NCBI RefSeq assembly: GCF_001590685.1
Contig: NZ_CP014616.1
Location: forward strand, 1,301,001-1,365,000
Origin: Sporosarcina psychrophila
GTDB taxonomy: Bacteria > Bacillota > Bacilli > Bacillales_A > Planococcaceae
DNA: 64,000 nucleotides
Reading direction: 5' to 3'
Within the stretch, counting starts at the first letter, position 1; every line of letters begins with the position of its first letter. A program made the translations under genes and the position numbers. Below the pieces are notes generated by a model. That model had not been told where the DNA came from, ran no database searches, and worked only from the letters and a program-made list of their open reading frames with translations. Below are positions 1 through 64,000 of this stretch, piece by piece.

Positions 1-44
1 ATTTATAATACATGTAAGCAAATTTTTGTGAGGTGATTTTTATT

Positions 45-494
45 ATGAAACAGTGGACGAAGGAAATAGAGATTGATGCGCCAATTGAGCAAGTATGGAA
101 TTTTTTTAATGGTTCTTTAGAAAATATGCAAAAAATTATGCCACAAGTAGTTGAAAATAAACCTATTACAATAACAGATGGAATGGTCGGAAGTGTGTAT
201 TTACAAAAATATAAAGAAGGAAAGCGTGTTATGGAGTACCAAATAGAAACGTTAGAGTATGACGATTCCCCGAATGCGAAAAAGTTAAAGGTTGGTTTTA
301 CACTTGCTAATATGTTTGATATAACGGCGCGCTACGAGCTGGTCAAGCTCAGTGATCACAGAACTTCTTTAACCTATACTGCGACGAATCGTCCGTTAAA
401 ATGGTTCATGAAATTATTTTTACTGTTTTCCACAGACAAGATTGTAGTGGAATTTTTACAACGGGTAAAAGAGGTAGCTGAATCGGAAAACTAA
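45..494 (+). CDS. SRPBCC (START-like) family protein
   Basis: Encodes 149 residues with the opening typical of the SRPBCC/polyketide-cyclase fold: a strand such as KEIEIDAPIEQVWNFF near residues 5-20, a central beta sheet and a C-terminal helix (residues about 125-147) that closes a hydrophobic cavity. Family members bind small hydrophobic ligands; the ligand and reaction here cannot be read from sequence. The reading frame is open from a GTG at 33, but the ATG at 45 has AGGTGA eight bases upstream and is the better start. It is a single-gene unit followed by a strong terminator. Confident on the fold, no claim on function. Confidence 0.8.
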   Translation: MKQWTKEIEIDAPIEQVWNFFNGSLENMQKIMPQVVENKPITITDGMVGSVYLQKYKEGKRVMEYQIETLEYDDSPNAKKLKVGFTLANMFDITARYELVKLSDHRTSLTYTATNRPLKWFMKLFLLFSTDKIVVEFLQRVKEVAESEN

Positions 495-545
495 ACTATC
501 GATCCTCTCACAGAAACTAACTGGATGATGGAGTCTATACAATAG

Positions 546-576
546 AAAAGGCCATCCCACGGGGAATGGCCTTTTT
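546..576 (+). terminator. Rho-independent terminator
   Basis: Stem AAAGGCCATCCC pairs imperfectly with GGGAATGGCCTTT and runs into a T tract. It ends the SRPBCC gene transcript. Confidence 0.85.
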
Positions 577-619
577 ATCATGATGAGTACCAATATGATT
601 TGAGGACAACACAACATAC

Positions 620-727
620 ACCGAATTCCTATATAAACTAAGCAAAGGCGCCTTAAAGGGGGAGCCGAAGCCCAAAGACTGGCAGCATTCCCTAGCGAAT
701 TCAATGGGATTCTTTATCTCAACAAAT
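620..727 (-). repeat. Short, degenerate copy of dispersed repeat family A
   Basis: Read on the minus strand from 724 it begins TGTTGAGATAAAGAATCCCA and continues ATTGAATTCGCTAGGGAATG, then GGGCTTCGGCTCCC and AAGGCGCC. The same order of blocks occurs in the short family A copy at 15.65 kb and at the left ends of the long copies at 34.6, 52.7 and 61.9 kb. The far end (around 612-640) is too diverged to place exactly. No coding potential. Confidence 0.6.
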
Positions 728-763
728 AGAGTAAATTACTTAGGGGATATTTGGTAGGGCAAA

Positions 764-1411
764 TTACAAAATATAGTTCAAGTAAACCAACATGATTCCA
801 AGATCAGCTAGGATATGACTAATAATTGATGCGCTGATTGAATTCAATTTGTATCTAAAGTAGCCCCACATAAGACCTGCTATAAATACTGGAATAACAG
901 CAATGAAATTAAAAGGAAATGTGAAAATTGAAAAGAGGGGAACTAGATGATATAGACTATAAAAAAATGATGTAATCATAATCGTTTGAGCCGCACCTAC
1001 TCTATCTATAAGGCGCTTATACATAACATCTCTCCAATAGAGCTCCTCCAAAACAGGATTGATGAAGATGAGGAAAATAATTAACCAGAAAAGGATACTT
1101 CCTGTGAAATTCCACTCCACCAAAATTTGTTTTAGTTCGCCAAGATCGAAAACTAAATTATGTAGTAGTGCAACTGCCCCGTAAATAGCTACCAAAGAAA
1201 TAACACCACTAATCAGACCAACTGTGAAATATTTGAGATTGAGGTGTTTTTTACGATTCCATCGAATACTTTTATTTCTAAAGTATAGTAGAATCGGAAC
1301 AAATAAAAGCCAACCATAGAATAGGATGAAGGTAATAGGGACACTTTTGAATATGATTAAACCTAAAAAGATCATAATCGTAGGGCCAATTAATAAAACT
1401 GAGAGTTTCAT
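764..1411 (-). CDS. CPBP family intramembrane glutamic endopeptidase (CAAX protease-like)
   Basis: A 215-residue integral membrane protein with about six hydrophobic segments. It carries the three motifs of the CPBP/Abi family (numbered from the first ATG): EELYWR with the paired glutamates at 123-124 and Arg128, a histidine at 156 in FFYSLYH, and HILAD at 200-204. In other organisms this family holds CAAX prenyl proteases and bacteriocin self-immunity proteins; no bacteriocin genes lie nearby, so its substrate is unknown. Two ATG codons are adjacent (1414 and 1411); GGAGG sits seven bases before the second, which I prefer. Upstream intergenic DNA (1415-1618) shows nothing recognisable. Confidence 0.85.
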   Translation of the reverse strand: MKLSVLLIGPTIMIFLGLIIFKSVPITFILFYGWLLFVPILLYFRNKSIRWNRKKHLNLKYFTVGLISGVISLVAIYGAVALLHNLVFDLGELKQILVEWNFTGSILFWLIIFLIFINPVLEELYWRDVMYKRLIDRVGAAQTIMITSFFYSLYHLVPLFSIFTFPFNFIAVIPVFIAGLMWGYFRYKLNSISASIISHILADLGIMLVYLNYIL

Positions 1412-1618
1412 CATAAATCCTCCATCTGTTTTAAGTCGTAATAAAGATCCCTATCTTTCGGGTAGCAATGACTATCATTTTAAACCGTATCATTATATCG
1501 TATCATTTACCGATTAATTAATCAGTATAATCTACTAATTGGATTTTGAAGGATATATCGATTACACTAAACAATTTCAAGTTAGATTTTCATGGTTAAC
1601 GCATAAAATATGTTCCAA

Positions 1619-1653
1619 TAAAAAAGAAGTAACCACCAGTAATGGTGATTACT
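1619..1653 (-). terminator. Rho-independent terminator of the mhqO-like gene
   Basis: On the minus strand AGTAATCACC pairs with GGTGGTTACT (one G-T pair) and is followed by TTCTTTTTT. It lies 55 bases after the stop codon of the dioxygenase gene. Confidence 0.75.
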
Positions 1654-1707
1654 CCATATAGGAATCTTGATGTATAGAGCCAGACATTATCTCTACACGC
1701 AGCTCTT

Positions 1708-2676
1708 TTATCTACTTGTATTCAATGGTTTGATATTCGCTTCAATTGCCGCACGTTTACCTTCCAAAAATGGTGGTAGCGCAAGTGACTCACCCAATGT
1801 TTCAAGCGGCTCATCTGTTGCGAATCCAGGTCCATCTGTTGCAAGTTCGAATAGGATACCATTTGGCTCGCGGAAGTATAGTGAACGGAAATAGAATCGC
1901 TCTACAAATCCGGAGTTCGGCAATCGTGTACTGTTAATTTTATCAATCCATGCATGTAGTTCTTCTTCGTCCTTAACACGGAAAGCTACGTGGTGAACGC
2001 CGCCTATCCCTTGCACCTCTGCAGGTAAGTCATTGCGTGGCTCAACGAACACTTCAGCGCCTGAACCACCATCTCCGACTTCCATAACAATGATGTCGTC
2101 TTGTCCTTCAACAAGAGCTGGAACACGGTTCTTCTCTGTAAACCCGAGTATTTGAAGAGCTGCGATAGTCGGTTCAGGAGTGCGGACAGTTAGCCTAACT
2201 GGACCAAGCCCGGTTATCCCATACTCAACCGGAACAGGGCTCTTATCCCATGGAGTTCCAGTCGCAGCGACTGAGTTTGTCTCATCGGAAACGAGCGTCA
2301 ATTGTTGACCTTCCGCATCTTCGAAGAAAATAACATTGCGACCAGCAAATTCTGAAATGGGTGCATGTTTTACGTTAAATTCAGTAAAGCGTTCAATCCA
2401 ATAATTTAGTGCAGCGTCACTTGCTACACGAAGTGATGAGTTGGAAATACTACTGACACCTGCTCGTTTTGGTCCAGCATTTGGGAAATCAAAAAATGTC
2501 AGTTCAGTTCCTGGATTCCCTTGCTCATCTCCGTAAAATAAATGATAAGCAGTTGTGTCGTCCTGATTTACTGTTTTTTTCACTAGTCGCATACCAAGTA
2601 CCTCAGTGTAAAACTTAAAGTTATGCGCCGCGCTACCAGTCATTGCTGTTAGATGGTGAATGCCTTTTACGTTCAT
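1708..2676 (-). CDS. mhqO: VOC family ring-cleaving dioxygenase, MhqO-like
   Basis: A 322-residue protein with two vicinal-oxygen-chelate modules: residues about 4-130 starting VKGIHHLTAMTG and about 150-290 including GVHHVAFRV. The conserved His (GIHHLT), second His (HHVAF) and Glu (LFELATDGPG) are the expected metal ligands of extradiol dioxygenases. Closest remembered relatives are B. subtilis MhqO/MhqA/MhqE, which act on hydroquinone-type electrophiles under MhqR control; the operator found upstream supports this. The frame is open from TTG at 2685, but ATG at 2676 has GAGAGG at good distance. Single gene with its own terminator. Product class sure, exact substrate inferred. Confidence 0.82.
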   Translation of the reverse strand: MNVKGIHHLTAMTGSAAHNFKFYTEVLGMRLVKKTVNQDDTTAYHLFYGDEQGNPGTELTFFDFPNAGPKRAGVSSISNSSLRVASDAALNYWIERFTEFNVKHAPISEFAGRNVIFFEDAEGQQLTLVSDETNSVAATGTPWDKSPVPVEYGITGLGPVRLTVRTPEPTIAALQILGFTEKNRVPALVEGQDDIIVMEVGDGGSGAEVFVEPRNDLPAEVQGIGGVHHVAFRVKDEEELHAWIDKINSTRLPNSGFVERFYFRSLYFREPNGILFELATDGPGFATDEPLETLGESLALPPFLEGKRAAIEANIKPLNTSR

Positions 2677-2714
2677 CTTTATCAATCCTCTCTTGGATAA
2701 TATCTTTGTAAAGT

Positions 2715-2732
2715 TATCTTGAATTCAAGCTA
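2715..2732. promoter_or_regulatory. Probable MhqR operator
   Basis: The sequence TATCTTGAATTCAAGCTA is a near-perfect palindrome and closely matches the published B. subtilis MhqR box TATCTcgaAtTCgAGATa as I recall it. It lies just downstream of the -10 box of the dioxygenase promoter, where a repressor would block initiation. Confidence 0.65.
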
Positions 2733-2761
2733 ATATTACAGCGAGAGGACGAAATTGTCAA
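2733..2761 (-). promoter_or_regulatory. SigA promoter of the mhqO-like gene
   Basis: On the minus strand TTGACA (2761-2756), 17-base spacer, TAATAT (2738-2733). The operator palindrome starts one base downstream. Confidence 0.75.
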
Positions 2762-2957
2762 GAGATGTGTCCCTTCGAGGGTTCAATATCCATACATATC
2801 ATCTGTTTTTATCTTCATAGGTATTCAGAACGATTATTCTTTATTCTGGAAAGGGACTATAAAAAATGTGATATATTTTTATGATTAGATAGCTTATTTA
2901 CGAAGAAGTTGATATAATCTATATTATTAGAAAGTTATTTACGTACATGGATAAATG

Positions 2958-3007
2958 AAGGAATATCGTTTAAGCGTGAGGTAACGCTTATCTTGGTATT
3001 CCTTTTT
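2958..3007 (+). terminator. Terminator or attenuator hairpin upstream of ilvE
   Basis: Outer stem AAGGAATA/TATTCCTT and inner stem TAAGCGT/ACGCTTA are followed by TTTTT. No gene on the plus strand lies upstream, so the hairpin sits in the leader between a possible promoter (TATAAT near 2914) and ilvE. I could not find T-box core or other riboswitch motifs around it. Confidence 0.55.
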
Positions 3008-3076
3008 AATCACATAATATACGGAAATAGCCAAATCAGCTGGCCTGAAAATTAGACATAGGGAGATGCACACATC

Positions 3077-4165
3077 ATGACGAACCATGTAATCACTGTC
3101 ACATTGAGTGAATCAAAAAAACAAAAACCACAATCAGATCAGTTGGAATTCGGAAGAGTATTTACAGACCATATGTTTGTGGCTGACTATTGTGAAGGCC
3201 AAGGCTGGACGGATCATAGAATCATTCCATATGCACCACTTGAAATGGATCCGGCGGCAACCGTTTTTCACTATGGTCAAACAATTTTTGAAGGATTAAA
3301 AGCCTATGTAGGCAAAGAGGGGCAAGTATTGTTATTCCGCCCAGAAGAAAACATGCGTCGCATGAACAAATCGAGTGAACGCTTATGCATGCCAGCTTTC
3401 AATGAAGAAATTGCAATCGAAGCTTTAGAAAAATTAATTTCTATCGATAAAGACTGGATTCCAGTAACAGAAGGAACTTCCCTGTACATAAGACCATTCA
3501 TGGTTGCGACTGAACCCTATCTTGGCGTTTCACCATCGAAGAAATATAAATTCATCATTATCCTTTCTCCTGTTGGATCGTATTATAAAGAAGGAATTCA
3601 TCCCGTTAAAATTCTCGTTGAAAATGAGTATGTGCGTGCAGTAGCAGGCGGAACTGGAACGGCAAAAACAGCCGGTAACTACGCGTCCGGGCTAAGAGCA
3701 CAAGAAATAGCAAGCAAAAAAGGTTATTCACAAGTTCTTTGGCTTGATGGTGTAGAAAGAAAGTATATAGAAGAAGTGGGAAGTATGAACGTCTTCTTCA
3801 AAATTAACGGTGAAGTTATTACACCAATATTAAATGGCAGTATTTTAGAAGGAATTACGAGGAAGTCAATCCTTCAATTACTGAGGCATTGGGATATTCC
3901 GGTTGTTGAACGTAAAATATCCATGGAAGAACTTCGTTCAGCACACCAAGCAGGTACTTTAGAGGAAGCTTTCGGAACAGGAACGGCAGCAGTTGTTTCA
4001 CCAATTGGAGAACTAAATTGGGGCGATGACATAATGGTCGTTAATAATAATCAAACCGGTGAATTATCTAAAAAACTGTATGAGACACTAACGGGTATTC
4101 AAACCGGTAAAGTGGAAGATTCATTCGGGTGGGTAGTTGAAGTCACTGACACGGTAAAAGTATAA
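3077..4165 (+). CDS. ilvE: Branched-chain amino acid aminotransferase
   Basis: A 362-residue fold-type IV PLP aminotransferase. It interconverts leucine, isoleucine and valine with their 2-oxo acids using glutamate/2-oxoglutarate. Recognisable blocks are FHYGQTIFEGLKAY (residues 65-78), the Schiff-base lysine Lys197 in GTGTAKTAGNYA, the EEVGSMNVFF strand near 234 and FGTGTAAVVSPIG toward the end. Length is normal for the long IlvE form. Start ATG has GGGAG about ten bases upstream. Single gene, with a leader hairpin before it and a terminator after it. A weak CodY-like match (CTGAAAATT near 3045) is present but has too many mismatches to call. Confidence 0.95.
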   Translation: MTNHVITVTLSESKKQKPQSDQLEFGRVFTDHMFVADYCEGQGWTDHRIIPYAPLEMDPAATVFHYGQTIFEGLKAYVGKEGQVLLFRPEENMRRMNKSSERLCMPAFNEEIAIEALEKLISIDKDWIPVTEGTSLYIRPFMVATEPYLGVSPSKKYKFIIILSPVGSYYKEGIHPVKILVENEYVRAVAGGTGTAKTAGNYASGLRAQEIASKKGYSQVLWLDGVERKYIEEVGSMNVFFKINGEVITPILNGSILEGITRKSILQLLRHWDIPVVERKISMEELRSAHQAGTLEEAFGTGTAAVVSPIGELNWGDDIMVVNNNQTGELSKKLYETLTGIQTGKVEDSFGWVVEVTDTVKV

Positions 4166-4190
4166 TTGTTTCTTCTATATAATAGGTGAA

Positions 4191-4228
4191 GAAAAGGGTA
4201 GCCCTTCCAAGGTGCTATCCTTTTCTTT
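4191..4228 (+). terminator. Rho-independent terminator of ilvE
   Basis: GAAAAGGGTAGC pairs with GCTATCCTTTTC (one G-T pair), followed by TTTG. Confidence 0.8.
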
Positions 4229-4303
4229 GTATCCAGTTGGGGAAGTCCTGCATATAGTAGGGAAGCGCCTAGAATTACTAAATGGATAGCGGAAGGGGAT
4301 TGT

Positions 4304-6370
4304 GTGGATAAATTATCACCAAACCACAAACAAGTCATAGATGAAAACAGTAAAGATAAACAGTTGGAACAATTCCGTGTGAATAATGAAGGAACAAAAA
4401 TGACAACAAATCAAGCACTGAAAGTTTCGAATGACGAGGAATCATTGAAAGCGGGTATCCGTGGACCAACATTAATGGAGGACTTTCATTTTCGTGAAAA
4501 ATTAACTCACTTTGACAATGAAAGGATTCCAGAGCGGGTTGTACACGCCAGAGGATATGCAGCACACGGTTTTTTCGAATTGTATGAATCAATGAAGGAA
4601 TTTACAAAAGCAGGATTTCTACAGGAACCCGGAACGAAAACCCCAGTTTTTACGAGATTCTCGAATGTTGTAGGGAGCAAAGGTTCTGCGGATACAGTAA
4701 GGGATGTACGGGGATTTGCTGTTAAGTTTTATACCGAGGAAGGGAACTATGATCTTGTGGGTAACAATATTCCCATCTTTTTCATCCAAGATGGCATTAA
4801 GTTCCCGGATCTTGTCCATGCGATACAGCCTGAACCACATAACGAGATGCCGCAAGCTGCCTCTGCACATGATACGTTTTGGGACTTTGTTGCTAACAAC
4901 CAAGAATCGGCGCATATGGTCATGTGGCTAATGTCAGATCGGGCGATTCCGAGGAGTTGGCGAATGATGGAGGGATTTGGTGTTCATACATTCCGATTCG
5001 TCAATGAACAAGGTAAAGGCCGGTTTGTAAAGTTCCATTGGAAACCAGCACTTGGCGTACATTCGCTTGTATGGGATGAGGCACAGAAGATTTCTGGGAA
5101 AGATCCAGACTTTCAACGGCGGGATTTATGGGAATCAATTGAACATGGTAATTTTGCGGAGTATGAACTAGGTGTACAAATGATTGATGAAAAAGATGAA
5201 TTCATGTTCGATTTCGATGTACTAGATGCTACGAAACTTTGGCCGGAAGAAATCGTACCTGTTAAAATATTTGGCAAGATGACGCTTAATCGTAATGTTG
5301 ACAACGTCTTTGCGGAAACAGAGCAAGTTGCGTTCCATCCGGGTAATGTCGTACCTGGAATTGATTTCACAAATGACCCACTTCTACAAGGTAGATTATT
5401 TTCCTATTTAGATACACAACTCATTCGCCTCGGGGGACCGAATTTCACTGAGATTCCTATCAATCGTGCCGTCTGTCCATTCCATAATAATCAGCGAAAT
5501 GGCTATAGCCGTCAGAGAATTGATGTTGGGCAGGTCAGTTACCATAAAAACTCGCTTGCGGATAATACACCGTCCACTTCTACTGCGAAAGAAGGCGGAT
5601 TCGTCCATTATGCAGAAAAAGTGGAAGGGCGTATCATTCAAGCAAGAAGCGATTCATTCAAAGATTTCTTTTCTCAGGCAAGGCTATTTTGGAACAGTAT
5701 GTCGCCACCAGAGAAGCAACATATCACTGATGCATTCATCTTTGAAGTTGGGAAAGTGGCTAGTAAAAGTGTGAGACAGCAAGTCGTTGATATGTTTGCC
5801 AATGTGGATAAAGAATTGGCAATCCATATCGCAGATGGTGTCGGGGTAAACCCTCCTACTAGCAAGCAAGTGAACGTCAAGGCCTTATCACCGGCACTCA
5901 GTCAGCAAAATACGACGAGAGTCCCTTACACGTTGAAAGTCGGCGTGCTGATTGGCAATGATTTTAATGGTGCAGAAGTGAAAAGAGCTGTCAAAACGTT
6001 AAGGAAATATGGCGTCACTGTGGATATTGTTGGTGAAAAACTTGGCACAGTGAGGGGTGCGGATGGCCTTAATGTAATCGTTAATGAAACATTCCTTACA
6101 ATGGATCCGGTTTTATTTGATAGCTTATATGTTGTTGGTGGTTCGGCTGAAAATCAAGCAAAATTCAATTCCAATATCCAATACTTTATTAACGAATCGT
6201 TCAAGCATTATAAACCGATTGGATTTGCATCGACAGGTCTTCCTTTCTTTGAATTATCAAATGCGAAGGCGGGGCCAGGAATTGTCTTCGCGACGGATAA
6301 TCCCGATTTTGATGATGATTTTGTAAAAGCAATCGCACAGCAACGCTTCTGGGACAGAGAAATTTATTGA
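4304..6370 (+). CDS. katE: Large-subunit catalase (clade 2, HPII type)
   Basis: A 688-residue haem catalase that converts hydrogen peroxide to water and oxygen. The catalytic His81 lies in RVVHARGYAAHG, the distal Asn in VGNNIPIFFIQD near residue 154 and the proximal haem-ligand Tyr in RLFSYLDTQ near residue 367. Residues from about 545 to the end form the flavodoxin/DJ-1-like domain found only in large catalases, so the gene is full length. Start is GTG 4304 with AAGGGG five bases upstream; an internal ATG at 4400 preceded by GAAGGA is a possible alternative that would remove 32 residues of unstructured N-terminus. No PerR box was recognised. Single gene with terminator. Confidence 0.95.
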   Translation: MDKLSPNHKQVIDENSKDKQLEQFRVNNEGTKMTTNQALKVSNDEESLKAGIRGPTLMEDFHFREKLTHFDNERIPERVVHARGYAAHGFFELYESMKEFTKAGFLQEPGTKTPVFTRFSNVVGSKGSADTVRDVRGFAVKFYTEEGNYDLVGNNIPIFFIQDGIKFPDLVHAIQPEPHNEMPQAASAHDTFWDFVANNQESAHMVMWLMSDRAIPRSWRMMEGFGVHTFRFVNEQGKGRFVKFHWKPALGVHSLVWDEAQKISGKDPDFQRRDLWESIEHGNFAEYELGVQMIDEKDEFMFDFDVLDATKLWPEEIVPVKIFGKMTLNRNVDNVFAETEQVAFHPGNVVPGIDFTNDPLLQGRLFSYLDTQLIRLGGPNFTEIPINRAVCPFHNNQRNGYSRQRIDVGQVSYHKNSLADNTPSTSTAKEGGFVHYAEKVEGRIIQARSDSFKDFFSQARLFWNSMSPPEKQHITDAFIFEVGKVASKSVRQQVVDMFANVDKELAIHIADGVGVNPPTSKQVNVKALSPALSQQNTTRVPYTLKVGVLIGNDFNGAEVKRAVKTLRKYGVTVDIVGEKLGTVRGADGLNVIVNETFLTMDPVLFDSLYVVGGSAENQAKFNSNIQYFINESFKHYKPIGFASTGLPFFELSNAKAGPGIVFATDNPDFDDDFVKAIAQQRFWDREIY

Positions 6371-6377
6371 AGAATGG

Positions 6378-6409
6378 CCGCTCCGATTAGAAATAGGGAG
6401 CGGTTTTTT
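6378..6409 (+). terminator. Rho-independent terminator of katE
   Basis: CCGCTCC pairs with GGAGCGG, followed by six T. Confidence 0.88.
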
Positions 6410-6415
6410 CTTTGA

Positions 6416-6490
6416 CTAGGAAATTATAAAATCTCGTACTGTGGTTAAACACCAAGAGAAGCTATTTCACGTCTAGACTCTAGCGCTTTT
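6416..6490 (+). repeat. Fragment of dispersed repeat family D
   Basis: Contains AGGAAATTATAAAATCTCGT followed by ACTGTGG and later CACGTCTAGACTCTAGCGC. The same two blocks, in the same order, occur at 45.73-45.81 kb. The second block is also the start of the two full family D copies at 53.5-53.7 kb. Confidence 0.6.
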
Positions 6491-6559
6491 GTTCTTACTC
6501 GTTAAACTAGTCTGAAATCATGTATACTAGTTTATAAAGCAGATAGGGGATGATTTCTT

Positions 6560-7366
6560 ATGATAAAAGCGATTATTTTTGATTTGGATGATACATTATT
6601 ATGGGATAAAAAAAGTGTAGAAACCGCATTCGAAAAAACATGTGAACATGCAGCCCAAGTACATGATCTTAATCCTGCTAAACTTGAAGAAGCTGTCAGA
6701 TTGGAAGCGAGAAAGCTTTACGAATCGTATGATACCTATGAATTTACTCAGATGATTGGCATTAACCCATTCGAAGGCCTCTGGGGGACATTCAATGATG
6801 AAGGGGACTATTTTCAAAAAATGAAAGCAATTGTTCCAGGCTATCGTAAGGAAGCGTGGACAAATGGACTTCAGCGAATCGGCATTAATGATGAAGACCT
6901 TGGCAGCACGTTAGCAGAATTATTCCCACAGGAACGGAAAAAGCATCCTTATCTATATGAAGAAACATTCGAAGTGCTGGACAGTCTGAAAGATACATAC
7001 AAGCTTGTACTATTAACAAATGGTTCACCAAGTTTACAACACACGAAACTTGAAGTCACATCCGAACTCGTTCCTTATTTTGACCAAATCATCGTCTCAG
7101 GCGCATTCGGAGTAGGAAAGCCCGACGCATCTATTTTTCAACATGTGCTTACTGAAAACGGTGTAACTGCAGAGGAAGCAATAATGGTAGGCGATAATCT
7201 AATGACGGATATTTTAGGAGCATCACGTGTCGGAATGCGTTCTGTCTGGATTAATCGGGAGAATAAACTGCCCAGTGAAGAAGTTGTACCGACTTATGAA
7301 ATTAATCATTTAGAAAAGTTATATCCTATCCTTGAAGAGTTGAATAAGAAACAGGCTGTCCAATGA
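6560..7366 (+). CDS. HAD superfamily hydrolase (YfnB-like)
   Basis: A 268-residue haloacid-dehalogenase fold phosphatase. Motif I DLDDT (residues 8-12) supplies the nucleophilic Asp, motif II is LLTNG near 155, the motif III lysine is in GVGKPD near 194 and motif IV is GDNLMTD near 217. The cap domain lies between motif I and II (C1 type). B. subtilis YfnB and similar nucleotidase/phosphoglycolate-phosphatase-like enzymes are the closest remembered proteins; substrate unknown. ATG follows a weak GGGGATG ribosome binding site. Single gene with its own terminator. Confidence 0.88.
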   Translation: MIKAIIFDLDDTLLWDKKSVETAFEKTCEHAAQVHDLNPAKLEEAVRLEARKLYESYDTYEFTQMIGINPFEGLWGTFNDEGDYFQKMKAIVPGYRKEAWTNGLQRIGINDEDLGSTLAELFPQERKKHPYLYEETFEVLDSLKDTYKLVLLTNGSPSLQHTKLEVTSELVPYFDQIIVSGAFGVGKPDASIFQHVLTENGVTAEEAIMVGDNLMTDILGASRVGMRSVWINRENKLPSEEVVPTYEINHLEKLYPILEELNKKQAVQ

Positions 7367-7435
7367 GTATCAAATCTATCCTGAAGGATTGAGGATTGAG
7401 GATGGAGTGGACAAACTGCTTACATTACAAAACGA

Positions 7436-7466
7436 AAAAGCGCTCCAGTTGGTCAGCGCTTTTTTG
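7436..7466 (+). terminator. Rho-independent terminator
   Basis: AAAAGCGCT pairs with AGCGCTTTT around a ten-base loop, followed by T residues. Confidence 0.88.
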
Positions 7467-7617
7467 TGCGGGATTTAAATTATGGAAATGAAAATAGTTT
7501 TGGATTGATCATCTAGAAGTAACGGAACCTTCGTATTGTGAAGAACGTATTTAGTAGAGATATTTAAGTTGTGAGTAAATGGAAATCAGAGTTTATCGAT
7601 AATTTGAGGTGGAGAAA

Positions 7618-8091
7618 ATGTCTTTTAGGGTAATCATCCAATTGGTTTTGGCATCAATTCTTTTACTATTTTCTACTGGGGTAGCATGGTATGAAGGTAG
7701 CGCACTACTAGAGCATTCTTGGGAATGGAAACATACCGCGCTTTTTTCTGGAATAGTGAATGGACAACTGGAAAATGCAAACGATATTCTGTCAATTGAT
7801 TATTTTATGTATGCAGCTAAATTTGCACCTGTATTTCCTTTGCTAATGTTGTTAAGTGGGACATATCTCATAATCCTCCTGGGGTATAGCTTATTAAAAC
7901 GTAACCATAAGGTGTTCACATATTACCTTGCTTCTATTAGTGTTTTATTCCTGGTATTAGGCGGTTTCCTGTCTAATTCTCCAACTAGCGGTTTGAAAAT
8001 TATTTTCGCTATTCTTTTGTTTATCGGTATTTTATTTTTAGTTACTGCGTTGGTTAGACTAGTTAATAATAAGGTTAAAGAAATAAGTTAG
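7618..8091 (+). CDS. Four-segment membrane protein, resembles B. subtilis YjdJ (DUF4306)
   Basis: 157 residues with four hydrophobic segments (about 4-24, 67-92, 100-120, 125-147). The stretches WYEGSALLEHSWEWKHTALF and DYFMYAAKFAPVFPLLMLLS resemble my recollection of the DUF4306 family represented by B. subtilis YjdJ; no function is known. The frame begins at GTG 7609, but ATG 7618 is better placed behind GAGGTGG. Single gene; family B repeat DNA begins nine bases after the stop codon, so the original terminator may have been displaced. Confidence 0.65.
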   Translation: MSFRVIIQLVLASILLLFSTGVAWYEGSALLEHSWEWKHTALFSGIVNGQLENANDILSIDYFMYAAKFAPVFPLLMLLSGTYLIILLGYSLLKRNHKVFTYYLASISVLFLVLGGFLSNSPTSGLKIIFAILLFIGILFLVTALVRLVNNKVKEIS

Positions 8092-8099
8092 CTTTATTT

Positions 8100-8982
8100 C
8101 ACACCTGTTAATTAAACAAAATTAACCAGTGAATGACGTGATCACCTACTGGGCGCTACGTGTATAGTTGCATTTGGGCTGCTTTGGATTGAATGACGTC
8201 TATACCAATATCGAGAGGTCTGGATGTATAGGGATGCGACTTTGTCGCATCCCTATACACTCTTTTCGGTAATCGTATGGTGGCCCTTCATCCGGCGCGC
8301 TCAAAATGCATAAGTACACGAAGGAGGGCACTGAAAAAGTACGATTTCCTTCAATCCCGTTGATTTCCGTTCCGAGCGGACGCTTTCCGCGGGCACGGCT
8401 TCAGCCTCCTCGTCACTGCGTTCCTGCGGGGTCTTCAGCATGCGCTGTTCCCGCTGGAGTCGCCGCTCTTCACTACAATCAACTAGTTCGTACTATAAAA
8501 AAGAGCTTTTTCAGTGGCTTCACACGAAGTGCAGAAGCTTTTTTGGACGAAAGAATAGCTGGCTTCTTACCTGGAGAAAAGCCGCCAAAGATGCAATTTT
8601 GGCGGCTGAAACTTTCTATAGGGTTTTCCCTTTTGTATTAGTGAAGGAGTGTCACTTTCTATAAGATATCACAAGATTAGATGCATACTCTTTGCTAGAA
8701 GTAAGCAAGGAACACATTGTACAACTTGCAAGAGTGCCCGAAATTGCATCTTCGGGCACATACAATCCCGATAGAAAGTCATCTATTCGTTTCTTTCAAA
8801 CAAAACTGCATTTTTCACTTGAACATTGAAGGTAAGCGACAGGCAACTATTCGCAACAGGATTACCGAAAAAAGTGTGGCTAGAAGTGACGGAGTCACTT
8901 CTAGCCACACATGTCTCACGGTAAATGTGTCGTGATTAGTTCGCCGAAAGCGAACCGGAAGTGGTCCAGTAAAAGTGGGTTT
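8100..8982 (+). repeat. Family B structured repeat, copy B1 (interrupted by a family C element)
   Basis: The left end CACACCTGTTAATTAAACAA is a diverged form of the family B terminus CACGTCTGTTGATTAACCA. Inside are four long hairpins: 8225-8259 (16-bp arms around GGGATGCGAC), 8581-8606 (GCCGCCAAA arms), 8734-8759 (GTGCCCGAA arms) and 8873-8909 (17-bp perfect arms GTGTGGCTAGAAGTGAC). The right terminus is missing; recognisable sequence stops near TTTTAT at about 8982. A family C element occupies 8329-8516. No credible coding sequence lies in the block, and together these repeats fill the entire 8092-9087 gap. Confidence 0.8.
8329..8516 (+). repeat. Family C element, 188 bp, with 11-bp inverted ends
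   Basis: Starts CACTGAAAAAG and ends with its exact inverse CTTTTTCAGTG. The interior (TTGATTTCCGTTCC, GCGGACGCTTTCCGCGGGC, CTTCAGCCTCCTCG, CCCGCTGGAGTCGCCGCTC) is a GC-rich repeat I recall as very common in Bacillaceae and Planococcaceae genomes. Much richer in GC than flanking DNA. It sits within family B copy B1, so it arrived after B1. The short ORFs crossing it have no ribosome binding site and are not genes. Confidence 0.75.
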
Positions 8983-9087
8983 TATAACAATGAACTTTAA
9001 AAGAAAAATGGATAGAGAATTAGATGTCATCTGAAGACTCTATCCATTTATTTATTTGATTCAAGTCAAACAAAATCGGAATCGTAC

Positions 9088-10674
9088 TTACAAATCAATC
9101 GCAATAACATCAAAGATATCTTCAAGCTCTTTCAAACGTTCTACGTTAGCCTTCTCAACATGATTATCGACAGATAGCATCATGATTGCATTACCGCCAA
9201 CAGTGGATCGACCAACTTGCATCGTTGCGATGTTGATGTTTTCGATTGCTAGTAATGTTCCGACCCGGCCAATTGCACCCGGTTGGTCTTTATGTTTAAT
9301 GAACAGTAAATGGCCATCAGGTTTTACATCGACAAGGTTATCATCGACTTTGACAATACGTGCACCTAAACCATTTAGTAAAGTTCCGGCAACACGTCTT
9401 ACTCCATTCGTTGTCGATACTTCAACCGTAACTAAATTTGAAAAACCTTTCGATGTAGAAGTTTTATGTTCATTGACCTTGATGCCGATACGGTCTGCCA
9501 AAAACTTGGCGTTGACATCATTGACATGGTTTCCAAGATTGCGCTTCAACAGGCCTTTTAGCGTGTTGCGTGTCAAAGGACGGACATCAGATTCAGCAAG
9601 CTGCCCTGAGTAATAAATATTTACTTCCTCGATAACCCCCTCTGCTAAATCAGATAAGAATACGCCCAACTTTTCAACTAAGTCAAAGAATGGTTCAACT
9701 TTAGCCAGCGCTTCTTTTGAAACAGAAGGAAGATTAACAGGGTTTTGCACCGCACCGCCGTTTAAGAAAGTGACAACATCACGGCTAACATCAATTGCAA
9801 CGCTTTCTTGCGCTTCAATCGTACTTGCACCTAAGTGTGGAGTCGCGATGACTTCAGGAAGTGTCAGCAGTTTATGGCCAACAAATGGTTCTGTTTCAAA
9901 GACGTCGAGTGCAGCTCCTGCAACTTTCTTCGATACGATTGCATCATACAACGCATCTTCATCGATAATACCGCCGCGTGCGCAGTTAATGATTTGAACG
10001 CCGTCTTTCATCAAATTAAAGGCTTCTTTATTGATCATATGTCGCGTTTCTTTCAAAAGTGGAGTATGAACAGTAATAAAGTCTGCTGCTCTTAGTACTT
10101 CTTCAACAGTTCCCGCAGTAATACCCATCTTCTTCGCTTTCTCTTCCGTTAAGAAAGGATCATAGGCAATGACATTCATTCGCTGACCTTTTGCTCTTGC
10201 CGCAACTTCCGCGCCGATACGACCAAGACCTACTACACCGAGTGTCTTATTTTTTAATTCAACACCAATGAATGACTTGCGGTCCCATTGCTGATTTTTT
10301 AATGAGTTGAAGGCTTGTGGAATTTTGCGAGCAAGGGACATCAGCATTGCAATTGTATGTTCAGCAGCGGAGTTCGTGTTGCCGTCCGGAGCATTGACGA
10401 CGATAATACCATGTTCAGTCGCTGCGTCTAAATCGATATTGTCGACGCCGACACCAGCACGCCCAATGATTTTTAACCTCGTTGCTTGTTCAATAATTTC
10501 GCGTGTCACTTGTGTTTGACTACGAACAAGCAAGGCATCATAGTTATGGATTTTAGACGCTAATTCAGCGGGTGTGCAAGTTGTGTCAACGACGATGTTC
10601 AAGCCTTCAGCCTGCCTTAATGGAAAAATACCATCTTCGCTTAACGGATCGCTAATAAGTATATTAAAAGTCAT
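9088..10674 (-). CDS. serA: D-3-phosphoglycerate dehydrogenase
   Basis: A 528-residue cytoplasmic enzyme for the first step of serine synthesis: 3-phosphoglycerate to 3-phosphohydroxypyruvate with NAD. It shows the Rossmann motif VVGLGRIGAEVA (about 147-158), the active-site Arg in NCARGGIIDEDAL, Glu in FETEPF and His in TPHLGAST. An intervening ASB domain (about 315-450) and a C-terminal ACT domain (about 455-528, starting LFIKHKDQPGAIGRVG) make it the long, type I form usually inhibited by serine. ATG 10674 follows the upstream stop codon without a gap (TAAATG) and uses GAAGGAG inside the previous gene, so the two genes are translationally linked and share the T-box leader. Confidence 0.96.
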   Translation of the reverse strand: MTFNILISDPLSEDGIFPLRQAEGLNIVVDTTCTPAELASKIHNYDALLVRSQTQVTREIIEQATRLKIIGRAGVGVDNIDLDAATEHGIIVVNAPDGNTNSAAEHTIAMLMSLARKIPQAFNSLKNQQWDRKSFIGVELKNKTLGVVGLGRIGAEVAARAKGQRMNVIAYDPFLTEEKAKKMGITAGTVEEVLRAADFITVHTPLLKETRHMINKEAFNLMKDGVQIINCARGGIIDEDALYDAIVSKKVAGAALDVFETEPFVGHKLLTLPEVIATPHLGASTIEAQESVAIDVSRDVVTFLNGGAVQNPVNLPSVSKEALAKVEPFFDLVEKLGVFLSDLAEGVIEEVNIYYSGQLAESDVRPLTRNTLKGLLKRNLGNHVNDVNAKFLADRIGIKVNEHKTSTSKGFSNLVTVEVSTTNGVRRVAGTLLNGLGARIVKVDDNLVDVKPDGHLLFIKHKDQPGAIGRVGTLLAIENINIATMQVGRSTVGGNAIMMLSVDNHVEKANVERLKELEDIFDVIAIDL

Positions 10675-11835
10675 TTAGACCAACACTCCTTCGTTTAAGT
10701 AGACTTGCTGTGCAGCGGCAGTGCCTTTTCCTAATTCAATTTCTTTGCCGACTTTGAGTAAGCCGATTTCCATCGCACTGATTGTTTGAAGGACATCTGC
10801 GGGAGAACAGTATCCCATATGGCCAATGCGGAATATTTTGCCGCTTAAATGCTGTTGGCCGCCTGCTACGATTAAGCCGAACTCATGTTTAATCACTTTT
10901 CTAAACGCTTCTGCGTCGAAATCTTCCGGTTTAACCGCTGTGACCGTAGGAGAGGCATCTTTATCACTTGTTAATAAAGGAATACCTAATGCCCGGAAAG
11001 CGGCGCGCGTCATGTTCATCATCAAAATATGTCGTGCATTTACTTGTTCGACTCCTTCTTGATCGACAAGCTGAAGAACTTGTTCCAAGCCGAATAACAA
11101 AGATAGTGCAGGTGTGAAAGGGGTAGTATCTTTTAACAGATTGTCACGATATCTTACTAAATCCATATAGTAGCGTGGTTGTGGGTTATTCTCGATGATA
11201 GACCAGGCACGTTCACTTGCCGCGATAAAAGCCAGTCCTGCTGGTAGCATGAATGCTTTTTGAGAACCTGTCACCAGGACATCGATTCCCCAATCATCCA
11301 TTCTCGTCTCAACACCGCCAACACAGGAAACACCATCGACGACGATTAATGCATCTGACACTTCACGTACTGCCTGTGCGAGTTCCTTGATAGGATTTAA
11401 TACGCCAGTAGAAGTCTCGCAATATGTAGAAAATACAGCTTTGATTTCAGGATGCTCTTGTAGATAGCGTTTAATTTCTATGGGATTCAGCGCTTCGCCC
11501 CATTCGACATTTAAGCTTTGAACCGTGATATTGTAAGCTTCACAAATTTTTGAGAAACGCTCGCCGAATGCGCCTGTTACAATGACTAATACTTCATCAC
11601 CAGGCTTCACAATATTTACAACAGCAGCTTCCAAACCAGCTGTTCCGCTACCTGTTAAAATAACAACGTCTTGTGTCGTACCGAAAATCCGTTGCAGACC
11701 TGGTGCGATATTTTTAAGCATATTCGATGTCTCTTGTCCTCGGTGGCCAATCATTGGTTGACTCATCGCTCGTTGTACACTTGGCGGGATGGGACTTGGT
11801 CCTGGAATCCTAAGTAGCATTTGATCTTGTAACAT
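10675..11835 (-). CDS. Class V PLP aminotransferase, probably serving serine synthesis
   Basis: 386 residues of the alanine-glyoxylate/serine-pyruvate aminotransferase group. Blocks include LRIPGPSPIPPSVQ, GSGTAGLEAAVVN, the aspartate in VVDGVSCVGG and the PLP lysine Lys193 in GSQKAFMLPAGL. It lies first in an operon with serA behind a T-box leader. I infer that it transaminates the SerA product (3-phosphohydroxypyruvate) or makes serine directly from hydroxypyruvate; it is not a canonical SerC by eye. The open frame extends upstream to 11922, but that part is the T-box terminator. ATG 11835 has GAGAGGAG seven bases before it; ATG 11841 overlaps that site. Confidence 0.88.
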   Translation of the reverse strand: MLQDQMLLRIPGPSPIPPSVQRAMSQPMIGHRGQETSNMLKNIAPGLQRIFGTTQDVVILTGSGTAGLEAAVVNIVKPGDEVLVIVTGAFGERFSKICEAYNITVQSLNVEWGEALNPIEIKRYLQEHPEIKAVFSTYCETSTGVLNPIKELAQAVREVSDALIVVDGVSCVGGVETRMDDWGIDVLVTGSQKAFMLPAGLAFIAASERAWSIIENNPQPRYYMDLVRYRDNLLKDTTPFTPALSLLFGLEQVLQLVDQEGVEQVNARHILMMNMTRAAFRALGIPLLTSDKDASPTVTAVKPEDFDAEAFRKVIKHEFGLIVAGGQQHLSGKIFRIGHMGYCSPADVLQTISAMEIGLLKVGKEIELGKGTAAAQQVYLNEGVLV

Positions 11836-11862
11836 CTTCATTCTCCTCTCGATTTTGGGAAT

Positions 11863-12139
11863 AAAAAAAAGCCCTCCTCCCCTTACAAATAAATGTAAGG
11901 GGCGAAAAGCTGAAATACTCACGCGGTACCACCCTTTTTACTGTCTGAAAAAAATAGACAGTCTTGGTTAGCATGCTTAACGCGCATGTGACGGATAAAC
12001 CTACTAGACGTTTCAGTTTATCTATTCCAGAGTGCTACTTTACTGCGAAATCACTGATTTGCACCATCCATCAGCTCTCTTGAGATTTCAGTAGATAAAG
12101 TGTGTCTCCATCAAAATAGTTAGATTAGTTATGGAATTA
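11863..12139 (-). promoter_or_regulatory. T-box riboswitch, probably serine-specific
   Basis: On the minus strand the leader holds the Stem I signature AGAGAGCTGATGGATGGTGC (about 12081-12062). The antiterminator T-box core AGGGTGGTACCGCG lies at 11935-11922. A terminator follows in which CCCCTTAC pairs with GTAAGGGG, then GGAGGGC and eight T ending at 11863. A candidate specifier AGC (Ser) lies at 12036-12034 in GTAGCACT, three-prime of the Stem I apex. The amino acid is inferred from that codon and from the serA operon it controls; uncharged tRNA would permit readthrough. Confidence 0.9.
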
Positions 12140-12145
12140 GAACTA

Positions 12146-12173
12146 ATCATAACAAATGAAAATTGAATGTCAA
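12146..12173 (-). promoter_or_regulatory. SigA promoter of the T-box/serA operon
   Basis: TTGACA (12173-12168), 16-base spacer, TATGAT (12151-12146) on the minus strand, directly upstream of the T-box leader. Confidence 0.8.
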
Positions 12174-12277
12174 GCATCATTTTATCCGAAATCACGTTTT
12201 TCTGAGTCCAATTGGTAGAGGAATCTAGTCAGGAACGGTATTCTTTCTTATAAGAACAAAATAAGGAGTGAAAAGAT

Positions 12278-13294
12278 TTGGTTGCTGATAAAATTAAAAA
12301 GTTCAATTCGATTCCACTTTCCGTTTTGGACCTTTCTCCAATAAATGAAGGTAGCAATGCAACACAGTCCTTCAAAAATAGTGCGGAATTGGCACAGCAT
12401 GCTGAAAAATTAGGTTTCAATCGGTACTGGTTTGCAGAACATCACAATATGCCTGGCATTGGAAGTTCCGCAACATCGGTACTTATAGGTCATATTGCAG
12501 GCGTAACAAAACGAATTCGCGTAGGTTCGGGCGGTATTATGTTACCTAACCATGCACCACTTGTTATTGCCGAACAGTTTGGTACACTCGAATCTATCTA
12601 TCCGGGAAGAATCGATTTGGGACTTGGGCGTGCGCCAGGTTCTGACCAAGCAACTGCTTATGCACTGCGTCGCACATTACAAAGTACTGGTGACGATTTC
12701 CCGGAACAATTAGCCGAACTTCAAGCTTATTTTGAACCGGACAGATCCGCTCGTGTTCGCGCCTTTCCGGGTGAAGGACTTGATATACCCATCTGGCTTC
12801 TCGGCTCGAGCGGCTTTAGTGCACAACTTGCAGCACAGAAAGGCTTACCTTTTTCTTTCGCGAGTCATTTTGCACCTGCGTATACGTTGCAAGCATTACA
12901 GTTGTACCATCAAAACTTTAAGCCATCTAAGTTTTTGAAAGAACCGTATGCCATGCTTGGTATCAATGTCATCGCAGCGGAGACGGACGAAAAAGCGCAA
13001 TGGTTGGCGACTTCACAGCAACTTCAATTCCTTGGTATCACTACGGGAATGCCATCACAATTAAAACCACCAGTTGACAATATCAATGAGTATTGGTCAC
13101 CACAGCAACAAGCATCTATTAAGCAAACGCTCGATCCTCGTACAACGATTGTGGGCAGTCCCGAAACGGTTAAACGCAAGCTTGAAAGTTTCATTCAAGA
13201 AACAAGAGCGAACGAATTAATTATCAATACGCAAGTATACAGTCATGAAGAGCGCATGCGTTCGTATAGCATAATTGCAGACATGATGGATTGA
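12278..13294 (+). CDS. Luciferase-like (LLM class) flavin-dependent oxidoreductase
   Basis: 338 residues with the bacterial luciferase-like TIM barrel: [11 protein letters not shown] at the start, [19 protein letters not shown] (about 48-66), [14 protein letters not shown] (about 78-91) and [10 protein letters not shown] (about 112-121). This matches the YceB/YtlA-like subgroup that uses reduced flavin from a partner reductase; substrate unknown. Start is TTG 12278, supported by AAGGAG nine bases upstream; no ATG is available in the right place. Transcribed alone, divergent from the serA operon, with a terminator after it. Confidence 0.88.
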
Positions 13295-13299
13295 ATAAA

Positions 13300-13337
13300 T
13301 AAAAGTCGCAACCTTTAATTAGGTTAGCGGCTTTTTA
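13300..13337 (+). terminator. Rho-independent terminator
   Basis: AAAGTCGCAACCT pairs imperfectly with AGGTTAGCGGCTTT, followed by TTATTT. Confidence 0.75.
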
Positions 13338-13418
13338 TTTAGAATAGTTATTTAATTGAGGTGGTGATATGGTAAAATATAGATGATGACATTTATAGGG
13401 GGTAATGAGGTGGGCAAT

Positions 13419-15455
13419 ATGACAAAGACAGAAACGATTGTTGAAAACTACCATGGTACTGATATTGCAGATCATTTTCGCTGGCTCGAAAAGCCGGAAA
13501 CTTTAGAGGTGAAGAATTGGATTGATGAACAAAATGAAGCAACCCAAGACTATTTAGCAACGTATCCGAAACGGGATAAAGTGAAAGAGAAATTAACGAA
13601 ATCATGGAATTATCCGAAATACTCCGTTCCGCAAAAAGAAGGGGACTATTATTATATTCATAAAAATAATGGATTACAAAACCAAGCTATCTTTTATCGG
13701 ACAAAGGATATATCATCAGATGAACTTGAGGTCATTATAGATCCGAATACGTTGAATGAAGAAGGGACGGCAGCGATAACGAATCTTGCGTTTACGAAAG
13801 ATGGGAATCGCCTAGCCTACGGTGTTTCATTGAACGGAAGTGACTGGCAGGAAATCCGAATCCGCAATTTACAGACGGGAAAAGACGAAGCTGACGTCAT
13901 CAAATGGTGCAAGTTTAGCAGTATTGCATGGAATGAAGAGGGAAGCGGGTTTTATTATAATCGATTCCCTGAACCTGGGACGGTCGATTCAGAAGATGAG
14001 AGTAACTATAACCGCGTTTACTGGCACACGGTTGGTACAGTCCAAGAAGAGGATATTCTGGCATATGAAGACACTGAGGATAAAGAGTTATCTTTTAATC
14101 CAATACTCTCTGATGATTATCGTTATTTGATTTTATCAGTATGGAAAGGAACAGAAAATAAAAGTCGTATCTATTATCGTGATGAACAAGCTGATGAAGG
14201 ATTTGTTCATTTATTGGCAGACGATGACGGCGAATATTCGTTTATAGGAAATGAAGGGAAGCTCTTTTACTTCACGACTAGTCACGATGCACCGAAAGAA
14301 AAAATTATTGCTGTTCATTTGGACAAACCAGGGAAAGAACATTGGATTGATATCATTTCCGAACAGGAAGACGTCCTCACATTTGCAAAAATTATTAATG
14401 GGCAGTTTGTCGTATGCTATTTGCATAATGCTCATTACAAACTACGTATTTATGATTTGGACGGACGGTTCCAAAAAGAAGTGTCTCTTCCTAACTACAT
14501 TTCCTTATCAGGCGTGACCGGCAAGAAAACAGCCTCAACGATGTTCATAGGATATACATCTTATTTGGTGCCGACAACGATTGCACGCTATGATTTTGAA
14601 AAAGATGAATTGAATACTGTATTTAATACGTCAGAGTTATTTGTAGCAACAGGCTTCGAGACTACCCAAGTGTTTTATCCATCCAAAGATGGCACGCGTA
14701 TTCCGATGTTCCTGACGCATCGAAAGGGGTTGAAATTGACGGGCGATAATCCTGTTTTGTTATATGGTTATGGCGGTTTTAATGTTAACTTGACTCCGGC
14801 TTTTTCCCCATCACAGCGTATGTGGATTGAGGCGGGCGGCGTGTATGCGGTCGCGAATTTACGCGGTGGTGGAGAATTCGGTGAGGAATGGTACAAAGCG
14901 GGGACGTTGGGGCAAAAGCAAAATGTCTTTGACGACTTCATTGCAGCAGCAGAGTGGCTGATTGAACAAAACTATACGAACAGCAAGAAGCTTGCCATTA
15001 TGGGGGGAAGTAATGGTGGATTGCTTGTCGCAACATGCATCACTCAGCGGCCTGATCTATATGGGGCAGCACTTTGTCTCGTTCCTGTCACTGATATGCT
15101 GCGCTATCATAAATTTACTGTGGGACGCTATTGGGTGACCGATTACGGAAATGCTGAAACAAATCCGGAACATTTCGAGTTCATGTACAAGTATTCTCCG
15201 CTTCATAATGTCAAAGAAGGCGTCGAGTATCCACCGACACTTGTGACAACAGCTGATACTGATGATCGGGTGGTGCCGTGGCATGCGACGAAATTTGCAG
15301 CGACATTGCAAGCGGCACAACTAGGAAACAATCCAATTCTTCTGCGGGTGGAAAAGAATGCCGGCCACGGTCTAGGCAAACCGACTGTTAAAATAATAGA
15401 AGAACAGACGGATATGTATGCGTTCTTGTTTAAAACATTGGAGATTGAAATTTAA
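13419..15455 (+). CDS. Prolyl oligopeptidase family serine peptidase
   Basis: 678 residues. The first half is a seven-bladed propeller-like domain (about 70-410) and the C-terminal part an alpha/beta hydrolase. The catalytic Ser is about residue 530 in GGSNGGLL, Asp about 613 in TADTDDRV and His about 650 in NAGHGLGK. N-terminal HFRWLE is typical of cytosolic prolyl endopeptidases, which cut short peptides after proline. No signal peptide is seen. The frame begins at ATG 13383, but ATG 13419 is preceded by GAGGTGGG at ideal spacing. Single gene with a strong terminator. Confidence 0.93.
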   Translation: MTKTETIVENYHGTDIADHFRWLEKPETLEVKNWIDEQNEATQDYLATYPKRDKVKEKLTKSWNYPKYSVPQKEGDYYYIHKNNGLQNQAIFYRTKDISSDELEVIIDPNTLNEEGTAAITNLAFTKDGNRLAYGVSLNGSDWQEIRIRNLQTGKDEADVIKWCKFSSIAWNEEGSGFYYNRFPEPGTVDSEDESNYNRVYWHTVGTVQEEDILAYEDTEDKELSFNPILSDDYRYLILSVWKGTENKSRIYYRDEQADEGFVHLLADDDGEYSFIGNEGKLFYFTTSHDAPKEKIIAVHLDKPGKEHWIDIISEQEDVLTFAKIINGQFVVCYLHNAHYKLRIYDLDGRFQKEVSLPNYISLSGVTGKKTASTMFIGYTSYLVPTTIARYDFEKDELNTVFNTSELFVATGFETTQVFYPSKDGTRIPMFLTHRKGLKLTGDNPVLLYGYGGFNVNLTPAFSPSQRMWIEAGGVYAVANLRGGGEFGEEWYKAGTLGQKQNVFDDFIAAAEWLIEQNYTNSKKLAIMGGSNGGLLVATCITQRPDLYGAALCLVPVTDMLRYHKFTVGRYWVTDYGNAETNPEHFEFMYKYSPLHNVKEGVEYPPTLVTTADTDDRVVPWHATKFAATLQAAQLGNNPILLRVEKNAGHGLGKPTVKIIEEQTDMYAFLFKTLEIEI

Positions 15456-15521
15456 GTTAGAAAAGCACCGAAACAATCGTAACGGGTTCTTTTGATAGGC
15501 AACAAAATAACTAAATAGCTA

Positions 15522-15569
15522 GGGGAATTACAGTCCTATTCGCAATAGCGGATAGGTCCCCCTTTTTTT
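15522..15569 (+). terminator. Rho-independent terminator
   Basis: A two-part stem (GGGGA with TCCCC, and CCTATTCGC with GCGGATAGG) is followed by CCTTTTTTT. Ends the prolyl oligopeptidase transcript. Confidence 0.8.
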
Positions 15570-15649
15570 GTATATAGCCATTCCTATGATTTTGCGATTA
15601 AAAAATGCAACAGTTTTAGCGAGAATTTTTCAATGAGATAAGGTAATAA

Positions 15650-15803
15650 GTTGGAATAAAGAATCCCATTGAATTCCCTCCGGCGCTCGGGGATGCTTCC
15701 CGCCCTAAGCCAGACAGCTTCGCCGTTAGTCTTAGGGCTTCGGCTACCCCTTGTAAGGCGCCTTCGCTCAGTTTGTACACCGTATTCAATACTTCAACAT
15801 AGG
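15650..15803 (+). repeat. Short form of dispersed repeat family A
   Basis: Begins TTGGAATAAAGAATCCCATT and ends GTATTCAATACTTCAACATA; the two ends are imperfect inverted repeats of the family A type. Interior includes CTTAGGGCTTCGGCTACCCC and AAGGCGCC, as in the copy at 0.62-0.73 kb. About 154 bp versus about 500-550 bp for the long copies. The 67-codon frame across it is not a gene. The remaining gap to 15939 shows nothing else recognisable. Confidence 0.7.
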
Positions 15804-15939
15804 TGTTGGTTTTATCTTTCGTCTCCAGATCATAAAGTGAATGTTTTTTACCTCAGGTCTGAAATTGAGTGATTTTCAGACAGTAATTTGAGGTGATTTT
15901 TTCGGAAAAGTGTATTCTAACCAAAAGGAAGTTATGTCG

Positions 15940-16398
15940 ATGATTAAAGGTTTATATGAAGCACATTTACCTGTTAGGAATCTTGAAACTTCTATAGAGT
16001 TTTATAAAAAACTTAATTTAGAAATTGCATATCAAAAAGAGAAACTAGTATTTTTTTGGATTGAGAAAGGACGTAGTTGGTTAGGGCTATGGGAAACAGA
16101 TAAAGTTGAAACACCATATCATCCTTCATTGAGACACATTGCTTTTCAAGTTGATATAGAGGATATAGAGGTTGCCAAAGAATGGCTCGAACAAAAAGGA
16201 ATTCCAGTAAAGACTGACTTTGGATTCCGACCAGAAAAGCAACCAATAGTTTTACCGAATAATCCCAATGCGCATGCAGCAATATATTTTCAAGATCCTG
16301 ATGGTAATTCTCTTGAATTAATCACCCCTTTAAGGTTGGATTTTGAGGAAGACTTTGAAATGATGTCGTTAGAAGATTGGAATAGGAAAAATAACTAA
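15940..16398 (+). CDS. VOC family protein (glyoxalase/bleomycin resistance fold)
   Basis: 152 residues forming one VOC module: EAHLPVRNLETSIEFYKKLN near the start, RHIAFQVD in the middle with a conserved His, and FQDPDGNSLELI near the end with the conserved Glu. The layout resembles small fosfomycin-thiol-transferase-like and glyoxalase-like enzymes, but no residue identifies the substrate, so I give no resistance name. The frame opens at GTG 15910; ATG 15940 has AAGGAA nine bases before it and is preferred over ATG 15934. Base composition is AT-rich, as in the following genes to 21 kb. Confidence 0.78.
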   Translation: MIKGLYEAHLPVRNLETSIEFYKKLNLEIAYQKEKLVFFWIEKGRSWLGLWETDKVETPYHPSLRHIAFQVDIEDIEVAKEWLEQKGIPVKTDFGFRPEKQPIVLPNNPNAHAAIYFQDPDGNSLELITPLRLDFEEDFEMMSLEDWNRKNN

Positions 16399-16523
16399 TT
16401 GTAACTATTATCCTTGTTAAACTTAAGGGGCATTTGATTGAAAAAGAAATAATAATATTTCGTAGAATATAGATAGTCAGAAGTAAATTGGTACTAAATT
16501 AAATTTGTGAACAATCAAGGGGA

Positions 16524-17285
16524 GTGGTAATCATCGAAGCAAATAAGGAGATTTTGAAATTGAATAAGGAAAGCTGGGAGAAATCAGCAGAACGTTTTTT
16601 CGGAAGAGCAGCTCTTCCGGAATATGGACCATTTTCTTTGAATGAAGAACGACTTGGACTATTTGGTGATATTTCAAATCAAAAGGTCTTGGATATTGGA
16701 TGTGGTAGTGGGCATTCATTACAATATATGGGTAACCAAGGAGCAAAGGAACTATGGGGGGTAGATCTTTCAACAAAGCAAATAGAAACAGCTACTAAAT
16801 TGTTGAGTAACCAACAAGTCAAAGTTTCTTTAGTAGAGTCTCCAATGGAGGAAAACCCAGGACTACCAAGCAATTACTTTGATATTGCATACTCAATTTA
16901 TGCATTAGGGTGGACGGTTGATTTACGACGTACATTGTCAAATATCCATAACTATCTAAAGCCAGGTGGTATTTTCATCTTTAGTTGGGAACACCCTATC
17001 CACGACCGCTTGACCTACGAAGAGTCATCGTTTACTTTTAATAAATCTTATAATATCGAAGGTCCGGAATACAATGAAGCGTGGCATAATAGTGTCATTA
17101 TTCACCATCGGAAATTAAGTACATATATAAATACACTAATCGAATCCGGTTTCACTATTGAAAAAGTATTAGATGATGTTGAGTTATCTGATAACAAAGT
17201 TTCAGATAATCCTTCGAGATGGTACTCAACCCAAAAAGCCCAATTAGTGCCTGCAACATTTATAATAAAAGCTTTCAAAAAGTAA
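16524..17285 (+). CDS. Class I SAM-dependent methyltransferase
   Basis: 253 residues in the longest frame. The SAM-binding motif I is VLDIGCGSGHSL (about 57-68), motif II ELWGVDLSTKQIE (about 77-89), and a PGGIFIFSWEHP block follows near 150. Substrate unknown. The GTG at 16524 lies too close to its AAGGGG; the TTG at 16560 has AAGGAG nine bases upstream and may be the true start, shortening the protein by 12 residues. Not in an obvious operon. Confidence 0.85.
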   Translation: MVIIEANKEILKLNKESWEKSAERFFGRAALPEYGPFSLNEERLGLFGDISNQKVLDIGCGSGHSLQYMGNQGAKELWGVDLSTKQIETATKLLSNQQVKVSLVESPMEENPGLPSNYFDIAYSIYALGWTVDLRRTLSNIHNYLKPGGIFIFSWEHPIHDRLTYEESSFTFNKSYNIEGPEYNEAWHNSVIIHHRKLSTYINTLIESGFTIEKVLDDVELSDNKVSDNPSRWYSTQKAQLVPATFIIKAFKK

Positions 17286-17418
17286 TGATGGAAAATTATT
17301 ATTAATGTCGCGACGTTTCTATGATAAATAGGAACGTTTTTGACTTACCGGCCAGGTTTGTTGAAGAAGAACGGAACGTCCTAAAATAAAAAACCACAGA
17401 ATTAATGGGGAGATTTAA

Positions 17419-18684
17419 ATGAGTAAAGTTGGAGTTTATAGGGTTGATATCACGCCACCATTGGGTATTGATTTTATTGGATACCATAGACCAACTGGGA
17501 TAAGTAATATTGATGAACGTATTTATGCAACAGCCTTTATTTTTGAAAGCAAAGAAACAAAGTCCGTAATTATTAGTATTGATAACATAGGCATGTTAAT
17601 AAAAGATACTATAATTATTCGTGAACAAATAGTAAAGGAATTGAAAATCCCATTTGAAAATATAACGGTTGTTTATACTCATACACATTCTGGTCCTGCA
17701 ACAGCAAGTAATAATCAAATGGTTCAATCTTATAAGACTAGCTTAATTACAAATGTCGTAAAAGCTACTGTTCATGCAAATGAGAATAAGCAACCATCTG
17801 AGGTTGGATGGAATGTAACAATGGGTGAAATAGGAGTAAACCGAAGAGAGATTTCATTAGATGGAAAAGTGAAGATGGGTATAAATATGAATGGGGCTGT
17901 TGATAACAGAATAGGAGTATTAGCAATAAAACACCCTGCAACAGGAAAATTTCAAGGTCTAATTGTATTTTGTACTGCCCATCCAAATGTATTAAAGGGA
18001 GATAGTGATATTTTATCAGCAGACTATCCTGGGCTAACAAGGGATATTCTTCAAAATACACTTCACTGTCCTGTAATAATTATTCAAGGGGCGGCTGGAA
18101 ATGTTAATGCTAATTATCGTGGTTCAAAGGAAGCCTTAGAAAAAATGGCTTATGCCTTAAGTGGTAGCGTCCTTACGATGATTCCAAGTATTAATTATAA
18201 ATCTATTTCTAAGCTTAGAACTGTTTCAACTAAAATGTCCATGAAACTAAAAGATATTCCTGAACCTGATGTTATAAAAAGGATGGCATTTTTAGCTGCA
18301 GATCAATGGGGTGTAAATACTGATAAATGGTTAATGGTTCTTTTGGATATGCATAAACAAAATATTAAGCAACTTTCTATTGATTTAGAAATTCAATTAC
18401 TTCAAATTAATGAGGGTTCATTTTCAGGAATACCAATGGAGCCCTTTTCTGAAACAGCTATTGACATTAAAAAAAGACTAAAGAATAAACTTGCCTTTTT
18501 TGGGGGTTATACCAATGGTTATCTTGGCTATTTACCTACAAAAGAAGCGTACCCATACGGTGGTTATGAGGTGGAAGTGAATCCAGTGATTTATGGACCG
18601 ATTACTGACTTGTGGATGCCCCCAGTTGAAAATACTGCTGAACAGGTGGTGAAAAAGGTGTTGGAATTATATAATACTAAATAA
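17419..18684 (+). CDS. Neutral/alkaline ceramidase N-domain-like protein
   Basis: 421 residues matching the N-terminal domain of the neutral/alkaline non-lysosomal ceramidase family: GVYRVDITPPLG at residues 4-15, THTHSGPA near 92-99 (zinc-ligand-like histidines), FCTAHPNVLKG near 190 and QGAAGNVNANYRG near 222. No signal peptide or C-terminal Ig-like domain is present, so it is a stand-alone cytoplasmic form whose substrate is unlikely to be certain from family membership. Clear GGGGAG ribosome binding site. AT-rich. Confidence 0.82.
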   Translation: MSKVGVYRVDITPPLGIDFIGYHRPTGISNIDERIYATAFIFESKETKSVIISIDNIGMLIKDTIIIREQIVKELKIPFENITVVYTHTHSGPATASNNQMVQSYKTSLITNVVKATVHANENKQPSEVGWNVTMGEIGVNRREISLDGKVKMGINMNGAVDNRIGVLAIKHPATGKFQGLIVFCTAHPNVLKGDSDILSADYPGLTRDILQNTLHCPVIIIQGAAGNVNANYRGSKEALEKMAYALSGSVLTMIPSINYKSISKLRTVSTKMSMKLKDIPEPDVIKRMAFLAADQWGVNTDKWLMVLLDMHKQNIKQLSIDLEIQLLQINEGSFSGIPMEPFSETAIDIKKRLKNKLAFFGGYTNGYLGYLPTKEAYPYGGYEVEVNPVIYGPITDLWMPPVENTAEQVVKKVLELYNTK

Positions 18685-19108
18685 TTTATGCTGAGCTTAT
18701 TAGTAAATGTAACTTTTCCACTTGAACTCCTATGAAAATTAAATATTGCTTAGAATCTATAAAGTTGCATAACAAAAAAGACTGAGCCTTCAAAATGATT
18801 ATATTGATATGGTAGGTAAATCAGGAATTAACTCCATTCTTCCTAGAATAAAGGCAAGGTTAGTGCAATAACTAGTGTAGGATTAATCTCGCATAAGTGC
18901 TACCGTATCAAGTGCGACAGTCTGTAATGCACCGTGAACGTTGGAGTTAGACTAATGGTTGGGCCATATGACACGATTGTTGATCGACCATCTTTGGCAG
19001 CCATAATATCCATTCTGTACACATTTGCATCCTCTTTGTTTTGCGCTTTTTATAACAAATGTCAAGAACCTGTTTTCTTATACATCGTTACACATTAGAG
19101 GAGTGGGC
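18685..19108 (+). other. Gap with possible gene remnant
   Basis: No intact gene. A 35-codon plus-strand frame around 18776-18871 reads like protein (includes NDYIDMVGKSGINSILPRIK) but has no start or ribosome binding site and may be the tail of a decayed gene. The rest shows no recognisable feature. Confidence 0.35.
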
Positions 19109-19228
19109 ATGTTTGATGAAAAAGTGATTTTAGTATTGCTATGTTGGATTTTAGATGGTTGTGCAGTGATGTCTGATCTCTTCAAGCAAAAGGAGCGATT
19201 TTTGGAAATTCGGCAGCCGTGTCTTTAA
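19109..19228 (+). CDS. 39-residue hypothetical protein
   Basis: ATG 19109 has a strong AGAGGAG ribosome binding site five bases upstream. The product begins MFDEKVILVLLCWILDGC, a short hydrophobic segment, then a charged tail. No homologue recalled. It could be a real micro-protein or the truncated start of a decayed gene; it precedes another membrane gene by 37 bases. Confidence 0.4.
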   Translation: MFDEKVILVLLCWILDGCAVMSDLFKQKERFLEIRQPCL

Positions 19229-19264
19229 AGTAAGGAGACAGGCACTGTACAAGGAGGGGGAGAA

Positions 19265-19837
19265 ATGGTTATTGTTAATCTCGCATTTTTTATCTTCATA
19301 TTAATAGCTTCGATATATATACTGTTCATCAAATCAAAAAATGATGTTCTGAAACGTTATTTATCTTTCATAATTATCAATTCCTTTTTCTTTTTTTCTA
19401 TTTTTGATATTAAATCAGTGTTATGGATCACACTGATTTTTGCAATAGGACTAATTTCGCATACAAAATCACCAATAAAAGATAAAGTCATTTTTATATT
19501 TATAGTCATTTTTATTTTTGTAATATATCGTGTGCCCACAAGCCCAGCCGAATTTGAGACGTAATTAATTGAAGAACATGCGATTCATTGTTCAGTAGTG
19601 GAATGTGTAGAAGTTGTTGAAATTGTAAATGATAACAAGCTTCAAATGCAAGCGACTAAATATGCAATTCAAGGTTTAACTTTTGATTGGTATTTTGTTT
19701 TTTCACAGGGTCAAATCGTATTGAACAATGAAAATATAAAGGCTATTAATATAGCTGGATTTTGGATTCAAATTAACAAATTAGAAGTAAAACTCGATGA
19801 TGAAGGTGTTGGATACGATCTTTACAATACGAGTTAG
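19265..19837 (+). pseudogene. Membrane protein gene interrupted by one in-frame stop
   Basis: ATG 19265 is preceded by AGGAGGGGGAG. The first 99 codons give three or four hydrophobic segments, ending PTSPAEFET before TAA at 19562-19564. The same frame continues open without another stop to TAG at 19837 (LIEEHAIHCSVVEC, later ATKYAIQGLTFDWYFVFSQG). The downstream part has no ribosome binding site, so the simplest reading is one gene of about 190 codons broken by a nonsense mutation (or a sequencing error). Family not recognised. Confidence 0.55.
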
Positions 19838-20054
19838 TTGTACTTAAAGTAACGGGGCGTTATCCCAAGTAAAGTAGCTTAAGAAAATCCTTTATGTGTG
19901 GAAAATAACCAGTAAATATAAAACAGCTTACATTTATTACGCCTTATTGAACTAAATGGAGCAGATTACTAGAATGAGCACAATATAGTCGATCATGACA
20001 CTAGAGTATCAATACAGAATACTATCTATTAAAATTCAAACGAGGAGGGGGACT

Positions 20055-20156
20055 ATGAAAAAAGATTCACCGATTGTAATAATTCTTATTGCCTTAGTCG
20101 TAGGTGCTCTAGGCTGCTCCCTGATTATGAAAATATTTATTCCAAATATGATGTAA
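20055..20156 (+). CDS. 33-residue single-span membrane peptide
   Basis: ATG 20055 follows GAGGAGGGGG at good spacing. The product is a lysine start (MKKDSPIV), one hydrophobic helix (IILIALVVGALGCSLIM) and a short tail; a Cys sits inside the helix. The very strong ribosome binding site argues for translation. No family recalled. The 62-codon frame that overlaps its stop codon is not supported. Confidence 0.5.
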   Translation: MKKDSPIVIILIALVVGALGCSLIMKIFIPNMM

Positions 20157-20402
20157 TGATTATCCTAAGAAATTATCTGTATTTGTTATCCCCAGTAGGT
20201 GTCAACTGTGGAATGCTTGGAAACTGGAACGTTCCGTGCGGAGCAGAGGGAATATGGAGAATAGCATCAAATGCTTACCTATTGCTAACTTTAGCAAAAC
20301 AAGGCTGCCAGGAGATTGTTTTTACTGTTAATAAAGTAACGTAGCGGATTCACTTTAAGAAGGTGCCCCATCCACAACCTAGCCAAAATAGGAGGAATTA
20401 CA

Positions 20403-21185
20403 ATGGACACAACACAACAAAACAGTAACGCTTGGGATAAGAAAGTTGAAGAGGGGTCTAGATACACACAATCTGTGAGTAGCGAAATCATTGAAAAAAG
20501 TAAATCTGGTGAATGGGAAATTACTGTCACTACTGAAAGATCAGTTCCACGAGATTGGTTTCCGAAATCTTTAGTAGGATTAAAAATACTTTGTTTAGCA
20601 TCTGGTGGAGGGCAACAAGGACCTATTTTAGCTGCGGCTGGAGCAGATGTAACAGTGACTGATATATCTAAAAAGCAATTGCAACAAGATGAATATGTAG
20701 CTAAACGTGATGGATTAACTATAAAAACGGTACAAGGCGATATGTCAGACCTTAGTGACTTTAAAGATGAATATTTTGATATTGTTGTTAATCCTGTTTC
20801 TAACTTATTCGTAAAAGATGTTAACCCTGTATGGAAGGAAGTTTCAAGAGTTTTAAAAAATAGAGGTATTTTAATTGCAGGATTTACAAATCCTTTATTA
20901 TGGATTTTTGATGATAATCAAGAAAGAAAAGGTATTCTTGATGTTAAATATTCTATACCTTCATCGTCATTGGATTATTTGCTAGAGGATGAAGTTCAAG
21001 CTTATATAAAATCAAGTCAAACAATAGAATACGCACATACTTTGGAAGATCAAATTCAAGGGCAAATTGAAGCAGGGTTTGTTATAACAGGTTTTTATGA
21101 AGATGACTTCGGTGGAACAAGAATTTTAGACAAGCATATTAAAACTTTTATTACTACAAGAGCTATAAAGCTAAAGATTGAATAA
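20403..21185 (+). CDS. Class I SAM-dependent methyltransferase
   Basis: 260 residues. Motif I is ILCLASGGGQQGP (about 63-75), motif II ADVTVTDISKKQLQQD (about 80-95), then FDIVVNPVSNLF and VLKNRGILIAGF. The N-terminal NAWDKKVEEGSRYT block is typical of a Firmicute methyltransferase group whose target is unknown. AGGAGG lies upstream of the ATG. AT-rich single gene. Confidence 0.87.
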   Translation: MDTTQQNSNAWDKKVEEGSRYTQSVSSEIIEKSKSGEWEITVTTERSVPRDWFPKSLVGLKILCLASGGGQQGPILAAAGADVTVTDISKKQLQQDEYVAKRDGLTIKTVQGDMSDLSDFKDEYFDIVVNPVSNLFVKDVNPVWKEVSRVLKNRGILIAGFTNPLLWIFDDNQERKGILDVKYSIPSSSLDYLLEDEVQAYIKSSQTIEYAHTLEDQIQGQIEAGFVITGFYEDDFGGTRILDKHIKTFITTRAIKLKIE

Positions 21186-21253
21186 TATTTTTTCACTAAC
21201 AGTACTTTAGTTGAATTATTAAACGTAAGTAAAAAGTATCCATTTTTTACTAA

Positions 21254-21814
21254 CTATTCATATCCCCCTTTGGATTCGGGAAGTCCCATATATTCTTCCT
21301 TACTTCTAATTATACTAAATACGTAATTTCGTAACTCAATTAATTGTTTAGCATCGTTGGTAGGATCACAGTATGTCCCTGAAAAAGAATGAGTTATGGT
21401 TTCGCCGTTGATGGTAATTTTCCATTCATCCTCTTCGTGTGGTTCTTGTGTGCAAGTGGTTCCGTTTATAGGTTCGGGTATAAATTTTTTCTTTTCTACT
21501 ATATTAACTTCTTTCATTTTCTTATAAATCTTATCCATTTCCTTATCTGTTAAATTTACAGTTGCCTTTGCAGTCCCATCCGTTATTAAATCTTTGGTCA
21601 CTGTATTTTGAAATGTGTTGATTTCATTATTTTTTCCCACACCAAACTGAACAGAGAACCCAAAGTCATTTGGCATATCTTCTGGCAAAGTTTGAACAGT
21701 AGAAGCGGTTTCTTTTGAACGCGAAACACTAGATTCATTTGAATTTTTAGTCAATTGATTGCAAGCGCTCAAAATGAAGGTGGCTAAAATAAACAATAAT
21801 ATTTTTTTCAACAA
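21254..21814 (-). CDS. Lipoprotein of unknown function
   Basis: 186 residues with a lipoprotein signal peptide: MLKKILLFILATFILSAC, lipobox LSAC with lipidated Cys18. The mature part starts with a Ser/Thr/Asn-rich linker and then a compact domain containing two Cys (TTCTQ and TYCDP) that may form a disulfide outside the membrane. Start ATG is preceded by GGGGG on the minus strand. The fold is not recognised. Transcribed alone. Confidence 0.7.
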   Translation of the reverse strand: MLKKILLFILATFILSACNQLTKNSNESSVSRSKETASTVQTLPEDMPNDFGFSVQFGVGKNNEINTFQNTVTKDLITDGTAKATVNLTDKEMDKIYKKMKEVNIVEKKKFIPEPINGTTCTQEPHEEDEWKITINGETITHSFSGTYCDPTNDAKQLIELRNYVFSIIRSKEEYMGLPESKGGYE

Positions 21815-22209
21815 TTATCCCCCTTTTTTTAATGAGACGAATTGTCCCACTTTTTGGTTTCACTTCATTCAAGAATCCTGCTAGTTTGTTTAAATGGATA
21901 ATTTAAAAATTCAAAATATATTTAAACATAAATTTCATTTATATAATAAGTTCGCTTCATATTAAGTGAACAATTAGCAACATTATCGGCATTTGTTTCA
22001 ACAACACCGCATAAATTTATGCGGTGACTTCAATTCGTGTACGTATTGATCTGTTAATTAGTTTGTCAAATCGACTTAAGCATTGATATAACAACAAAAA
22101 GGAAGACATCAATTCATAGTGAATTGTGTCCCCAATATAGGTTGTTATTTGATGTTTTCTCTCCGTCAACCGAATACGTTAGTTATTATAACTGATGTTT
22201 TCACTGACC
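21815..22209. other. AT-rich gap with one perfect palindrome
   Basis: Contains a 22-bp perfect palindrome at 22005-22026 (CACCGCATAAA and its inverse) without a T tract, which could be an operator or a transcript end. Weak complementarity (ACATCAA near 22152, TTGATGT near 22108 on the minus strand) may be the terminator of the M23 peptidase gene. Nothing else recognised. Confidence 0.4.
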
Positions 22210-23196
22210 TCACTTCTGTTTATCTTGCCGTTCCCAAATTCTAAGCGAAGGATAAGGATCGAAAGCCCATTCTGTTCGTCCGTTATATTTGTACATCCCG
22301 TAGTGGAGATGAGGAGGGAAACGTCCTGATGTTCCTGCTTTTCCATAACCAGAGCTGCCCACCGAACCAATGATGGTCTTTGGTTCAACGATGTCTCCTT
22401 CTTTCAAATCTTTGTTGAAATAAGCTAAATGGGCAAAATAGTGGTACGTATTATGAGTGTCGCGAATGCCGACTCGCCAACCTCCAAAGTCATTCCACCC
22501 CATTATTTCGATAACTCCATAGGACGTGGCTCGAACAGGGGTACCATATCCAGCGAACAAATCGGTTCCCTCGTGAATCCTTCTGCCACCCCATCCTCTG
22601 CTTGCTCCCCAGGTTCCACGGTAACTGTAATTGTAATTGGTTGGGACAGGAAAGGCGTGTTCATCTAAGTCCAATGTTTCAAAGTGTTTATACAGTTTTG
22701 CAATAGCTATAATTTGTTTAACCGTGTCTTCACGTTTGTAGTAGTCCAATAAAGCTAATTTGAAATCTTCTTCCGCTTGGCCATATTCGCTTAAATAAGT
22801 TGCCATTGTATAAAGGACGTCTTCTGCATCATTTATATTGGCTAACCCATCTTCATTGCCATCAAGTCCATTTCCGTCTGAATAAGCAATCGATTCAGGA
22901 GAGGTATCTTTTTTATCGGGGTTAAGTGGGCCTGTCCAATAATCATCTGAAAACTGAATGGCGACCGGACCTTCATTCTTCGGAATATCAGTTCGAACTT
23001 GTTGGATGTTGCGTTCAAATTGATCAACTGCAGCTAAATAATACCATGGGACAGTTACGCTTTCGAAGCGTAAATAAAGACGCATTCGTTCATCTAGAAT
23101 CATTTCTTGAGTAGGCTCTTCTTTTGCTGATACAACCGTTAAGAATAGCAAAGACAATGCGAGTACATACATTGGTAAAACAAACCAGTGACGCAC
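22210..23196 (-). CDS. Secreted or membrane-anchored M23 family metallopeptidase
   Basis: 328 residues. An N-terminal hydrophobic segment (about 4-24, ending VVSAKEE) acts as signal peptide or anchor. A charged middle domain is followed by a LytM/M23 domain (about 200-320) with zinc ligands in RIHEGTD, the HYFAH block and PPHLHYG. Such enzymes cut peptidoglycan cross-bridges; the architecture resembles B. subtilis spore or cell-wall M23 proteins. The longest frame starts at 23238, but GTG 23196 is preceded by AAGGAGG at ideal distance and directly starts the signal segment. Single gene. Confidence 0.88.
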   Translation of the reverse strand: MRHWFVLPMYVLALSLLFLTVVSAKEEPTQEMILDERMRLYLRFESVTVPWYYLAAVDQFERNIQQVRTDIPKNEGPVAIQFSDDYWTGPLNPDKKDTSPESIAYSDGNGLDGNEDGLANINDAEDVLYTMATYLSEYGQAEEDFKLALLDYYKREDTVKQIIAIAKLYKHFETLDLDEHAFPVPTNYNYSYRGTWGASRGWGGRRIHEGTDLFAGYGTPVRATSYGVIEIMGWNDFGGWRVGIRDTHNTYHYFAHLAYFNKDLKEGDIVEPKTIIGSVGSSGYGKAGTSGRFPPHLHYGMYKYNGRTEWAFDPYPSLRIWERQDKQK

Positions 23197-23413
23197 GAAA
23201 AAACCTCCTTTTAATACATGTATATTAGAATTCCCCAATTGGATTTATTCATAAGTACATTTTTCAGGAAAACAATTCAAAATTGAATTAAAGCTGATTT
23301 TTCACCTGTGATCTATATGTGACTCACGGGTGAAAAATATGTATATAAATGTTTTTCTAGCACATAATACGATTGAAATCCATTACACAAGTGGAGAGAA
23401 AAGGAGAGATGAA

Positions 23414-23923
23414 TTGGGTATTTTAAATGGTAATCCAAAAGACGAACCGTTACATTACGGTGAAGTACTAGGCTCATGGGCTTTTGTAGGAGCGAATAAT
23501 GGTCTAATCAGTGCGTATCAAGCATTTATTAATCATGCAGGTGACGGGGATCTCATCGAGCTGTTGGAAGAAGCAGTAAAAACGATGAAATCGGAGAACA
23601 AACAACTTGAAAATATTTTAAAAGAGAATGGGATTGCATTGCCGCCGTCATTGCCGGAACGCCCTAAAGCGAAAGCAGAAGATATACCGGTCGGTGCAAG
23701 GTTTATGGATCCTGAAATCAGCGGTGCCATATCGATTAACGTCGGACAAGCTCTTGTGTCTTGCAGCCAAGTGTTGGGACAATGCTTGCGAGAAGACCTT
23801 GCAATGATGTTCGGAAAATTCCATGCAGATAAAATGTTATTTGGTTTGAAGTTATTGAGAATGAACAAAGAAAAAGGGTGGATTATACCGCCACCGCTTC
23901 ATACGGATTCTCCTAGTCGTTAA
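23414..23923 (+). CDS. DUF3231 family protein
   Basis: 169 residues beginning MGILNGNPKDEPLHYGEV, which I recall as the standard N-terminus of DUF3231 proteins (helical, ferritin-like, related to the CotF coat proteins). The helix GLISAYQAFINHAGDGDL and the IPVGARFMDPEI block fit. Start is TTG 23414, chosen because AAGGAGAG lies eight bases before it; the longer frame from GTG 23330 has no ribosome binding site and its extra 28 residues are not family-like. Role unknown, possibly spore-related. Followed by a terminator. Confidence 0.78.
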   Translation: MGILNGNPKDEPLHYGEVLGSWAFVGANNGLISAYQAFINHAGDGDLIELLEEAVKTMKSENKQLENILKENGIALPPSLPERPKAKAEDIPVGARFMDPEISGAISINVGQALVSCSQVLGQCLREDLAMMFGKFHADKMLFGLKLLRMNKEKGWIIPPPLHTDSPSR

Positions 23924-23930
23924 CGAAACG

Positions 23931-23967
23931 AAAAGGATCTTGTCATTAAGTTGACAAGGTCCTTTTC
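23931..23967 (+). terminator. Rho-independent terminator
   Basis: AAAAGGATCTTGTCA pairs with TTGACAAGGTCCTTTT (one G-T pair). Confidence 0.82.
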
Positions 23968-24031
23968 ATATTGCGCTTTGAAAGTCTTATATGGTAAGCT
24001 AATCCATAAAACTTGAAGAGGGATGATTCAG

Positions 24032-24826
24032 ATGATTCGACAGCTTGTGGAAGAAGACAGGAAAGTTACGTTGGATTTCGTTTCACAGAAGCCAGCAGAA
24101 AATCTATTTATAATAGGAGATATTGAAGCGTATGGGTTTACTAATCCGATACAGAAATTATGGGGAGATTTTGTTGAGAATGGTGAATTGCGAGGTATTC
24201 TACTAAACTATGATGGTAATTTCATTGTATATGCACCAGAAGAATACGATGCAAAAGGGTTTGCAGAAATTATCAATCATGATGAAAAGTATGAGTTCAT
24301 TTCAGGGATTGAGCAGATTGTTGTTAAATTGGAACCGTATTTGACTAGTAAACCGTCAAATCCACGTGTACTCTATTACGCTAAATGCGAGCATGCTAAG
24401 GGTTTGCAAGAAGTACCCACAGAGATTGAAGTGAAAAAAGCGACACCTGATGACGCGGAGCGAATCATAGATCAAATGTATGGAATTCCGGAATTTGCTA
24501 CGAGTACATTCAGTGTTGAACGTAAACGTGAGTCACTTAGTAATAAATCTGCCCGTACATACTTCATCGAAGAAGATGGGCGGATAATAAGTTCCGCATC
24601 GAGCACTGCAGAAAATAGTCAGTCTGCCATGATTGTTGGCGTTGGTACTTTGTCGGGATATGAGAAAAAAGGATTAGCTTCATATTGCATGTCTATTCTT
24701 TGCACAGAATTGCTCAATGAAGGCAAGATGCTTTGTCTTTTCTATGATAATCCCGCTGCGGGCTCCATCTATAAACGAATTGGTTTTGTCGATATTGGGA
24801 AATGGTGCATGTGGAGTTTCAAATAA
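24032..24826 (+). CDS. GNAT family N-acetyltransferase
   Basis: 264 residues with two parts: an N-terminal domain (about 1-125) and a C-terminal GNAT domain (about 130-264). The acetyl-CoA binding region reads VGVGTLSGYEKKGLASYCMS, followed by CLFYDNPAAGSIYKRIGF, the usual beta-alpha end of the fold. Substrate unknown. ATG 24032 has AGAGGG at better spacing than ATG 24023. Confidence 0.85.
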   Translation: MIRQLVEEDRKVTLDFVSQKPAENLFIIGDIEAYGFTNPIQKLWGDFVENGELRGILLNYDGNFIVYAPEEYDAKGFAEIINHDEKYEFISGIEQIVVKLEPYLTSKPSNPRVLYYAKCEHAKGLQEVPTEIEVKKATPDDAERIIDQMYGIPEFATSTFSVERKRESLSNKSARTYFIEEDGRIISSASSTAENSQSAMIVGVGTLSGYEKKGLASYCMSILCTELLNEGKMLCLFYDNPAAGSIYKRIGFVDIGKWCMWSFK

Positions 24827-24936
24827 CAGAATGGTAGGTGGAATATGATTATAATTCACTGAAAATATTAAATTGTGTCTTTGTTGATGCTATAATTAAA
24901 TCGTGTTAGCTAACTAAAAAATAGGAGTGATTTCAA

Positions 24937-25254
24937 ATGGGAAAACTACAATCAATGGAACAATTCGACAAGCTGAAAAATGAGGAGAGAACAATGTTCA
25001 TGTTTTCCGCAGATTGGTGCCCCGACTGCCGAGTAATTGAACCGTTGTTACCTGGGATCGAAGCAGATTACCCGGAATATAGTTTCATTCTTGTTGACCG
25101 TGATGAGTTTATAGATTTATGTGGAGACTTAGATATTTTTGGGATCCCGAGTTTTATCGCATTCCATAGTGGTGTTGAAGCGGGTCGCTTTGTTAGTAAA
25201 GATCGTAAATCGCAAACGGAAATCGAAGAATTTATTAACAGTCTTTCGGCTTGA
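24937..25254 (+). CDS. Thioredoxin family protein (YdbP-like)
   Basis: 105 residues with the redox motif WCPDC (Cys29 and Cys32, preceded by FSADW) and the cis-proline block GIPSFIAF. It resembles the small B. subtilis YdbP/YtpP thioredoxin-like proteins that reduce protein disulfides in the cytoplasm. The Asp inside the active site (CPDC rather than CGPC) suggests a different redox potential or partner. Good AGGAGTG ribosome binding site. It is 20 bases from the following FAD dehydrogenase gene and may be co-transcribed with it. Confidence 0.87.
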   Translation: MGKLQSMEQFDKLKNEERTMFMFSADWCPDCRVIEPLLPGIEADYPEYSFILVDRDEFIDLCGDLDIFGIPSFIAFHSGVEAGRFVSKDRKSQTEIEEFINSLSA

Positions 25255-25274
25255 TTTAAGGGGGAGGCTACTCG

Positions 25275-26933
25275 ATGAAATATGACGTCATTGTTGTTGG
25301 TGCTGGTTTGGCGGGATTAGTTGCGACGGCAGAGCTTACAAATGCCGGGAAGAAAGTTCTACTGCTCGATCAGGAACCGGAAGCCTCTCTTGGCGGACAA
25401 GCTTGGTGGTCATTTGGCGGCTTATTTCTCGTTGATTCACCTGAGCAACGAAGAATGGGCATTAAGGATTCGCGGGAACTTGCTTGGCAGGACTGGTTGG
25501 GAACTGCTGGTTTTGACCGTCAGGAAGATGAAGATTATTGGGGAAAGAAGTGGGCCGAAGCGTATGTTAACTTCGCTGCAACTGAGAAAAGAGAGTGGTT
25601 GCATGCGCAAGGCATTCGTTTTTTTCCGGTTGTAGGATGGGCGGAACGCGGTGGCCATCTAGCGGAAGGACCTGGTAATTCGGTCCCGCGCTTTCATATT
25701 GTATGGGGAACAGGACCTGGTATCGTTAAACCTTTTGAGGATAAAATGCGGATTGCGATAGATAAAGGATTAGTTGAGTATCTGCCTCGCCACCGTGTCG
25801 ATGAATTGATTACGAAAAATGGTGCTGTGACTGGAGTACGTGGTGCTGTACTTGTACCTAGTGCCGTCGCCCGTGGTGTAGCGAGTTCCCGTGAAGTGAT
25901 TAGTGGCTTTGAATTATATGCGGAAGCGGTGTTAGTGACAAGTGGGGGTATGGGAGCGGATCTTGAATTGATCCGAAAAAACTGGCCACTCCGTCTTGGA
26001 AAAGCACCGAAAGATATGATTTCAGGGGTTCCTGAACATGTGGATGGGCGTATGCTGGCGATTACAGAGCAAGCTGGGGGCCGAATTGTTAACAGGGATC
26101 GGATGTGGCATTATACGGAAGGCATTAAAAACTGGAACCCGGTATGGGCAAATCATGGGATTCGTATTCTTCCTGGCCCATCCTCCCTTTGGCTAGATGC
26201 TAAGGGGAAGCGATTATCAGCTCCGAATTTCCCTGGATTCGATACATTAGGAACACTTGAAGCACTCCGGGCAACCGGTTACGATTACTCATGGTTCATA
26301 TTGACCCAATCGATCATCGAGAAAGAATTTGCGTTATCCGGATCTGAGCAAAATCCGGATTTGACGGGAAAGAGTATCGGGAAAGTGCTACAGAGAATCC
26401 TGCCTGGCCCAACTGCGCCGGTAAAAGCATTCATGGATAAAGGCGAAGATTTTATCGTAGCCGATACACTCCCGGAACTTGTGTCGGGGATGAATAAAAT
26501 GACTGGAGAAAACTTATTGAAGTTAGACGACATTGAACGGCAAGTCATTGCTAGGGATCGTGAGATGGATAATAAATTCACCAAGGATTTGCAAATTATA
26601 GCATTGCGTGGTGCCCGTCACTATATCGGAGATAAGCTTGTCAGAGTAGCGGCTCCACATAAACTCCTTAATCCTAAAAAAGGACCGTTGATTGCGGTGC
26701 GTTTACATATCGTCAGTCGAAAGACACTTGGTGGATTGCAAACCGATTTAGATGGCCGAGTTCTTGACCTGACTGGGAATCCAATACCGGGTTTATATGC
26801 CGCTGGCGAAGTAGCAGGATTTGGCGGTGGTGGTGTTCATGGCTATCGTTCATTGGAAGGGACGTTCCTTGGAGGCTGTATTTTTTCCGGAAGGCAAGCG
26901 GGAAGGGCATGTGCAAACTATACGCGAGCGTAA
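25275..26933 (+). CDS. FAD-binding dehydrogenase (3-ketosteroid dehydrogenase/fumarate reductase-like)
   Basis: 552 residues. The N-terminal dinucleotide motif is VIVVGAGLAGLVATAEL (about 5-21), followed by LGGQAWWSFGG. The C-terminal FAD site reads GLYAAGEVAGFGGGGVHGY, then LGGCIFSGRQAGR. This is the signature of the FAD-dependent oxidoreductase group close to 3-ketosteroid-delta-1-dehydrogenases; steroid use is unlikely in this organism and the real substrate is unknown. GGGGGAGG lies before the ATG. Possibly in one unit with the preceding thioredoxin-like gene and the following amidotransferase gene (gaps of 20 and 30 bases). Confidence 0.88.
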   Translation: MKYDVIVVGAGLAGLVATAELTNAGKKVLLLDQEPEASLGGQAWWSFGGLFLVDSPEQRRMGIKDSRELAWQDWLGTAGFDRQEDEDYWGKKWAEAYVNFAATEKREWLHAQGIRFFPVVGWAERGGHLAEGPGNSVPRFHIVWGTGPGIVKPFEDKMRIAIDKGLVEYLPRHRVDELITKNGAVTGVRGAVLVPSAVARGVASSREVISGFELYAEAVLVTSGGMGADLELIRKNWPLRLGKAPKDMISGVPEHVDGRMLAITEQAGGRIVNRDRMWHYTEGIKNWNPVWANHGIRILPGPSSLWLDAKGKRLSAPNFPGFDTLGTLEALRATGYDYSWFILTQSIIEKEFALSGSEQNPDLTGKSIGKVLQRILPGPTAPVKAFMDKGEDFIVADTLPELVSGMNKMTGENLLKLDDIERQVIARDREMDNKFTKDLQIIALRGARHYIGDKLVRVAAPHKLLNPKKGPLIAVRLHIVSRKTLGGLQTDLDGRVLDLTGNPIPGLYAAGEVAGFGGGGVHGYRSLEGTFLGGCIFSGRQAGRACANYTRA

Positions 26934-26963
26934 GAATATACTAGTTATAAGGGGGATATGTGG

Positions 26964-27668
26964 ATGAAACCAGTTATTGGTATAACGACAGATGTTCAGC
27001 AAGATGGGGAAAATATATTAAAAAACACATATGTACAGGCAGTTATCCGAGCGGGTGGATTGCCGATGATTGTTCCGGTTGGGTTGGAGCAAGACGTTGA
27101 GCAACTGATCGAAATGTTTGATGGCCTTTTATTATCTGGAGGAAATGATATCAATCCGATGTTGTTTAATGAAGAACCGCATGAGTATCTCGGAGTAGTC
27201 TCACCAAGCAGGGATTCAAGCGAACTTGAACTTGCGCGCAGAATGCTCAAAACAGGGAAACCGATTCTTGGCATTTGTAGAGGGCTTCAAGTATTGAATG
27301 TCGCAGTTGGTGGAACATTGTATCAAGATCTTTATAAACAAAACGACAGTCCAATTCTTCAACATATACAAAAGGCACCCAACACGCACTGTTCTCATTA
27401 TGTTCAACTGGATAAAGGAAGTTTGCTTGAATCGATTGCGGGGAGTGAACGCATTCAGGTGAATTCGTATCATCATCAATCGCTGAAGGAAGTACCGTCT
27501 GATTTCAAAGTTACTGCTGTAGCAAGCGATGGAATTGTAGAGGCAATTGAAAGCACGGATGAACAATTCGTATTAGGCGTTCAATGGCATCCTGAAGCAT
27601 TATCGGCAGCAGGGGATGCTGTTTCCTTGCGAATATTTGAAAGATTCATTAGTGAGTGTGCTAACTAG
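26964..27668 (+). CDS. Gamma-glutamyl-gamma-aminobutyrate hydrolase-like class I amidotransferase
   Basis: 234 residues of the peptidase C26 family. The catalytic Cys is in GICRGLQVLNVAVGG (about residues 103-117) and the His-Glu pair in GVQWHPEAL (about 207-215). LLSGGNDINP is characteristic of PuuD-type hydrolases, which split gamma-glutamyl-GABA in polyamine breakdown; no other putrescine genes are near, so the substrate is uncertain. ATG 26964 is better spaced from AAGGGGG than ATG 26958. Confidence 0.85.
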   Translation: MKPVIGITTDVQQDGENILKNTYVQAVIRAGGLPMIVPVGLEQDVEQLIEMFDGLLLSGGNDINPMLFNEEPHEYLGVVSPSRDSSELELARRMLKTGKPILGICRGLQVLNVAVGGTLYQDLYKQNDSPILQHIQKAPNTHCSHYVQLDKGSLLESIAGSERIQVNSYHHQSLKEVPSDFKVTAVASDGIVEAIESTDEQFVLGVQWHPEALSAAGDAVSLRIFERFISECAN

Positions 27669-27722
27669 GGAATTAAATAATGGCTAGTGATAGTAATCAA
27701 TCTTTAAACGAAAAAATGATTG

Positions 27723-27758
27723 AATAGAAAAAGCTGGGTTTGTTCAGCTTTTTCTATT
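27723..27758. terminator. Bidirectional terminator between convergent genes
   Basis: AATAGAAAAAGCTG pairs with CAGCTTTTTCTATT, giving A and T tracts on both sides. The stop codon of the minus-strand GDPD gene lies within the stem. Confidence 0.85.
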
Positions 27759-28469
27759 CAAATGAATCATCATTTTCTTTGGATAATCAGTAAATAGGGC
27801 GGTGACACCAATTTTCCTCAGTGCTTCTGCATACTTTACTTCATTAACAGTGAAGACACGAACAGCCACTCCGGTTTCTACCACTTTTCTCATAGATGGA
27901 CGAGCAGCGTATGGTAATGAGATATGGAGTGCATCGGCAGGAATAGTACGCATATAATCGAGCGGATCGACTAGTACTTCCATGAACAAGGCTGCAGTTT
28001 CAATGTGCGGTGCAATTTTTTTTACTGCCCGAATAGCTTCGTGATCGAATGATGAAATAACGACACGCGCATCGAGTTTCATCTTCTGAACCATTGCAAC
28101 AACTTTCCCCACCATTCCCTCGTAAGGAAATATATCCGATTTTAGTTCGATATTTAGATGGTGAGAAGTCTCGGAAAAAATTTCGAGTACTTCATACAGC
28201 GTCGGTATAAGTTCACCCCGGAATTCATCAGAAAACCAACTGCCAAAATCAAATGACCTTAACTCCGCAAGTGTCATGTCTTTCACGAAACCTTTGCCAT
28301 CTGATGTTCTAGCTATTGTTTCATCATGAATGACAACCAGTTCACCGTCTTTTGTCAAATGAACATCGAATTCTACGCCGTAAATAGGAAGCCTGGCAGC
28401 TTCATGGAAGGCGGCAAGTGAATTTTCTGGATGTGTTCCGGACGAACCGCGATGTGCGTAAATATCCAT
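27744..28469 (-). CDS. Glycerophosphodiester phosphodiesterase
   Basis: 241 residues of the GDPD TIM-barrel family, which hydrolyses glycerophosphodiesters to sn-glycerol 3-phosphate and an alcohol. The N-terminus has AHRGSSGTHPENSLAAF, then EFDVHLTKDGELVVIHDE, carrying the metal-binding and catalytic His/Glu/Asp residues. No signal peptide, so cytoplasmic (UgpQ-like). The frame is open from 28520, but ATG 28469 directly starts the conserved block with GGATGGTGG upstream. A possible -10 TATAAT lies near 28527; alternatively it is read from the structured transcript starting at 28842. Confidence 0.9.
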   Translation of the reverse strand: MDIYAHRGSSGTHPENSLAAFHEAARLPIYGVEFDVHLTKDGELVVIHDETIARTSDGKGFVKDMTLAELRSFDFGSWFSDEFRGELIPTLYEVLEIFSETSHHLNIELKSDIFPYEGMVGKVVAMVQKMKLDARVVISSFDHEAIRAVKKIAPHIETAALFMEVLVDPLDYMRTIPADALHISLPYAARPSMRKVVETGVAVRVFTVNEVKYAEALRKIGVTALFTDYPKKMMIHLNRKS

Positions 28470-28554
28470 TATTGTGACCACCATCCTTTTCATGCTATTG
28501 TAATATGTGTATAACAGCAACGCAATTATAAACCCGATTAGTAAATGAAATTGG

Positions 28555-28842
28555 AAAAGGGATGTCCTCGATTGAGGAACATCCCTTTGTTTTGTCAGGT
28601 AACACTATACTTTTGAATTTAATTTTTCATCCCGATTATTCGGGGAATAATTTCCATAGAAAGGATAAGCTTTCAGAGCCGCGGTCATTGTTCCACTGGG
28701 TGCTTTCTAACTTAAGCAACATAAACCCTGCCTACTTTTATGTCCTTGCGACCCTTTAGTCGCGCCAGTGTGAATAAGTATTCTCAAAAACAGTACGTAG
28801 AATGCCAGATATTCAAATCTTAAGCATTACCTTATTGTTAAC
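28555..28842 (-). ncRNA. Candidate small RNA or long structured leader, about 290 nt
   Basis: A near-consensus promoter on the minus strand starts a transcript that meets a hairpin (GGGATGTTCCTC pairing with GAGGACATCCC, then TTTT) at 28588-28555. No credible ORF exists in between. Smaller helices are visible: GCGAC/GTCGC near 28760, ACATAAA/TTTATGT near 28740-28718 and CCCCGA/TCGGGG-like pairing near 28636. It is either an independent small RNA or an attenuated leader of the GDPD gene 86 bases downstream. I could not match it to 6S, tmRNA, RNase P, SRP or any riboswitch class I know. Confidence 0.5.
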
Positions 28843-28848
28843 GGAACT

Positions 28849-28877
28849 ATCATACCATGTAGCACAAGAAGTGTCAA
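28849..28877 (-). promoter_or_regulatory. Strong SigA promoter
   Basis: TTGACA (28877-28872), 17-base spacer, TATGAT (28854-28849), reading into the candidate RNA. Confidence 0.8.
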
Positions 28878-28890
28878 GGAATCGGAAACC

Positions 28891-29448
28891 TTATTGCCAT
28901 TCATCCATTTGTTCTTCTTCTGCAATTACTTGCAAGTCGTCCGCGCTGATTGTGAGAACTTGATAATCGGAACGTTCCGCATGTTTTTCCGCGGACCTTT
29001 TAACAAATTTTGGAGAGCCATCATTTTCCTCATCGTAAACAATGAGTATTCCATCAGAATTGCGCATGAAGAACTTATCTTTTTCGATAAATTGCCACGG
29101 AGCTTCATAGGGTCTCTTCGTAAGACTCGTATGATAGTCTGCTTTAGCGATGAGAGAATGATACTTTTCCTTTTTCATATCGTTCCAATTTTTCTCCTGA
29201 TCTGTAAAGGGAGTAATAACGGCATATTTCAAATCGGTATATTCTTTTTTCAAATCAATTACGACCTCGGCTGCCCATGCTTCAATTCCTAGTTGACCGC
29301 TTATAATTACCCATTCCAACCCGTCGTCCAGTAAGGCGACTAGTCGTTTTTCTAATGCTTTTTTTATAAAACGGACGCCTGGATGCTTGTCATCGAATAT
29401 GCCGAGTTCATGGGGTTTATAACCCGTGACCACCAATCGTTTGAGAAT
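28891..29448 (-). CDS. ypsA: YpsA family protein (DUF1273)
   Basis: About 185 residues, SLOG/Rossmann-like. Blocks RLVVTGYKPHELGIF, GLEWVIISGQLGIEAWAAEV, AVITPFTDQEKNWN, LTKRPYEAPWQF and SDGILIVYDEENDGSPKF line up well with B. subtilis YpsA as I recall it, a protein linked to cell division. The start is unusual. Homology begins at codon 29445 (CTC), the only codons at the right distance from AAGGGGG are ATC 29451 and ATT 29448, and the in-frame TTG/ATG options lie far upstream without ribosome binding site. I annotate ATT 29448. In Bacillus the gene usually precedes gpsB; it does not here. Confidence 0.88.
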   Translation of the reverse strand: MLKRLVVTGYKPHELGIFDDKHPGVRFIKKALEKRLVALLDDGLEWVIISGQLGIEAWAAEVVIDLKKEYTDLKYAVITPFTDQEKNWNDMKKEKYHSLIAKADYHTSLTKRPYEAPWQFIEKDKFFMRNSDGILIVYDEENDGSPKFVKRSAEKHAERSDYQVLTISADDLQVIAEEEQMDEWQ

Positions 29449-29509
29449 GATGTCCGCCCCCTTCAAATGTATAATAAAAAAACCAGCTTCCAATGGAAAC
29501 CAGTTTCAT

Positions 29510-29740
29510 TTAAATTATTAAAATAACAGCCGCCTTTGCCGTATGGTCTTAGAAAGTTTTAAACCACCACTTCTCAAAGTGGGTGTTCGCAGAAACAATC
29601 CTGTATGCCCCAGTTATCGAAAGAACTGGGTATGCCATTCCTGTATCTAGGTAAAACTCCCGATTACAGCTTAAGGGTTAAAACTTAATATTTATACGCA
29701 CAACGCAGCTTGTAAATATAGTGTACATCATCGGCTTGAT
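29510..29740 (-). mobile_element. Possible end/guide-RNA region of an IS605/TnpB-type element
   Basis: Read on the minus strand, the block contains a perfect hairpin CCCAGTTCTTTCGATAACTGGG near 29626 (arms CCCAGTT/AACTGGG). It then runs GCATACAGGATTGTTTCTGC and ends with CCCACTTTGAGAAGTGGTGG near 29570. The terminal short hairpin preceded by ACACCC and followed by TTTAAA resembles right ends of IS605-family TnpB elements. A TnpB C-terminal fragment lies 200 bases away on the opposite strand, so these may be two rearranged remnants. Resemblance by eye only. Confidence 0.4.
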
Positions 29741-29816
29741 ATTTTCAAATGAAATTGTTGGAATCCATTAAGAAATATTTGAATGATTTCTGATCCATGC
29801 ACTGCAACAACGTTTA

Positions 29817-29888
29817 TGAACAAACTAAAAACACTTGTGACTTTAGCTGTGTGTATTCTTGGTTTTTATTATGGAATAAATATGTAGA
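29817..29888 (+). pseudogene. Short hydrophobic ORF, possible gene remnant
   Basis: ATG-initiated frame of 23 codons, MNKLKTLVTLAVCILGFYYG and three more residues, then TAG. It looks like the signal or anchor segment of a membrane protein cut short just before the SOS promoter. No clear ribosome binding site. Confidence 0.3.
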
Positions 29889-29892
29889 AACT

Positions 29893-29922
29893 ATATTAAA
29901 AAGAACGTTCGTTTGGTATAAT
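29893..29922 (+). promoter_or_regulatory. SOS (LexA/DinR) box within a promoter
   Basis: GAACGTTCGTTT at 29903-29914 fits the Bacillus LexA consensus GAACnnnnGTTY. It lies just upstream of a perfect -10 TATAAT (29917-29922), so bound LexA would cover the promoter. The next intact gene downstream is ydjM, a known LexA-regulated gene in B. subtilis. Confidence 0.7.
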
Positions 29923-29940
29923 GAAGATAGGGTTGAAAGG

Positions 29941-30168
29941 AGAAAAACCCGTTTTCAGTGGAAGACGAGTGTTCGAGAACTCTATAGAGCTGGAACTTAT
30001 ATCTTTATGAATAGCGATGTAAACGGAGCAGTAACTATTTTGCGCAAATGGACTCATACATACGCTTTAGTGGCCAAGAAGAGAATTAGAATGGTGGAAA
30101 TTTGGAAATTGAAACATATCGAATCTTTTTGCTTTAATGAAGATGAGTTCAAACTAGTTAAGAAATGA
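29941..30168 (+). pseudogene. Remnant of the C-terminal end of a TnpB transposon protein
   Basis: The frame gives VRELYRAGTYIFMNSDVNGA and continues VTILRKW, matching the last RuvC motif region of TnpB (typically R-G-L-x-R-x-x-G-x-x-I-N-A-D-V-N-G-A-x-N-I-L-R-K). Only about 75 codons remain and no zinc-finger Cys precede them. It lies between the SOS promoter and ydjM, hence in the 5' untranslated region of ydjM. Confidence 0.6.
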
Positions 30169-30193
30169 ATTTAGCTGAAAAAGGAGAATAAGC

Positions 30194-30673
30194 ATGACAG
30201 GGAAAACACACATCGTAGGCGGCATTGCAGCAAGTCTTGCTTATGCACAATTTACAAATCATGATCCGATTATAATGCTTGGAGCGGGGATAATTGGCGC
30301 GTTACTTCCTGACATTTGTCACAGTGGTAGTAAAATCGGAAGAAAATTTAAGTTGTTATCGAAACTTATCAATATGCTATTCGGTCATCGTACATTTACA
30401 CACAGTTTATTGTTCTTGGTGATTATCGCGACGTTAATGAATGCCTTTACTCCAAATGAGGCTGTGAAGGCAGGACTTTTAGCGGGGATGGTAAGTCATT
30501 ACATATTAGATATGGCGACGAAAAACGGAATCAAACTGCTTTTCCCACTTAGCATGACAGTTCGCTTTCCATTGACGACAAGAACCGGAAGCAAGGTAGA
30601 GAGCATCGTGTTCAGTCTTCTATCGCTTTTATCATTCTATTTTGGCTATGAAGCATTCAGTTATTATCTATAA
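30194..30673 (+). CDS. ydjM: YdjM-like membrane-bound metal-dependent hydrolase (DUF457)
   Basis: 159 residues with several membrane segments and the YdjM pattern of conserved His/Asp: KTHIVGG (His6), LLPDICHSGS, FGHRTFTHS (metal-binding His) and MVSHYILDMATKNG. In B. subtilis ydjM is induced by DNA damage through LexA; the SOS box 280 bases upstream fits. Activity of the family is not established. AAAGGAG precedes the ATG. The leader contains a TnpB remnant. Confidence 0.88.
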   Translation: MTGKTHIVGGIAASLAYAQFTNHDPIIMLGAGIIGALLPDICHSGSKIGRKFKLLSKLINMLFGHRTFTHSLLFLVIIATLMNAFTPNEAVKAGLLAGMVSHYILDMATKNGIKLLFPLSMTVRFPLTTRTGSKVESIVFSLLSLLSFYFGYEAFSYYL

Positions 30674-30751
30674 TTGAAGTTGGTTTAAAAAAAATGATGT
30701 TCTAGCTCGTTTTTTGTTAGAATGGAAAGGGTAAAAGAGAGGGAGAAAAAA

Positions 30752-31624
30752 ATGGCAATACAAAAATTTAGAAAAACGGTCTTATTTGAATATATACAGA
30801 TCATCTTTGGGGCTGCACTCGTTGGTCTAGCCTTCAATATTTTCCTTTTACCGTCCAGGCTAGCAGCAGGTGGCGTTTCAGGGATTAGTACAATATTATA
30901 TGAACTCTTCCAATTCAATCCAGCTTACGTTCAATGGCTCATTAATATTCCACTACTAATACTTGGGGTCTTGCTTGTCGGCAAGGAATTCAGTATGAAA
31001 ACGTTAGTTGGGACATTTTTTGTTCCGTTTGTCATCTGGCTCACAACGGACATAAAGCTTGCAGTAGAAAACCCATTATTAAGTGCGATTTACGGTGGGA
31101 TTATGCTTGGTGTAGGTCTCGGTATTGTATACAGGGCTAACGGTTCGACAGGTGGTACTGCTTTAATCGCTCAATTGGTTAAGAAATATACGGGCCTTTC
31201 GAGTGGTTTTTCACAGTTGCTTGTAGATGGATTAGTTGTAGTCACATCGGCATTTGTCTTTAACTTTGAACTTGCTCTTTACGCGATGATAGCAATTTAC
31301 GTTACGAGTAAGGTGATTGACTTTGTTCAGTTGCAAACGTCGCCGACCAAATTGGTTCTCATTATTACGGATAAAGAAGAGAAAGTCCAAGCCATTATAA
31401 AAAATGATATTAATCGCGGATTAACGAAGATTAAAACAATAGGCGGGTATTCCAATCAAGAAAAAACAATGATTTTATGTGTCGTTGAACAATCGGAAGC
31501 TGTCTACTTTAAAAAATTACTTCAAACACAAGAACCAACCTCATTTGTCATCTTCTTGAATGCGTCGGAGATACTTGGCCGCGGTTTTTCTAAAGCACAA
31601 TTTGATGAAGATAATATGAAATGA
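30752..31624 (+). CDS. YitT family membrane protein (DUF161 + DUF2179)
   Basis: 290 residues. Five or six transmembrane helices in the first 200 residues include LLPSRLAAGGVSGISTIL and GSTGGTALIAQL, both typical of YitT/YqfU/YvjA proteins. A cytoplasmic DUF2179 domain follows (about 205-285, starting KLVLIITDKEEKVQ). Function of the family is unknown. ATG 30752 has GAGAGGGAG upstream; the frame from 30722 is longer but that part is the ribosome binding region. Strong terminator follows. Confidence 0.92.
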   Translation: MAIQKFRKTVLFEYIQIIFGAALVGLAFNIFLLPSRLAAGGVSGISTILYELFQFNPAYVQWLINIPLLILGVLLVGKEFSMKTLVGTFFVPFVIWLTTDIKLAVENPLLSAIYGGIMLGVGLGIVYRANGSTGGTALIAQLVKKYTGLSSGFSQLLVDGLVVVTSAFVFNFELALYAMIAIYVTSKVIDFVQLQTSPTKLVLIITDKEEKVQAIIKNDINRGLTKIKTIGGYSNQEKTMILCVVEQSEAVYFKKLLQTQEPTSFVIFLNASEILGRGFSKAQFDEDNMK

Positions 31625-31632
31625 AATTGTTG

Positions 31633-31672
31633 AAAATGACCTGTTGCGAATAATTCGCAACAGGTCATTTTT
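31633..31672 (+). terminator. Rho-independent terminator
   Basis: AAAATGACCTGTTGCGAAT and its perfect inverse end in TTTTT. Confidence 0.92.
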
Positions 31673-31752
31673 GTTTATTATAAAGGTTTTTCTACCCCAT
31701 TTGTCGAAATAGACTGTATGTTGCAATCATTCAATTGATAGGGGGAATAGAA

Positions 31753-32199
31753 ATGACTTACAAAGTGGAGCAAGTTGAGGATTTAAAGGCAATTGATATC
31801 TCTCATTTAGTGAAAGAAAGCGAAACGGAAGGGTACCGATTTTTAACACGACTAGTCAATGATTATGAGGATGGAACAAATAGGTTCAACAAACCGGGTG
31901 AAGCATTGTTAGCTGTTCAAAATGATGAGGGTGAGGTAGTAGCGATAGGTGGAGTAAACCAATCACCTTTTTCCGAAGATACACAAGTTGCACGTTTGCA
32001 GCGATTTTATGTATTAGATGATGCTAGGCGGCAAGGTGTAGGATCTCTTTTACTGAAAGAAATTGTTGACCATTCACGCGATGCATTTAAAGAAGTGACA
32101 GTGCGGACAGAATCTTCAAAAGCAGATGCTTTTTATAGGGCAAACGGATTTGAACTGGATGACACTGCTTCTGAGACGACACATTTGATGAAGTTGTAA
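31753..32199 (+). CDS. GNAT family N-acetyltransferase
   Basis: 148 residues of the single-domain GNAT fold. The acetyl-CoA loop is LDDARRQGVGSLLLKEIVDH (about 93-112), preceded by ARLQRFYV and followed by ADAFYRANGFE. Substrate unknown. ATG 31753 has AGGGGGA upstream. Single gene with a hairpin after it. Confidence 0.88.
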   Translation: MTYKVEQVEDLKAIDISHLVKESETEGYRFLTRLVNDYEDGTNRFNKPGEALLAVQNDEGEVVAIGGVNQSPFSEDTQVARLQRFYVLDDARRQGVGSLLLKEIVDHSRDAFKEVTVRTESSKADAFYRANGFELDDTASETTHLMKL

Positions 32200-32235
32200 T
32201 TGAGGTATCCCTCAGTCTACTGGAATAAATTCAAT

Positions 32236-32277
32236 ACCAGGTGTAGAAATGATTCCGAATCATTTCTGCGCCTGGTT
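32236..32277 (+). terminator. Long hairpin, probable terminator
   Basis: ACCAGGTGTAGAAATGAT pairs with ATCATTTCTGCGCCTGGT (one mismatch or G-T). The T tract is weak (TTAACTTTC). Confidence 0.6.
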
Positions 32278-32344
32278 AACTTTCGTAGTGTTTGTATAGG
32301 GAAATATATCACCGGTATGTCACGGAAGAATTGAGGGATTTACT

Positions 32345-32914
32345 GTGGAGAAATGGAAAACGATTAAGTCAGAATATCACTTTAAAACTCCTTTTGGGAA
32401 TTTGAGGAAAGACACGTGTCAGCTTCCGAACGGGGCAATCATTGATGATTATTTTGTCCATGAGTATGAAGATTGGGTAAATGCCATTGTATTAACGGAA
32501 GATAAACGGGTCGTATTCGTAGAACAATACCGTCATCCTGGTCAAGGATTTTATTTAGAAATTCCTGCCGGGAAAATTGAAGAGGGAGAGTCACATGAGG
32601 AGGGGATTTTGAGGGAGTTACGAGAAGAGACGGGTTTTATTTCGACGACGAAACCGATAAAACTTGGTGAGTTTATAATAAATCCGGCTACTCAAACAAA
32701 TAGGATTGTTACCTTTCTAATTTTGGATGCATTCAAAGAATGTGAGCAGGAATTGGATGAAACTGAGGAGATTGAGGTGAAACTCATTTCTTTTGATTTA
32801 ATCGAAGAGATGATTCAAGAACAAAAAATTACACAACTTTTTTCAGTAAGTGCCTATTACCTGGCCAAGAATATATTGAATAAATCAATTGTCTTGACTT
32901 CAGAAAAGAGGTAA
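32345..32914 (+). CDS. NUDIX hydrolase (ADP-ribose pyrophosphatase-like)
   Basis: 189 residues. The Nudix box runs from GKIEEGESHEEG to LREETGF (about residues 79-101) with the Gx5Ex7REUxEExGU pattern complete. FVEQYRHPGQGFYLEIPAG before it is typical of ADP-ribose/ADP-sugar pyrophosphatases. Start is GTG 32345 with TTGAGGG seven bases upstream. The next gene begins four bases after its stop, so they form an operon. Confidence 0.88.
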   Translation: MEKWKTIKSEYHFKTPFGNLRKDTCQLPNGAIIDDYFVHEYEDWVNAIVLTEDKRVVFVEQYRHPGQGFYLEIPAGKIEEGESHEEGILRELREETGFISTTKPIKLGEFIINPATQTNRIVTFLILDAFKECEQELDETEEIEVKLISFDLIEEMIQEQKITQLFSVSAYYLAKNILNKSIVLTSEKR

Positions 32915-32918
32915 GTGT

Positions 32919-33458
32919 ATGAAAAGTAATAATCATGCTCTAATCATTGGCGGAACGGGTATGCTTGCCGAAGTTTGTCTTCATCTTGCACGTGAAGGTT
33001 ATTCTGTTTCTGTCATTGGGCGTACATTGTCGAAGTTTAAACGATTGCAAGTAGAAAGTTCGCCAAATTCTATATTCCCACTTATAGCTGATTATAATAC
33101 AGATGATGTATATGACGAAATTAAAAAAGCGATTCTGGAACGTGGCTCGTTTGATCTAATTATTAGCTGGACATCGAATTACAGTGTACTAGAGCGGATT
33201 TGTGAGATGAACCCAGGGGACACACCGTTTAGTCTGATCCATGTAAAGGGAAGTCGGCGGTATTTCGAAGATGAGCCTATCCGTATTCCAAGCAAGTGCA
33301 ACTATCGGAGAGTCTATTTAGGATTTGTAATGGAAGACAGTGGCTCACGTTGGCTTACACATGCTGAAATTGCGAACGGAGTTATTAAACAGATTGGGGC
33401 AGATGAAGAAATGGGGATAATAGGTCAAATCCATCCCTATGAAGCACGTCCGAAATGA
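32919..33458 (+). CDS. Short-chain dehydrogenase-like Rossmann protein
   Basis: 179 residues starting with the NAD(P) motif ALIIGGTGMLAEVCLHLAREG (glycine-rich loop at residues 10-16). It is shorter than typical SDRs and the YxxxK catalytic pair is not obvious, so it may be a binding protein or a specialised reductase. Co-transcribed with the upstream NUDIX gene. Confidence 0.8.
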   Translation: MKSNNHALIIGGTGMLAEVCLHLAREGYSVSVIGRTLSKFKRLQVESSPNSIFPLIADYNTDDVYDEIKKAILERGSFDLIISWTSNYSVLERICEMNPGDTPFSLIHVKGSRRYFEDEPIRIPSKCNYRRVYLGFVMEDSGSRWLTHAEIANGVIKQIGADEEMGIIGQIHPYEARPK

Positions 33459-33511
33459 TTTTTTGAAAAATGTTGACCTGTTGTTTCAGTACTGTTACAA
33501 CGTTGAAAGGG

Positions 33512-34042
33512 GTGAGTGAGATATTAATCCGAAAAGCAGAGGTAGAGGATGTAACAGGAATTGCAAAAGTCCATGTGGATAGTTGGAGGACGACATATAA
33601 AGGAATTGTGCCGGATCCTTTTTTAGATAACCTTTCTTACGAGCAACGCGAGCTGATTTGGAAAAAAGGGATAAAAGAAAATAACATATACATAGCAGAA
33701 AATGAAAATGGTCAAGTTATCGGATTTTCTACAGGTGGAAAAGAGCGCACCGGGAAATACGAGGCATTTACAGGGGAATTATATGCGATTTATATCTTGA
33801 GAGAATACCAAGGAAAAGGAATTGGTCGATTACTCGTTCAGTCTGTTGTGGATGATTTAAAAAATAAGAATTTGAACTCGATGCTTATATGGGCGATAGA
33901 AGAGAACCCGGCTTGCCGCTTCTATGAAATGTTAGGTGGAAAGAAGGTTGACACTGAAGAAATCGAAATTGCAGGAAAGAAGTTGAGTGAAGTTGCATAT
34001 GGATGGGATGATATAGCTAATTACAGGGGAAAAACGAAGTAA
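33512..34042 (+). CDS. GNAT family N-acetyltransferase
   Basis: About 176 residues. LIRKAEVEDVTGIAKVHVDS opens the fold, the acetyl-CoA loop is LREYQGKGIGRLLVQSVVDD, and NPACRFYEMLGG ends it; this resembles PhinothricinAT-like/RimI-like enzymes with unknown target. The start is uncertain: the frame is open from ATG 33470 without ribosome binding site, while AAAGGGG at 33506-33512 points to a start at GTG 33512 or shortly after. Confidence 0.82.
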   Translation: MSEILIRKAEVEDVTGIAKVHVDSWRTTYKGIVPDPFLDNLSYEQRELIWKKGIKENNIYIAENENGQVIGFSTGGKERTGKYEAFTGELYAIYILREYQGKGIGRLLVQSVVDDLKNKNLNSMLIWAIEENPACRFYEMLGGKKVDTEEIEIAGKKLSEVAYGWDDIANYRGKTK

Positions 34043-34123
34043 CAGATTAGTTCGGTCATTTATTGGGATTATTCATTTTTTGCAAACATCTTTTTAATTA
34101 TTTCAGGAGACAGGAGAAGTATA

Positions 34124-34603
34124 ATGGTGAAGTTAGAAGAAGCAATTCAGTTAAGAAGTGAAGGGGAATTTGAGAAGTCAAATGTCTTACTCTCAAAATT
34201 AGTATTGGAATGCCCAGAAGATGCACTAGTTAATTATCAATATGCATGGAGTTTCGATGTTCTTGGGTTAGAAGCAGATGCTGTACCTTATTACGAAAAA
34301 GCCATCCAATTAGGCCTAGATGATACAAATGCAATAGGCGCATTTATAGGATTAGGTAGTTCATATCGTGCGTTAGGCAAGTATGAAAAATCGCAAACAG
34401 TTTTGGAAAAAGGAATTGAAAACTTCCCGGAAAACAATGCAATGAAAACTTTCTATGCAATGACATTGTACAATGTTGGTGAACATCGTGAAGCCATGGA
34501 GATTTTACTAACCAGTCTAGCTTACACGACAAATGATAGTGAAATCTTATCATATAAAAGAGCAATTGAGTTCTATGCTGATAAACTCGACAAAACTTGG
34601 TAG
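34124..34603 (+). CDS. Tetratricopeptide repeat protein
   Basis: 159 residues, almost all helical, with about four TPR units: EAIQLRSEGEFEKSNVLLSK, ALVNYQYAWSFDVLG.., GAFIGLGSSYRALGKYEKSQ and AMKTFYAMTLYNVGEHREAM. TPR proteins scaffold protein contacts; no partner is suggested by the neighbours. ACAGGAG precedes the ATG. The long family A repeat begins 35 bases after the stop codon. Confidence 0.85.
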   Translation: MVKLEEAIQLRSEGEFEKSNVLLSKLVLECPEDALVNYQYAWSFDVLGLEADAVPYYEKAIQLGLDDTNAIGAFIGLGSSYRALGKYEKSQTVLEKGIENFPENNAMKTFYAMTLYNVGEHREAMEILLTSLAYTTNDSEILSYKRAIEFYADKLDKTW

Positions 34604-34638
34604 GTAGACTGCTATAAAATGGGGATGAAAATAATATC

Positions 34639-35189
34639 TATATATTGAACTAAAGAATCCCATTGAATCTACTGTGGCGCTCAATAAGGAGAGAGTTGTA
34701 TTTCGGGATGTGGATTGTAGAAAACTTGGCGCTTTGAGGATGCCTTTGGACGTAATCCTAGATTAGCGCTTCGCATCCAGTTTTACGGCTTCGGCGACCC
34801 CCTTTGCCACGCCTGCGCTAGGTTGTTCATTATCGAGAGAAATGTGAGGTTGAGATGTATATGGCGAGACTTTAATGTGATTACTAGTTGATACCAATTA
34901 TATCCAAGAAAGACGCACTCCAGGTTGCAGATTTCAACACAGATAATGAAATGCTCTTTCTCACATAGACCATCCAACGAAGGCGCGACTTCGTGGTAGC
35001 CGGAGCGATAAGACTGAAGGAGGGATGCCTCCCTGGTCTTCTTTCTGGCTTATCGCGGGAGGCATCCACAAAGCGTTCAAGCGGTATTGGCGGGAAATCT
35101 AATTAGTTCTAAGTATTGGGACTTTTTCAGTGGCCTCCCAAAAGCCCTTTTAAAGCGCATAAGCCGTATTCATTTGTTCAACATATATA
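34639..35189 (+). repeat. Long copy of dispersed repeat family A (A3)
   Basis: About 550 bp bounded by imperfect inverted ends: TATATATTGAACTAAAGAAT at the left and GTTCAACATATATA at the right. Shares the left block AATCCCATTGAATCTACTGT and the right block AAAGCGCATAAGCCGTATTC with the copy at 52.7 kb. It carries about 48 bp (around 35000-35045) that the 52.7-kb copy lacks. No credible ORF, no transposase. Fills the gap between the TPR gene and the DUF2087 gene. Confidence 0.8.
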
Positions 35190-35205
35190 TTAAGGAATGA
35201 TTAAA

Positions 35206-35499
35206 TTGGGTGAACGATTTACAATCACTGATGTGGAAAGAGAAAAAGTATTGGGAAATTACTTCAAACAAGGTTTGCAAGGACCGCTTGACGTATTTCC
35301 GAGTAAAGAAAAGAGGAAGTACATTATTGCCCAAGAAATAATTAAGCAATTTGAAGTTGATAGAATGTACGTGGAAAAAGAAATAAATGACCTATTGGCG
35401 ACGATTTATCCTGATTTTGCCACAGTAAGACGATTTCTGATAGATTATCGTTTCATGACTAGAAGTAATGATGGCAAGCAGTACAGGATTGAAGGCTGA
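35206..35499 (+). CDS. DUF2087 domain protein
   Basis: 97 residues. LDVFPSKEKRKYIIAQEIIK and YPDFATVRRFLIDYRFMTRS, then DGKQYR, are the recognisable DUF2087 elements, a small winged-helix-like domain often fused to regulators. Start TTG 35206 has AAGGA nine bases upstream; ATG 35197 overlaps that site. The family A repeat ends directly before the ribosome binding site, so the original promoter must lie within or beyond the repeat, or the gene now depends on the repeat. Confidence 0.75.
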   Translation: MGERFTITDVEREKVLGNYFKQGLQGPLDVFPSKEKRKYIIAQEIIKQFEVDRMYVEKEINDLLATIYPDFATVRRFLIDYRFMTRSNDGKQYRIEG

Positions 35500-35635
35500 C
35501 TATTTGCAAATACATAGGAATGTGGAACCGAAAGAAGTGAATATGTTCGTTGAAAAGGTCTTTGGTAAGTATGAAGATTTGATCCACGGTTTTTGTACGA
35601 GTATGTGAGCAGTGTGAATGAAAGAGGAGTAGTTT
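35500..35635 (+). other. Gap with a short coding-like fragment
   Basis: A 35-codon frame at about 35504-35608 (VEPKEVNMFVEKVFGKYEDL, then IHGFCTSM and stop) reads like the tail of a lost gene. GAGGAG before 35636 belongs to the next gene. Confidence 0.3.
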
Positions 35636-36214
35636 ATGGTCATTACAACTGAAAGAGAAATTGTTGTTTTAATTCAAGAGGATAAGTGGATGATGGACCT
35701 ATTGAAATGCGCCAAATCATTGAATTTGCCTGATTGGTGGATCTGCGCCGGATTTGTTCGATCTAAAATTTGGGATGTGCAGCACGGTTTCAATGAAAGG
35801 ACGACGACTCCAGATATTGATGTCATCTATTATGATCGAACAAATAGTGAAAAAAGTGTGGAAAAGGAATACGAGGAAGTGTTGAAAAGACTTCTACCTG
35901 CTATCCCTTGGTCGGTCAAAAATCAGGCAAGAATGCATAGTGTAAATAATGTCATCCCCTATACTTCGTCTGTTGATGCGATTTCAAGGTTTCCTGAAAC
36001 AGCAACAGCTTTGGGGGTGAAATTGGATGAAGGAAACAATGTCATATTAACAGCGCCTCATGGTATAGAAGATGTTGTAAATTTGAGGGTGAAACCGACC
36101 CCTTATTTTTGTGATAAGAAAGAACGGATGAAGATTTATGAAGAAAGGATTAAGAAAAAGAATTGGCAAGTTGTATGGAGCAAGCTTGAGATTATTAGTT
36201 TGGACAGTGACTAG
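35636..36214 (+). CDS. Nucleotidyltransferase family protein (DUF925-like)
   Basis: 192 residues. LPDWWICAGFVRSKIWDVQHG followed by TTTPDIDVIYYD (the paired acidic residues DID) is the pattern of the NTP_transf_6/DUF925 family found in many bacteria; the reaction is unknown. GAGGAG precedes the ATG. It ends 10 bases before the sliding-clamp paralogue start, so the two are probably co-transcribed. Confidence 0.8.
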   Translation: MVITTEREIVVLIQEDKWMMDLLKCAKSLNLPDWWICAGFVRSKIWDVQHGFNERTTTPDIDVIYYDRTNSEKSVEKEYEEVLKRLLPAIPWSVKNQARMHSVNNVIPYTSSVDAISRFPETATALGVKLDEGNNVILTAPHGIEDVVNLRVKPTPYFCDKKERMKIYEERIKKKNWQVVWSKLEIISLDSD

Positions 36215-36224
36215 GAGGGCTTTT

Positions 36225-37355
36225 ATGGAATTTACAGTAAGCTACGCTTCATTTACGACTGCAGTTTCTGATATAAATAAAATTATTTCATCAAAAAGCG
36301 TTATTCCAATACTCTCTGGAATAAAAATAGAAGCCAACGAGTATGGACTTAAGCTTACGGGTAGCAATTCGGATATTTTTATTGAAAGAACTATCCCTTT
36401 ACTAATAAGTGGAGAAAAGGTCGTGGATATCAAAGAATTTGGAAGTGTAGTTGTTTTATCGAAATATTTGAACGAAATTGTGAAAAAACTCCCCAATGAT
36501 ATTTGTATTAAATTAGGACGCAATGATTCAATCACGATAAAATCGGGGGATATTGAAACAAAACTAAATGGATTCAATGCGAATGACTATCCAAAACTTC
36601 CGGAGATGGATCGCAATACTAAAATTGAAATACCGTTTGGGAAATTAACGGAGGCTATAAAGCAAACTGCATTTGCGGTTTCAAAAAGTGAGGCTAAACC
36701 GGTACTAACTGGAGTGAAGATGGAGTTTGAAGAAAACAAACTCATTTGTACAGCAACAGATTCACATAGATTAGCACGTAGAGAAGTGACTATAGAATCT
36801 AAAACAACAGAATCATTTGTAGTTCCGAGTACAAGTTTGTCAGAACTGACGCATCTTAAAGAGGCGGATTCGTCAATCGTAGAGATTTCTTATACGAATA
36901 ATTTCATTGTGTTTGGGACCGCTATGAGTTCACTTTATTCAAGGTTAATTGAGGGTGTCTATCCTAACACTGGATCTTTGGTGCCAACTGAATCAAAGGC
37001 ATTGATAACCATGAATACTCAAGTATTAATAGAAGGAATGGATCGGGCTTGTGTATTTTCGACTGAATGGAAACACAATAACATCCAATTGGAGATTGTG
37101 GATGATGCTACTATCAAAATATCTTCCAATTCTACAGAAGTCGGGATGATTGAAGAGCTTCAAAAAATTATACATATCGAAGGACAGAACGATATCCAAA
37201 TGTCATTTGATGGTCGTTTTGTACTTGACGCACTAAAAAGGATACCAGAAGAAAATGTCACGATACGTTTTGATGGCTTGATGAAACCGATTGTCATTCA
37301 GCCGCAAAATGATTCCACTTGCCTCCATCTAATTTCACCAGTACGGTCTTATTGA
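36225..37355 (+). CDS. DNA polymerase III beta sliding clamp, probable second copy
   Basis: 376 residues, the full length of bacterial DnaN, with three clamp domains (about 1-125, 130-250, 255-376). Blocks such as IPILSGIKIEANEYGLKLTG, KPVLTGVKMEF, CTATDSHRLARREV and the C-terminal QPQNDSTCLHLISPVRSY match DnaN. The surroundings lack dnaA, recF and gyrase genes, so this is not the origin copy; I infer a paralogue, as occurs in some Bacillus. Whether it is loaded on DNA or competes with the main clamp is unknown. Start ATG 36225 follows TAGGAGGG; the frame extension upstream overlaps the previous gene. Confidence 0.85.
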   Translation: MEFTVSYASFTTAVSDINKIISSKSVIPILSGIKIEANEYGLKLTGSNSDIFIERTIPLLISGEKVVDIKEFGSVVVLSKYLNEIVKKLPNDICIKLGRNDSITIKSGDIETKLNGFNANDYPKLPEMDRNTKIEIPFGKLTEAIKQTAFAVSKSEAKPVLTGVKMEFEENKLICTATDSHRLARREVTIESKTTESFVVPSTSLSELTHLKEADSSIVEISYTNNFIVFGTAMSSLYSRLIEGVYPNTGSLVPTESKALITMNTQVLIEGMDRACVFSTEWKHNNIQLEIVDDATIKISSNSTEVGMIEELQKIIHIEGQNDIQMSFDGRFVLDALKRIPEENVTIRFDGLMKPIVIQPQNDSTCLHLISPVRSY

Positions 37356-37439
37356 AATGAATAAGTTCTCTCGATCTAGGGAGGAGAGCTTGGGCATATA
37401 GGAGATTTCTAATTTTTAGTAGCGAAAGGGGATTTCAAG

Positions 37440-37892
37440 ATGAATTTAGCAGCACAAACTTATTGGGACGAATTTTGGAAGAACGAAGAGAAACCTACTT
37501 CTGTCAACGCATGGATGTTTGGAAGTTTGCCAGATGAGCTTGCACAGCTTGTAATTGATGGGGAAAAGACAGCGACATGTTCAGGTCATGTAATTTATGA
37601 ACTGGAGAACGAGCCATTACCCAGAATAGATGAGTACAGCATTATTTTAAATAGCGACGAAAAACCAGTGGCAATCATTAAGACCATTGCAGTATCGCTT
37701 GTACCGATGAATGAAGTATCGGAAGAGTTTGCGCTTGCTGAAGGGGAAGGGTCATATGAAGATTGGAAATTGGCTCATGTGAGATTCTTTACGAGTGAAT
37801 TACGAGAAGTTGGACTTGAGTTCACTGAGGACATGCTCCTTGTTTGCGAACGATTTACGCTAATTGATGTAAAAGATAATAACTTAGGATAG
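37440..37892 (+). CDS. ASCH domain protein
   Basis: 150 residues. An N-terminal AQTYWDEFW stretch is followed by the ASCH fold (about 25-140): FGSLPDELAQLVIDGEKTAT and DEYSIILNSDEKPVAIIKT. ASCH proteins are PUA-like and thought to bind RNA or act as amidohydrolases on modified nucleosides. GAAAGGGG precedes the ATG. Single gene. Confidence 0.82.
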   Translation: MNLAAQTYWDEFWKNEEKPTSVNAWMFGSLPDELAQLVIDGEKTATCSGHVIYELENEPLPRIDEYSIILNSDEKPVAIIKTIAVSLVPMNEVSEEFALAEGEGSYEDWKLAHVRFFTSELREVGLEFTEDMLLVCERFTLIDVKDNNLG

Positions 37893-37944
37893 ACAAATTG
37901 CCTTACACAAGGCAACGATAAATGATCGTTTAGGGGGAATAGTG

Positions 37945-38766
37945 ATGTTAGCAACAACTTTAGAAAGTTATTTAGGAGATAAGATACTAGAGCTATCGAA
38001 GGAAGTTAGGCAAGAGATGTTGACGCAAATTGGAAATCCAGATGGTTTTTTGCGTGACGAGTTAATCTATCGAAGTTTTGGAAAAGTAATAGCTTCCAAT
38101 CAATTAAATTCAGAAGAAATTCAGAATCTACTTGAGACGGTATTACAGGAAGACTATCTATTTTACGGGATTGGCGAGTCTGGAACTGATTCAGTATTTA
38201 CACGTTCTTTTTCTGCACTCGTCATTGCTGCAGTTATTGAATATGACATTGAGAAACAAATAGTAAATCCAGATCTTGTTCAGTATACAGTGAACAAGGT
38301 TATACGCTATATGAGGGAAGAAAAAGACACTCGAGGTTTTATCCAGGGTAATGGATGGGCGCATGCCATCGCACATGGCGCAGATACCTTGGATGCCTTG
38401 GCAAAACATCCTCTACTGAAAAAAGAGGATATCAGTCGAATTCTTCATGCAGTTCAATATTCCTTGTTAAGGCAAGTTGACTATTTGGATGAAGAGGAAG
38501 AACGCTTAGCTATAATACTAGTTTCATTAATAAAGCATCAAGATGCTGAGAAGGTTATACAAGTATGGATTGAAGAACTTGCCGGAATGGTAGAAACTGA
38601 AATGCTTGAAAATAAAGGATCACTTGACGCCTATCACGTACAAAGAACGGTAAAGAACTTTTTGAAATCAGTCTTTGTAATTTTGAGTTCGAAGGGAATC
38701 GGTAAGAAAGTGAACAGCGACGTTTTTAAAGTTCTCGAAAAGTGGATGTGGATGTATCTAAATTAG
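37945..38766 (+). CDS. DUF2785 domain protein
   Basis: 273 residues, all helical. RDELIYRSFGKVI, TRSFSALVIAAVIE and GFIQGNGWAHAIAHGADTLD match DUF2785, a family of unknown role. GTG 37942 and ATG 37945 are adjacent; the ATG is better spaced from AGGGGG. Confidence 0.82.
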   Translation: MLATTLESYLGDKILELSKEVRQEMLTQIGNPDGFLRDELIYRSFGKVIASNQLNSEEIQNLLETVLQEDYLFYGIGESGTDSVFTRSFSALVIAAVIEYDIEKQIVNPDLVQYTVNKVIRYMREEKDTRGFIQGNGWAHAIAHGADTLDALAKHPLLKKEDISRILHAVQYSLLRQVDYLDEEEERLAIILVSLIKHQDAEKVIQVWIEELAGMVETEMLENKGSLDAYHVQRTVKNFLKSVFVILSSKGIGKKVNSDVFKVLEKWMWMYLN

Positions 38767-38907
38767 TCATATAGTCTTCAGATACTGCTGTGGTCCTCGA
38801 GTAATCTGTCGTCCAATTCTACGTTAAGTGCTAATGTAAATATCTTTTCGAGACAATCAGCATACTATCTAAGGTAGCGTAATGATGCTCAGGAAAGGTG
38901 GAGACAT

Positions 38908-39558
38908 ATGTATTATCCTTATGCCCAACAAATGACCTGCCGACAACCGCGGGTTATGACTGTTACAGGAATTGGGAGTCTTAAACTAGCACCGGATATT
39001 GCTCAAATCCAGTTGGAAGTCAGTACTGAAAACAAACAACTGAACCATGCACAAAAGGAAAATGCTTATGAGATGAATCAAGTCATCGATTCGTTATTGA
39101 AAATGGGGATTGACAGGGAGAATATACAAACGATTTCGTACACTATAGTTCCCCAATACAACTATATCGAAGGCGAACAAGTATTTAGAGGATATGAAGT
39201 TACGAATGCGATTACAGTAAAAATTACAGATATTGATCAAGTTGGAAATATAATAGACGTGGCGGTCCAAAACGGGGCAAACAGGGTATCAAATATCCAG
39301 TTCAAGGTTGAAAATGAACAATTGGACTATCAAAAAGCATTGAGCCTTGCACTTAAAAACGCATTAGCCAAGGCGCAAACAATTGCTGAGACAATGCAAC
39401 TGCAACTTGATCCACATCCAATTAAAATTGTTGAAGAATTAAGAGCAGAACCCATCGCATATCGAACATTTGCTGCGAGAGAAATGACTAGCTCCACACC
39501 GATTGAACAGGGGCAGATTTCGATTAACGCCACGGTTAAAGTGCAATTTCGGTATTGA
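38908..39558 (+). CDS. SIMPL domain protein (DUF541)
   Basis: 216 residues of the SIMPL/YggE family. TVTGIGSLKLAPDIAQIQLEV opens the domain, DRENIQTISYTIVPQYNY and GYEVTNAITVKI are central, and a final ISINATVKVQFRY strand closes it. B. subtilis YggE-like proteins are usually secreted, but no signal peptide is seen here; the 15-residue N-terminus is Tyr/Pro/Gln-rich like some coat-associated proteins. GGTGGAG precedes the ATG. Confidence 0.85.
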   Translation: MYYPYAQQMTCRQPRVMTVTGIGSLKLAPDIAQIQLEVSTENKQLNHAQKENAYEMNQVIDSLLKMGIDRENIQTISYTIVPQYNYIEGEQVFRGYEVTNAITVKITDIDQVGNIIDVAVQNGANRVSNIQFKVENEQLDYQKALSLALKNALAKAQTIAETMQLQLDPHPIKIVEELRAEPIAYRTFAAREMTSSTPIEQGQISINATVKVQFRY

Positions 39559-39649
39559 AATATCAGCGTAAAATAGATGGATACTATTTTACGTTGAAAA
39601 AACGACAGCTAACCGAATCACAACTAAAAATTAAGGGAGTGGGGAAAAC

Positions 39650-40015
39650 ATGGGAATTAAAAAATCTTCTAATTACCTATCACCTATTGCGCGGATATTT
39701 GACAAGTTTTCACGGCAACAAGACGCATCGTTGATTTATGGTGAACCGATTAATTTTGAAAACAAAAAAGTCCTTCCGGTAGCAAAGATTAATTATATTG
39801 TTGGCGGGGGAGGCGGCTATTCTAGTGAAACAGGAAACTCTTTAGGTGCCCAAGGAGAAGGGGGCGGGGGACATATCTCCGTCAGACCTTTGGGTGTTTA
39901 CGAGATAGATGCGGAGAAGGTGAAGTTCAAACCAATCATTGACCTCAAATTTACTTTAACACTAGTTGCTGTTTTTACACTTGGCCTAGTTTGGTTATTA
40001 AAAAGGGCTCGCTGA
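39650..40015 (+). CDS. GerW/YtfJ family sporulation protein
   Basis: 121 residues. DASLIYGEPINFENKKVLPV and the glycine-rich loops GGGGGY and GEGGGGHISVRPLGVYEID are typical of GerW (YtfJ) proteins, spore-germination factors. A C-terminal hydrophobic segment (about 97-116) ends in KRAR and would anchor it to a membrane. AAGGGAGTGGGG precedes the ATG. Confidence 0.85.
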   Translation: MGIKKSSNYLSPIARIFDKFSRQQDASLIYGEPINFENKKVLPVAKINYIVGGGGGYSSETGNSLGAQGEGGGGHISVRPLGVYEIDAEKVKFKPIIDLKFTLTLVAVFTLGLVWLLKRAR

Positions 40016-40044
40016 AAATTAATTTGTACGGGGGGAATAATTGA

Positions 40045-40800
40045 ATGTTGTATCGCAGAAAAACGTACACGGTTGAACCAGCGATGTACGAAACGTTTAC
40101 CCACTTTTTCCACACCTATTTGCTTCCGAATCAGCTGACGCATGGAGCGCAGCTGGTTGGACGGTGGGTCAATGAAGAACGGACGGAGATAATGGCAATG
40201 TGGGCATACGATAATAGGGCTCATTATGAGACAGTAGACGCTAGCATTCGGGCATCGGAAATGCATGCTGAAGCGCAAAATTATCGGAAATCATTAGCTC
40301 CATTATTTATTTCATCAAATGAAGACTTTTTCACTTCGACGGGGAATTATGGACAATCTAGACAAATTATTGTTGTAAATGGCTACATTGTCAATGAGGA
40401 AGGACATGTATTACTTGTACGGAACAATCACCGAAATGATACATATGAAATGCCGGGTGGGCGACTTGAGCTTGGTGAAACCTTGAAAGAGGCGGTTAAA
40501 CGGGAAGTACTAGAAGAAACAGGTATCCACGCAGAAATTGGTGATGTGACAGGAGTTTATCAAGATATCACGTTAGGCGTCATCTGTATGGTTTTTCGTG
40601 GAAGAGCGATGTCAGGCGTACCAGCTGCACAACCTCCTGAAACGATTGACGTACAATTTGTTGACTTTGATAAAGAGCAAGTAGGAGACTGGATAAAACG
40701 CCCGCAATTTGCATCTAGTGTGGATGATGCTCGAAATAGCGATACGATTGTTTATGAAAGTTATGAAGTGAGACCGTATAGATTGATTGAGCGCTCATGA
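40045..40800 (+). CDS. NIPSNAP-NUDIX fusion protein
   Basis: 251 residues in two parts. Residues 1-95 look like a NIPSNAP/dimeric alpha-beta barrel domain (MLYRRKTYTVEPAMYETFTH, QLVGRWVNEERTEIMAMWAY). Residues about 108-251 are a NUDIX domain with the box GGRLELGETLKEAVKREVLE then ETG (about 141-164). The NUDIX half should hydrolyse a nucleoside diphosphate-linked substrate; the NIPSNAP half may dimerise it. The downstream gene starts inside its stop codon (ATGA overlap), so the products are probably made together. Confidence 0.82.
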   Translation: MLYRRKTYTVEPAMYETFTHFFHTYLLPNQLTHGAQLVGRWVNEERTEIMAMWAYDNRAHYETVDASIRASEMHAEAQNYRKSLAPLFISSNEDFFTSTGNYGQSRQIIVVNGYIVNEEGHVLLVRNNHRNDTYEMPGGRLELGETLKEAVKREVLEETGIHAEIGDVTGVYQDITLGVICMVFRGRAMSGVPAAQPPETIDVQFVDFDKEQVGDWIKRPQFASSVDDARNSDTIVYESYEVRPYRLIERS

Positions 40801-41594
40801 ATAATCTTACTTGGGTTGGAAGTGAAAAGGACTTTGTCGATGAACGAGATGTACGATGGATTAATCGTGTAGCGGTTGGTAGATTTGGAGGTAATTCTTC
40901 AGCGGGACAAACCAAGAATGAAGATGGCTGCGTTATTTGGCAAAATGAGGATTGGGAATTAGCGGCTATTTTGGATGCACATAAAAGTGCTGAAAGTGCG
41001 GAACTTGTTGTACAAACACTCGGGCAGCATAAAGAAAAATTGGTGGAGATTTTAGATATGAAAGGTCCTCCACGATTTAAACGTTTGGAAATGAAGTTAC
41101 TTGAAATTTTTCAATCTGAACAATTTTTGAATGAATGCAGATGTGCCAAGGGAGAAACGGCTTGTCTTATCGTTGTCAGGAAAGCTAATTACGTTTGGTG
41201 GTTTTCGGTTGGAGATTGTTTAGTATATCTGTTCCATTCGGAATTAATTGCACTAAATCAGTTTCAACTTAACCAAAGGCAATTCTTTGAATGGATTGGT
41301 CAAGTGAATACGTTTGAGCAAGCAGTACCATGCTACACGTCAGGGACAAGGGAAATGAGAAAAGGGAACAATCTTATTTTTTTGACGACTGATGGTTTAG
41401 TGGAATGCCCGGGGGAACCTTTTTTGGATCCGTCAGATCTCGTTGCCGTGCTGAATGAAAAAGAACTTGATAAAGGGATTTCGCAGTTATTGATGGAAAT
41501 CGAAAGACAAAATGTACGAGACAGTACGACAATTATCGCATGGAATGTGGAAGTAGAAAAGGAAGGTAGCATCCCGAGCGATTATCTCGGATGA
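40797..41594 (+). CDS. PP2C-like serine/threonine phosphatase
   Basis: 265 residues. The PP2C metal-binding aspartates are recognisable in TKNEDGCVIW, ELAAILDAH, FSVGDCLVYLF, FLTTDGLVECPG and RDSTTIIAW, in normal order, though the GDG step of classical PP2C is replaced by LDAH. The protein is cytoplasmic and lacks other domains. It shares four bases with the upstream NIPSNAP-NUDIX gene, implying translational coupling. Target unknown; no kinase gene is adjacent. Confidence 0.82.
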   Translation: MNNLTWVGSEKDFVDERDVRWINRVAVGRFGGNSSAGQTKNEDGCVIWQNEDWELAAILDAHKSAESAELVVQTLGQHKEKLVEILDMKGPPRFKRLEMKLLEIFQSEQFLNECRCAKGETACLIVVRKANYVWWFSVGDCLVYLFHSELIALNQFQLNQRQFFEWIGQVNTFEQAVPCYTSGTREMRKGNNLIFLTTDGLVECPGEPFLDPSDLVAVLNEKELDKGISQLLMEIERQNVRDSTTIIAWNVEVEKEGSIPSDYLG

Positions 41595-41620
41595 AGGAAA
41601 AATGACGGGAGGAATTAGAT

Positions 41621-42076
41621 ATGGAAGCATCTGAATTAATTGAAATCAAAACCCTTTATTATAACTTAATTCTTGCATGGAATAATCGCGATGCTAAGAG
41701 CATGGCTGATCAATTTACAGAGCAAGGCGAATTGATTGGATTTGACGGAAGTCAAGAAATTGGGCGAAATACTATTTTTGCACATTTAGAACCGATATTT
41801 GCAGATCATCCAACACCTCCATTTATCAATGTCGTTAAAGATGTGTACTTTCTGAGTGCTGGAGTTGCGATGTTGCGTGCAATCGTCGGGATGATACCTC
41901 CGGGCGGAACAGAACTTGACCCAAATTTGAATGCTCATCAAACACTGATTGCAGTAAAAGAAAAGGATGGATGGAAAATAAAACTTTTCCAAAATACACC
42001 GGCCCAATTTCACGGAAGATCTGACTTGGTCGAGCGGATGACCAAAGAATTGAAGCAAGTATCTGATGTAGGCTGA
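41621..42076 (+). CDS. SgcJ/EcaC family (SnoaL-like/DUF4440) protein
   Basis: 151 residues with the NTF2-like cone fold: YYNLILAWNNRDAKSMADQF at the start, GRNTIFAHLEPIFADHP, and a late strand pair LNAHQTLIAVKEKDGWKIKLFQNTPAQ. Such proteins bind or isomerise small molecules; no substrate can be given. GGGAGGAAT precedes the ATG. It lies 26 bases after the PP2C gene and may be the last gene of that operon. Confidence 0.85.
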   Translation: MEASELIEIKTLYYNLILAWNNRDAKSMADQFTEQGELIGFDGSQEIGRNTIFAHLEPIFADHPTPPFINVVKDVYFLSAGVAMLRAIVGMIPPGGTELDPNLNAHQTLIAVKEKDGWKIKLFQNTPAQFHGRSDLVERMTKELKQVSDVG

Positions 42077-42082
42077 AAAAAG

Positions 42083-42122
42083 TGCCCCGCACCAAGATAA
42101 TACCAGTGCGGGGAGTGTTTTA
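42083..42122. terminator. Terminator between convergent genes
   Basis: CCCCGCAC pairs with GTGCGGGG. T runs are present on both strands (GTGTTTTAG on plus, CACTTTTTTC on minus). Confidence 0.82.
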
Positions 42123-42145
42123 GTTACTGTTCATGACAAAGATAA

Positions 42146-42325
42146 TCATTTTCTCTTCTTTTCATTTGAGTTCATTCGTTCGCGTTTTGGTTTCAGGGAA
42201 CGGAGTTCAGCAAACTCGCGGGCTATTTCTTCATTCATGTCGCCCGGTTTTATTTTTTGGTTTTTCGGCGTTTGTGGTAAAGACCGTGCATTATTTCCGC
42301 CAGTTTTATTGTCATCTCTTCCCAT
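42146..42325 (-). CDS. Small charged protein, 59 residues
   Basis: ATG 42325 follows AAAGGAG at eight bases. The product starts MGRDDNKTGGNNARSLPQTP and is rich in Asn, Lys and Glu with no hydrophobic core, like small Bacillales proteins of the YfhD type or other spore-associated peptides. Assignment to a family is uncertain. Its transcript ends at the shared terminator. Confidence 0.6.
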   Translation of the reverse strand: MGRDDNKTGGNNARSLPQTPKNQKIKPGDMNEEIAREFAELRSLKPKRERMNSNEKKRK

Positions 42326-42464
42326 AGTAACAACTCCTTTCATTTTTTCAGTGCCACGTTAATATGGCTTTCTAAAGAAATATTATTCAGCAGTTTTCAT
42401 GCTGAATTAATGTGGAAATTAAAATAAAAATGTTTCTTTTGATTATTATCGTCAAAAAAGAAGG

Positions 42465-42492
42465 TTTACAATAGTAGTTTTAATAGTATAAT
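42465..42492 (+). promoter_or_regulatory. SigA promoter of the metA S-box transcript
   Basis: TTTACA (42465-42470), 16-base spacer, TATAAT (42487-42492), 15 bases before the riboswitch. Confidence 0.75.
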
Positions 42493-42507
42493 AGTAAATA
42501 ATTGAAT

Positions 42508-42670
42508 ATTCTTATCAAGAGAAGCTGAGGGATATGGCCCTGTGAAGCTTCAGCAACCTCTGACTTAGTCAGGAAGGTGCTACCTCCAACAAGATTTTTT
42601 CTTGAGAGATAAGAACAGAGTGCCCAAATTAAACCCTCTTGTCTTGTCTTATAGAAAAGAGGGTTTTTTA
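42508..42670 (+). promoter_or_regulatory. SAM-I (S-box) riboswitch with terminator
   Basis: Classical S-box: TTCTTATCAAGAGAAGCTGA, GGGAT, GGCCCTGTGAAGCTTCAGCA, ACC, AGGAAGGTGCTACCTCC and the closing GAGAGATAAGAA pairing with the first strand. A terminator (AACCCTCTT with AAGAGGGTT, then TTTT) follows at 42632-42670. SAM binding would stabilise the terminator and stop metA expression. Confidence 0.96.
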
Positions 42671-42717
42671 TATTGAATCATTTGATTCAAACCAAAGTGA
42701 AAAGGGAGAGACGACAC

Positions 42718-43626
42718 ATGCCGATTAATGTACCGAAACAATTACCAGCAGGAGAACTATTGAAGAAGGAAAAAATATTTGTGATGGATGAAGAACGCGC
42801 AACGTCCCAAGATATACGTCCTATGAACATCGCCATTTTAAACTTAATGCCTGAAAAAGAAAGAACAGAGTTGCAACTGCTACGTCTATTAGGGAATACA
42901 CCACTACAAGTAAATGTTACATTTTTGAACACAGCAACTCATGATTCTAAAAACGTTAGTAAAACGCATTTAAACGCATTTTATACAACATTTGAACATG
43001 TGAAACATCGTCGTTTCGATGGACTGATTATTACGGGTGCCCCGATTGAGCATTTAGAATTTGAAGACGTTAATTACTGGAAAGAAATAACGGAGATTAT
43101 GGAATGGTCAAAAGAAAATGTAACCTCTGTTTTACATATTTGTTGGGGTGCCCAAGCAGCACTCTATCACCATTATGGAATCGGGAAATTTGAATTGCCG
43201 AAAAAATGCTCAGGCGTTTTTACGCATCGACTATCCGACCCAACGATTAATCTTGCACGTGGTTTTAATGACGAATTTAAAGCACCGCATTCACGTTATA
43301 CATCCGTTTCAACTGAGGAAATAAAAAATGATCCCCGTCTACACTTGCTTGCTAAATCAGAGGATGCAGGGGCATTCATCGTCATTTCTAAAGATAATAA
43401 ACATATTATGATCACAGGTCATTTGGAATACGATGCGGATACGTTGGCGGAGGAATATGCACGTGATTTGCAAAAAGGAGTTGGTATTGATATCCCGGAA
43501 AATTATTTTCCGAATGATGATCCAAGCAAAGAGCCGTTGAATACATGGCGTTCCCATACGCATCTACTCTTCTCCAACTGGCTAAATTATTATGTGTATC
43601 AAGAAACACCTTATGAATGGGAATAA
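42718..43626 (+). CDS. metA: Homoserine O-acetyltransferase (MetA family)
   Basis: 302 residues. MetA acylates homoserine in methionine synthesis. The nucleophile is Cys142 in [15 protein letters not shown], and the His-Glu pair is in ITGHLEYD. Residue 111 is Glu (GAPIEHLEF), which in the family correlates with acetyl-CoA rather than succinyl-CoA use. The frame opens at 42673 within the riboswitch region; ATG 42718 with AAGGGAGA is the real start. Controlled by the S-box upstream. No other met gene is adjacent; repeat DNA follows. Confidence 0.95.
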
Positions 43627-43655
43627 CTAGTTAATGACAAATGTATCAATTAAAC

Positions 43656-44307
43656 CACGTCTGTAGATTAACCATTTATTTGCATAAAACACTGGTAAGT
43701 AGGGCTTGATGACCTTCATTTTCACTGCATTATTTTCGGCCCGCTTTCGACTAACTATTCATGACAGATTTACTGAGGGGTCCGAGTGTGGCTAGAAGTG
43801 ACTCCGTCACTTCTAGCCACACTCTTTTTAGTAATACTATTGCGAATAGTTGCCTGTCGCGTTCCTACACTATTCAAGTGGAAAATGCAGTTGTTTTGGA
43901 AGAATAGAATAGATGACATTCTATGAAGGGTGTAAGTGCCCGAAGATGCAATTTCGGGCACTCTTGGACGATGTACAATGCGTTCCTTTCTTACTTTTAG
44001 CAAAGATTATACATCTAATCATGTAATACCTTATAGCAAGCGCGACTTCTTTACTAAAAAAAGAAAAAACCATATAGAAAGCTTCAGCCGCCAAAATTGC
44101 ATCTTTGGCGGCTTTTCTCCGACTTGGATGTCAGCTATTCTTTCATCAAAAAAAGCATAAGCACTACAAGTACTTTTGCATCCAGACATCCCGCTAATTG
44201 AATAGAAGTCATTCAATCCGAAGCAATCCAAAAATGCAACTATACAAGTAGCGCCCGGAAGGTAATTATGTTATTCACTGGTTAGTTTTGGTTAATCAAC
44301 AGGTCTG
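43656..44307 (-). repeat. Family B structured repeat, copy B3 (complete)
   Basis: Bounded by CACGTCTGTAGATTAACCA at the left and TGGTTAATCAACAGGTCTG at the right. Flanked by CAATTAAAC (43647-43655) and CAATTAACC (44308-44316), a 9-bp duplication with one difference. Holds three hairpins in reverse order and orientation to B1: 43784-43824 (19-bp perfect arms), 43936-43961 (GTGCCCGAA arms) and 44087-44112 (GCCGCCAAA arms). No ORF has a ribosome binding site. DNA from 44317 to 44468 shows nothing else. Confidence 0.85.
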
Positions 44308-44468
44308 CAATTAACCAAACCAGAAAATGACTGCTTACTATTTTGCAAAAAACTCTAGATTCCTGGCGTATAGGTGCTTTTTTAAAGAAAGTGGTTAATC
44401 ATCAGATGTGACTCAATGACCCTTTTGTCGTGAATTGCATAAGCTAATACGACGAGGGGGTAAGTGAG

Positions 44469-45227
44469 ATGGGGTTGTTTATTAACAAAAATGGGCACCC
44501 GGATGTTTTTAAAAATAATGCAGACATTTTAGGGAAGAACCAAGAACACTATAAAATAGATCCGATAGCGGAATGGATGAAGGAACATAGGGAAGCGTCT
44601 CATTCGGTTGGTGAACAGTTCAATATCATGGAAACCTTACTAAAGCAACAGAAAAACACACAATCCAATCAATTGAAATCAATCCATAATCGTTTGAATG
44701 AAATCAAGGAAAGTGATTTCCGACATGAAAATTTTGGGAAAGATGTTATGAAGTCGTTAAAAAAAGTAGAAACTAAAAACGAAATGTTACAACGTACGTT
44801 GATACATGAGCGAATAATGAATCGAGAATTCATCGGGAAAGTGAATGAGGTCAGCCAGTCAAATGAAGAAATTGTCAATAGTATAGAAATGCTGACTTCT
44901 GCAAATGAGGAAATTGTAGTCAAAATGAATGAACAATTAGATTATCAAAAGCTGTTGTCAGAGCAAATATTTAAACAAGAAGATATACAAAAAGACGTGA
45001 TCAGCAGGCTGGACAACCAAGAAGGATTGCTAGGGAAAGTGATAAGGCAACTGGATTATCTACGCTCAGTCCTATACGAGCGAACCAACTTTTTATCAGA
45101 GAAAATAGAAGGTAGTTACAGCATGACGTCTTCGTATCTATCCAAATTATTGACCAGATCGGATCCAGTTTCGGCACGTTTTATGTTGAGCCAAAAGCAG
45201 GAAGAAAAAGAGGAGAACGTTGATTGA
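44469..45227 (+). CDS. Coiled-coil protein of unknown function
   Basis: 252 residues, mostly heptad-type helix from about residue 45 to 215 (LLKQQKNTQSNQLKSIHNRL, NEEIVNSIEMLTSANEEIV, DVISRLDNQEGLLGKVIRQL). No signal peptide or membrane segment. Short globular ends flank it. Looks like a structural or scaffold protein; I recall no family name. GACGAGGGGG precedes the ATG. Confidence 0.65.
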   Translation: MGLFINKNGHPDVFKNNADILGKNQEHYKIDPIAEWMKEHREASHSVGEQFNIMETLLKQQKNTQSNQLKSIHNRLNEIKESDFRHENFGKDVMKSLKKVETKNEMLQRTLIHERIMNREFIGKVNEVSQSNEEIVNSIEMLTSANEEIVVKMNEQLDYQKLLSEQIFKQEDIQKDVISRLDNQEGLLGKVIRQLDYLRSVLYERTNFLSEKIEGSYSMTSSYLSKLLTRSDPVSARFMLSQKQEEKEENVD

Positions 45228-45407
45228 AAGGTATGGCTATTTAATGATGGAAAACATCATTACAATTAAGCAAGCCTCAAGTGCAAATCATATACCTAGG
45301 AACTGCTTAATTGTCTTTTCAGTTATGGGCTTAGGGATTCAGCACATATTAGCCATCCTTGAATAGAATGTTAAGGACAACGGGATAATCGAATTGGAGG
45401 AGATTGG

Positions 45408-45665
45408 GTGACGAATCAGAATCGACAAAATCAAAACCAATATTGGCATGAACATTATCAGAACCCACAATACCGGAGGATAACAATAAATCAGGCGATG
45501 GCCATTGCATTAGAGCGGGTTCCAGGCCAGGTAGTAAAAGCGGAATTAGATTACGACGATGGAATGCTGGTATATGAAATTGACGTAAGAACGGCAGAAG
45601 GTCATAAGTATGAAGTTAAAATTGATGCGAATACAGGTGCAGTCCTCAGAGTGAAACTAGATTAA
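45408..45665 (+). CDS. PepSY domain protein
   Basis: 85 residues. After a Gln/Asn/Tyr-rich start, ITINQAMAIALERVPGQVVK followed by AELDYDDGMLVYEIDVRTAE and YEVKIDANTGAVL forms one PepSY unit. PepSY domains often inhibit peptidases; without a signal peptide its location is unclear. Start GTG 45408 follows GGAGGAG. Strong terminator follows. Confidence 0.85.
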   Translation: MTNQNRQNQNQYWHEHYQNPQYRRITINQAMAIALERVPGQVVKAELDYDDGMLVYEIDVRTAEGHKYEVKIDANTGAVLRVKLD

Positions 45666-45678
45666 TGAAACTATATGT

Positions 45679-45727
45679 GAAAAGCCACGAATGGTAACTG
45701 ATACCATTCGTGGCTTTTCTTTTTTTG
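45679..45727 (+). terminator. Rho-independent terminator
   Basis: AAAAGCCACGAATGGTA pairs perfectly with TACCATTCGTGGCTTTT and is followed by a long T tract. Confidence 0.93.
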
Positions 45728-45731
45728 ATGT

Positions 45732-45810
45732 TTAGGAAATTATGAAATCTCGTACTGTGGATAAGTTGTAACTTAGTGATTTTACGTCTAGACTCCAGTG
45801 CCTAGCCCCT
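45732..45810 (+). repeat. Fragment of dispersed repeat family D
   Basis: TAGGAAATTATGAAATCTCG followed by TACTGTGG, then TTTACGTCTAGACTCCAGTG and CCTAGCCCCT. Same block order as at 6.42-6.49 kb. The rest of the gap to 46014 holds only a small hairpin (GGAGGGAT pairing with ATCCCTCC near 45911-45936). Confidence 0.6.
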
Positions 45811-46014
45811 GGAACTGTACGACATGGGTCATGCAACTATTGAAAAGGAAATCGTGATCCTAAGCTGCCTTCCTCTGTTGATTCTAACCTATAGGTCCAC
45901 CGGGAGGGATTGAACTACATCCCTCCTACTTGTCTGGGCTGGGCATGAGTTTGCGATTTAGTCCATGAAACAGATTAGAAACCCTTTTGCTACTATCACA
46001 ACTCGAGATTTTTA

Positions 46015-46281
46015 TTATTTTCCAAGGCCTTCGGATTCCATAATTGCATCGACTTTTGCAATGGCATCCGCTTCATCTTCACCATCCGCCGCAATTGTAA
46101 TGGTAGTGCCTGAAGCTACTCCAAGTGACATAACACCTAAAATGGATTTCAGATTTACTTTTTTACCGACGTATTCCAGTGTAATATCCGATTTGAAAGA
46201 ACTGACCGCACTAACGAGAGCGGATGTTGGACGGGCATGTAAACCAGCAGTACCTAAAATGGTGTATTGTTTTTCTATCAA
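46015..46281 (-). CDS. ptsH: HPr phosphocarrier protein
   Basis: 88 residues. His15 in GLHARP is phosphorylated by enzyme I, and the regulatory serine is in LKSILGVMSLGV at the HPr kinase site, so both functions are present. The C-terminus ESEGLGK matches B. subtilis HPr closely. Start is TTG 46281 with AGGAGG eight bases upstream. It stands alone, divergent from the fructose operon, and no ptsI follows it in the window; it probably supplies phosphate to FruA. Confidence 0.92.
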   Translation of the reverse strand: MIEKQYTILGTAGLHARPTSALVSAVSSFKSDITLEYVGKKVNLKSILGVMSLGVASGTTITIAADGEDEADAIAKVDAIMESEGLGK

Positions 46282-46414
46282 TGTGTATTCCTCCTAATTG
46301 TTAGTATCAATTACTGTATTATAAAAGTTGGTGACTGACTGTGGAAGATTATGATTGATTATGAAAGGGATTTCAAGTAATATGAGTTTACAGCTAATTA
46401 GAGGTGGTGTTCAT

Positions 46415-47167
46415 ATGTTGACAAATGAACGATATGAATTGATTTTGAATTTATTGACTGAGAAAAAGACAGTTAAAATTCAAGAGTTAGTCGATGCGAC
46501 ATCCGCGTCAGAGTCAACAATTCGCAGGGATTTGAACGATCTCGAAGACTTAAATAAATTGGATCGTATCCATGGAGGCGCTACAATAAGCGAGCGAATC
46601 ACAAAAGAACTTAGTATTTCGGATAAAGCATCCAAAAACCTTCAAGAGAAGATTCAGCTTGCTACTTATGCCGCTTCTTTTGTCCAAGATGGGGATTGTA
46701 TTTTTCTTGATGCAGGGACTACCACTTTGCAGATGATTCCTTATTTAAAGAATAAAAAAGTGACCGTTGTGACGAATGGATTGACACATGTTGATTCATT
46801 GATGGAATACGAAATAACGACTTATTTGACGGGTGGCTATATAAAATCCCGCACGCGTGCCCTTGTGGGACCTCAAACAATCCAGACGCTTGGCGACTAT
46901 CAGTTTGACAAATGCTTTCTTGGCGTCAACGGATTCCATTTGGAAATCGGCTATACAACGCCAGATCCAGAAGAAGCCGCTGTTAAAAGGCTTGCTTCTA
47001 CACTCTCGAGAAAAACATATGTCGTGACGGATCATTCAAAATATAACAAAGTAAGTTTTGCTACTATTATGCCACTCGATAAAGCCGTATTGATAGTAAG
47101 TGATTTCGAAAAACAAGCTATCAACTTATTGGAGCAAAAAACAACAGTAAAGGTGGGGAAATCATGA
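46415..47167 (+). CDS. fruR: DeoR family regulator of the fructose operon
   Basis: 250 residues. The N-terminal DeoR helix-turn-helix is ERYELILNLLTEKKTVKIQE, then STIRRDLNDLEDLNKLDRIH. The C-terminal sugar-phosphate sensor includes FLDAGTTTLQM and VTNGLTHVDSL. First gene of fruR-fruK-fruA and by family it represses the operon until fructose 1-phosphate builds up. ATG 46415 follows AGAGGTGG; the longer frame from 46355 has no ribosome binding site. Its stop overlaps the fruK start by four bases. Confidence 0.93.
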   Translation: MLTNERYELILNLLTEKKTVKIQELVDATSASESTIRRDLNDLEDLNKLDRIHGGATISERITKELSISDKASKNLQEKIQLATYAASFVQDGDCIFLDAGTTTLQMIPYLKNKKVTVVTNGLTHVDSLMEYEITTYLTGGYIKSRTRALVGPQTIQTLGDYQFDKCFLGVNGFHLEIGYTTPDPEEAAVKRLASTLSRKTYVVTDHSKYNKVSFATIMPLDKAVLIVSDFEKQAINLLEQKTTVKVGKS

Positions 47168-48093
47168 TTTATACGTGCACAATCACACCCTCGCTTGATT
47201 ATACTACCTATTTACCCGAATTCAGGAGCGGTAAACTGAACCGTTCCAAAGATGTATATTACTATCCCGGGGGAAAGGGAATAAACGTGTCACGTGTGTT
47301 AAGCCGATTAGAAGTTAGCAACATCGCTTTAGGTTTTGTAGGTGGGTTCACAGGTGACTATATTCAACAATCTCTACAGTCAGAAGGGGTTCATACGGAC
47401 TTTATCCAAACTGAAGAAATTACGCGCATCAATGTGAAAATCAAAGCCGATAAAGAAACAGAGTTAAATGGTCCTGGTCCTGATATAACACTAGAACAGC
47501 AACAGCAATTGATGGCGAAAGTGCAGAACATGGAAAAAGGTGATTGGTTCGTTCTTGCAGGCCGTCTTCCTGAATCAATAGCGAAAACTTTTTTCGAGGA
47601 TATCGCAACTATCTGCAATGACAATGGCGTACATTTCGTTCTTGATACATCGGGTCCTGCATTAAAAGGATTGATTGACATGAAGCCATTTCTTATTAAA
47701 CCAAACGAACAGGAGCTTGGTGAATTGTTCGATACGGTAATAGAAAACAAACAGCAAGCACACCATTACGCTAAGAAACTTATTGAAAAAGGCGTCGAAC
47801 ATGTCATCGTTTCCATGGGTGGGGAAGGGGCACTGCTCGTTACGAAAGAGGTTGCTGTTTTTGCGGAAGCGCCAAAAGGGAAAGTTGTGAATACGGTGGG
47901 GGCTGGTGATTCACTTGTATCCGGGTTTCTTGCATCCTTCACGAAAGAGGGGGATCCAGTTAAGGCATTCCGATCGGGTGTTGCAAGCGGAAGTGCAACA
48001 GCTTTTAGAGTGGATCTTTGTGAGAAAAAAGATGTACTAGCTTTGCTGGACCAAGTATTGATTAGTTCATTAGATAAGGGGGATGTGAAATGA
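47164..48093 (+). CDS. fruK: 1-phosphofructokinase
   Basis: 309 residues of the PfkB family. TPSLDYTTYLPEFRSGKLNR is the N-terminal substrate block, YPGGKGINVSRVLSRL the first PfkB signature and VNTVGAGDSLVSGFLASF the second, with the catalytic Asp in GAGDS. It phosphorylates fructose 1-phosphate to fructose 1,6-bisphosphate. Overlaps both neighbours by four bases (ATGA type), so the operon is tightly coupled. Confidence 0.95.
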   Translation: MIYTCTITPSLDYTTYLPEFRSGKLNRSKDVYYYPGGKGINVSRVLSRLEVSNIALGFVGGFTGDYIQQSLQSEGVHTDFIQTEEITRINVKIKADKETELNGPGPDITLEQQQQLMAKVQNMEKGDWFVLAGRLPESIAKTFFEDIATICNDNGVHFVLDTSGPALKGLIDMKPFLIKPNEQELGELFDTVIENKQQAHHYAKKLIEKGVEHVIVSMGGEGALLVTKEVAVFAEAPKGKVVNTVGAGDSLVSGFLASFTKEGDPVKAFRSGVASGSATAFRVDLCEKKDVLALLDQVLISSLDKGDVK

Positions 48094-50006
48094 TGAAAAT
48101 CACACAATTATTAACTGAAGCTACAATTATTTTGGATGTGAAAGCTACATCTAAACAGGATGTATTGACAGAACTGATAAATCAGTTCGATCGTGCAGGA
48201 AATTTGAATGATACAGGGGCATTTACACAAGATATTTTGGCCCGAGAAGAGCAAGGGACGACGGGAATCGGCGATGGAATTGCGATTCCACATGCGAAAT
48301 CAGCAGCTGTTAAGGTGCCGGGAATCGCATTTGGACGTTCTTTACCAGGTATCGACTACGCATCGCTGGACGGCCAGCCGGCTCATCTGTTTTTCATGAT
48401 TGCTGCGAGCGAAGGAGCAAATAACGACCATTTGGAAGCGCTATCAAGACTAGCTACATTTTTGATGGATTCAAACTTTAGAGAAAAAATTCTAAATGCT
48501 ACGTCAAAAAATGAAATTCTACAAGCGGTCAATGACAAGGAAATCGAGTTGGAAGGACCTGAAGAGATAGATGAATCAAAATCATCACTTTCACCTACAT
48601 CGAAAATACTTGCTGTTACTGCGTGTCCAACGGGAATAGCGCATACCTACATGGCGGCACAAAAACTAACTGACAAAGCGAAAGAAATGGGCATTTCATT
48701 GAAAGTGGAAACGAACGGTTCGTCTGGCGTGAAAAACCGTTTGACAGACGCGGATATTGCGGAAGCGGATGCCATTATTGTTGCCGCAGATACCAAAGTT
48801 GAAATGGCTCGGTTTAACGGTAAGCCGGTCATACAGACGAAAGTCGGCAAGGCAATCTATGAAACGGAAGAATTGTTGAATCGTGCAATCATTAAAGACG
48901 CACCAATCTACAAACATGATAAGTCTAAAGAGGATAGTGACACTTCCGAAACCAAAAACGGTTTTTATAAACATTTAATGAATGGTGTGTCCAATATGCT
49001 ACCGTTTGTTGTTGGTGGCGGAATTTTAATTGCGTTATCGTTCTTCTGGGGTATAAATTCAAGTGATCCGAATAGTGCAGATTACAATGCATTCGCAGCA
49101 ATGCTAAATACAATAGGCGGTGGAAATGCATTCTTCCTGATGGTTCCTGTATTAGCAGGATTCATCGCGTCGAGTATCGCGGACCGCCCCGGATTTGCTC
49201 CAGGTATGGTCGGTGGGTTAATTGCGATTACGGTTACAGGTGTTGACGGTGTCAGCGGGGGCTCTGGATTTCTAGGCGGAATCATTGCCGGTTTCCTAGC
49301 AGGGTATGTAACAGTTCTTGTTAAAAAAGCATTTGCGGCATTACCCGATGCACTTGAAGGATTAAAACCGGTGTTGTTCTATCCAGTGTTCGGTATTGCG
49401 ATTACTGGACTCATTATGATGATGATCAATCCTCCATTGACTAAATTATATACGGGTATGTCAGTATTTTTAGAAGGGCTTGGTGGAACAAACCAGGTGC
49501 TAGTCGGTATATTATTAGGTGCGATGATGGCAATTGACATGGGTGGACCGATTAATAAAGCCGCGTACACATTCGGTATTGCGATGCTCGATGCACAAAA
49601 CTTTGGGTTCATTGCAACGGTTATGGCAGCAGGGATGGTGCCGCCGCTGGGCATGGCAATTGCAACGACATTGTTCAAAAAACGATTTACAAAACAAGAG
49701 CGTGAAGCGGGAAAAACAGCTTACGTCCTTGGAGCTTGTTTTATAACGGAGGGTGTCATTCCGTTTGCAGCGGCAGACCCGGCACGTGTTATTCCAGCAT
49801 CGGTAGCTGGGGCTGCATTAACTGGTGGGCTTACAATGCTATTTGATATTGGGTTACGTGCACCGCATGGTGGCGTCTTCGTTATGGGGCTTGTCGATGG
49901 TGGTATTGGAAAAGTATTGCTGTATGCATTAGCGATAGCCGCTGGGGCCATGGTTACAGGTTTACTTGCGGGAATACTGAAGAAGAACAAAATGCAGGCG
50001 ATATAA
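48090..50006 (+). CDS. fruA: PTS fructose transporter subunit IIABC
   Basis: 638 residues. IIA domain about 1-150 with phosphorylated His68 in GIAIPHAKS; IIB about 172-270 with Cys179 in AVTACPTGIAHTYMAA; IIC membrane domain about 295-635 with eight or more helices. It imports fructose and delivers it as fructose 1-phosphate to FruK. Start ATG 48090 has AAGGGGG upstream within fruK. A terminator follows. Confidence 0.95.
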   Translation: MMKITQLLTEATIILDVKATSKQDVLTELINQFDRAGNLNDTGAFTQDILAREEQGTTGIGDGIAIPHAKSAAVKVPGIAFGRSLPGIDYASLDGQPAHLFFMIAASEGANNDHLEALSRLATFLMDSNFREKILNATSKNEILQAVNDKEIELEGPEEIDESKSSLSPTSKILAVTACPTGIAHTYMAAQKLTDKAKEMGISLKVETNGSSGVKNRLTDADIAEADAIIVAADTKVEMARFNGKPVIQTKVGKAIYETEELLNRAIIKDAPIYKHDKSKEDSDTSETKNGFYKHLMNGVSNMLPFVVGGGILIALSFFWGINSSDPNSADYNAFAAMLNTIGGGNAFFLMVPVLAGFIASSIADRPGFAPGMVGGLIAITVTGVDGVSGGSGFLGGIIAGFLAGYVTVLVKKAFAALPDALEGLKPVLFYPVFGIAITGLIMMMINPPLTKLYTGMSVFLEGLGGTNQVLVGILLGAMMAIDMGGPINKAAYTFGIAMLDAQNFGFIATVMAAGMVPPLGMAIATTLFKKRFTKQEREAGKTAYVLGACFITEGVIPFAAADPARVIPASVAGAALTGGLTMLFDIGLRAPHGGVFVMGLVDGGIGKVLLYALAIAAGAMVTGLLAGILKKNKMQAI

Positions 50007-50012
50007 AAATAG

Positions 50013-50070
50013 AGAGAGCTGTCCAAAAAGGCATTCGCAGATGGCTATTGGCGGAGCTCTCTTTTTTTTT
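50013..50070 (+). terminator. Rho-independent terminator of the fru operon
   Basis: AGAGAGCT pairs with AGCTCTCT over a loop that contains a second small stem (GGCATTCGCAGATGGC), followed by eight or more T. Confidence 0.78.
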
Positions 50071-50148
50071 ACAAGTAAACGCCTAGTCATTACATGTATA
50101 GGCAATGGGCAATAGTGGAACACTCTCTGTAAAGCGGAGGTGTGAACT

Positions 50149-50859
50149 TTGGATGACTTTTTTGAAGTGGACTTTTGGGAAATGATTATGAGGGTGACAG
50201 TTACATTTTTTGTCCTGCTAATACTTGCACGATTTATGGGGAAAAAACAAATTTCTCAACTGACGTTTTTCCATTACGTAACCGGTATTACGATAGGTTC
50301 CATCGCGGGAGAAATCGCGGGAGTATCCAAAACCCCACTATTGGATGGACTCATAGCGATGGTTTGGTGGGCATTCCTGACGATACTAATGAGCTATATT
50401 GCATTTAAATCGAAAAAGGCGCGGATTCTTCTTGATGATCAGCCTACTATCGTTGTATATGAAGGGAAAATAGTTGAAGCTTCCTTGAAGAAGCTACGTC
50501 TCCACCTTAATGATTTGGGTATGATGCTACGTGAACAAAGTATTTTTTCGGTTAAAGATGTCCATTATGCAATACTTGAAACTAACGGTAAGTTAAGTGT
50601 TTTAAAAAAAGCTGGACTAGAAGCCGCTACGAAAAAAGATGTAAATGCTGCTATACAGGTTCCTAAATATATACCAACCGAAGTAATAGCAGAAGGGAAA
50701 ATTTCGAAAGGGAATTTAGCGGAACTAAATTTGACGGAAGAGTGGTTGTTTGAACAGTTGAAAAAGCAGGGTATTGGCAATGTGAAAACTGTGTTTTTTG
50801 CTGAAGTTCAAACAGATGGAAGTCTTCACGTAGATATGAAAGCTGAAGGTGAAAAATAA
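50149..50859 (+). CDS. DUF421 (YetF/YcaP) family membrane protein
   Basis: 236 residues. Three N-terminal transmembrane helices (about 10-85) with LLILARFMGKKQISQLTFFH and VTGITIGSIAGEIAG, then two cytoplasmic DUF421 modules including LDDQPTIVVYEGKIVEASL. This is the normal arrangement of the family. B. subtilis YetF-type proteins are linked to spore or stress phenotypes, without a known reaction. Start TTG 50149 follows GGAGGTG. Confidence 0.9.
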   Translation: MDDFFEVDFWEMIMRVTVTFFVLLILARFMGKKQISQLTFFHYVTGITIGSIAGEIAGVSKTPLLDGLIAMVWWAFLTILMSYIAFKSKKARILLDDQPTIVVYEGKIVEASLKKLRLHLNDLGMMLREQSIFSVKDVHYAILETNGKLSVLKKAGLEAATKKDVNAAIQVPKYIPTEVIAEGKISKGNLAELNLTEEWLFEQLKKQGIGNVKTVFFAEVQTDGSLHVDMKAEGEK

Positions 50860-50862
50860 GGA

Positions 50863-50904
50863 AAAACGCCGCGGAAAACATAGAACTTTTCGCGACGTTT
50901 TTTA
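50863..50904 (+). terminator. Rho-independent terminator
   Basis: AACGCCGCGGAAAA pairs imperfectly with TTTTCGCGACGTT, followed by TTTTT. Confidence 0.78.
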
Positions 50905-50915
50905 TTGAGTCTTCT

Positions 50916-51277
50916 CACGTCTGTTGATTAACCATCTTCTTGCATAAAGAGCAGGTAAGAAAGGCTTGAAAAACACCATTTTCACTGGATCATTTCCAGT
51001 CCGCTTTTGGCGAACTAGTCATGACATCTTTACAGAGGGGCAAATGTGTCTAGAAATGACTTTGTCATTCCTAGCCACACCCTTTGGATAGCGACGGATG
51101 AATAAGCACCATACGATTATCGAAAAAATATGTAGGGATGCGACGAGTCGCATCCCTACATATCAAGACATCTCGATAATCGTATAGAGGTCGAGCAATC
51201 CAGAAGTAACTGTACACGAATCGCCAAGTGTTTGATTCAGTTATTTACTGGTTGTTTTTGGTTAATCAACACATGTG
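50916..51277 (+). repeat. Family B structured repeat, copy B2 (complete, 362 bp)
   Basis: Ends CACGTCTGTTGATTAACCA and TGGTTAATCAACACATGTG. Flanked by GAGTCTTCT (50907-50915) and GGGTCTTCT (51278-51286), a 9-bp duplication with one difference. Contains an imperfect TGTGTCTAGAAATGAC hairpin near 51045-51079 and the TATGTAGGGATGCGAC hairpin at about 51129-51162 (16-bp arms). It lies between the terminator of the DUF421 gene and the end of the malic enzyme gene. Confidence 0.87.
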
Positions 51278-51290
51278 GGGTCTTCTATAA

Positions 51291-52484
51291 TTAGTGGACA
51301 GCACACATAAGAGCAGATACTCCCGACTCAATTGCTGCTTTACTTACCGCCTGTGTAACGGCTTTTACAACTCTTTCATCAAAAGGATCAGGAACAATAT
51401 AATCATCGCGTAACTCGGATTCATTGATCAATGATGCAATAGCATAAGTCGCAGCCAGCTTCATGCTTTCATTTATTTCTGTTGCCCGGACATCCAGTGC
51501 CCCTCGGAAAATACCAGGAAACGCGAGCACATTGTTCACTTGATTTGGATAATCGGATCTGCCGGTCGCTATGATGCGAACTCCATATGCTTTTGCCAAA
51601 GCAGGCGCGATTTCAGGGTCTGGATTGGCCAAAGCAAAGACAATCGGGTCGATGCTCATGGAGTCGATAAGTTCCTTCGTCAATAAATTAGCAGCAGAAA
51701 CACCTATGAATATGTCAGCATCCGTCATAGCAATTTGTAACGAGCCTGTTAAGTCGTTAGGATTTGTAATCTCAGCAATTTCATCTTTAGTGGCATTCAT
51801 GCCATTGGGGCGACCTTTGTAAATAATGCCTTTTGAATCACAGATGACAATCTGCTCAAATCCAATATTCTTGAGATGTTTCACTATTGCAATACCTGCA
51901 GCACCGGCACCATTGATCACTATTTTAACTGTCTCCATACTTTTATTAACTACCTTTAGAGCATTTAATAAACCCGCACCAACAACGATTGCAGTACCAT
52001 GCTGATCATCATGGAACACAGGGATATCGCACTCTTCACGTAATCTTTTTTCAATTTCAAAGCAGCGCGGAGCGGATATATCTTCCAAATTGATCCCGCC
52101 GAATGTCGGGCTGATGGCTTTAATTGTTTGAACGATGATATCAACATCTTTAGTACCTAGACAGATTGGAAACGAGTCAATGTTAGCATATCTCTTTAAC
52201 AGCATCGCTTTCCCTTCCATTACCGGAAGTGCTGCTTCGGGTCCTATATCACCTAAGCCTAACACGGCAGTTCCATCTGTAATTACTGCCACTAGATTCC
52301 CTTTGATTGTATAGTCGTATACCGCATAGGGGTTTTTTGCGATTTCTAAACACGGATCTGCTACTCCTGGAGAATAAGCTAGGCTGAGATCTACACTGTT
52401 TTCAAGCGGGACCTTCGATACAGTTTCCATTTTTCCTGTATGAATACGATGCATTTCTAAAGAAGATTGATAACGACTCGTCAT
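51291..52484 (-). CDS. NAD(P)-dependent malic enzyme
   Basis: 397 residues of the short bacterial malic enzyme type, without the C-terminal phosphotransacetylase domain. It oxidatively decarboxylates malate to pyruvate. Blocks are [30 protein letters not shown], the catalytic acidic stretch [13 protein letters not shown] and the Rossmann motif [16 protein letters not shown]. subtilis has four paralogues (MaeA, MalS, MleA, YtsJ); size fits MleA/YtsJ. Start ATG has GGAATGGGG upstream. Family B repeat B2 lies just beyond its stop codon. Confidence 0.93.
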
Positions 52485-52688
52485 TAAATATACCCCATTC
52501 CACTTCGTATTTTTTAACTGTTGTTATAAATTTTTACCATGAACTCGAAAAAAACACAAGTCAGAAAATTCATCACAGTTAGATAATTAAGGAAATGTAG
52601 CGCTTACATTAGCTTTGTTGCAACGTTTAAGATTAATATATTTTATTTTGATGAAAATCAGTAATACGCTCAAAATAACAAATTCACT

Positions 52689-53187
52689 ATATATATTGAA
52701 TTAAAGATTCCCATTGAATCTACTGTGGTGCTCAATAATGAGAGAGTTGTAATTCGGGGTGTGGATTGTAGAACGCTTGGTGCTTTAGGGATACCTTCCG
52801 CCGTAAGCGGGGATTAGCGCTTCGCATCCAGTCTTACGGCTTCGGCGACCCCTTTGCCGCGCCTGCACTAGGGTGTTCATTACCGAGAGAAATGTGATTT
52901 TGAGATGTATATGCTGAGATTATAATGTGATTACTAGTTGATACTACTTATAGTCAAGAAAGATGCACTCCAGGTTGCAGATTTCATCCCTGAAAATGAA
53001 ATGCGCTTTCTTACATAGACCATCTAGCGAAGGCGCGTCTTTCTGGCTTATCGCGGGAGGCATCCACAAAGCGTCGAAGCGGTATTAGGGGGAATTCTAA
53101 TTCATTCCAATTACAAGGGCTTTTTCAGTGGCCCCCCCAAAGCCCTTGTAAAGCGCATACGCCGTATTCATTTGTTCAACATATATA
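52689..53187 (+). repeat. Long copy of dispersed repeat family A (A4)
   Basis: About 500 bp bounded by TATATATATTGAATTAAAGA at the left and TTTGTTCAACATATATA at the right. Very similar along its length to the 34.6-kb copy but lacking about 48 bp around the GGCGCG(T/A) junction near 53035. No credible ORF. The 204 bases between the malic enzyme start and this repeat show no feature other than AT-rich DNA. Confidence 0.8.
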
Positions 53188-53241
53188 GACTTCAATCAAG
53201 TGAGAAATGGAGCGAAGAGGGAGGAAAAGTATACATATTAT

Positions 53242-53385
53242 CACGTCTGTTGATTAACGAAAAAGCTGCGTAGGACGCGACAAAGTCGCATCCTACGCAG
53301 CAAGAAATTCTGATGATTGTATAGTAGTCGTTCAGTTCAATGCAATCCGAAGCACCTGTACATAGAGTAACTAGTGTTTTATCAA
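53242..53385 (+). repeat. Family B structured repeat, truncated copy B6
   Basis: Starts with a near-perfect family B end CACGTCTGTTGATTAACGA, then a hairpin at about 53265-53301 whose arms GCTGCGTAGGACGCGAC and GTCGCATCCTACGCAGC differ from the other copies yet still pair. Sequence related to the family continues (GCAATCCGAAGCACCTGTAC) but the right terminus is absent. Confidence 0.7.
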
Positions 53386-53482
53386 AAAAGTAAGCAGTCA
53401 TCTGTTTGACCTATTTAGAAAACAGGCGTTTCGCGCTTATGATATAAGGTAAGAAAGTATAAGTTTATCTACATGGATTGGT

Positions 53483-53602
53483 GTCTAGACTTCAGACGCC
53501 AGCCCCTCGAGTCGCTTCAGAATTGATGGTAAAGGCAAATAGCGCCTTTACCATCAATTCCTCTAGCGCTTGTCGGGGCTAAAACGGCGTCTTGCGCTTT
53601 TC
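53483..53602 (+). repeat. Family D palindromic repeat, copy 1
   Basis: Starts GTCTAGACTTCAGACGCCAG and ends GTCTTGCGCTTTTCC. The central hairpin is GGTAAAGGC...GCCTTTACC. The next copy follows directly. This repeat type (GTCTAGACTCCAGCGCCTAG...) is common in Bacillaceae as I recall it. Confidence 0.75.
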
Positions 53603-53607
53603 CTTAC

Positions 53608-53728
53608 GTCTAGACTCCAGCGCCTAGCTCCTCGGGTCACTTCAGTCTTGCTGATAAAGGCAAAGAACGCCTTTATCTTCAAGCCTTTCAGTGCCTGTCG
53701 GAGCTGAACAGGCGCCTTCCGCTTTTGA
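53608..53728 (+). repeat. Family D palindromic repeat, copy 2
   Basis: Starts GTCTAGACTCCAGCGCCTAG and ends GCGCCTTCCGCTTTTG. Its central hairpin GATAAAGGC...GCCTTTATC differs from copy 1 at one position in each arm in a compensatory way. It ends four bases before the stop codon of the HAD phosphatase gene and may act as its terminator. Confidence 0.75.
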
Positions 53729-53731
53729 TAC

Positions 53732-54391
53732 TCAAATTATTTCCCATTCACGTTCTTTAGCTATAGCTTTTAAGCGGGGTTCAGGTCGAACGGCGACTGG
53801 GTTCCCGACAAGTTCTAGAACAGACAAATCGGAAAAACTATCTCCGTAGGCGAAACTATTTTGCCAGTCGATTTCTTTTCCTTGTAGTACTTCTTGAATC
53901 TTCTCGTTTTTTCGAGGACCTTGTATATGATAGATTGGCGTCAGCTTATCGGTTTTGCCCTCCTTCATAGGAATTTCGGTACCAATGATGGTGTCGAACT
54001 GCAACTCCTTTGTGACGGATTGCAAAAGGGACGTGTAAGCACCAGAAACAAGCATTATATGTATATTTTCAGCAGCATGCTCTTTTAAACGCGTGATGAC
54101 TTCAGGATTAAAGCCTTCTCGTACCCGATCGGTCAATTCCCCGAAATAGGTATCTAATTCTGTAATGGACATTTGCCCAAGCGCATTCAAGTAGATTTGC
54201 ATAGAACGTTCTTTCATCTTGGCTTCTGGAACCAGTTTTAATTTGTGTCCAATATAAGGTGGAAGGATGGCCCGATAAAATCGTTTGTAGTTTGGATGAT
54301 GGACGGGGTGGTATCTTAAATGGTTCATTAGTAGTTGAAAAGTTTCATCTGAATACAGTGTTCCATCAAAATCGAATATCGCAACTCGCAT
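53732..54391 (-). CDS. HAD-IB family phosphatase (SerB-like)
   Basis: 219 residues. Motif I FDFDGTLYSDET (Asp8, Asp10) at the N-terminus, motif II MLVSGAYTSLLQ near 113, and motif IV YGDSFSDLSVLE near 182 follow the phosphoserine phosphatase/HAD-IB layout. It could supply the third step of serine synthesis, as no other serB is visible, but HAD-IB enzymes also act on phospholipid-like substrates. ATG has AAAGGGG upstream. Single gene. Confidence 0.85.
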   Translation of the reverse strand: MRVAIFDFDGTLYSDETFQLLMNHLRYHPVHHPNYKRFYRAILPPYIGHKLKLVPEAKMKERSMQIYLNALGQMSITELDTYFGELTDRVREGFNPEVITRLKEHAAENIHIMLVSGAYTSLLQSVTKELQFDTIIGTEIPMKEGKTDKLTPIYHIQGPRKNEKIQEVLQGKEIDWQNSFAYGDSFSDLSVLELVGNPVAVRPEPRLKAIAKEREWEII

Positions 54392-54506
54392 AAAAATCCC
54401 CTTTTTCCTGCTATTTGTAATTAATTCCTTGATTTTATCATACAGCGTTTGTAATGTAGAGGCAATTTGAGGATAATAAGAAGTGAGAGCGAGGAGTTTA
54501 TTAATT

Positions 54507-55415
54507 ATGAAAAAAAATCATAAGAATTCAGCAAGCAGAAAAGAAGATACATCCGTTTATACAGTGAAAGAACCCATGGAGTTATTACCCTTTCTATTGG
54601 AAATGATGTCTAAAAGTAGCCGTAACTCGGTGAAATCTATACTGACACGTGGACAGGTCACGGTGAATGGCAAGATGGTAACGCAACATAATCATCCACT
54701 TCAGGCTGGACAACATGTTGAAATCCTTAAAAACCGAGCGGCGATGAAAGAGGAGACGTTGGTCGGTGTCACTATCTTGCATGAAGATGACGATATCATT
54801 GTTATTAATAAAGAAGCAGGTCTGCTATCAGTCGCTTCAAAAAATCCGGAAGACATGACCGCTTACAGACAGCTAATGGACTATGTAAAAGAAACCAATC
54901 CAAGAAACCGAGTTTATGTCGTTCACCGCCTTGATAGAGATACATCGGGTGTGATGTTGTTCGCGAAAAATGAAGAAGTGAAAAATGGATTGCAAGCTGC
55001 GTGGAATGAAGTCGTGAAAGAACGTACGTATACGGCACTTGTTGAGGGTGCTGTTAGAAAAAAAGAAGGTACGATTTCATCATGGCTTAAGGAAAGTAAA
55101 ACATTCAAAGTATACTCAAATCCAACTGATAATGGTGGGCAACATGCTGTAACACATTACAAAAAGCTCCAGTCGAATAGTAACTACTCGTTACTTGAAG
55201 TTCAACTGGAAACAGGTCGTAAAAATCAGATTCGCGTTCATATGGAAGACATTGGTCACCCAATTGTTGGTGATAAAAAGTACGGATCTAGCGTTAACCC
55301 GATTAAACGGATCGGCCTTCATGCTACGGCATTGGCACTTTTACATCCGCGTACTGGAGAACTCGTCCGTTTCAAAGCGGATGTGCCATCTTCACTAATT
55401 TCGAAGTCAAAATGA
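54507..55415 (+). CDS. RluA family pseudouridine synthase with S4 domain
   Basis: 302 residues. S4 RNA-binding domain about 25-85 (SRNSVKSILTRGQVTVNGKM), then the RluA catalytic domain with Asp in VHRLDRDTSGVMLFAKN. LLEVQLETGRKNQIRVHMED and HPIVGDKKYG are further family blocks. It isomerises uridine to pseudouridine in rRNA or tRNA; the site is unknown. ATG 54507 has GCGAGGAG about ten bases upstream; frame opens at 54483. Confidence 0.92.
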   Translation: MKKNHKNSASRKEDTSVYTVKEPMELLPFLLEMMSKSSRNSVKSILTRGQVTVNGKMVTQHNHPLQAGQHVEILKNRAAMKEETLVGVTILHEDDDIIVINKEAGLLSVASKNPEDMTAYRQLMDYVKETNPRNRVYVVHRLDRDTSGVMLFAKNEEVKNGLQAAWNEVVKERTYTALVEGAVRKKEGTISSWLKESKTFKVYSNPTDNGGQHAVTHYKKLQSNSNYSLLEVQLETGRKNQIRVHMEDIGHPIVGDKKYGSSVNPIKRIGLHATALALLHPRTGELVRFKADVPSSLISKSK

Positions 55416-55430
55416 TCGGTTGGTGTGTTC

Positions 55431-56216
55431 ATGAAAATTATATCTTATGATGATTTACAACAAGCTGAGATGGTTCTTTCATTTGGTAAGCAAAAATTGA
55501 CTGTTTCCGTCTTTATGATAGACGGGTTATTAATTGATACTGGACCAGCTAAAATGAAAGCAAAACTCATACCTTTGTTTGAGCAGTGGGATATAACTAA
55601 AGTGATCTTAACGCACCACCACGAAGATCATACGGGATTGGCATATTGGCTTCAAGAAAATACGGAATTCCCGATTTACATTCATGAATCGGGAATTAAA
55701 GACTGTGAAAATCGTACAAAGTTGCCTTTTTATCGTAAAGTTTTTTGGGGAGATAGAGAACCGTTCCAACCGATTGAATTGAATGACACGATTACAACAG
55801 ATAACTACAATTGGGATGTCATTCATACACCTGGTCACGCACATGATCATGTTGCGTTGTTTAATCAGGAAAAAGGTTGGATGTTTGGCGGTGATCTGTA
55901 TATACAACCGACTCCGAAAAGTTTGTTTGCCTTTGAATCTGTTCCGGAAATTATTACATCATTAAAGAAAATATTGACGTATGATTTTGAAACGTATATT
56001 TGCTCCCATGCAGGGGTAAAAGTTAGAGGTAGACAGGCGATTGAGAAAAAGTTGGATTATTTGGAGGGCGTACAACAAGAAGTTCAATCGCTCAATAATC
56101 AAGGAATGACTTCGCATGCAATAAGAAAAAAACTATTTCCCAAAAGTCATCCGATGCATTACTTATCCTTCTTTGAAAATTCACCAAAACATATCGTCAA
56201 CTCGATTTTAAAATGA
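55431..56216 (+). CDS. MBL fold metallo-hydrolase
   Basis: 261 residues with the metallo-beta-lactamase zinc motif THHHEDHTG (about 63-71), a further ligand in HTPGHAHDH, and CSHAGVK near the end. Substrate unknown; similar to Bacillus YobT-type hydrolases. ATG 55431 is preferred over GTG 55425; the ribosome binding site is weak (GGTTGGTG). It begins 15 bases after the RluA gene and is probably co-transcribed. Confidence 0.88.
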   Translation: MKIISYDDLQQAEMVLSFGKQKLTVSVFMIDGLLIDTGPAKMKAKLIPLFEQWDITKVILTHHHEDHTGLAYWLQENTEFPIYIHESGIKDCENRTKLPFYRKVFWGDREPFQPIELNDTITTDNYNWDVIHTPGHAHDHVALFNQEKGWMFGGDLYIQPTPKSLFAFESVPEIITSLKKILTYDFETYICSHAGVKVRGRQAIEKKLDYLEGVQQEVQSLNNQGMTSHAIRKKLFPKSHPMHYLSFFENSPKHIVNSILK

Positions 56217-56248
56217 CTTGCAGGCATTGCAATTATTGGGTGTTAATA

Positions 56249-56294
56249 AAAAAATCAGGTGCATACTAGAATTCTAGTGTGCACCTGGTTTTTT
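56249..56294. terminator. Bidirectional terminator between convergent genes
   Basis: CAGGTGCATACTAG pairs with CTAGTGTGCACCTG (one mismatch), with A and T tracts on both sides. Confidence 0.9.
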
Positions 56295-56297
56295 TGA

Positions 56298-56948
56298 TTA
56301 TTGAAGCGTGTTATTTGGCATTCCGGGTTGACCTTGTGAAGAGGCGAACGAATTCAATAATTGTTGCATATCTTGTGCGGCAAGCTGTGGCACTTGGTAA
56401 TAATGATGTTTGTTTTGGTAAATCGCCAGTTCATAAGCCATTTCTATACAGTTAGGTACAGAGTCAGCAAGTACGCGACGAACAACGGGGTTACATGTTT
56501 CGGTTGCAGCCATCGTTTTCATCGATGCTCCAGCCTTTGCGGAGCCTAGTAAAAAGCCTGAAATGATTTCATCCGATATGTCTGCCACGGACTGCATCGG
56601 TTTTTTCGGTTGAGACGGTTTCATACCATATACGAAGTCATTACCTTGTTTCATCTCATACCTTCCTGTAGGATGCGATGGATTTTGTCCAGTTTTGAAA
56701 CATTCAACTGTAATGTTATATTCATCTAAAGCAAAGCGGTATTGGCGATCCAAAATGTCAAGTAACTCGGGATCTTTCACATGTGTTCGTAATAGCATTG
56801 CTTGGTTCAGACATGCGACAGTCCCAGATAATGCCTCGTGGACGTCAAATAATTCATGACCACCATGATTCAACTGTTGCGGAACGCTTCCCGTATGCAT
56901 GTTTTCGTGAGTTTGATCGTTCGATTGACCGAATGGATTTTGCGTCAC
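56298..56948 (-). CDS. CotF family spore coat protein
   Basis: 216 residues. After an N/Q/H-rich start (TQNPFGQSNDQTHENMHTGS) comes HELFDVHEALSGTVACLNQA, then DILDRQYRFALDEYNITVEC; this helical layout is that of CotF-type coat proteins. The second half (KPMQSVADISDEIISGFLLG, NPVVRRVLADSVPNCIEMAY) repeats it. Start GTG 56948 follows AAAGGAGG. Expression by a sporulation sigma factor is likely, but no clear SigE/SigK box was found. Confidence 0.88.
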   Translation of the reverse strand: MTQNPFGQSNDQTHENMHTGSVPQQLNHGGHELFDVHEALSGTVACLNQAMLLRTHVKDPELLDILDRQYRFALDEYNITVECFKTGQNPSHPTGRYEMKQGNDFVYGMKPSQPKKPMQSVADISDEIISGFLLGSAKAGASMKTMAATETCNPVVRRVLADSVPNCIEMAYELAIYQNKHHYYQVPQLAAQDMQQLLNSFASSQGQPGMPNNTLQ

Positions 56949-57119
56949 TGTATAAATTCCTCCTTTATGGTTGTTGATTTTCATCAACCATAGTATGGAT
57001 GATCGTGTGAAAACTATGCGTGGAAATTGTGAAATGAAAACAATATAAGCATAATCTCCTTCTAACTAAAATAGTCTAGAGTAGAGGACATTTTTATTTA
57101 TGAAAGGCAGATGATAGGT

Positions 57120-58406
57120 ATGCAGATTCATGTGGTTCAAAATGGTCAAAGTTTATATGGAATTGCCCAAGCTTATGGCATCAATTATCAAGAAATTGCA
57201 CAAGCAAATGAACTACCAGATCCATCACGTATCGTTGTAGGCCAAGCGTTAGTTATACCAATTACAGGCAGCTATCACTGGGTTCAGCCAGGTCAGTCGC
57301 TTTATGTCATCGCACAAATGTACGGTTTGACAGTCAATGAGCTCGCAACAATTAATCGACTATCTCCATCCCAGAACTTACGTGTGGGACAACGTCTTTA
57401 CATTCCAGCACGACCGAAAAAAACGGCTGAGTCATTACTCTATGTGGAGCCAAGGACTCCAGTAACCGAAGTAATGATTGATGAAGTTAGACAAAGAGTC
57501 GATGCACTAACGTACTTAGCCATGTTCAGTTACGAAGCGCAGCGGGATGGGTCATTGAAAGCACCTTCGATTGATGATATACCGAATATAGCGAGTGCTG
57601 CAGGGGCGGCGAATGCACTTGTAGTAAGTAATTTGGAGAACTTTGCATTTAATGCAGATCTTGCTCATGTATTATTTACGGATCAGGCAGCACAAAATCG
57701 GTTGTTCGGCAATCTCATTCAAGTGGCTAATGAAATTGGTTATAAGGACATACATTTTGATTTTGAGTTATTACATCCAGAAGATCGTGAACTTTATAAT
57801 AGTTTTCTGCGAAATGCAAGAGATCGATTCCATCAAGCCGGTTTCACAATTTCGACCGCACTTGCACCCATGACAAGTGATGTTAGAACTGGGATTTACG
57901 GGGCACATGACTATCGTGCGCATGGAGAGATTGTGGATTTTGTTTCTCTTATGACGTATGAGTGGGGCTACACATACAGCGACCCGCAAGCTGTCAGTCC
58001 AATAGGTCCTGTTCGGAATGTAGTCGAGTATGCTGTCAGTCAAATTCCGAGCGAGAAAATATTCTTGGGCCAAAATCTATACGGTTATGATTGGTCTACA
58101 CCATATCCGAGTCAAGGTGGATCTGCTGCCAGAGCGATAAGCCCTCAACAGGCAATTTTGATTGCGACAGATCGAGAAGTTGATATCGAATACGACTATG
58201 TAGCGCAGGCACCCAATTTCGAGTACACGGATGATACAGGAGTACGTCATGTAGTTTGGTTTGAAGATGCACGTAGTATTCAAGCTAAATTTGACTTGAT
58301 CAAACAGTTCAACTTACGCGGGATTATGTATTGGAAACTTGGTTTAGCTTTTCCACAAAACTGGTTGCTGTTGGAAGACAATTTCGCCATACGAAAAATT
58401 ACTTAA
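57120..58406 (+). CDS. LysM-GH18 spore cortex/peptidoglycan hydrolase (YaaH/SleL-like)
   Basis: 428 residues: LysM 1 (about 3-46, HVVQNGQSLYGIAQAYGINY), LysM 2 (about 52-96, HWVQPGQSLYVIAQMYGLTV) and a GH18 barrel (about 105-428). The catalytic Glu216 is in IHFDFELLHPEDRELY, which is close to the YaaH/SleL active-site stretch. SleL-type enzymes release sugars from cortex fragments during germination. ATG 57111 and 57120 are both possible; the later one starts the LysM directly. Single gene with terminator, convergent with nothing. Confidence 0.92.
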   Translation: MQIHVVQNGQSLYGIAQAYGINYQEIAQANELPDPSRIVVGQALVIPITGSYHWVQPGQSLYVIAQMYGLTVNELATINRLSPSQNLRVGQRLYIPARPKKTAESLLYVEPRTPVTEVMIDEVRQRVDALTYLAMFSYEAQRDGSLKAPSIDDIPNIASAAGAANALVVSNLENFAFNADLAHVLFTDQAAQNRLFGNLIQVANEIGYKDIHFDFELLHPEDRELYNSFLRNARDRFHQAGFTISTALAPMTSDVRTGIYGAHDYRAHGEIVDFVSLMTYEWGYTYSDPQAVSPIGPVRNVVEYAVSQIPSEKIFLGQNLYGYDWSTPYPSQGGSAARAISPQQAILIATDREVDIEYDYVAQAPNFEYTDDTGVRHVVWFEDARSIQAKFDLIKQFNLRGIMYWKLGLAFPQNWLLLEDNFAIRKIT

Positions 58407-58412
58407 AAAAAA

Positions 58413-58447
58413 GAACCGCTGTGCTTAAGCACTCGCGGTTCATTTTT
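58413..58447. terminator. Rho-independent terminator
   Basis: GAACCGC, inner GTGCTTAAGCAC, GCGGTTC, then CATTTTTT. The A run before it could serve the small minus-strand gene as well. Confidence 0.88.
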
Positions 58448-58456
58448 TAAGATTAA

Positions 58457-58597
58457 TTACTCTTTATTGATATAATTGATGAAACTCGTCAGAAACTCTA
58501 CATCCGGATTGAAAAGTAAAACAGGTAGGAAAACGAAAGTCATTAATAGCATTACGTTCGCACCGATAAATGTACGGAGAATCTTTTTAAATTTCAT
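58457..58597 (-). CDS. 46-residue single-span membrane protein
   Basis: ATG 58597 has GAAGG eight bases upstream (AGGAGAAAG further up). The product is a basic start (MKFKKILRTFIG), one hydrophobic helix (ANVMLLMTFVFLPVLLF) and an acidic tail. It ends at the shared terminator. I recall no family; the arrangement supports a real small protein. Confidence 0.55.
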   Translation of the reverse strand: MKFKKILRTFIGANVMLLMTFVFLPVLLFNPDVEFLTSFINYINKE

Positions 58598-58791
58598 TGT
58601 CCTAACCTTCTTTCTCCTAGTTGTAATTTTCTAATAGCTATTGACAGCTACACTGATAAGTATATGCTTCATCAATCGTTATTTGAATAACTAAATAATA
58701 CTCTCTCTTCGGAAAAAAGTAAATAATTTTATTTTCCATACATAAATAGGACATAATGTTGTATAATTACTTATTCGACACTAGAAAAAAG

Positions 58792-58820
58792 TTGTATATA
58801 TTCATTTTTTCAGCGATAAT
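58792..58820 (+). promoter_or_regulatory. SigA promoter of gdhA
   Basis: TTGTAT (58792-58797), 17-base spacer, GATAAT (58815-58820). The transcript would have a leader of about 95 bases; nothing structured was recognised in it. Confidence 0.6.
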
Positions 58821-58918
58821 ACTAAAAATGGTAACATGAGTTTGAACTATCATTTAGTAGTGGAAGTAGGGATTTAATAGCTTCCACCTTTAACTTAAAG
58901 CAAGAAAGGGATGAGTGA

Positions 58919-60304
<1,386 letters not shown>

Positions 60305-60321
60305 GCTTATGACAGTCCCAT

Positions 60322-60362
60322 AAAAAGAGTACACAAGCTGAAAATTGTGTACTCTTTTTTAT
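60322..60362 (+). terminator. Rho-independent terminator of gdhA
   Basis: AAAAGAGTACACAA pairs perfectly with TTGTGTACTCTTTT, followed by TT. Confidence 0.92.
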
Positions 60363-60386
60363 TTCGGAAAAATTTCAACAAAACTA

Positions 60387-60414
60387 TTGTGTAAAATTGA
60401 AAATATGTTATTAT
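60387..60414 (+). promoter_or_regulatory. Probable SigA promoter of argG
   Basis: TTGTGT (60387-60392), 16-base spacer, TATTAT (60409-60414). Confidence 0.55.
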
Positions 60415-60427
60415 AAAAATACGAAGT

Positions 60428-60445
60428 GTTGCATAAATATACAAC
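60428..60445. promoter_or_regulatory. Probable arginine repressor (ARG box) operator
   Basis: GTTGCATAAATATACAAC is an 18-bp AT-centred near-palindrome resembling Bacillus ARG boxes, immediately downstream of the argG -10 box. Assignment rests on position and shape. Confidence 0.45.
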
Positions 60446-60475
60446 TAGATGAATGAATGGAAGGGGATTTTAATT

Positions 60476-61684
60476 ATGAGTAAGAAAAAAGTAGTTTTAG
60501 CATATTCAGGTGGACTAGATACATCTGTGGCAGTACAGTGGCTAACAGAACAAGGATATGATGTAGTTGCAGTTTGTCTTGATGTCGGAGAAGGAAAAGA
60601 CTTGGACTTCATCCAGGCGAAAGCGTTGCAGGTTGGAGCTGTAAATAGTTATGTCATTGATGCGAAAGAGGAATTCGCACAGGAGTATGCGTTGCTCTCA
60701 CTCCAAGCTCAAACTTATTATGAAAACAAATATCCACTTGTATCGGCACTATCACGTCCGCTTATTTCGAAAAAACTTGTTGAAGTGGCTCATAAAGAAA
60801 ATGCTACTGCAGTTGCACACGGCTGTACTGGAAAAGGGAATGACCAAGTACGTTTCGAAGTGGCAATTAAAGCATTGGATCCATCATTGGAAGTTATTGC
60901 CCCTGTCCGTGAGTGGAGTTGGTCGCGTGAAGAAGAAATTGCTTACGCAAAAGAGAAGAATATCCCGATTCCAATCGATTTAGAAAGCCCATATTCCGTT
61001 GATCAAAACTTATGGGGACGTGCTAATGAGTGTGGAATTTTGGAAGATCCTTGGGCAGCACCACCTGAAGATGCATTTGGTCTTACAGTTTCAATTGAAA
61101 ATGCACCAGATACGTCTGATGTTATTGAAATTGATTTTGTAAAAGGTGTGCCTGTCAGTATTGACGGTCAGCAATATCCACTCAGTGAACTGATTCTAAA
61201 ACTAAATGATATTGGTGGGAAGCACGGAGTAGGAAGAATTGACCATGTAGAAAACCGTCTTGTTGGTATCAAATCACGTGAAGTGTATGAATGTCCAGGA
61301 GCAATTATATTGTTGAAATCACATAAGGAATTAGAAGATCTGACACTTGTTAAAGAGTTGGCTCATTTCAAACCAATTATTTCACAAAAGTTGAGTGAAT
61401 TAATTTATAATGGCTTGTGGTTCTCACCACTGAGAGATGCATTAGAAGCGTTCATCAAAGAAACACAGCAATACGTTAATGGAACAGTGCGTGTGAAGTT
61501 GTTCAAGGGTCATGCAATTGTAGAAGGCAGAAAGTCAGCTAATTCACTTTATGACATGAATCTTGCAACGTATACGTCTGATGACTCCTTTGACCAATCT
61601 GCAGCGGTTGGGTTCATCAAGCTTTGGGGATTACCTACAGAAGTTCACAGCATGGTAAACAAGAAGCAAACAGTGAAAAATTAA
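60476..61684 (+). CDS. argG: Argininosuccinate synthase
   Basis: 402 residues. It joins citrulline and aspartate with ATP in arginine synthesis. [14 protein letters not shown] is the N-type ATP pyrophosphatase P-loop; [25 protein letters not shown] and [15 protein letters not shown] are further family blocks. Length is normal. ATG 60476 follows AAGGGG; frame opens at 60449. argH, usually next, is absent; repeat DNA starts 13 bases after the stop codon. Confidence 0.96.
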
Positions 61685-61696
61685 GCACTATCCATT

Positions 61697-62456
61697 CATG
61701 TCTGTTGATTAACCAAAGTAACCAGTGAGTAACATGATCACCTACTGGAAGCTATGTGTATAGTTGACTTTGAGTTACTTTGGATAGAATGACTTCTATA
61801 TGATTACCGAGATGTCTGAATATGTAGGGATGCGACTTTGTCGCATCCCTACATATTTTTTCGGTGATCGTATGGTGGTCCTTCATCCGTCGCGCTTCAA
61901 ATGCATTAATACACAGAGTGCTGAAACTTTCTATATATGTTGAATTAAAGAATCCCATTGAATCTGCCGTGGCACTCAATAATAAGAGAGGTGTTATTCG
62001 GGGTGTGGATTGTAGAACGCCTGGCGCTTTGGGAATGCCTCTCGCTGTAAGCCTGGATTAGCGCTTCGCATCCAGTCTTACAGCTTCGGCGACCCCTTTG
62101 CCGCGCCTGCGCTAGGTTGTTCATTATCGAGAGAAATGTGATTTTGAGATGTATATGTCGAGATTGTAAGGTGATTACTAGTTGATACTATATAAATGAA
62201 TCCCATTGAACCGCTACGGCGCTAGGAGATGCCTTCACAAAGCGTCGAAGCGGTATTGGCGGGAATTCTATTTAGTTCTAAGTATTGGGATTTTTTCAGT
62301 GGCCTCCTAAAAACCTTTGTAAAGCGCATATGCCTCACGGTAAATATGTCGTGATAATTTCGCCGAAAGCGGATCGAAAATGATCCAGTGAAAATGGATT
62401 TTTCCAGGCCCTACTCACCAGTATTTTATGCAAACAAATGGTTAATGACAGACGTG
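61697..62456 (-). repeat. Family B structured repeat, copy B5, with a family A copy nested in it
   Basis: Ends CATGTCTGTTGATTAACCA and TGGTTAATGACAGACGTG. Flanked by a perfect 9-bp duplication CTATCCATT (61688-61696 and 62457-62465). Contains one TATGTAGGGATGCGAC hairpin (about 61820-61854). Family B sequence is interrupted at CTTTCTATA (61930) by family A and resumes at about 62332 with CTCACGGTAAATATGTCGTG. Confidence 0.88.
61932..62334 (+). repeat. Family A copy nested in family B (A5), right end lost
   Basis: Starts TATATATGTTGAATTAAAGA and follows the long copies up to GATTACTAGTTGATACTA. It then jumps to a second, short-form start (GAATCCCATTGAACCGCTAC) and finally reaches AAAGCGCATATGCC. 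The right terminal CAACATATATA is missing, so insertion was followed by deletion. Confidence 0.75.
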
Positions 62457-62465
62457 CTATCCATT

Positions 62466-62504
62466 CAAAGAACCATCTACTTTTTAAAGGTAGATGGTTC
62501 TTTG
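62466..62504 (+). terminator. Terminator, probably of argG, displaced by repeats
   Basis: CAAAGAACCATCTAC pairs perfectly with GTAGATGGTTCTTTG. It begins immediately after the right copy of the B5 target duplication. Without the inserted DNA it would lie about 13 bases after the argG stop codon. Confidence 0.8.
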
Positions 62505-62696
62505 AGCTGTATGATTCTTTGGGTGTAGAGAGGGGACTAGTCGGATATCATCAATTGCTCTGAAAAGGTGAATTCTTCCAACTTATTTTTGAGTAAAGAC
62601 ATAGACTGTGATAGTATGAAAAAATGTGAATATGAAAAAACTTCAACTTTAGCAAAACATTTCTAGTTCACGATTCGAATTTAGGAGGAGAATAGT

Positions 62697-64000
62697 ATGG
62701 AAGAGAAAGCTGTGAAGAAAAAGTCACCCAAGTTATTAATGATTATGTTATTAACTGGATTGGTCATTGTAGGCGGTAGCGTGTCGGCATTTTTCTTGGT
62801 GAATAAGTCACCTAAAGTACAATATTTTTTAGCAGAAGCAGAAACGTTTAAACAAATGGGAACTATTTTGGAAGACCGTTATAAGAACGAACTAAGATGG
62901 TTGGAAGTTCAAGAGGAAAAGCCAGTTGAAACGAACTTTGATCTTTCCGGCGAATGGAATGATCCGTCTGTTGACCATGAAATGCAGGAAGTACAAAGCA
63001 TTGTCAATAGTGCTAAAATATCTAGTAAACAAGTCTATGATCCGGTCAAAAAAGAACTCGAAGTGGATCTTAGGGGAGAACTAGGCAGTGTTAACATGGA
63101 CTTCGGTTCGGTTTTTGTGACAACTGAGAAACTAGTGGCTTCATTTCCATTCATGGATGAACTAATTCGCTTCGACGATAAGGATTTCGGGAAGTTAATG
63201 AGAGAAACGGATCCAGATTATGAAGGAAATGAAAATCTTGGTCTATCCCAATTATTCGAAGGTGGATTTTCGATGACGGAAGAATCACGTACATATGTCG
63301 AAAACGAATATATCACGTATCTCATTAAAGAGATTCCTGAAGAGGCATTTACGAGCGCAAAAGAAGAACTTACAGTGTTTGATAAAAAAATAAAAACTAA
63401 AAAAACCAAGATGGATCTTACAGAACAACAAGTTAAAACGTTATTAAAAGATTTATTGAAAAAAGCGAAATCAGATGAAAAACTTAAAGCTATACTGAAA
63501 GAGCAATTGACACTTACTTCATTTGCTGGGGATACTTCCGACAATGAACTTGCAACTATAATGGATGATTTTGAAAATGGGCTTGATGAAGCGATTGAAG
63601 GTGTGGACGCTATTAAACTTCCTAACGGACTGCAATCGACAATCTGGCACCATTCAAACAAAATTGTGAAACGTGAATTCGCAATGGGTGTTGGAGAAGA
63701 TAAGACGGATGTCGATACGTTAATGATTAATGGAACTCAATTGCTAGATAAAACAAGTCAAAAGTGGGATTTCACAATGGGGGTAGAAGATTCCTTCGGT
63801 GATGAAAACTTTGTGAAAATTATTGGTGATTTAAGTTGGAAAGATCAGAAGGCAACTGATTCCATAACATTTTCGATGGATGATATGAAGTTCATCTATA
63901 AAGGAAAAGAACAACTGGAAGATAAGAAACGTACATTTACTCGTTCGTTTGGCTTTACAGATGGAAATGTCGATCCAGCCGTTATCTGGAAAGGGAGTGC
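62697..64000 (+). CDS. Membrane-anchored protein of unknown function, cut by the window edge
   Basis: 434 codons are visible; the gene continues past 64000. TAGGAGGAG lies six bases before ATG 62697. A short basic start (MEEKAVKKKSPK) is followed by one transmembrane helix (about 13-36, LLMIMLLTGLVIVGGSVSAF). A large extracellular part follows, rich in Asp, Glu and Lys, with helical and beta-rich segments. I tentatively recall similar Bacillus proteins under DUF6583, but am not sure. Single gene as far as visible. Confidence 0.7.
   Translation, partial: MEEKAVKKKSPKLLMIMLLTGLVIVGGSVSAFFLVNKSPKVQYFLAEAETFKQMGTILEDRYKNELRWLEVQEEKPVETNFDLSGEWNDPSVDHEMQEVQSIVNSAKISSKQVYDPVKKELEVDLRGELGSVNMDFGSVFVTTEKLVASFPFMDELIRFDDKDFGKLMRETDPDYEGNENLGLSQLFEGGFSMTEESRTYVENEYITYLIKEIPEEAFTSAKEELTVFDKKIKTKKTKMDLTEQQVKTLLKDLLKKAKSDEKLKAILKEQLTLTSFAGDTSDNELATIMDDFENGLDEAIEGVDAIKLPNGLQSTIWHHSNKIVKREFAMGVGEDKTDVDTLMINGTQLLDKTSQKWDFTMGVEDSFGDENFVKIIGDLSWKDQKATDSITFSMDDMKFIYKGKEQLEDKKRTFTRSFGFTDGNVDPAVIWKGS

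Follow-up and report, generated by a model that had tools for sequence, protein, structure and literature searches.

The minus strand of the 64-kb Sporosarcina psychrophila window (the whole stretch of DNA analysed here) carries a unit composed of a promoter, a structured stretch of ~290 nt and a strong hairpin, and this unit is very probably a genuine RNA gene on that strand. The RNA probably acts in trans, and on balance we favour reading the unit as a stand-alone, trans-acting RNA gene that shares a factor-binding module with the leaders of cold-shock (csp) genes; its link to cold shock or translation is tentative. What appears to be new is the full-length, strand-corrected form of an RNA already catalogued as BsrC. 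In comparison with related loci, the unit has a predicted promoter of its own, a conserved fold that spans ~290 nt and a probable terminator; this genome has one strong copy of it, and its neighbours are not conserved. The same comparison identifies the core module as the reverse complement of Rfam BsrC and finds it across the class, in some genomes before or just behind csp genes.

The −35 box TTGACA lies at 28877–28872 and the −10 box TATGAT at 28854–28849, with TG preceding the latter, and we infer the transcription start from the −10 box (Table 1). Seven promoter-like sites were found in the region compared with 6.0 in shuffles, so the match alone proves little; its conservation in relatives does. 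Within a 60-nt window, promoters matching at least 10 of 12 positions occur in 48 of 59 full-type loci, against 2/59 on the opposite strand and 2/59 in shuffled sequence. These full-type loci comprise 56 from the window's family, the window locus L001 included, and three from family f41. The 3′ hairpin, AAAGGG...CCCTTTTCC at 28588–28553, of which a simple scan picked up just the inner 5 pairs, is probably a terminator. Past its U-run, CCAAT or CTAAT is conserved in relatives (columns 438–444 of alignment A1), which is odd for a transcript end. Promoter and hairpin both lie on the minus strand where the original prediction placed them, and the structured RNA of ~290 nt that it proposed between ypsA and the GDPD gene is supported by the promoters and covarying fold of relatives.

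Table 1. Features of the RNA unit in the S. psychrophila window
Feature	Position	Strand	Evidence
Sigma-A type promoter, TTGACA-17-TATGAT with TG extension	28849–28877	−	11/12 matches; 48/59 related loci with ≥10/12 at this distance
RNA unit, ~290 nt	28553–28842	−	32-row alignment; 51 pairs predicted by RNAalifold, 30 with two-sided changes
Long-range closing helix P1, arms 28833–28826 and 28603–28597	28597–28833	−	Two-sided changes in 8/8 pairs
Conserved TGGCATTC element, 5′ of the module	28800–28807	−	TGGC[AG]T in 56/59 loci; GGCATTC in 43/59
Three-helix module (P0, P3, P4 with AGGNAGGG loop)	28705–28781	−	Reverse-complement overlap with the Rfam BsrC match
CCAGTGG, predicted partner of the module's CACTGG	28693–28699	−	Predicted fold
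ACCGCGG, near-invariant, unpaired in the consensus fold	28679–28685	−	57/59 loci; CCGCGG in 59/59
3′ hairpin with UUUUCC tail, probable terminator	28553–28588	−	Two-sided changes in 8/13 pairs

The full-length fold was predicted from the full-type loci after leaving out the eight that are without the 3′ motif; the remaining 51 were reduced by similarity to 33, and 32 were aligned (L122 was dropped). From 5′ to 3′, the alignment reads TGGCATTC, the module, CCAGTGGAA, ACCGCGG, a small hairpin, the closing helix and the 3′ hairpin, and the closing helix P1 pairs columns 29–36 of alignment A1 with columns 306–313. The 76-nt core module shows two-sided changes in 16 of 20 pairs, and 93.4% of 1200 cells are paired in a 60-row subset. 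Its covariation score over these 60 rows (0.487) compares with 0.245 in shuffles, none of 500 reaching it, although related sequences can exceed shuffles and the module structure was itself derived from such sequences. The loop AGG.AGGG is invariant or nearly so. The predicted pairing of CCAGTGG with CACTGG crosses P0, which would make it a pseudoknot or an alternative pairing; because this helix (P2, CACTGG/CCAGTG) is near-invariant, covariation does not support it and it stands as predicted only.

Coding by the unit is disfavoured. The longest ATG frames in 32 relatives span 0–34 aa on the RNA strand and 4–65 aa on the opposite strand, and 293 of 351 gap runs in the alignment are not multiples of three. 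No ATG frame of at least 20 codons over the module or ACCGCGG is kept in more than 13 of the 32 rows, and with GTG and TTG starts allowed such frames are kept in up to 20. The same limits (at most 13 and 20 of 32 rows) hold for the toxin frame looked for in view of the toxin-antitoxin label given to bsrC in PMC8208703.

BsrC-type modules are nearly order-wide. At E ≤ 0.001, RF01410 matches 193 of 200 family genomes, 250 of 261 order genomes and 210 of 398 class genomes, 209 of these 210 above the cut-off; 7 family and 11 order genomes gave no match. In the class, this amounts to about one in two of the genomes sampled. A model of our own, R1, built from 60 rows that include the window's, scores 82.7 bits at the window module. 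At E 1e-4 it matches 214 of the 398 genomes in the class, representing 80 of 145 genera, compared with 77 genera for RF01410 at E 1e-3. The four class genomes added by R1 are all weak (E 1.7e-5 to 7e-7), and the extra matches that were inspected are partial or in odd surroundings. The window's genome has one RF01410 match, whereas 3 of the 200 family genomes have two. Three further R1 matches in the window's genome (13–19 bits, E 0.003 to 2) are taken as chance, leaving one strong copy by both models.

Outside the full type, the module repeatedly accompanies cold-shock genes. At 37 of 250 loci a csp motif is found no more than 400 nt from the module on its strand (29 downstream, 8 upstream), and at no locus on the opposite strand; the sample is uneven because 120 of the loci were drawn by a pattern favouring Paenibacillus. 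A single genus-level group, g40, accounts for 15 of the 29 downstream cases, and one csp case (L066) was missed by the stricter csp pattern. All eight csp frames tested for family, five downstream and three upstream, are CSD proteins (PF00313). The 37 csp cases include no full-type locus, which leaves the cold-shock link dependent on how the module is placed in other lineages; that genes other than csp also follow the module likewise speaks against our preferred reading. At one locus (L050) the gene order is csp, module, DEAD-box helicase, and at another (L090) csp motif, module, CarD-like gene. In B. subtilis, Rfam bsrC lies between cspC and ydeB (PMC8208703), suppressor mutations have been described in the cspC 5′ UTR (PMC8307031), and bsrC has an RPKM ratio of 53.6 in a table of Hfq co-precipitation (PMC3574147).

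We know of no function for this RNA, and the csp linkage offers a first handle on one. In the mechanism we propose, the housekeeping polymerase would make the RNA, which would act in trans. The module may be the docking site of a conserved cellular factor, for which a cold-shock protein, an RNA helicase or the ribosome are candidates, and this factor would also act on the leaders of csp mRNAs. The free RNA would then titrate or direct it.

Several other readings of the module have to be weighed. The module could be a 5′ mRNA stabiliser or a ribosome-standby element whose purine loop is Shine-Dalgarno-like. It precedes csp genes by 92–199 nt in five measured leaders, its loop is close to invariant, and divergent copies stand before ribosome binding sites, one of them directly behind a hammerhead ribozyme; however, the window's own loop, AGGCAGGG, is a weak Shine-Dalgarno match, and no clear frame follows that the stand-alone form could serve; we consider this reading unlikely. 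The divergent copies (in L278, L279 and L281) precede frames whose surroundings are phage-like. In L278 (1431–1497 and 1501–1575) such a copy comes immediately after a match to a type II hammerhead ribozyme, and a 231-base piece of L279 gave two partial phage matches, one of 80% identity covering half of the query and one of 74% covering 40%.

ACCGCGG suggests a second reading, in which the free RNA would use this element to base-pair with 16S rRNA at the 530 loop and would tune the activity of the 30S subunit. The element is present in nearly every full-type locus (57/59), and in 31 of 32 rows 8–12 nt at this place match the genome's own 16S, around AGCAGCCGCGGTAATAC, as a perfect complement; we take the complementary 16S stretch to be the 530 loop. 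Complementarity as such is common, with 7.7 complementary 8-mers per row compared with 4.9 per shuffled row, so the ACCGCGG match is a lead only. Moreover, outside the full type ACCGCGG was found in just 4 of 71 and 1 of 120 other loci. We regard pairing with the 530 loop as improbable, and we give the same low weight to the wider proposal of a near-order-wide RNA that anneals to the decoding-centre 530 loop via ACCGCGG while its module elsewhere stands before or behind cold-shock genes. If true, an RNA annealing to the 530 loop would be an RNA arm of the cold response that acts on the ribosome. ACCGCGG presumably also resembles a T-box element, and the T-box family (RF00230) was considered for it; there is no match at the unit, and the window's only T-box leader lies at 11895–12123 (−). 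The window also holds a SAM riboswitch at 42509–42615 (+).

Slightly less likely still is a third reading, with the module as the aptamer of a riboswitch that has escaped recognition. Its compact three-helix fold with conserved joints, standing before genes in some loci, is consistent with this, but the stand-alone form prevails in the window's family and no riboswitch family reaches its gathering score at the locus. The genes behind the module also share no evident pathway and include CarD-like, hemolysin III-like, small membrane-protein and phage-like frames. By motif, a CarD-like gene lies behind the module in L260; further module copies, in L274, L275 and L276, are followed by frames that, as named from sequence, encode small membrane proteins and a hemolysin III-like protein.

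The strand on which the RNA lies bears directly on its identity in the databases. A scan with Rfam 15 placed RF01410 BsrC at 28706–28793 on the plus strand (88 nt, 62.9 bits against a cut-off of 38), and no other Rfam family reached its gathering score at the locus. RefA9, mir-2816 and DGCR5 gave weak matches there, all below their own cut-offs. The original prediction had called the RNA unidentified and had named a match to a known family as what would overturn that. The match is above the cut-off but on the opposite strand: the ~290-nt unit is not catalogued at full length, whereas 88 nt of it overlap Rfam BsrC, antisense to the Rfam orientation. Folding energy does not decide the strand, since both fold better than shuffles and the plus strand even more so (for 291 nt, −78.8 kcal/mol and z −3.34 on minus; z −4.57 on plus).

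Other comparisons point to the minus strand. In a set of 110 core sequences dereplicated from 250 loci (20 pairs, hence 2200 cells), standard pairs fill 2095 cells on the minus-type strand, 1721 on the other and 711–1045 in slid controls, and the minus-type strand has 396 G-U cells against 22 A-C cells. With 130 loci turned to put the BsrC match in antisense, the strongest promoter in the 150 nt upstream scores at least 10/12 at 66 loci, compared with 8 on the other strand. Terminator-like hairpins with a T tail lie downstream at 46 versus 18 of the 130; the scan behind these counts is crude and does not pick up the hairpin of the window unit itself. The G-U to A-C asymmetry, together with the 48 versus 2 promoters among full-type loci, places the RNA on the minus strand, and Rfam appears to have modelled the reverse complement of the actual RNA; judged by these cells and promoters, the RNA does not lie on the strand as modelled in RF01410. 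It is very unlikely that the Rfam orientation is right, with the functional RNA on the plus strand or both strands transcribed: the plus-strand BsrC score and the stronger plus-strand fold speak for it, and the pair asymmetry, the promoters, the downstream hairpins and the restriction of the csp motif to the minus-type strand speak against it.

In Paenibacillus riograndensis, RNA-seq is reported to show a 322-nt transcript annotated as BsrC and read from the minus strand (688067–687745; PMC5670726). Among the matches listed, at least 14 single-contig genomes of family f3, which we infer to be Paenibacillaceae, have the module. Eleven of these 14 carry it on the minus strand at 0.50–0.59 Mb (G262, G331, G344, G394, G404, G423, G433, G482, G497, G545 and G553), G458 and G608 on the minus strand elsewhere, and G616 on the plus strand at 0.17 Mb. 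With f3 taken as Paenibacillaceae, the strand of the reported transcript fits our module and not the Rfam model, as far as position and strand alone can tell. Because the library entry seems to be the reverse complement, annotation pipelines would put this RNA on the wrong strand. A literature search in which subscription journals were thinly covered returned no description of a BsrC strand error, a csp-linked module or the 290-nt unit.

YpsA (PF06908) lies upstream and GDPD (PF03009) downstream, both on the unit's strand, and a Peptidase_C26/GATase gene lies beyond GDPD on the plus strand. Between a small RNA and a leader of the GDPD gene, the two options left by the original prediction, we favour the small RNA because promoter and hairpin stay with the unit in loci whose neighbouring genes differ. 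A 5′ leader of GDPD, whether riboswitch or attenuator, is the least probable reading and is rejected on synteny: GDPD does begin on the same strand 83–86 nt past the hairpin (ATG at 28469, the distance varying with the hairpin end chosen), in line with the 86 bases first noted, and three relatives besides the window retain the ypsA-unit-GDPD order, but this is the arrangement in just 4 of 130 loci. With a neighbour crudely defined as the longest frame within 1.4 kb, the downstream neighbours of the 59 full-type loci fall into 25 clusters and the upstream ones into 29, and at least 26 of the 59 have their longest downstream frame on the other strand. We found no evidence of the proposed switch for glycerophosphodiester use.

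The small RNA that we favour can be set beside three known systems. The csp leaders of Bacillales, such as the B. subtilis cspC 5′ UTR with its RNA feature S179 (PMC8307031), are comparable in that the module precedes csp in other lineages; they differ from the window unit, which has no csp gene nearby and no match to the cspA thermoregulator RF01766 at its locus. RF01766 matches lie near the module in 2 of 14 scanned loci. A 6S RNA (RF00013, 69.4 bits) lies immediately upstream of ypsA at 29523–29714 (−), which gives ypsA a stand-alone RNA on either side, both on the same strand; the 6S RNA is a separate locus, and RF00013 has no match at the unit. BsrC, reportedly first named in Saito 2009 according to citing papers, is the third. 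Its 87-nt RF01410 model matches our module, yet on the opposite strand and over less than one third of the unit, and its structure line is one hairpin, without the P0, P4, 5′ and 3′ elements and probable terminator that the full-length fold adds.
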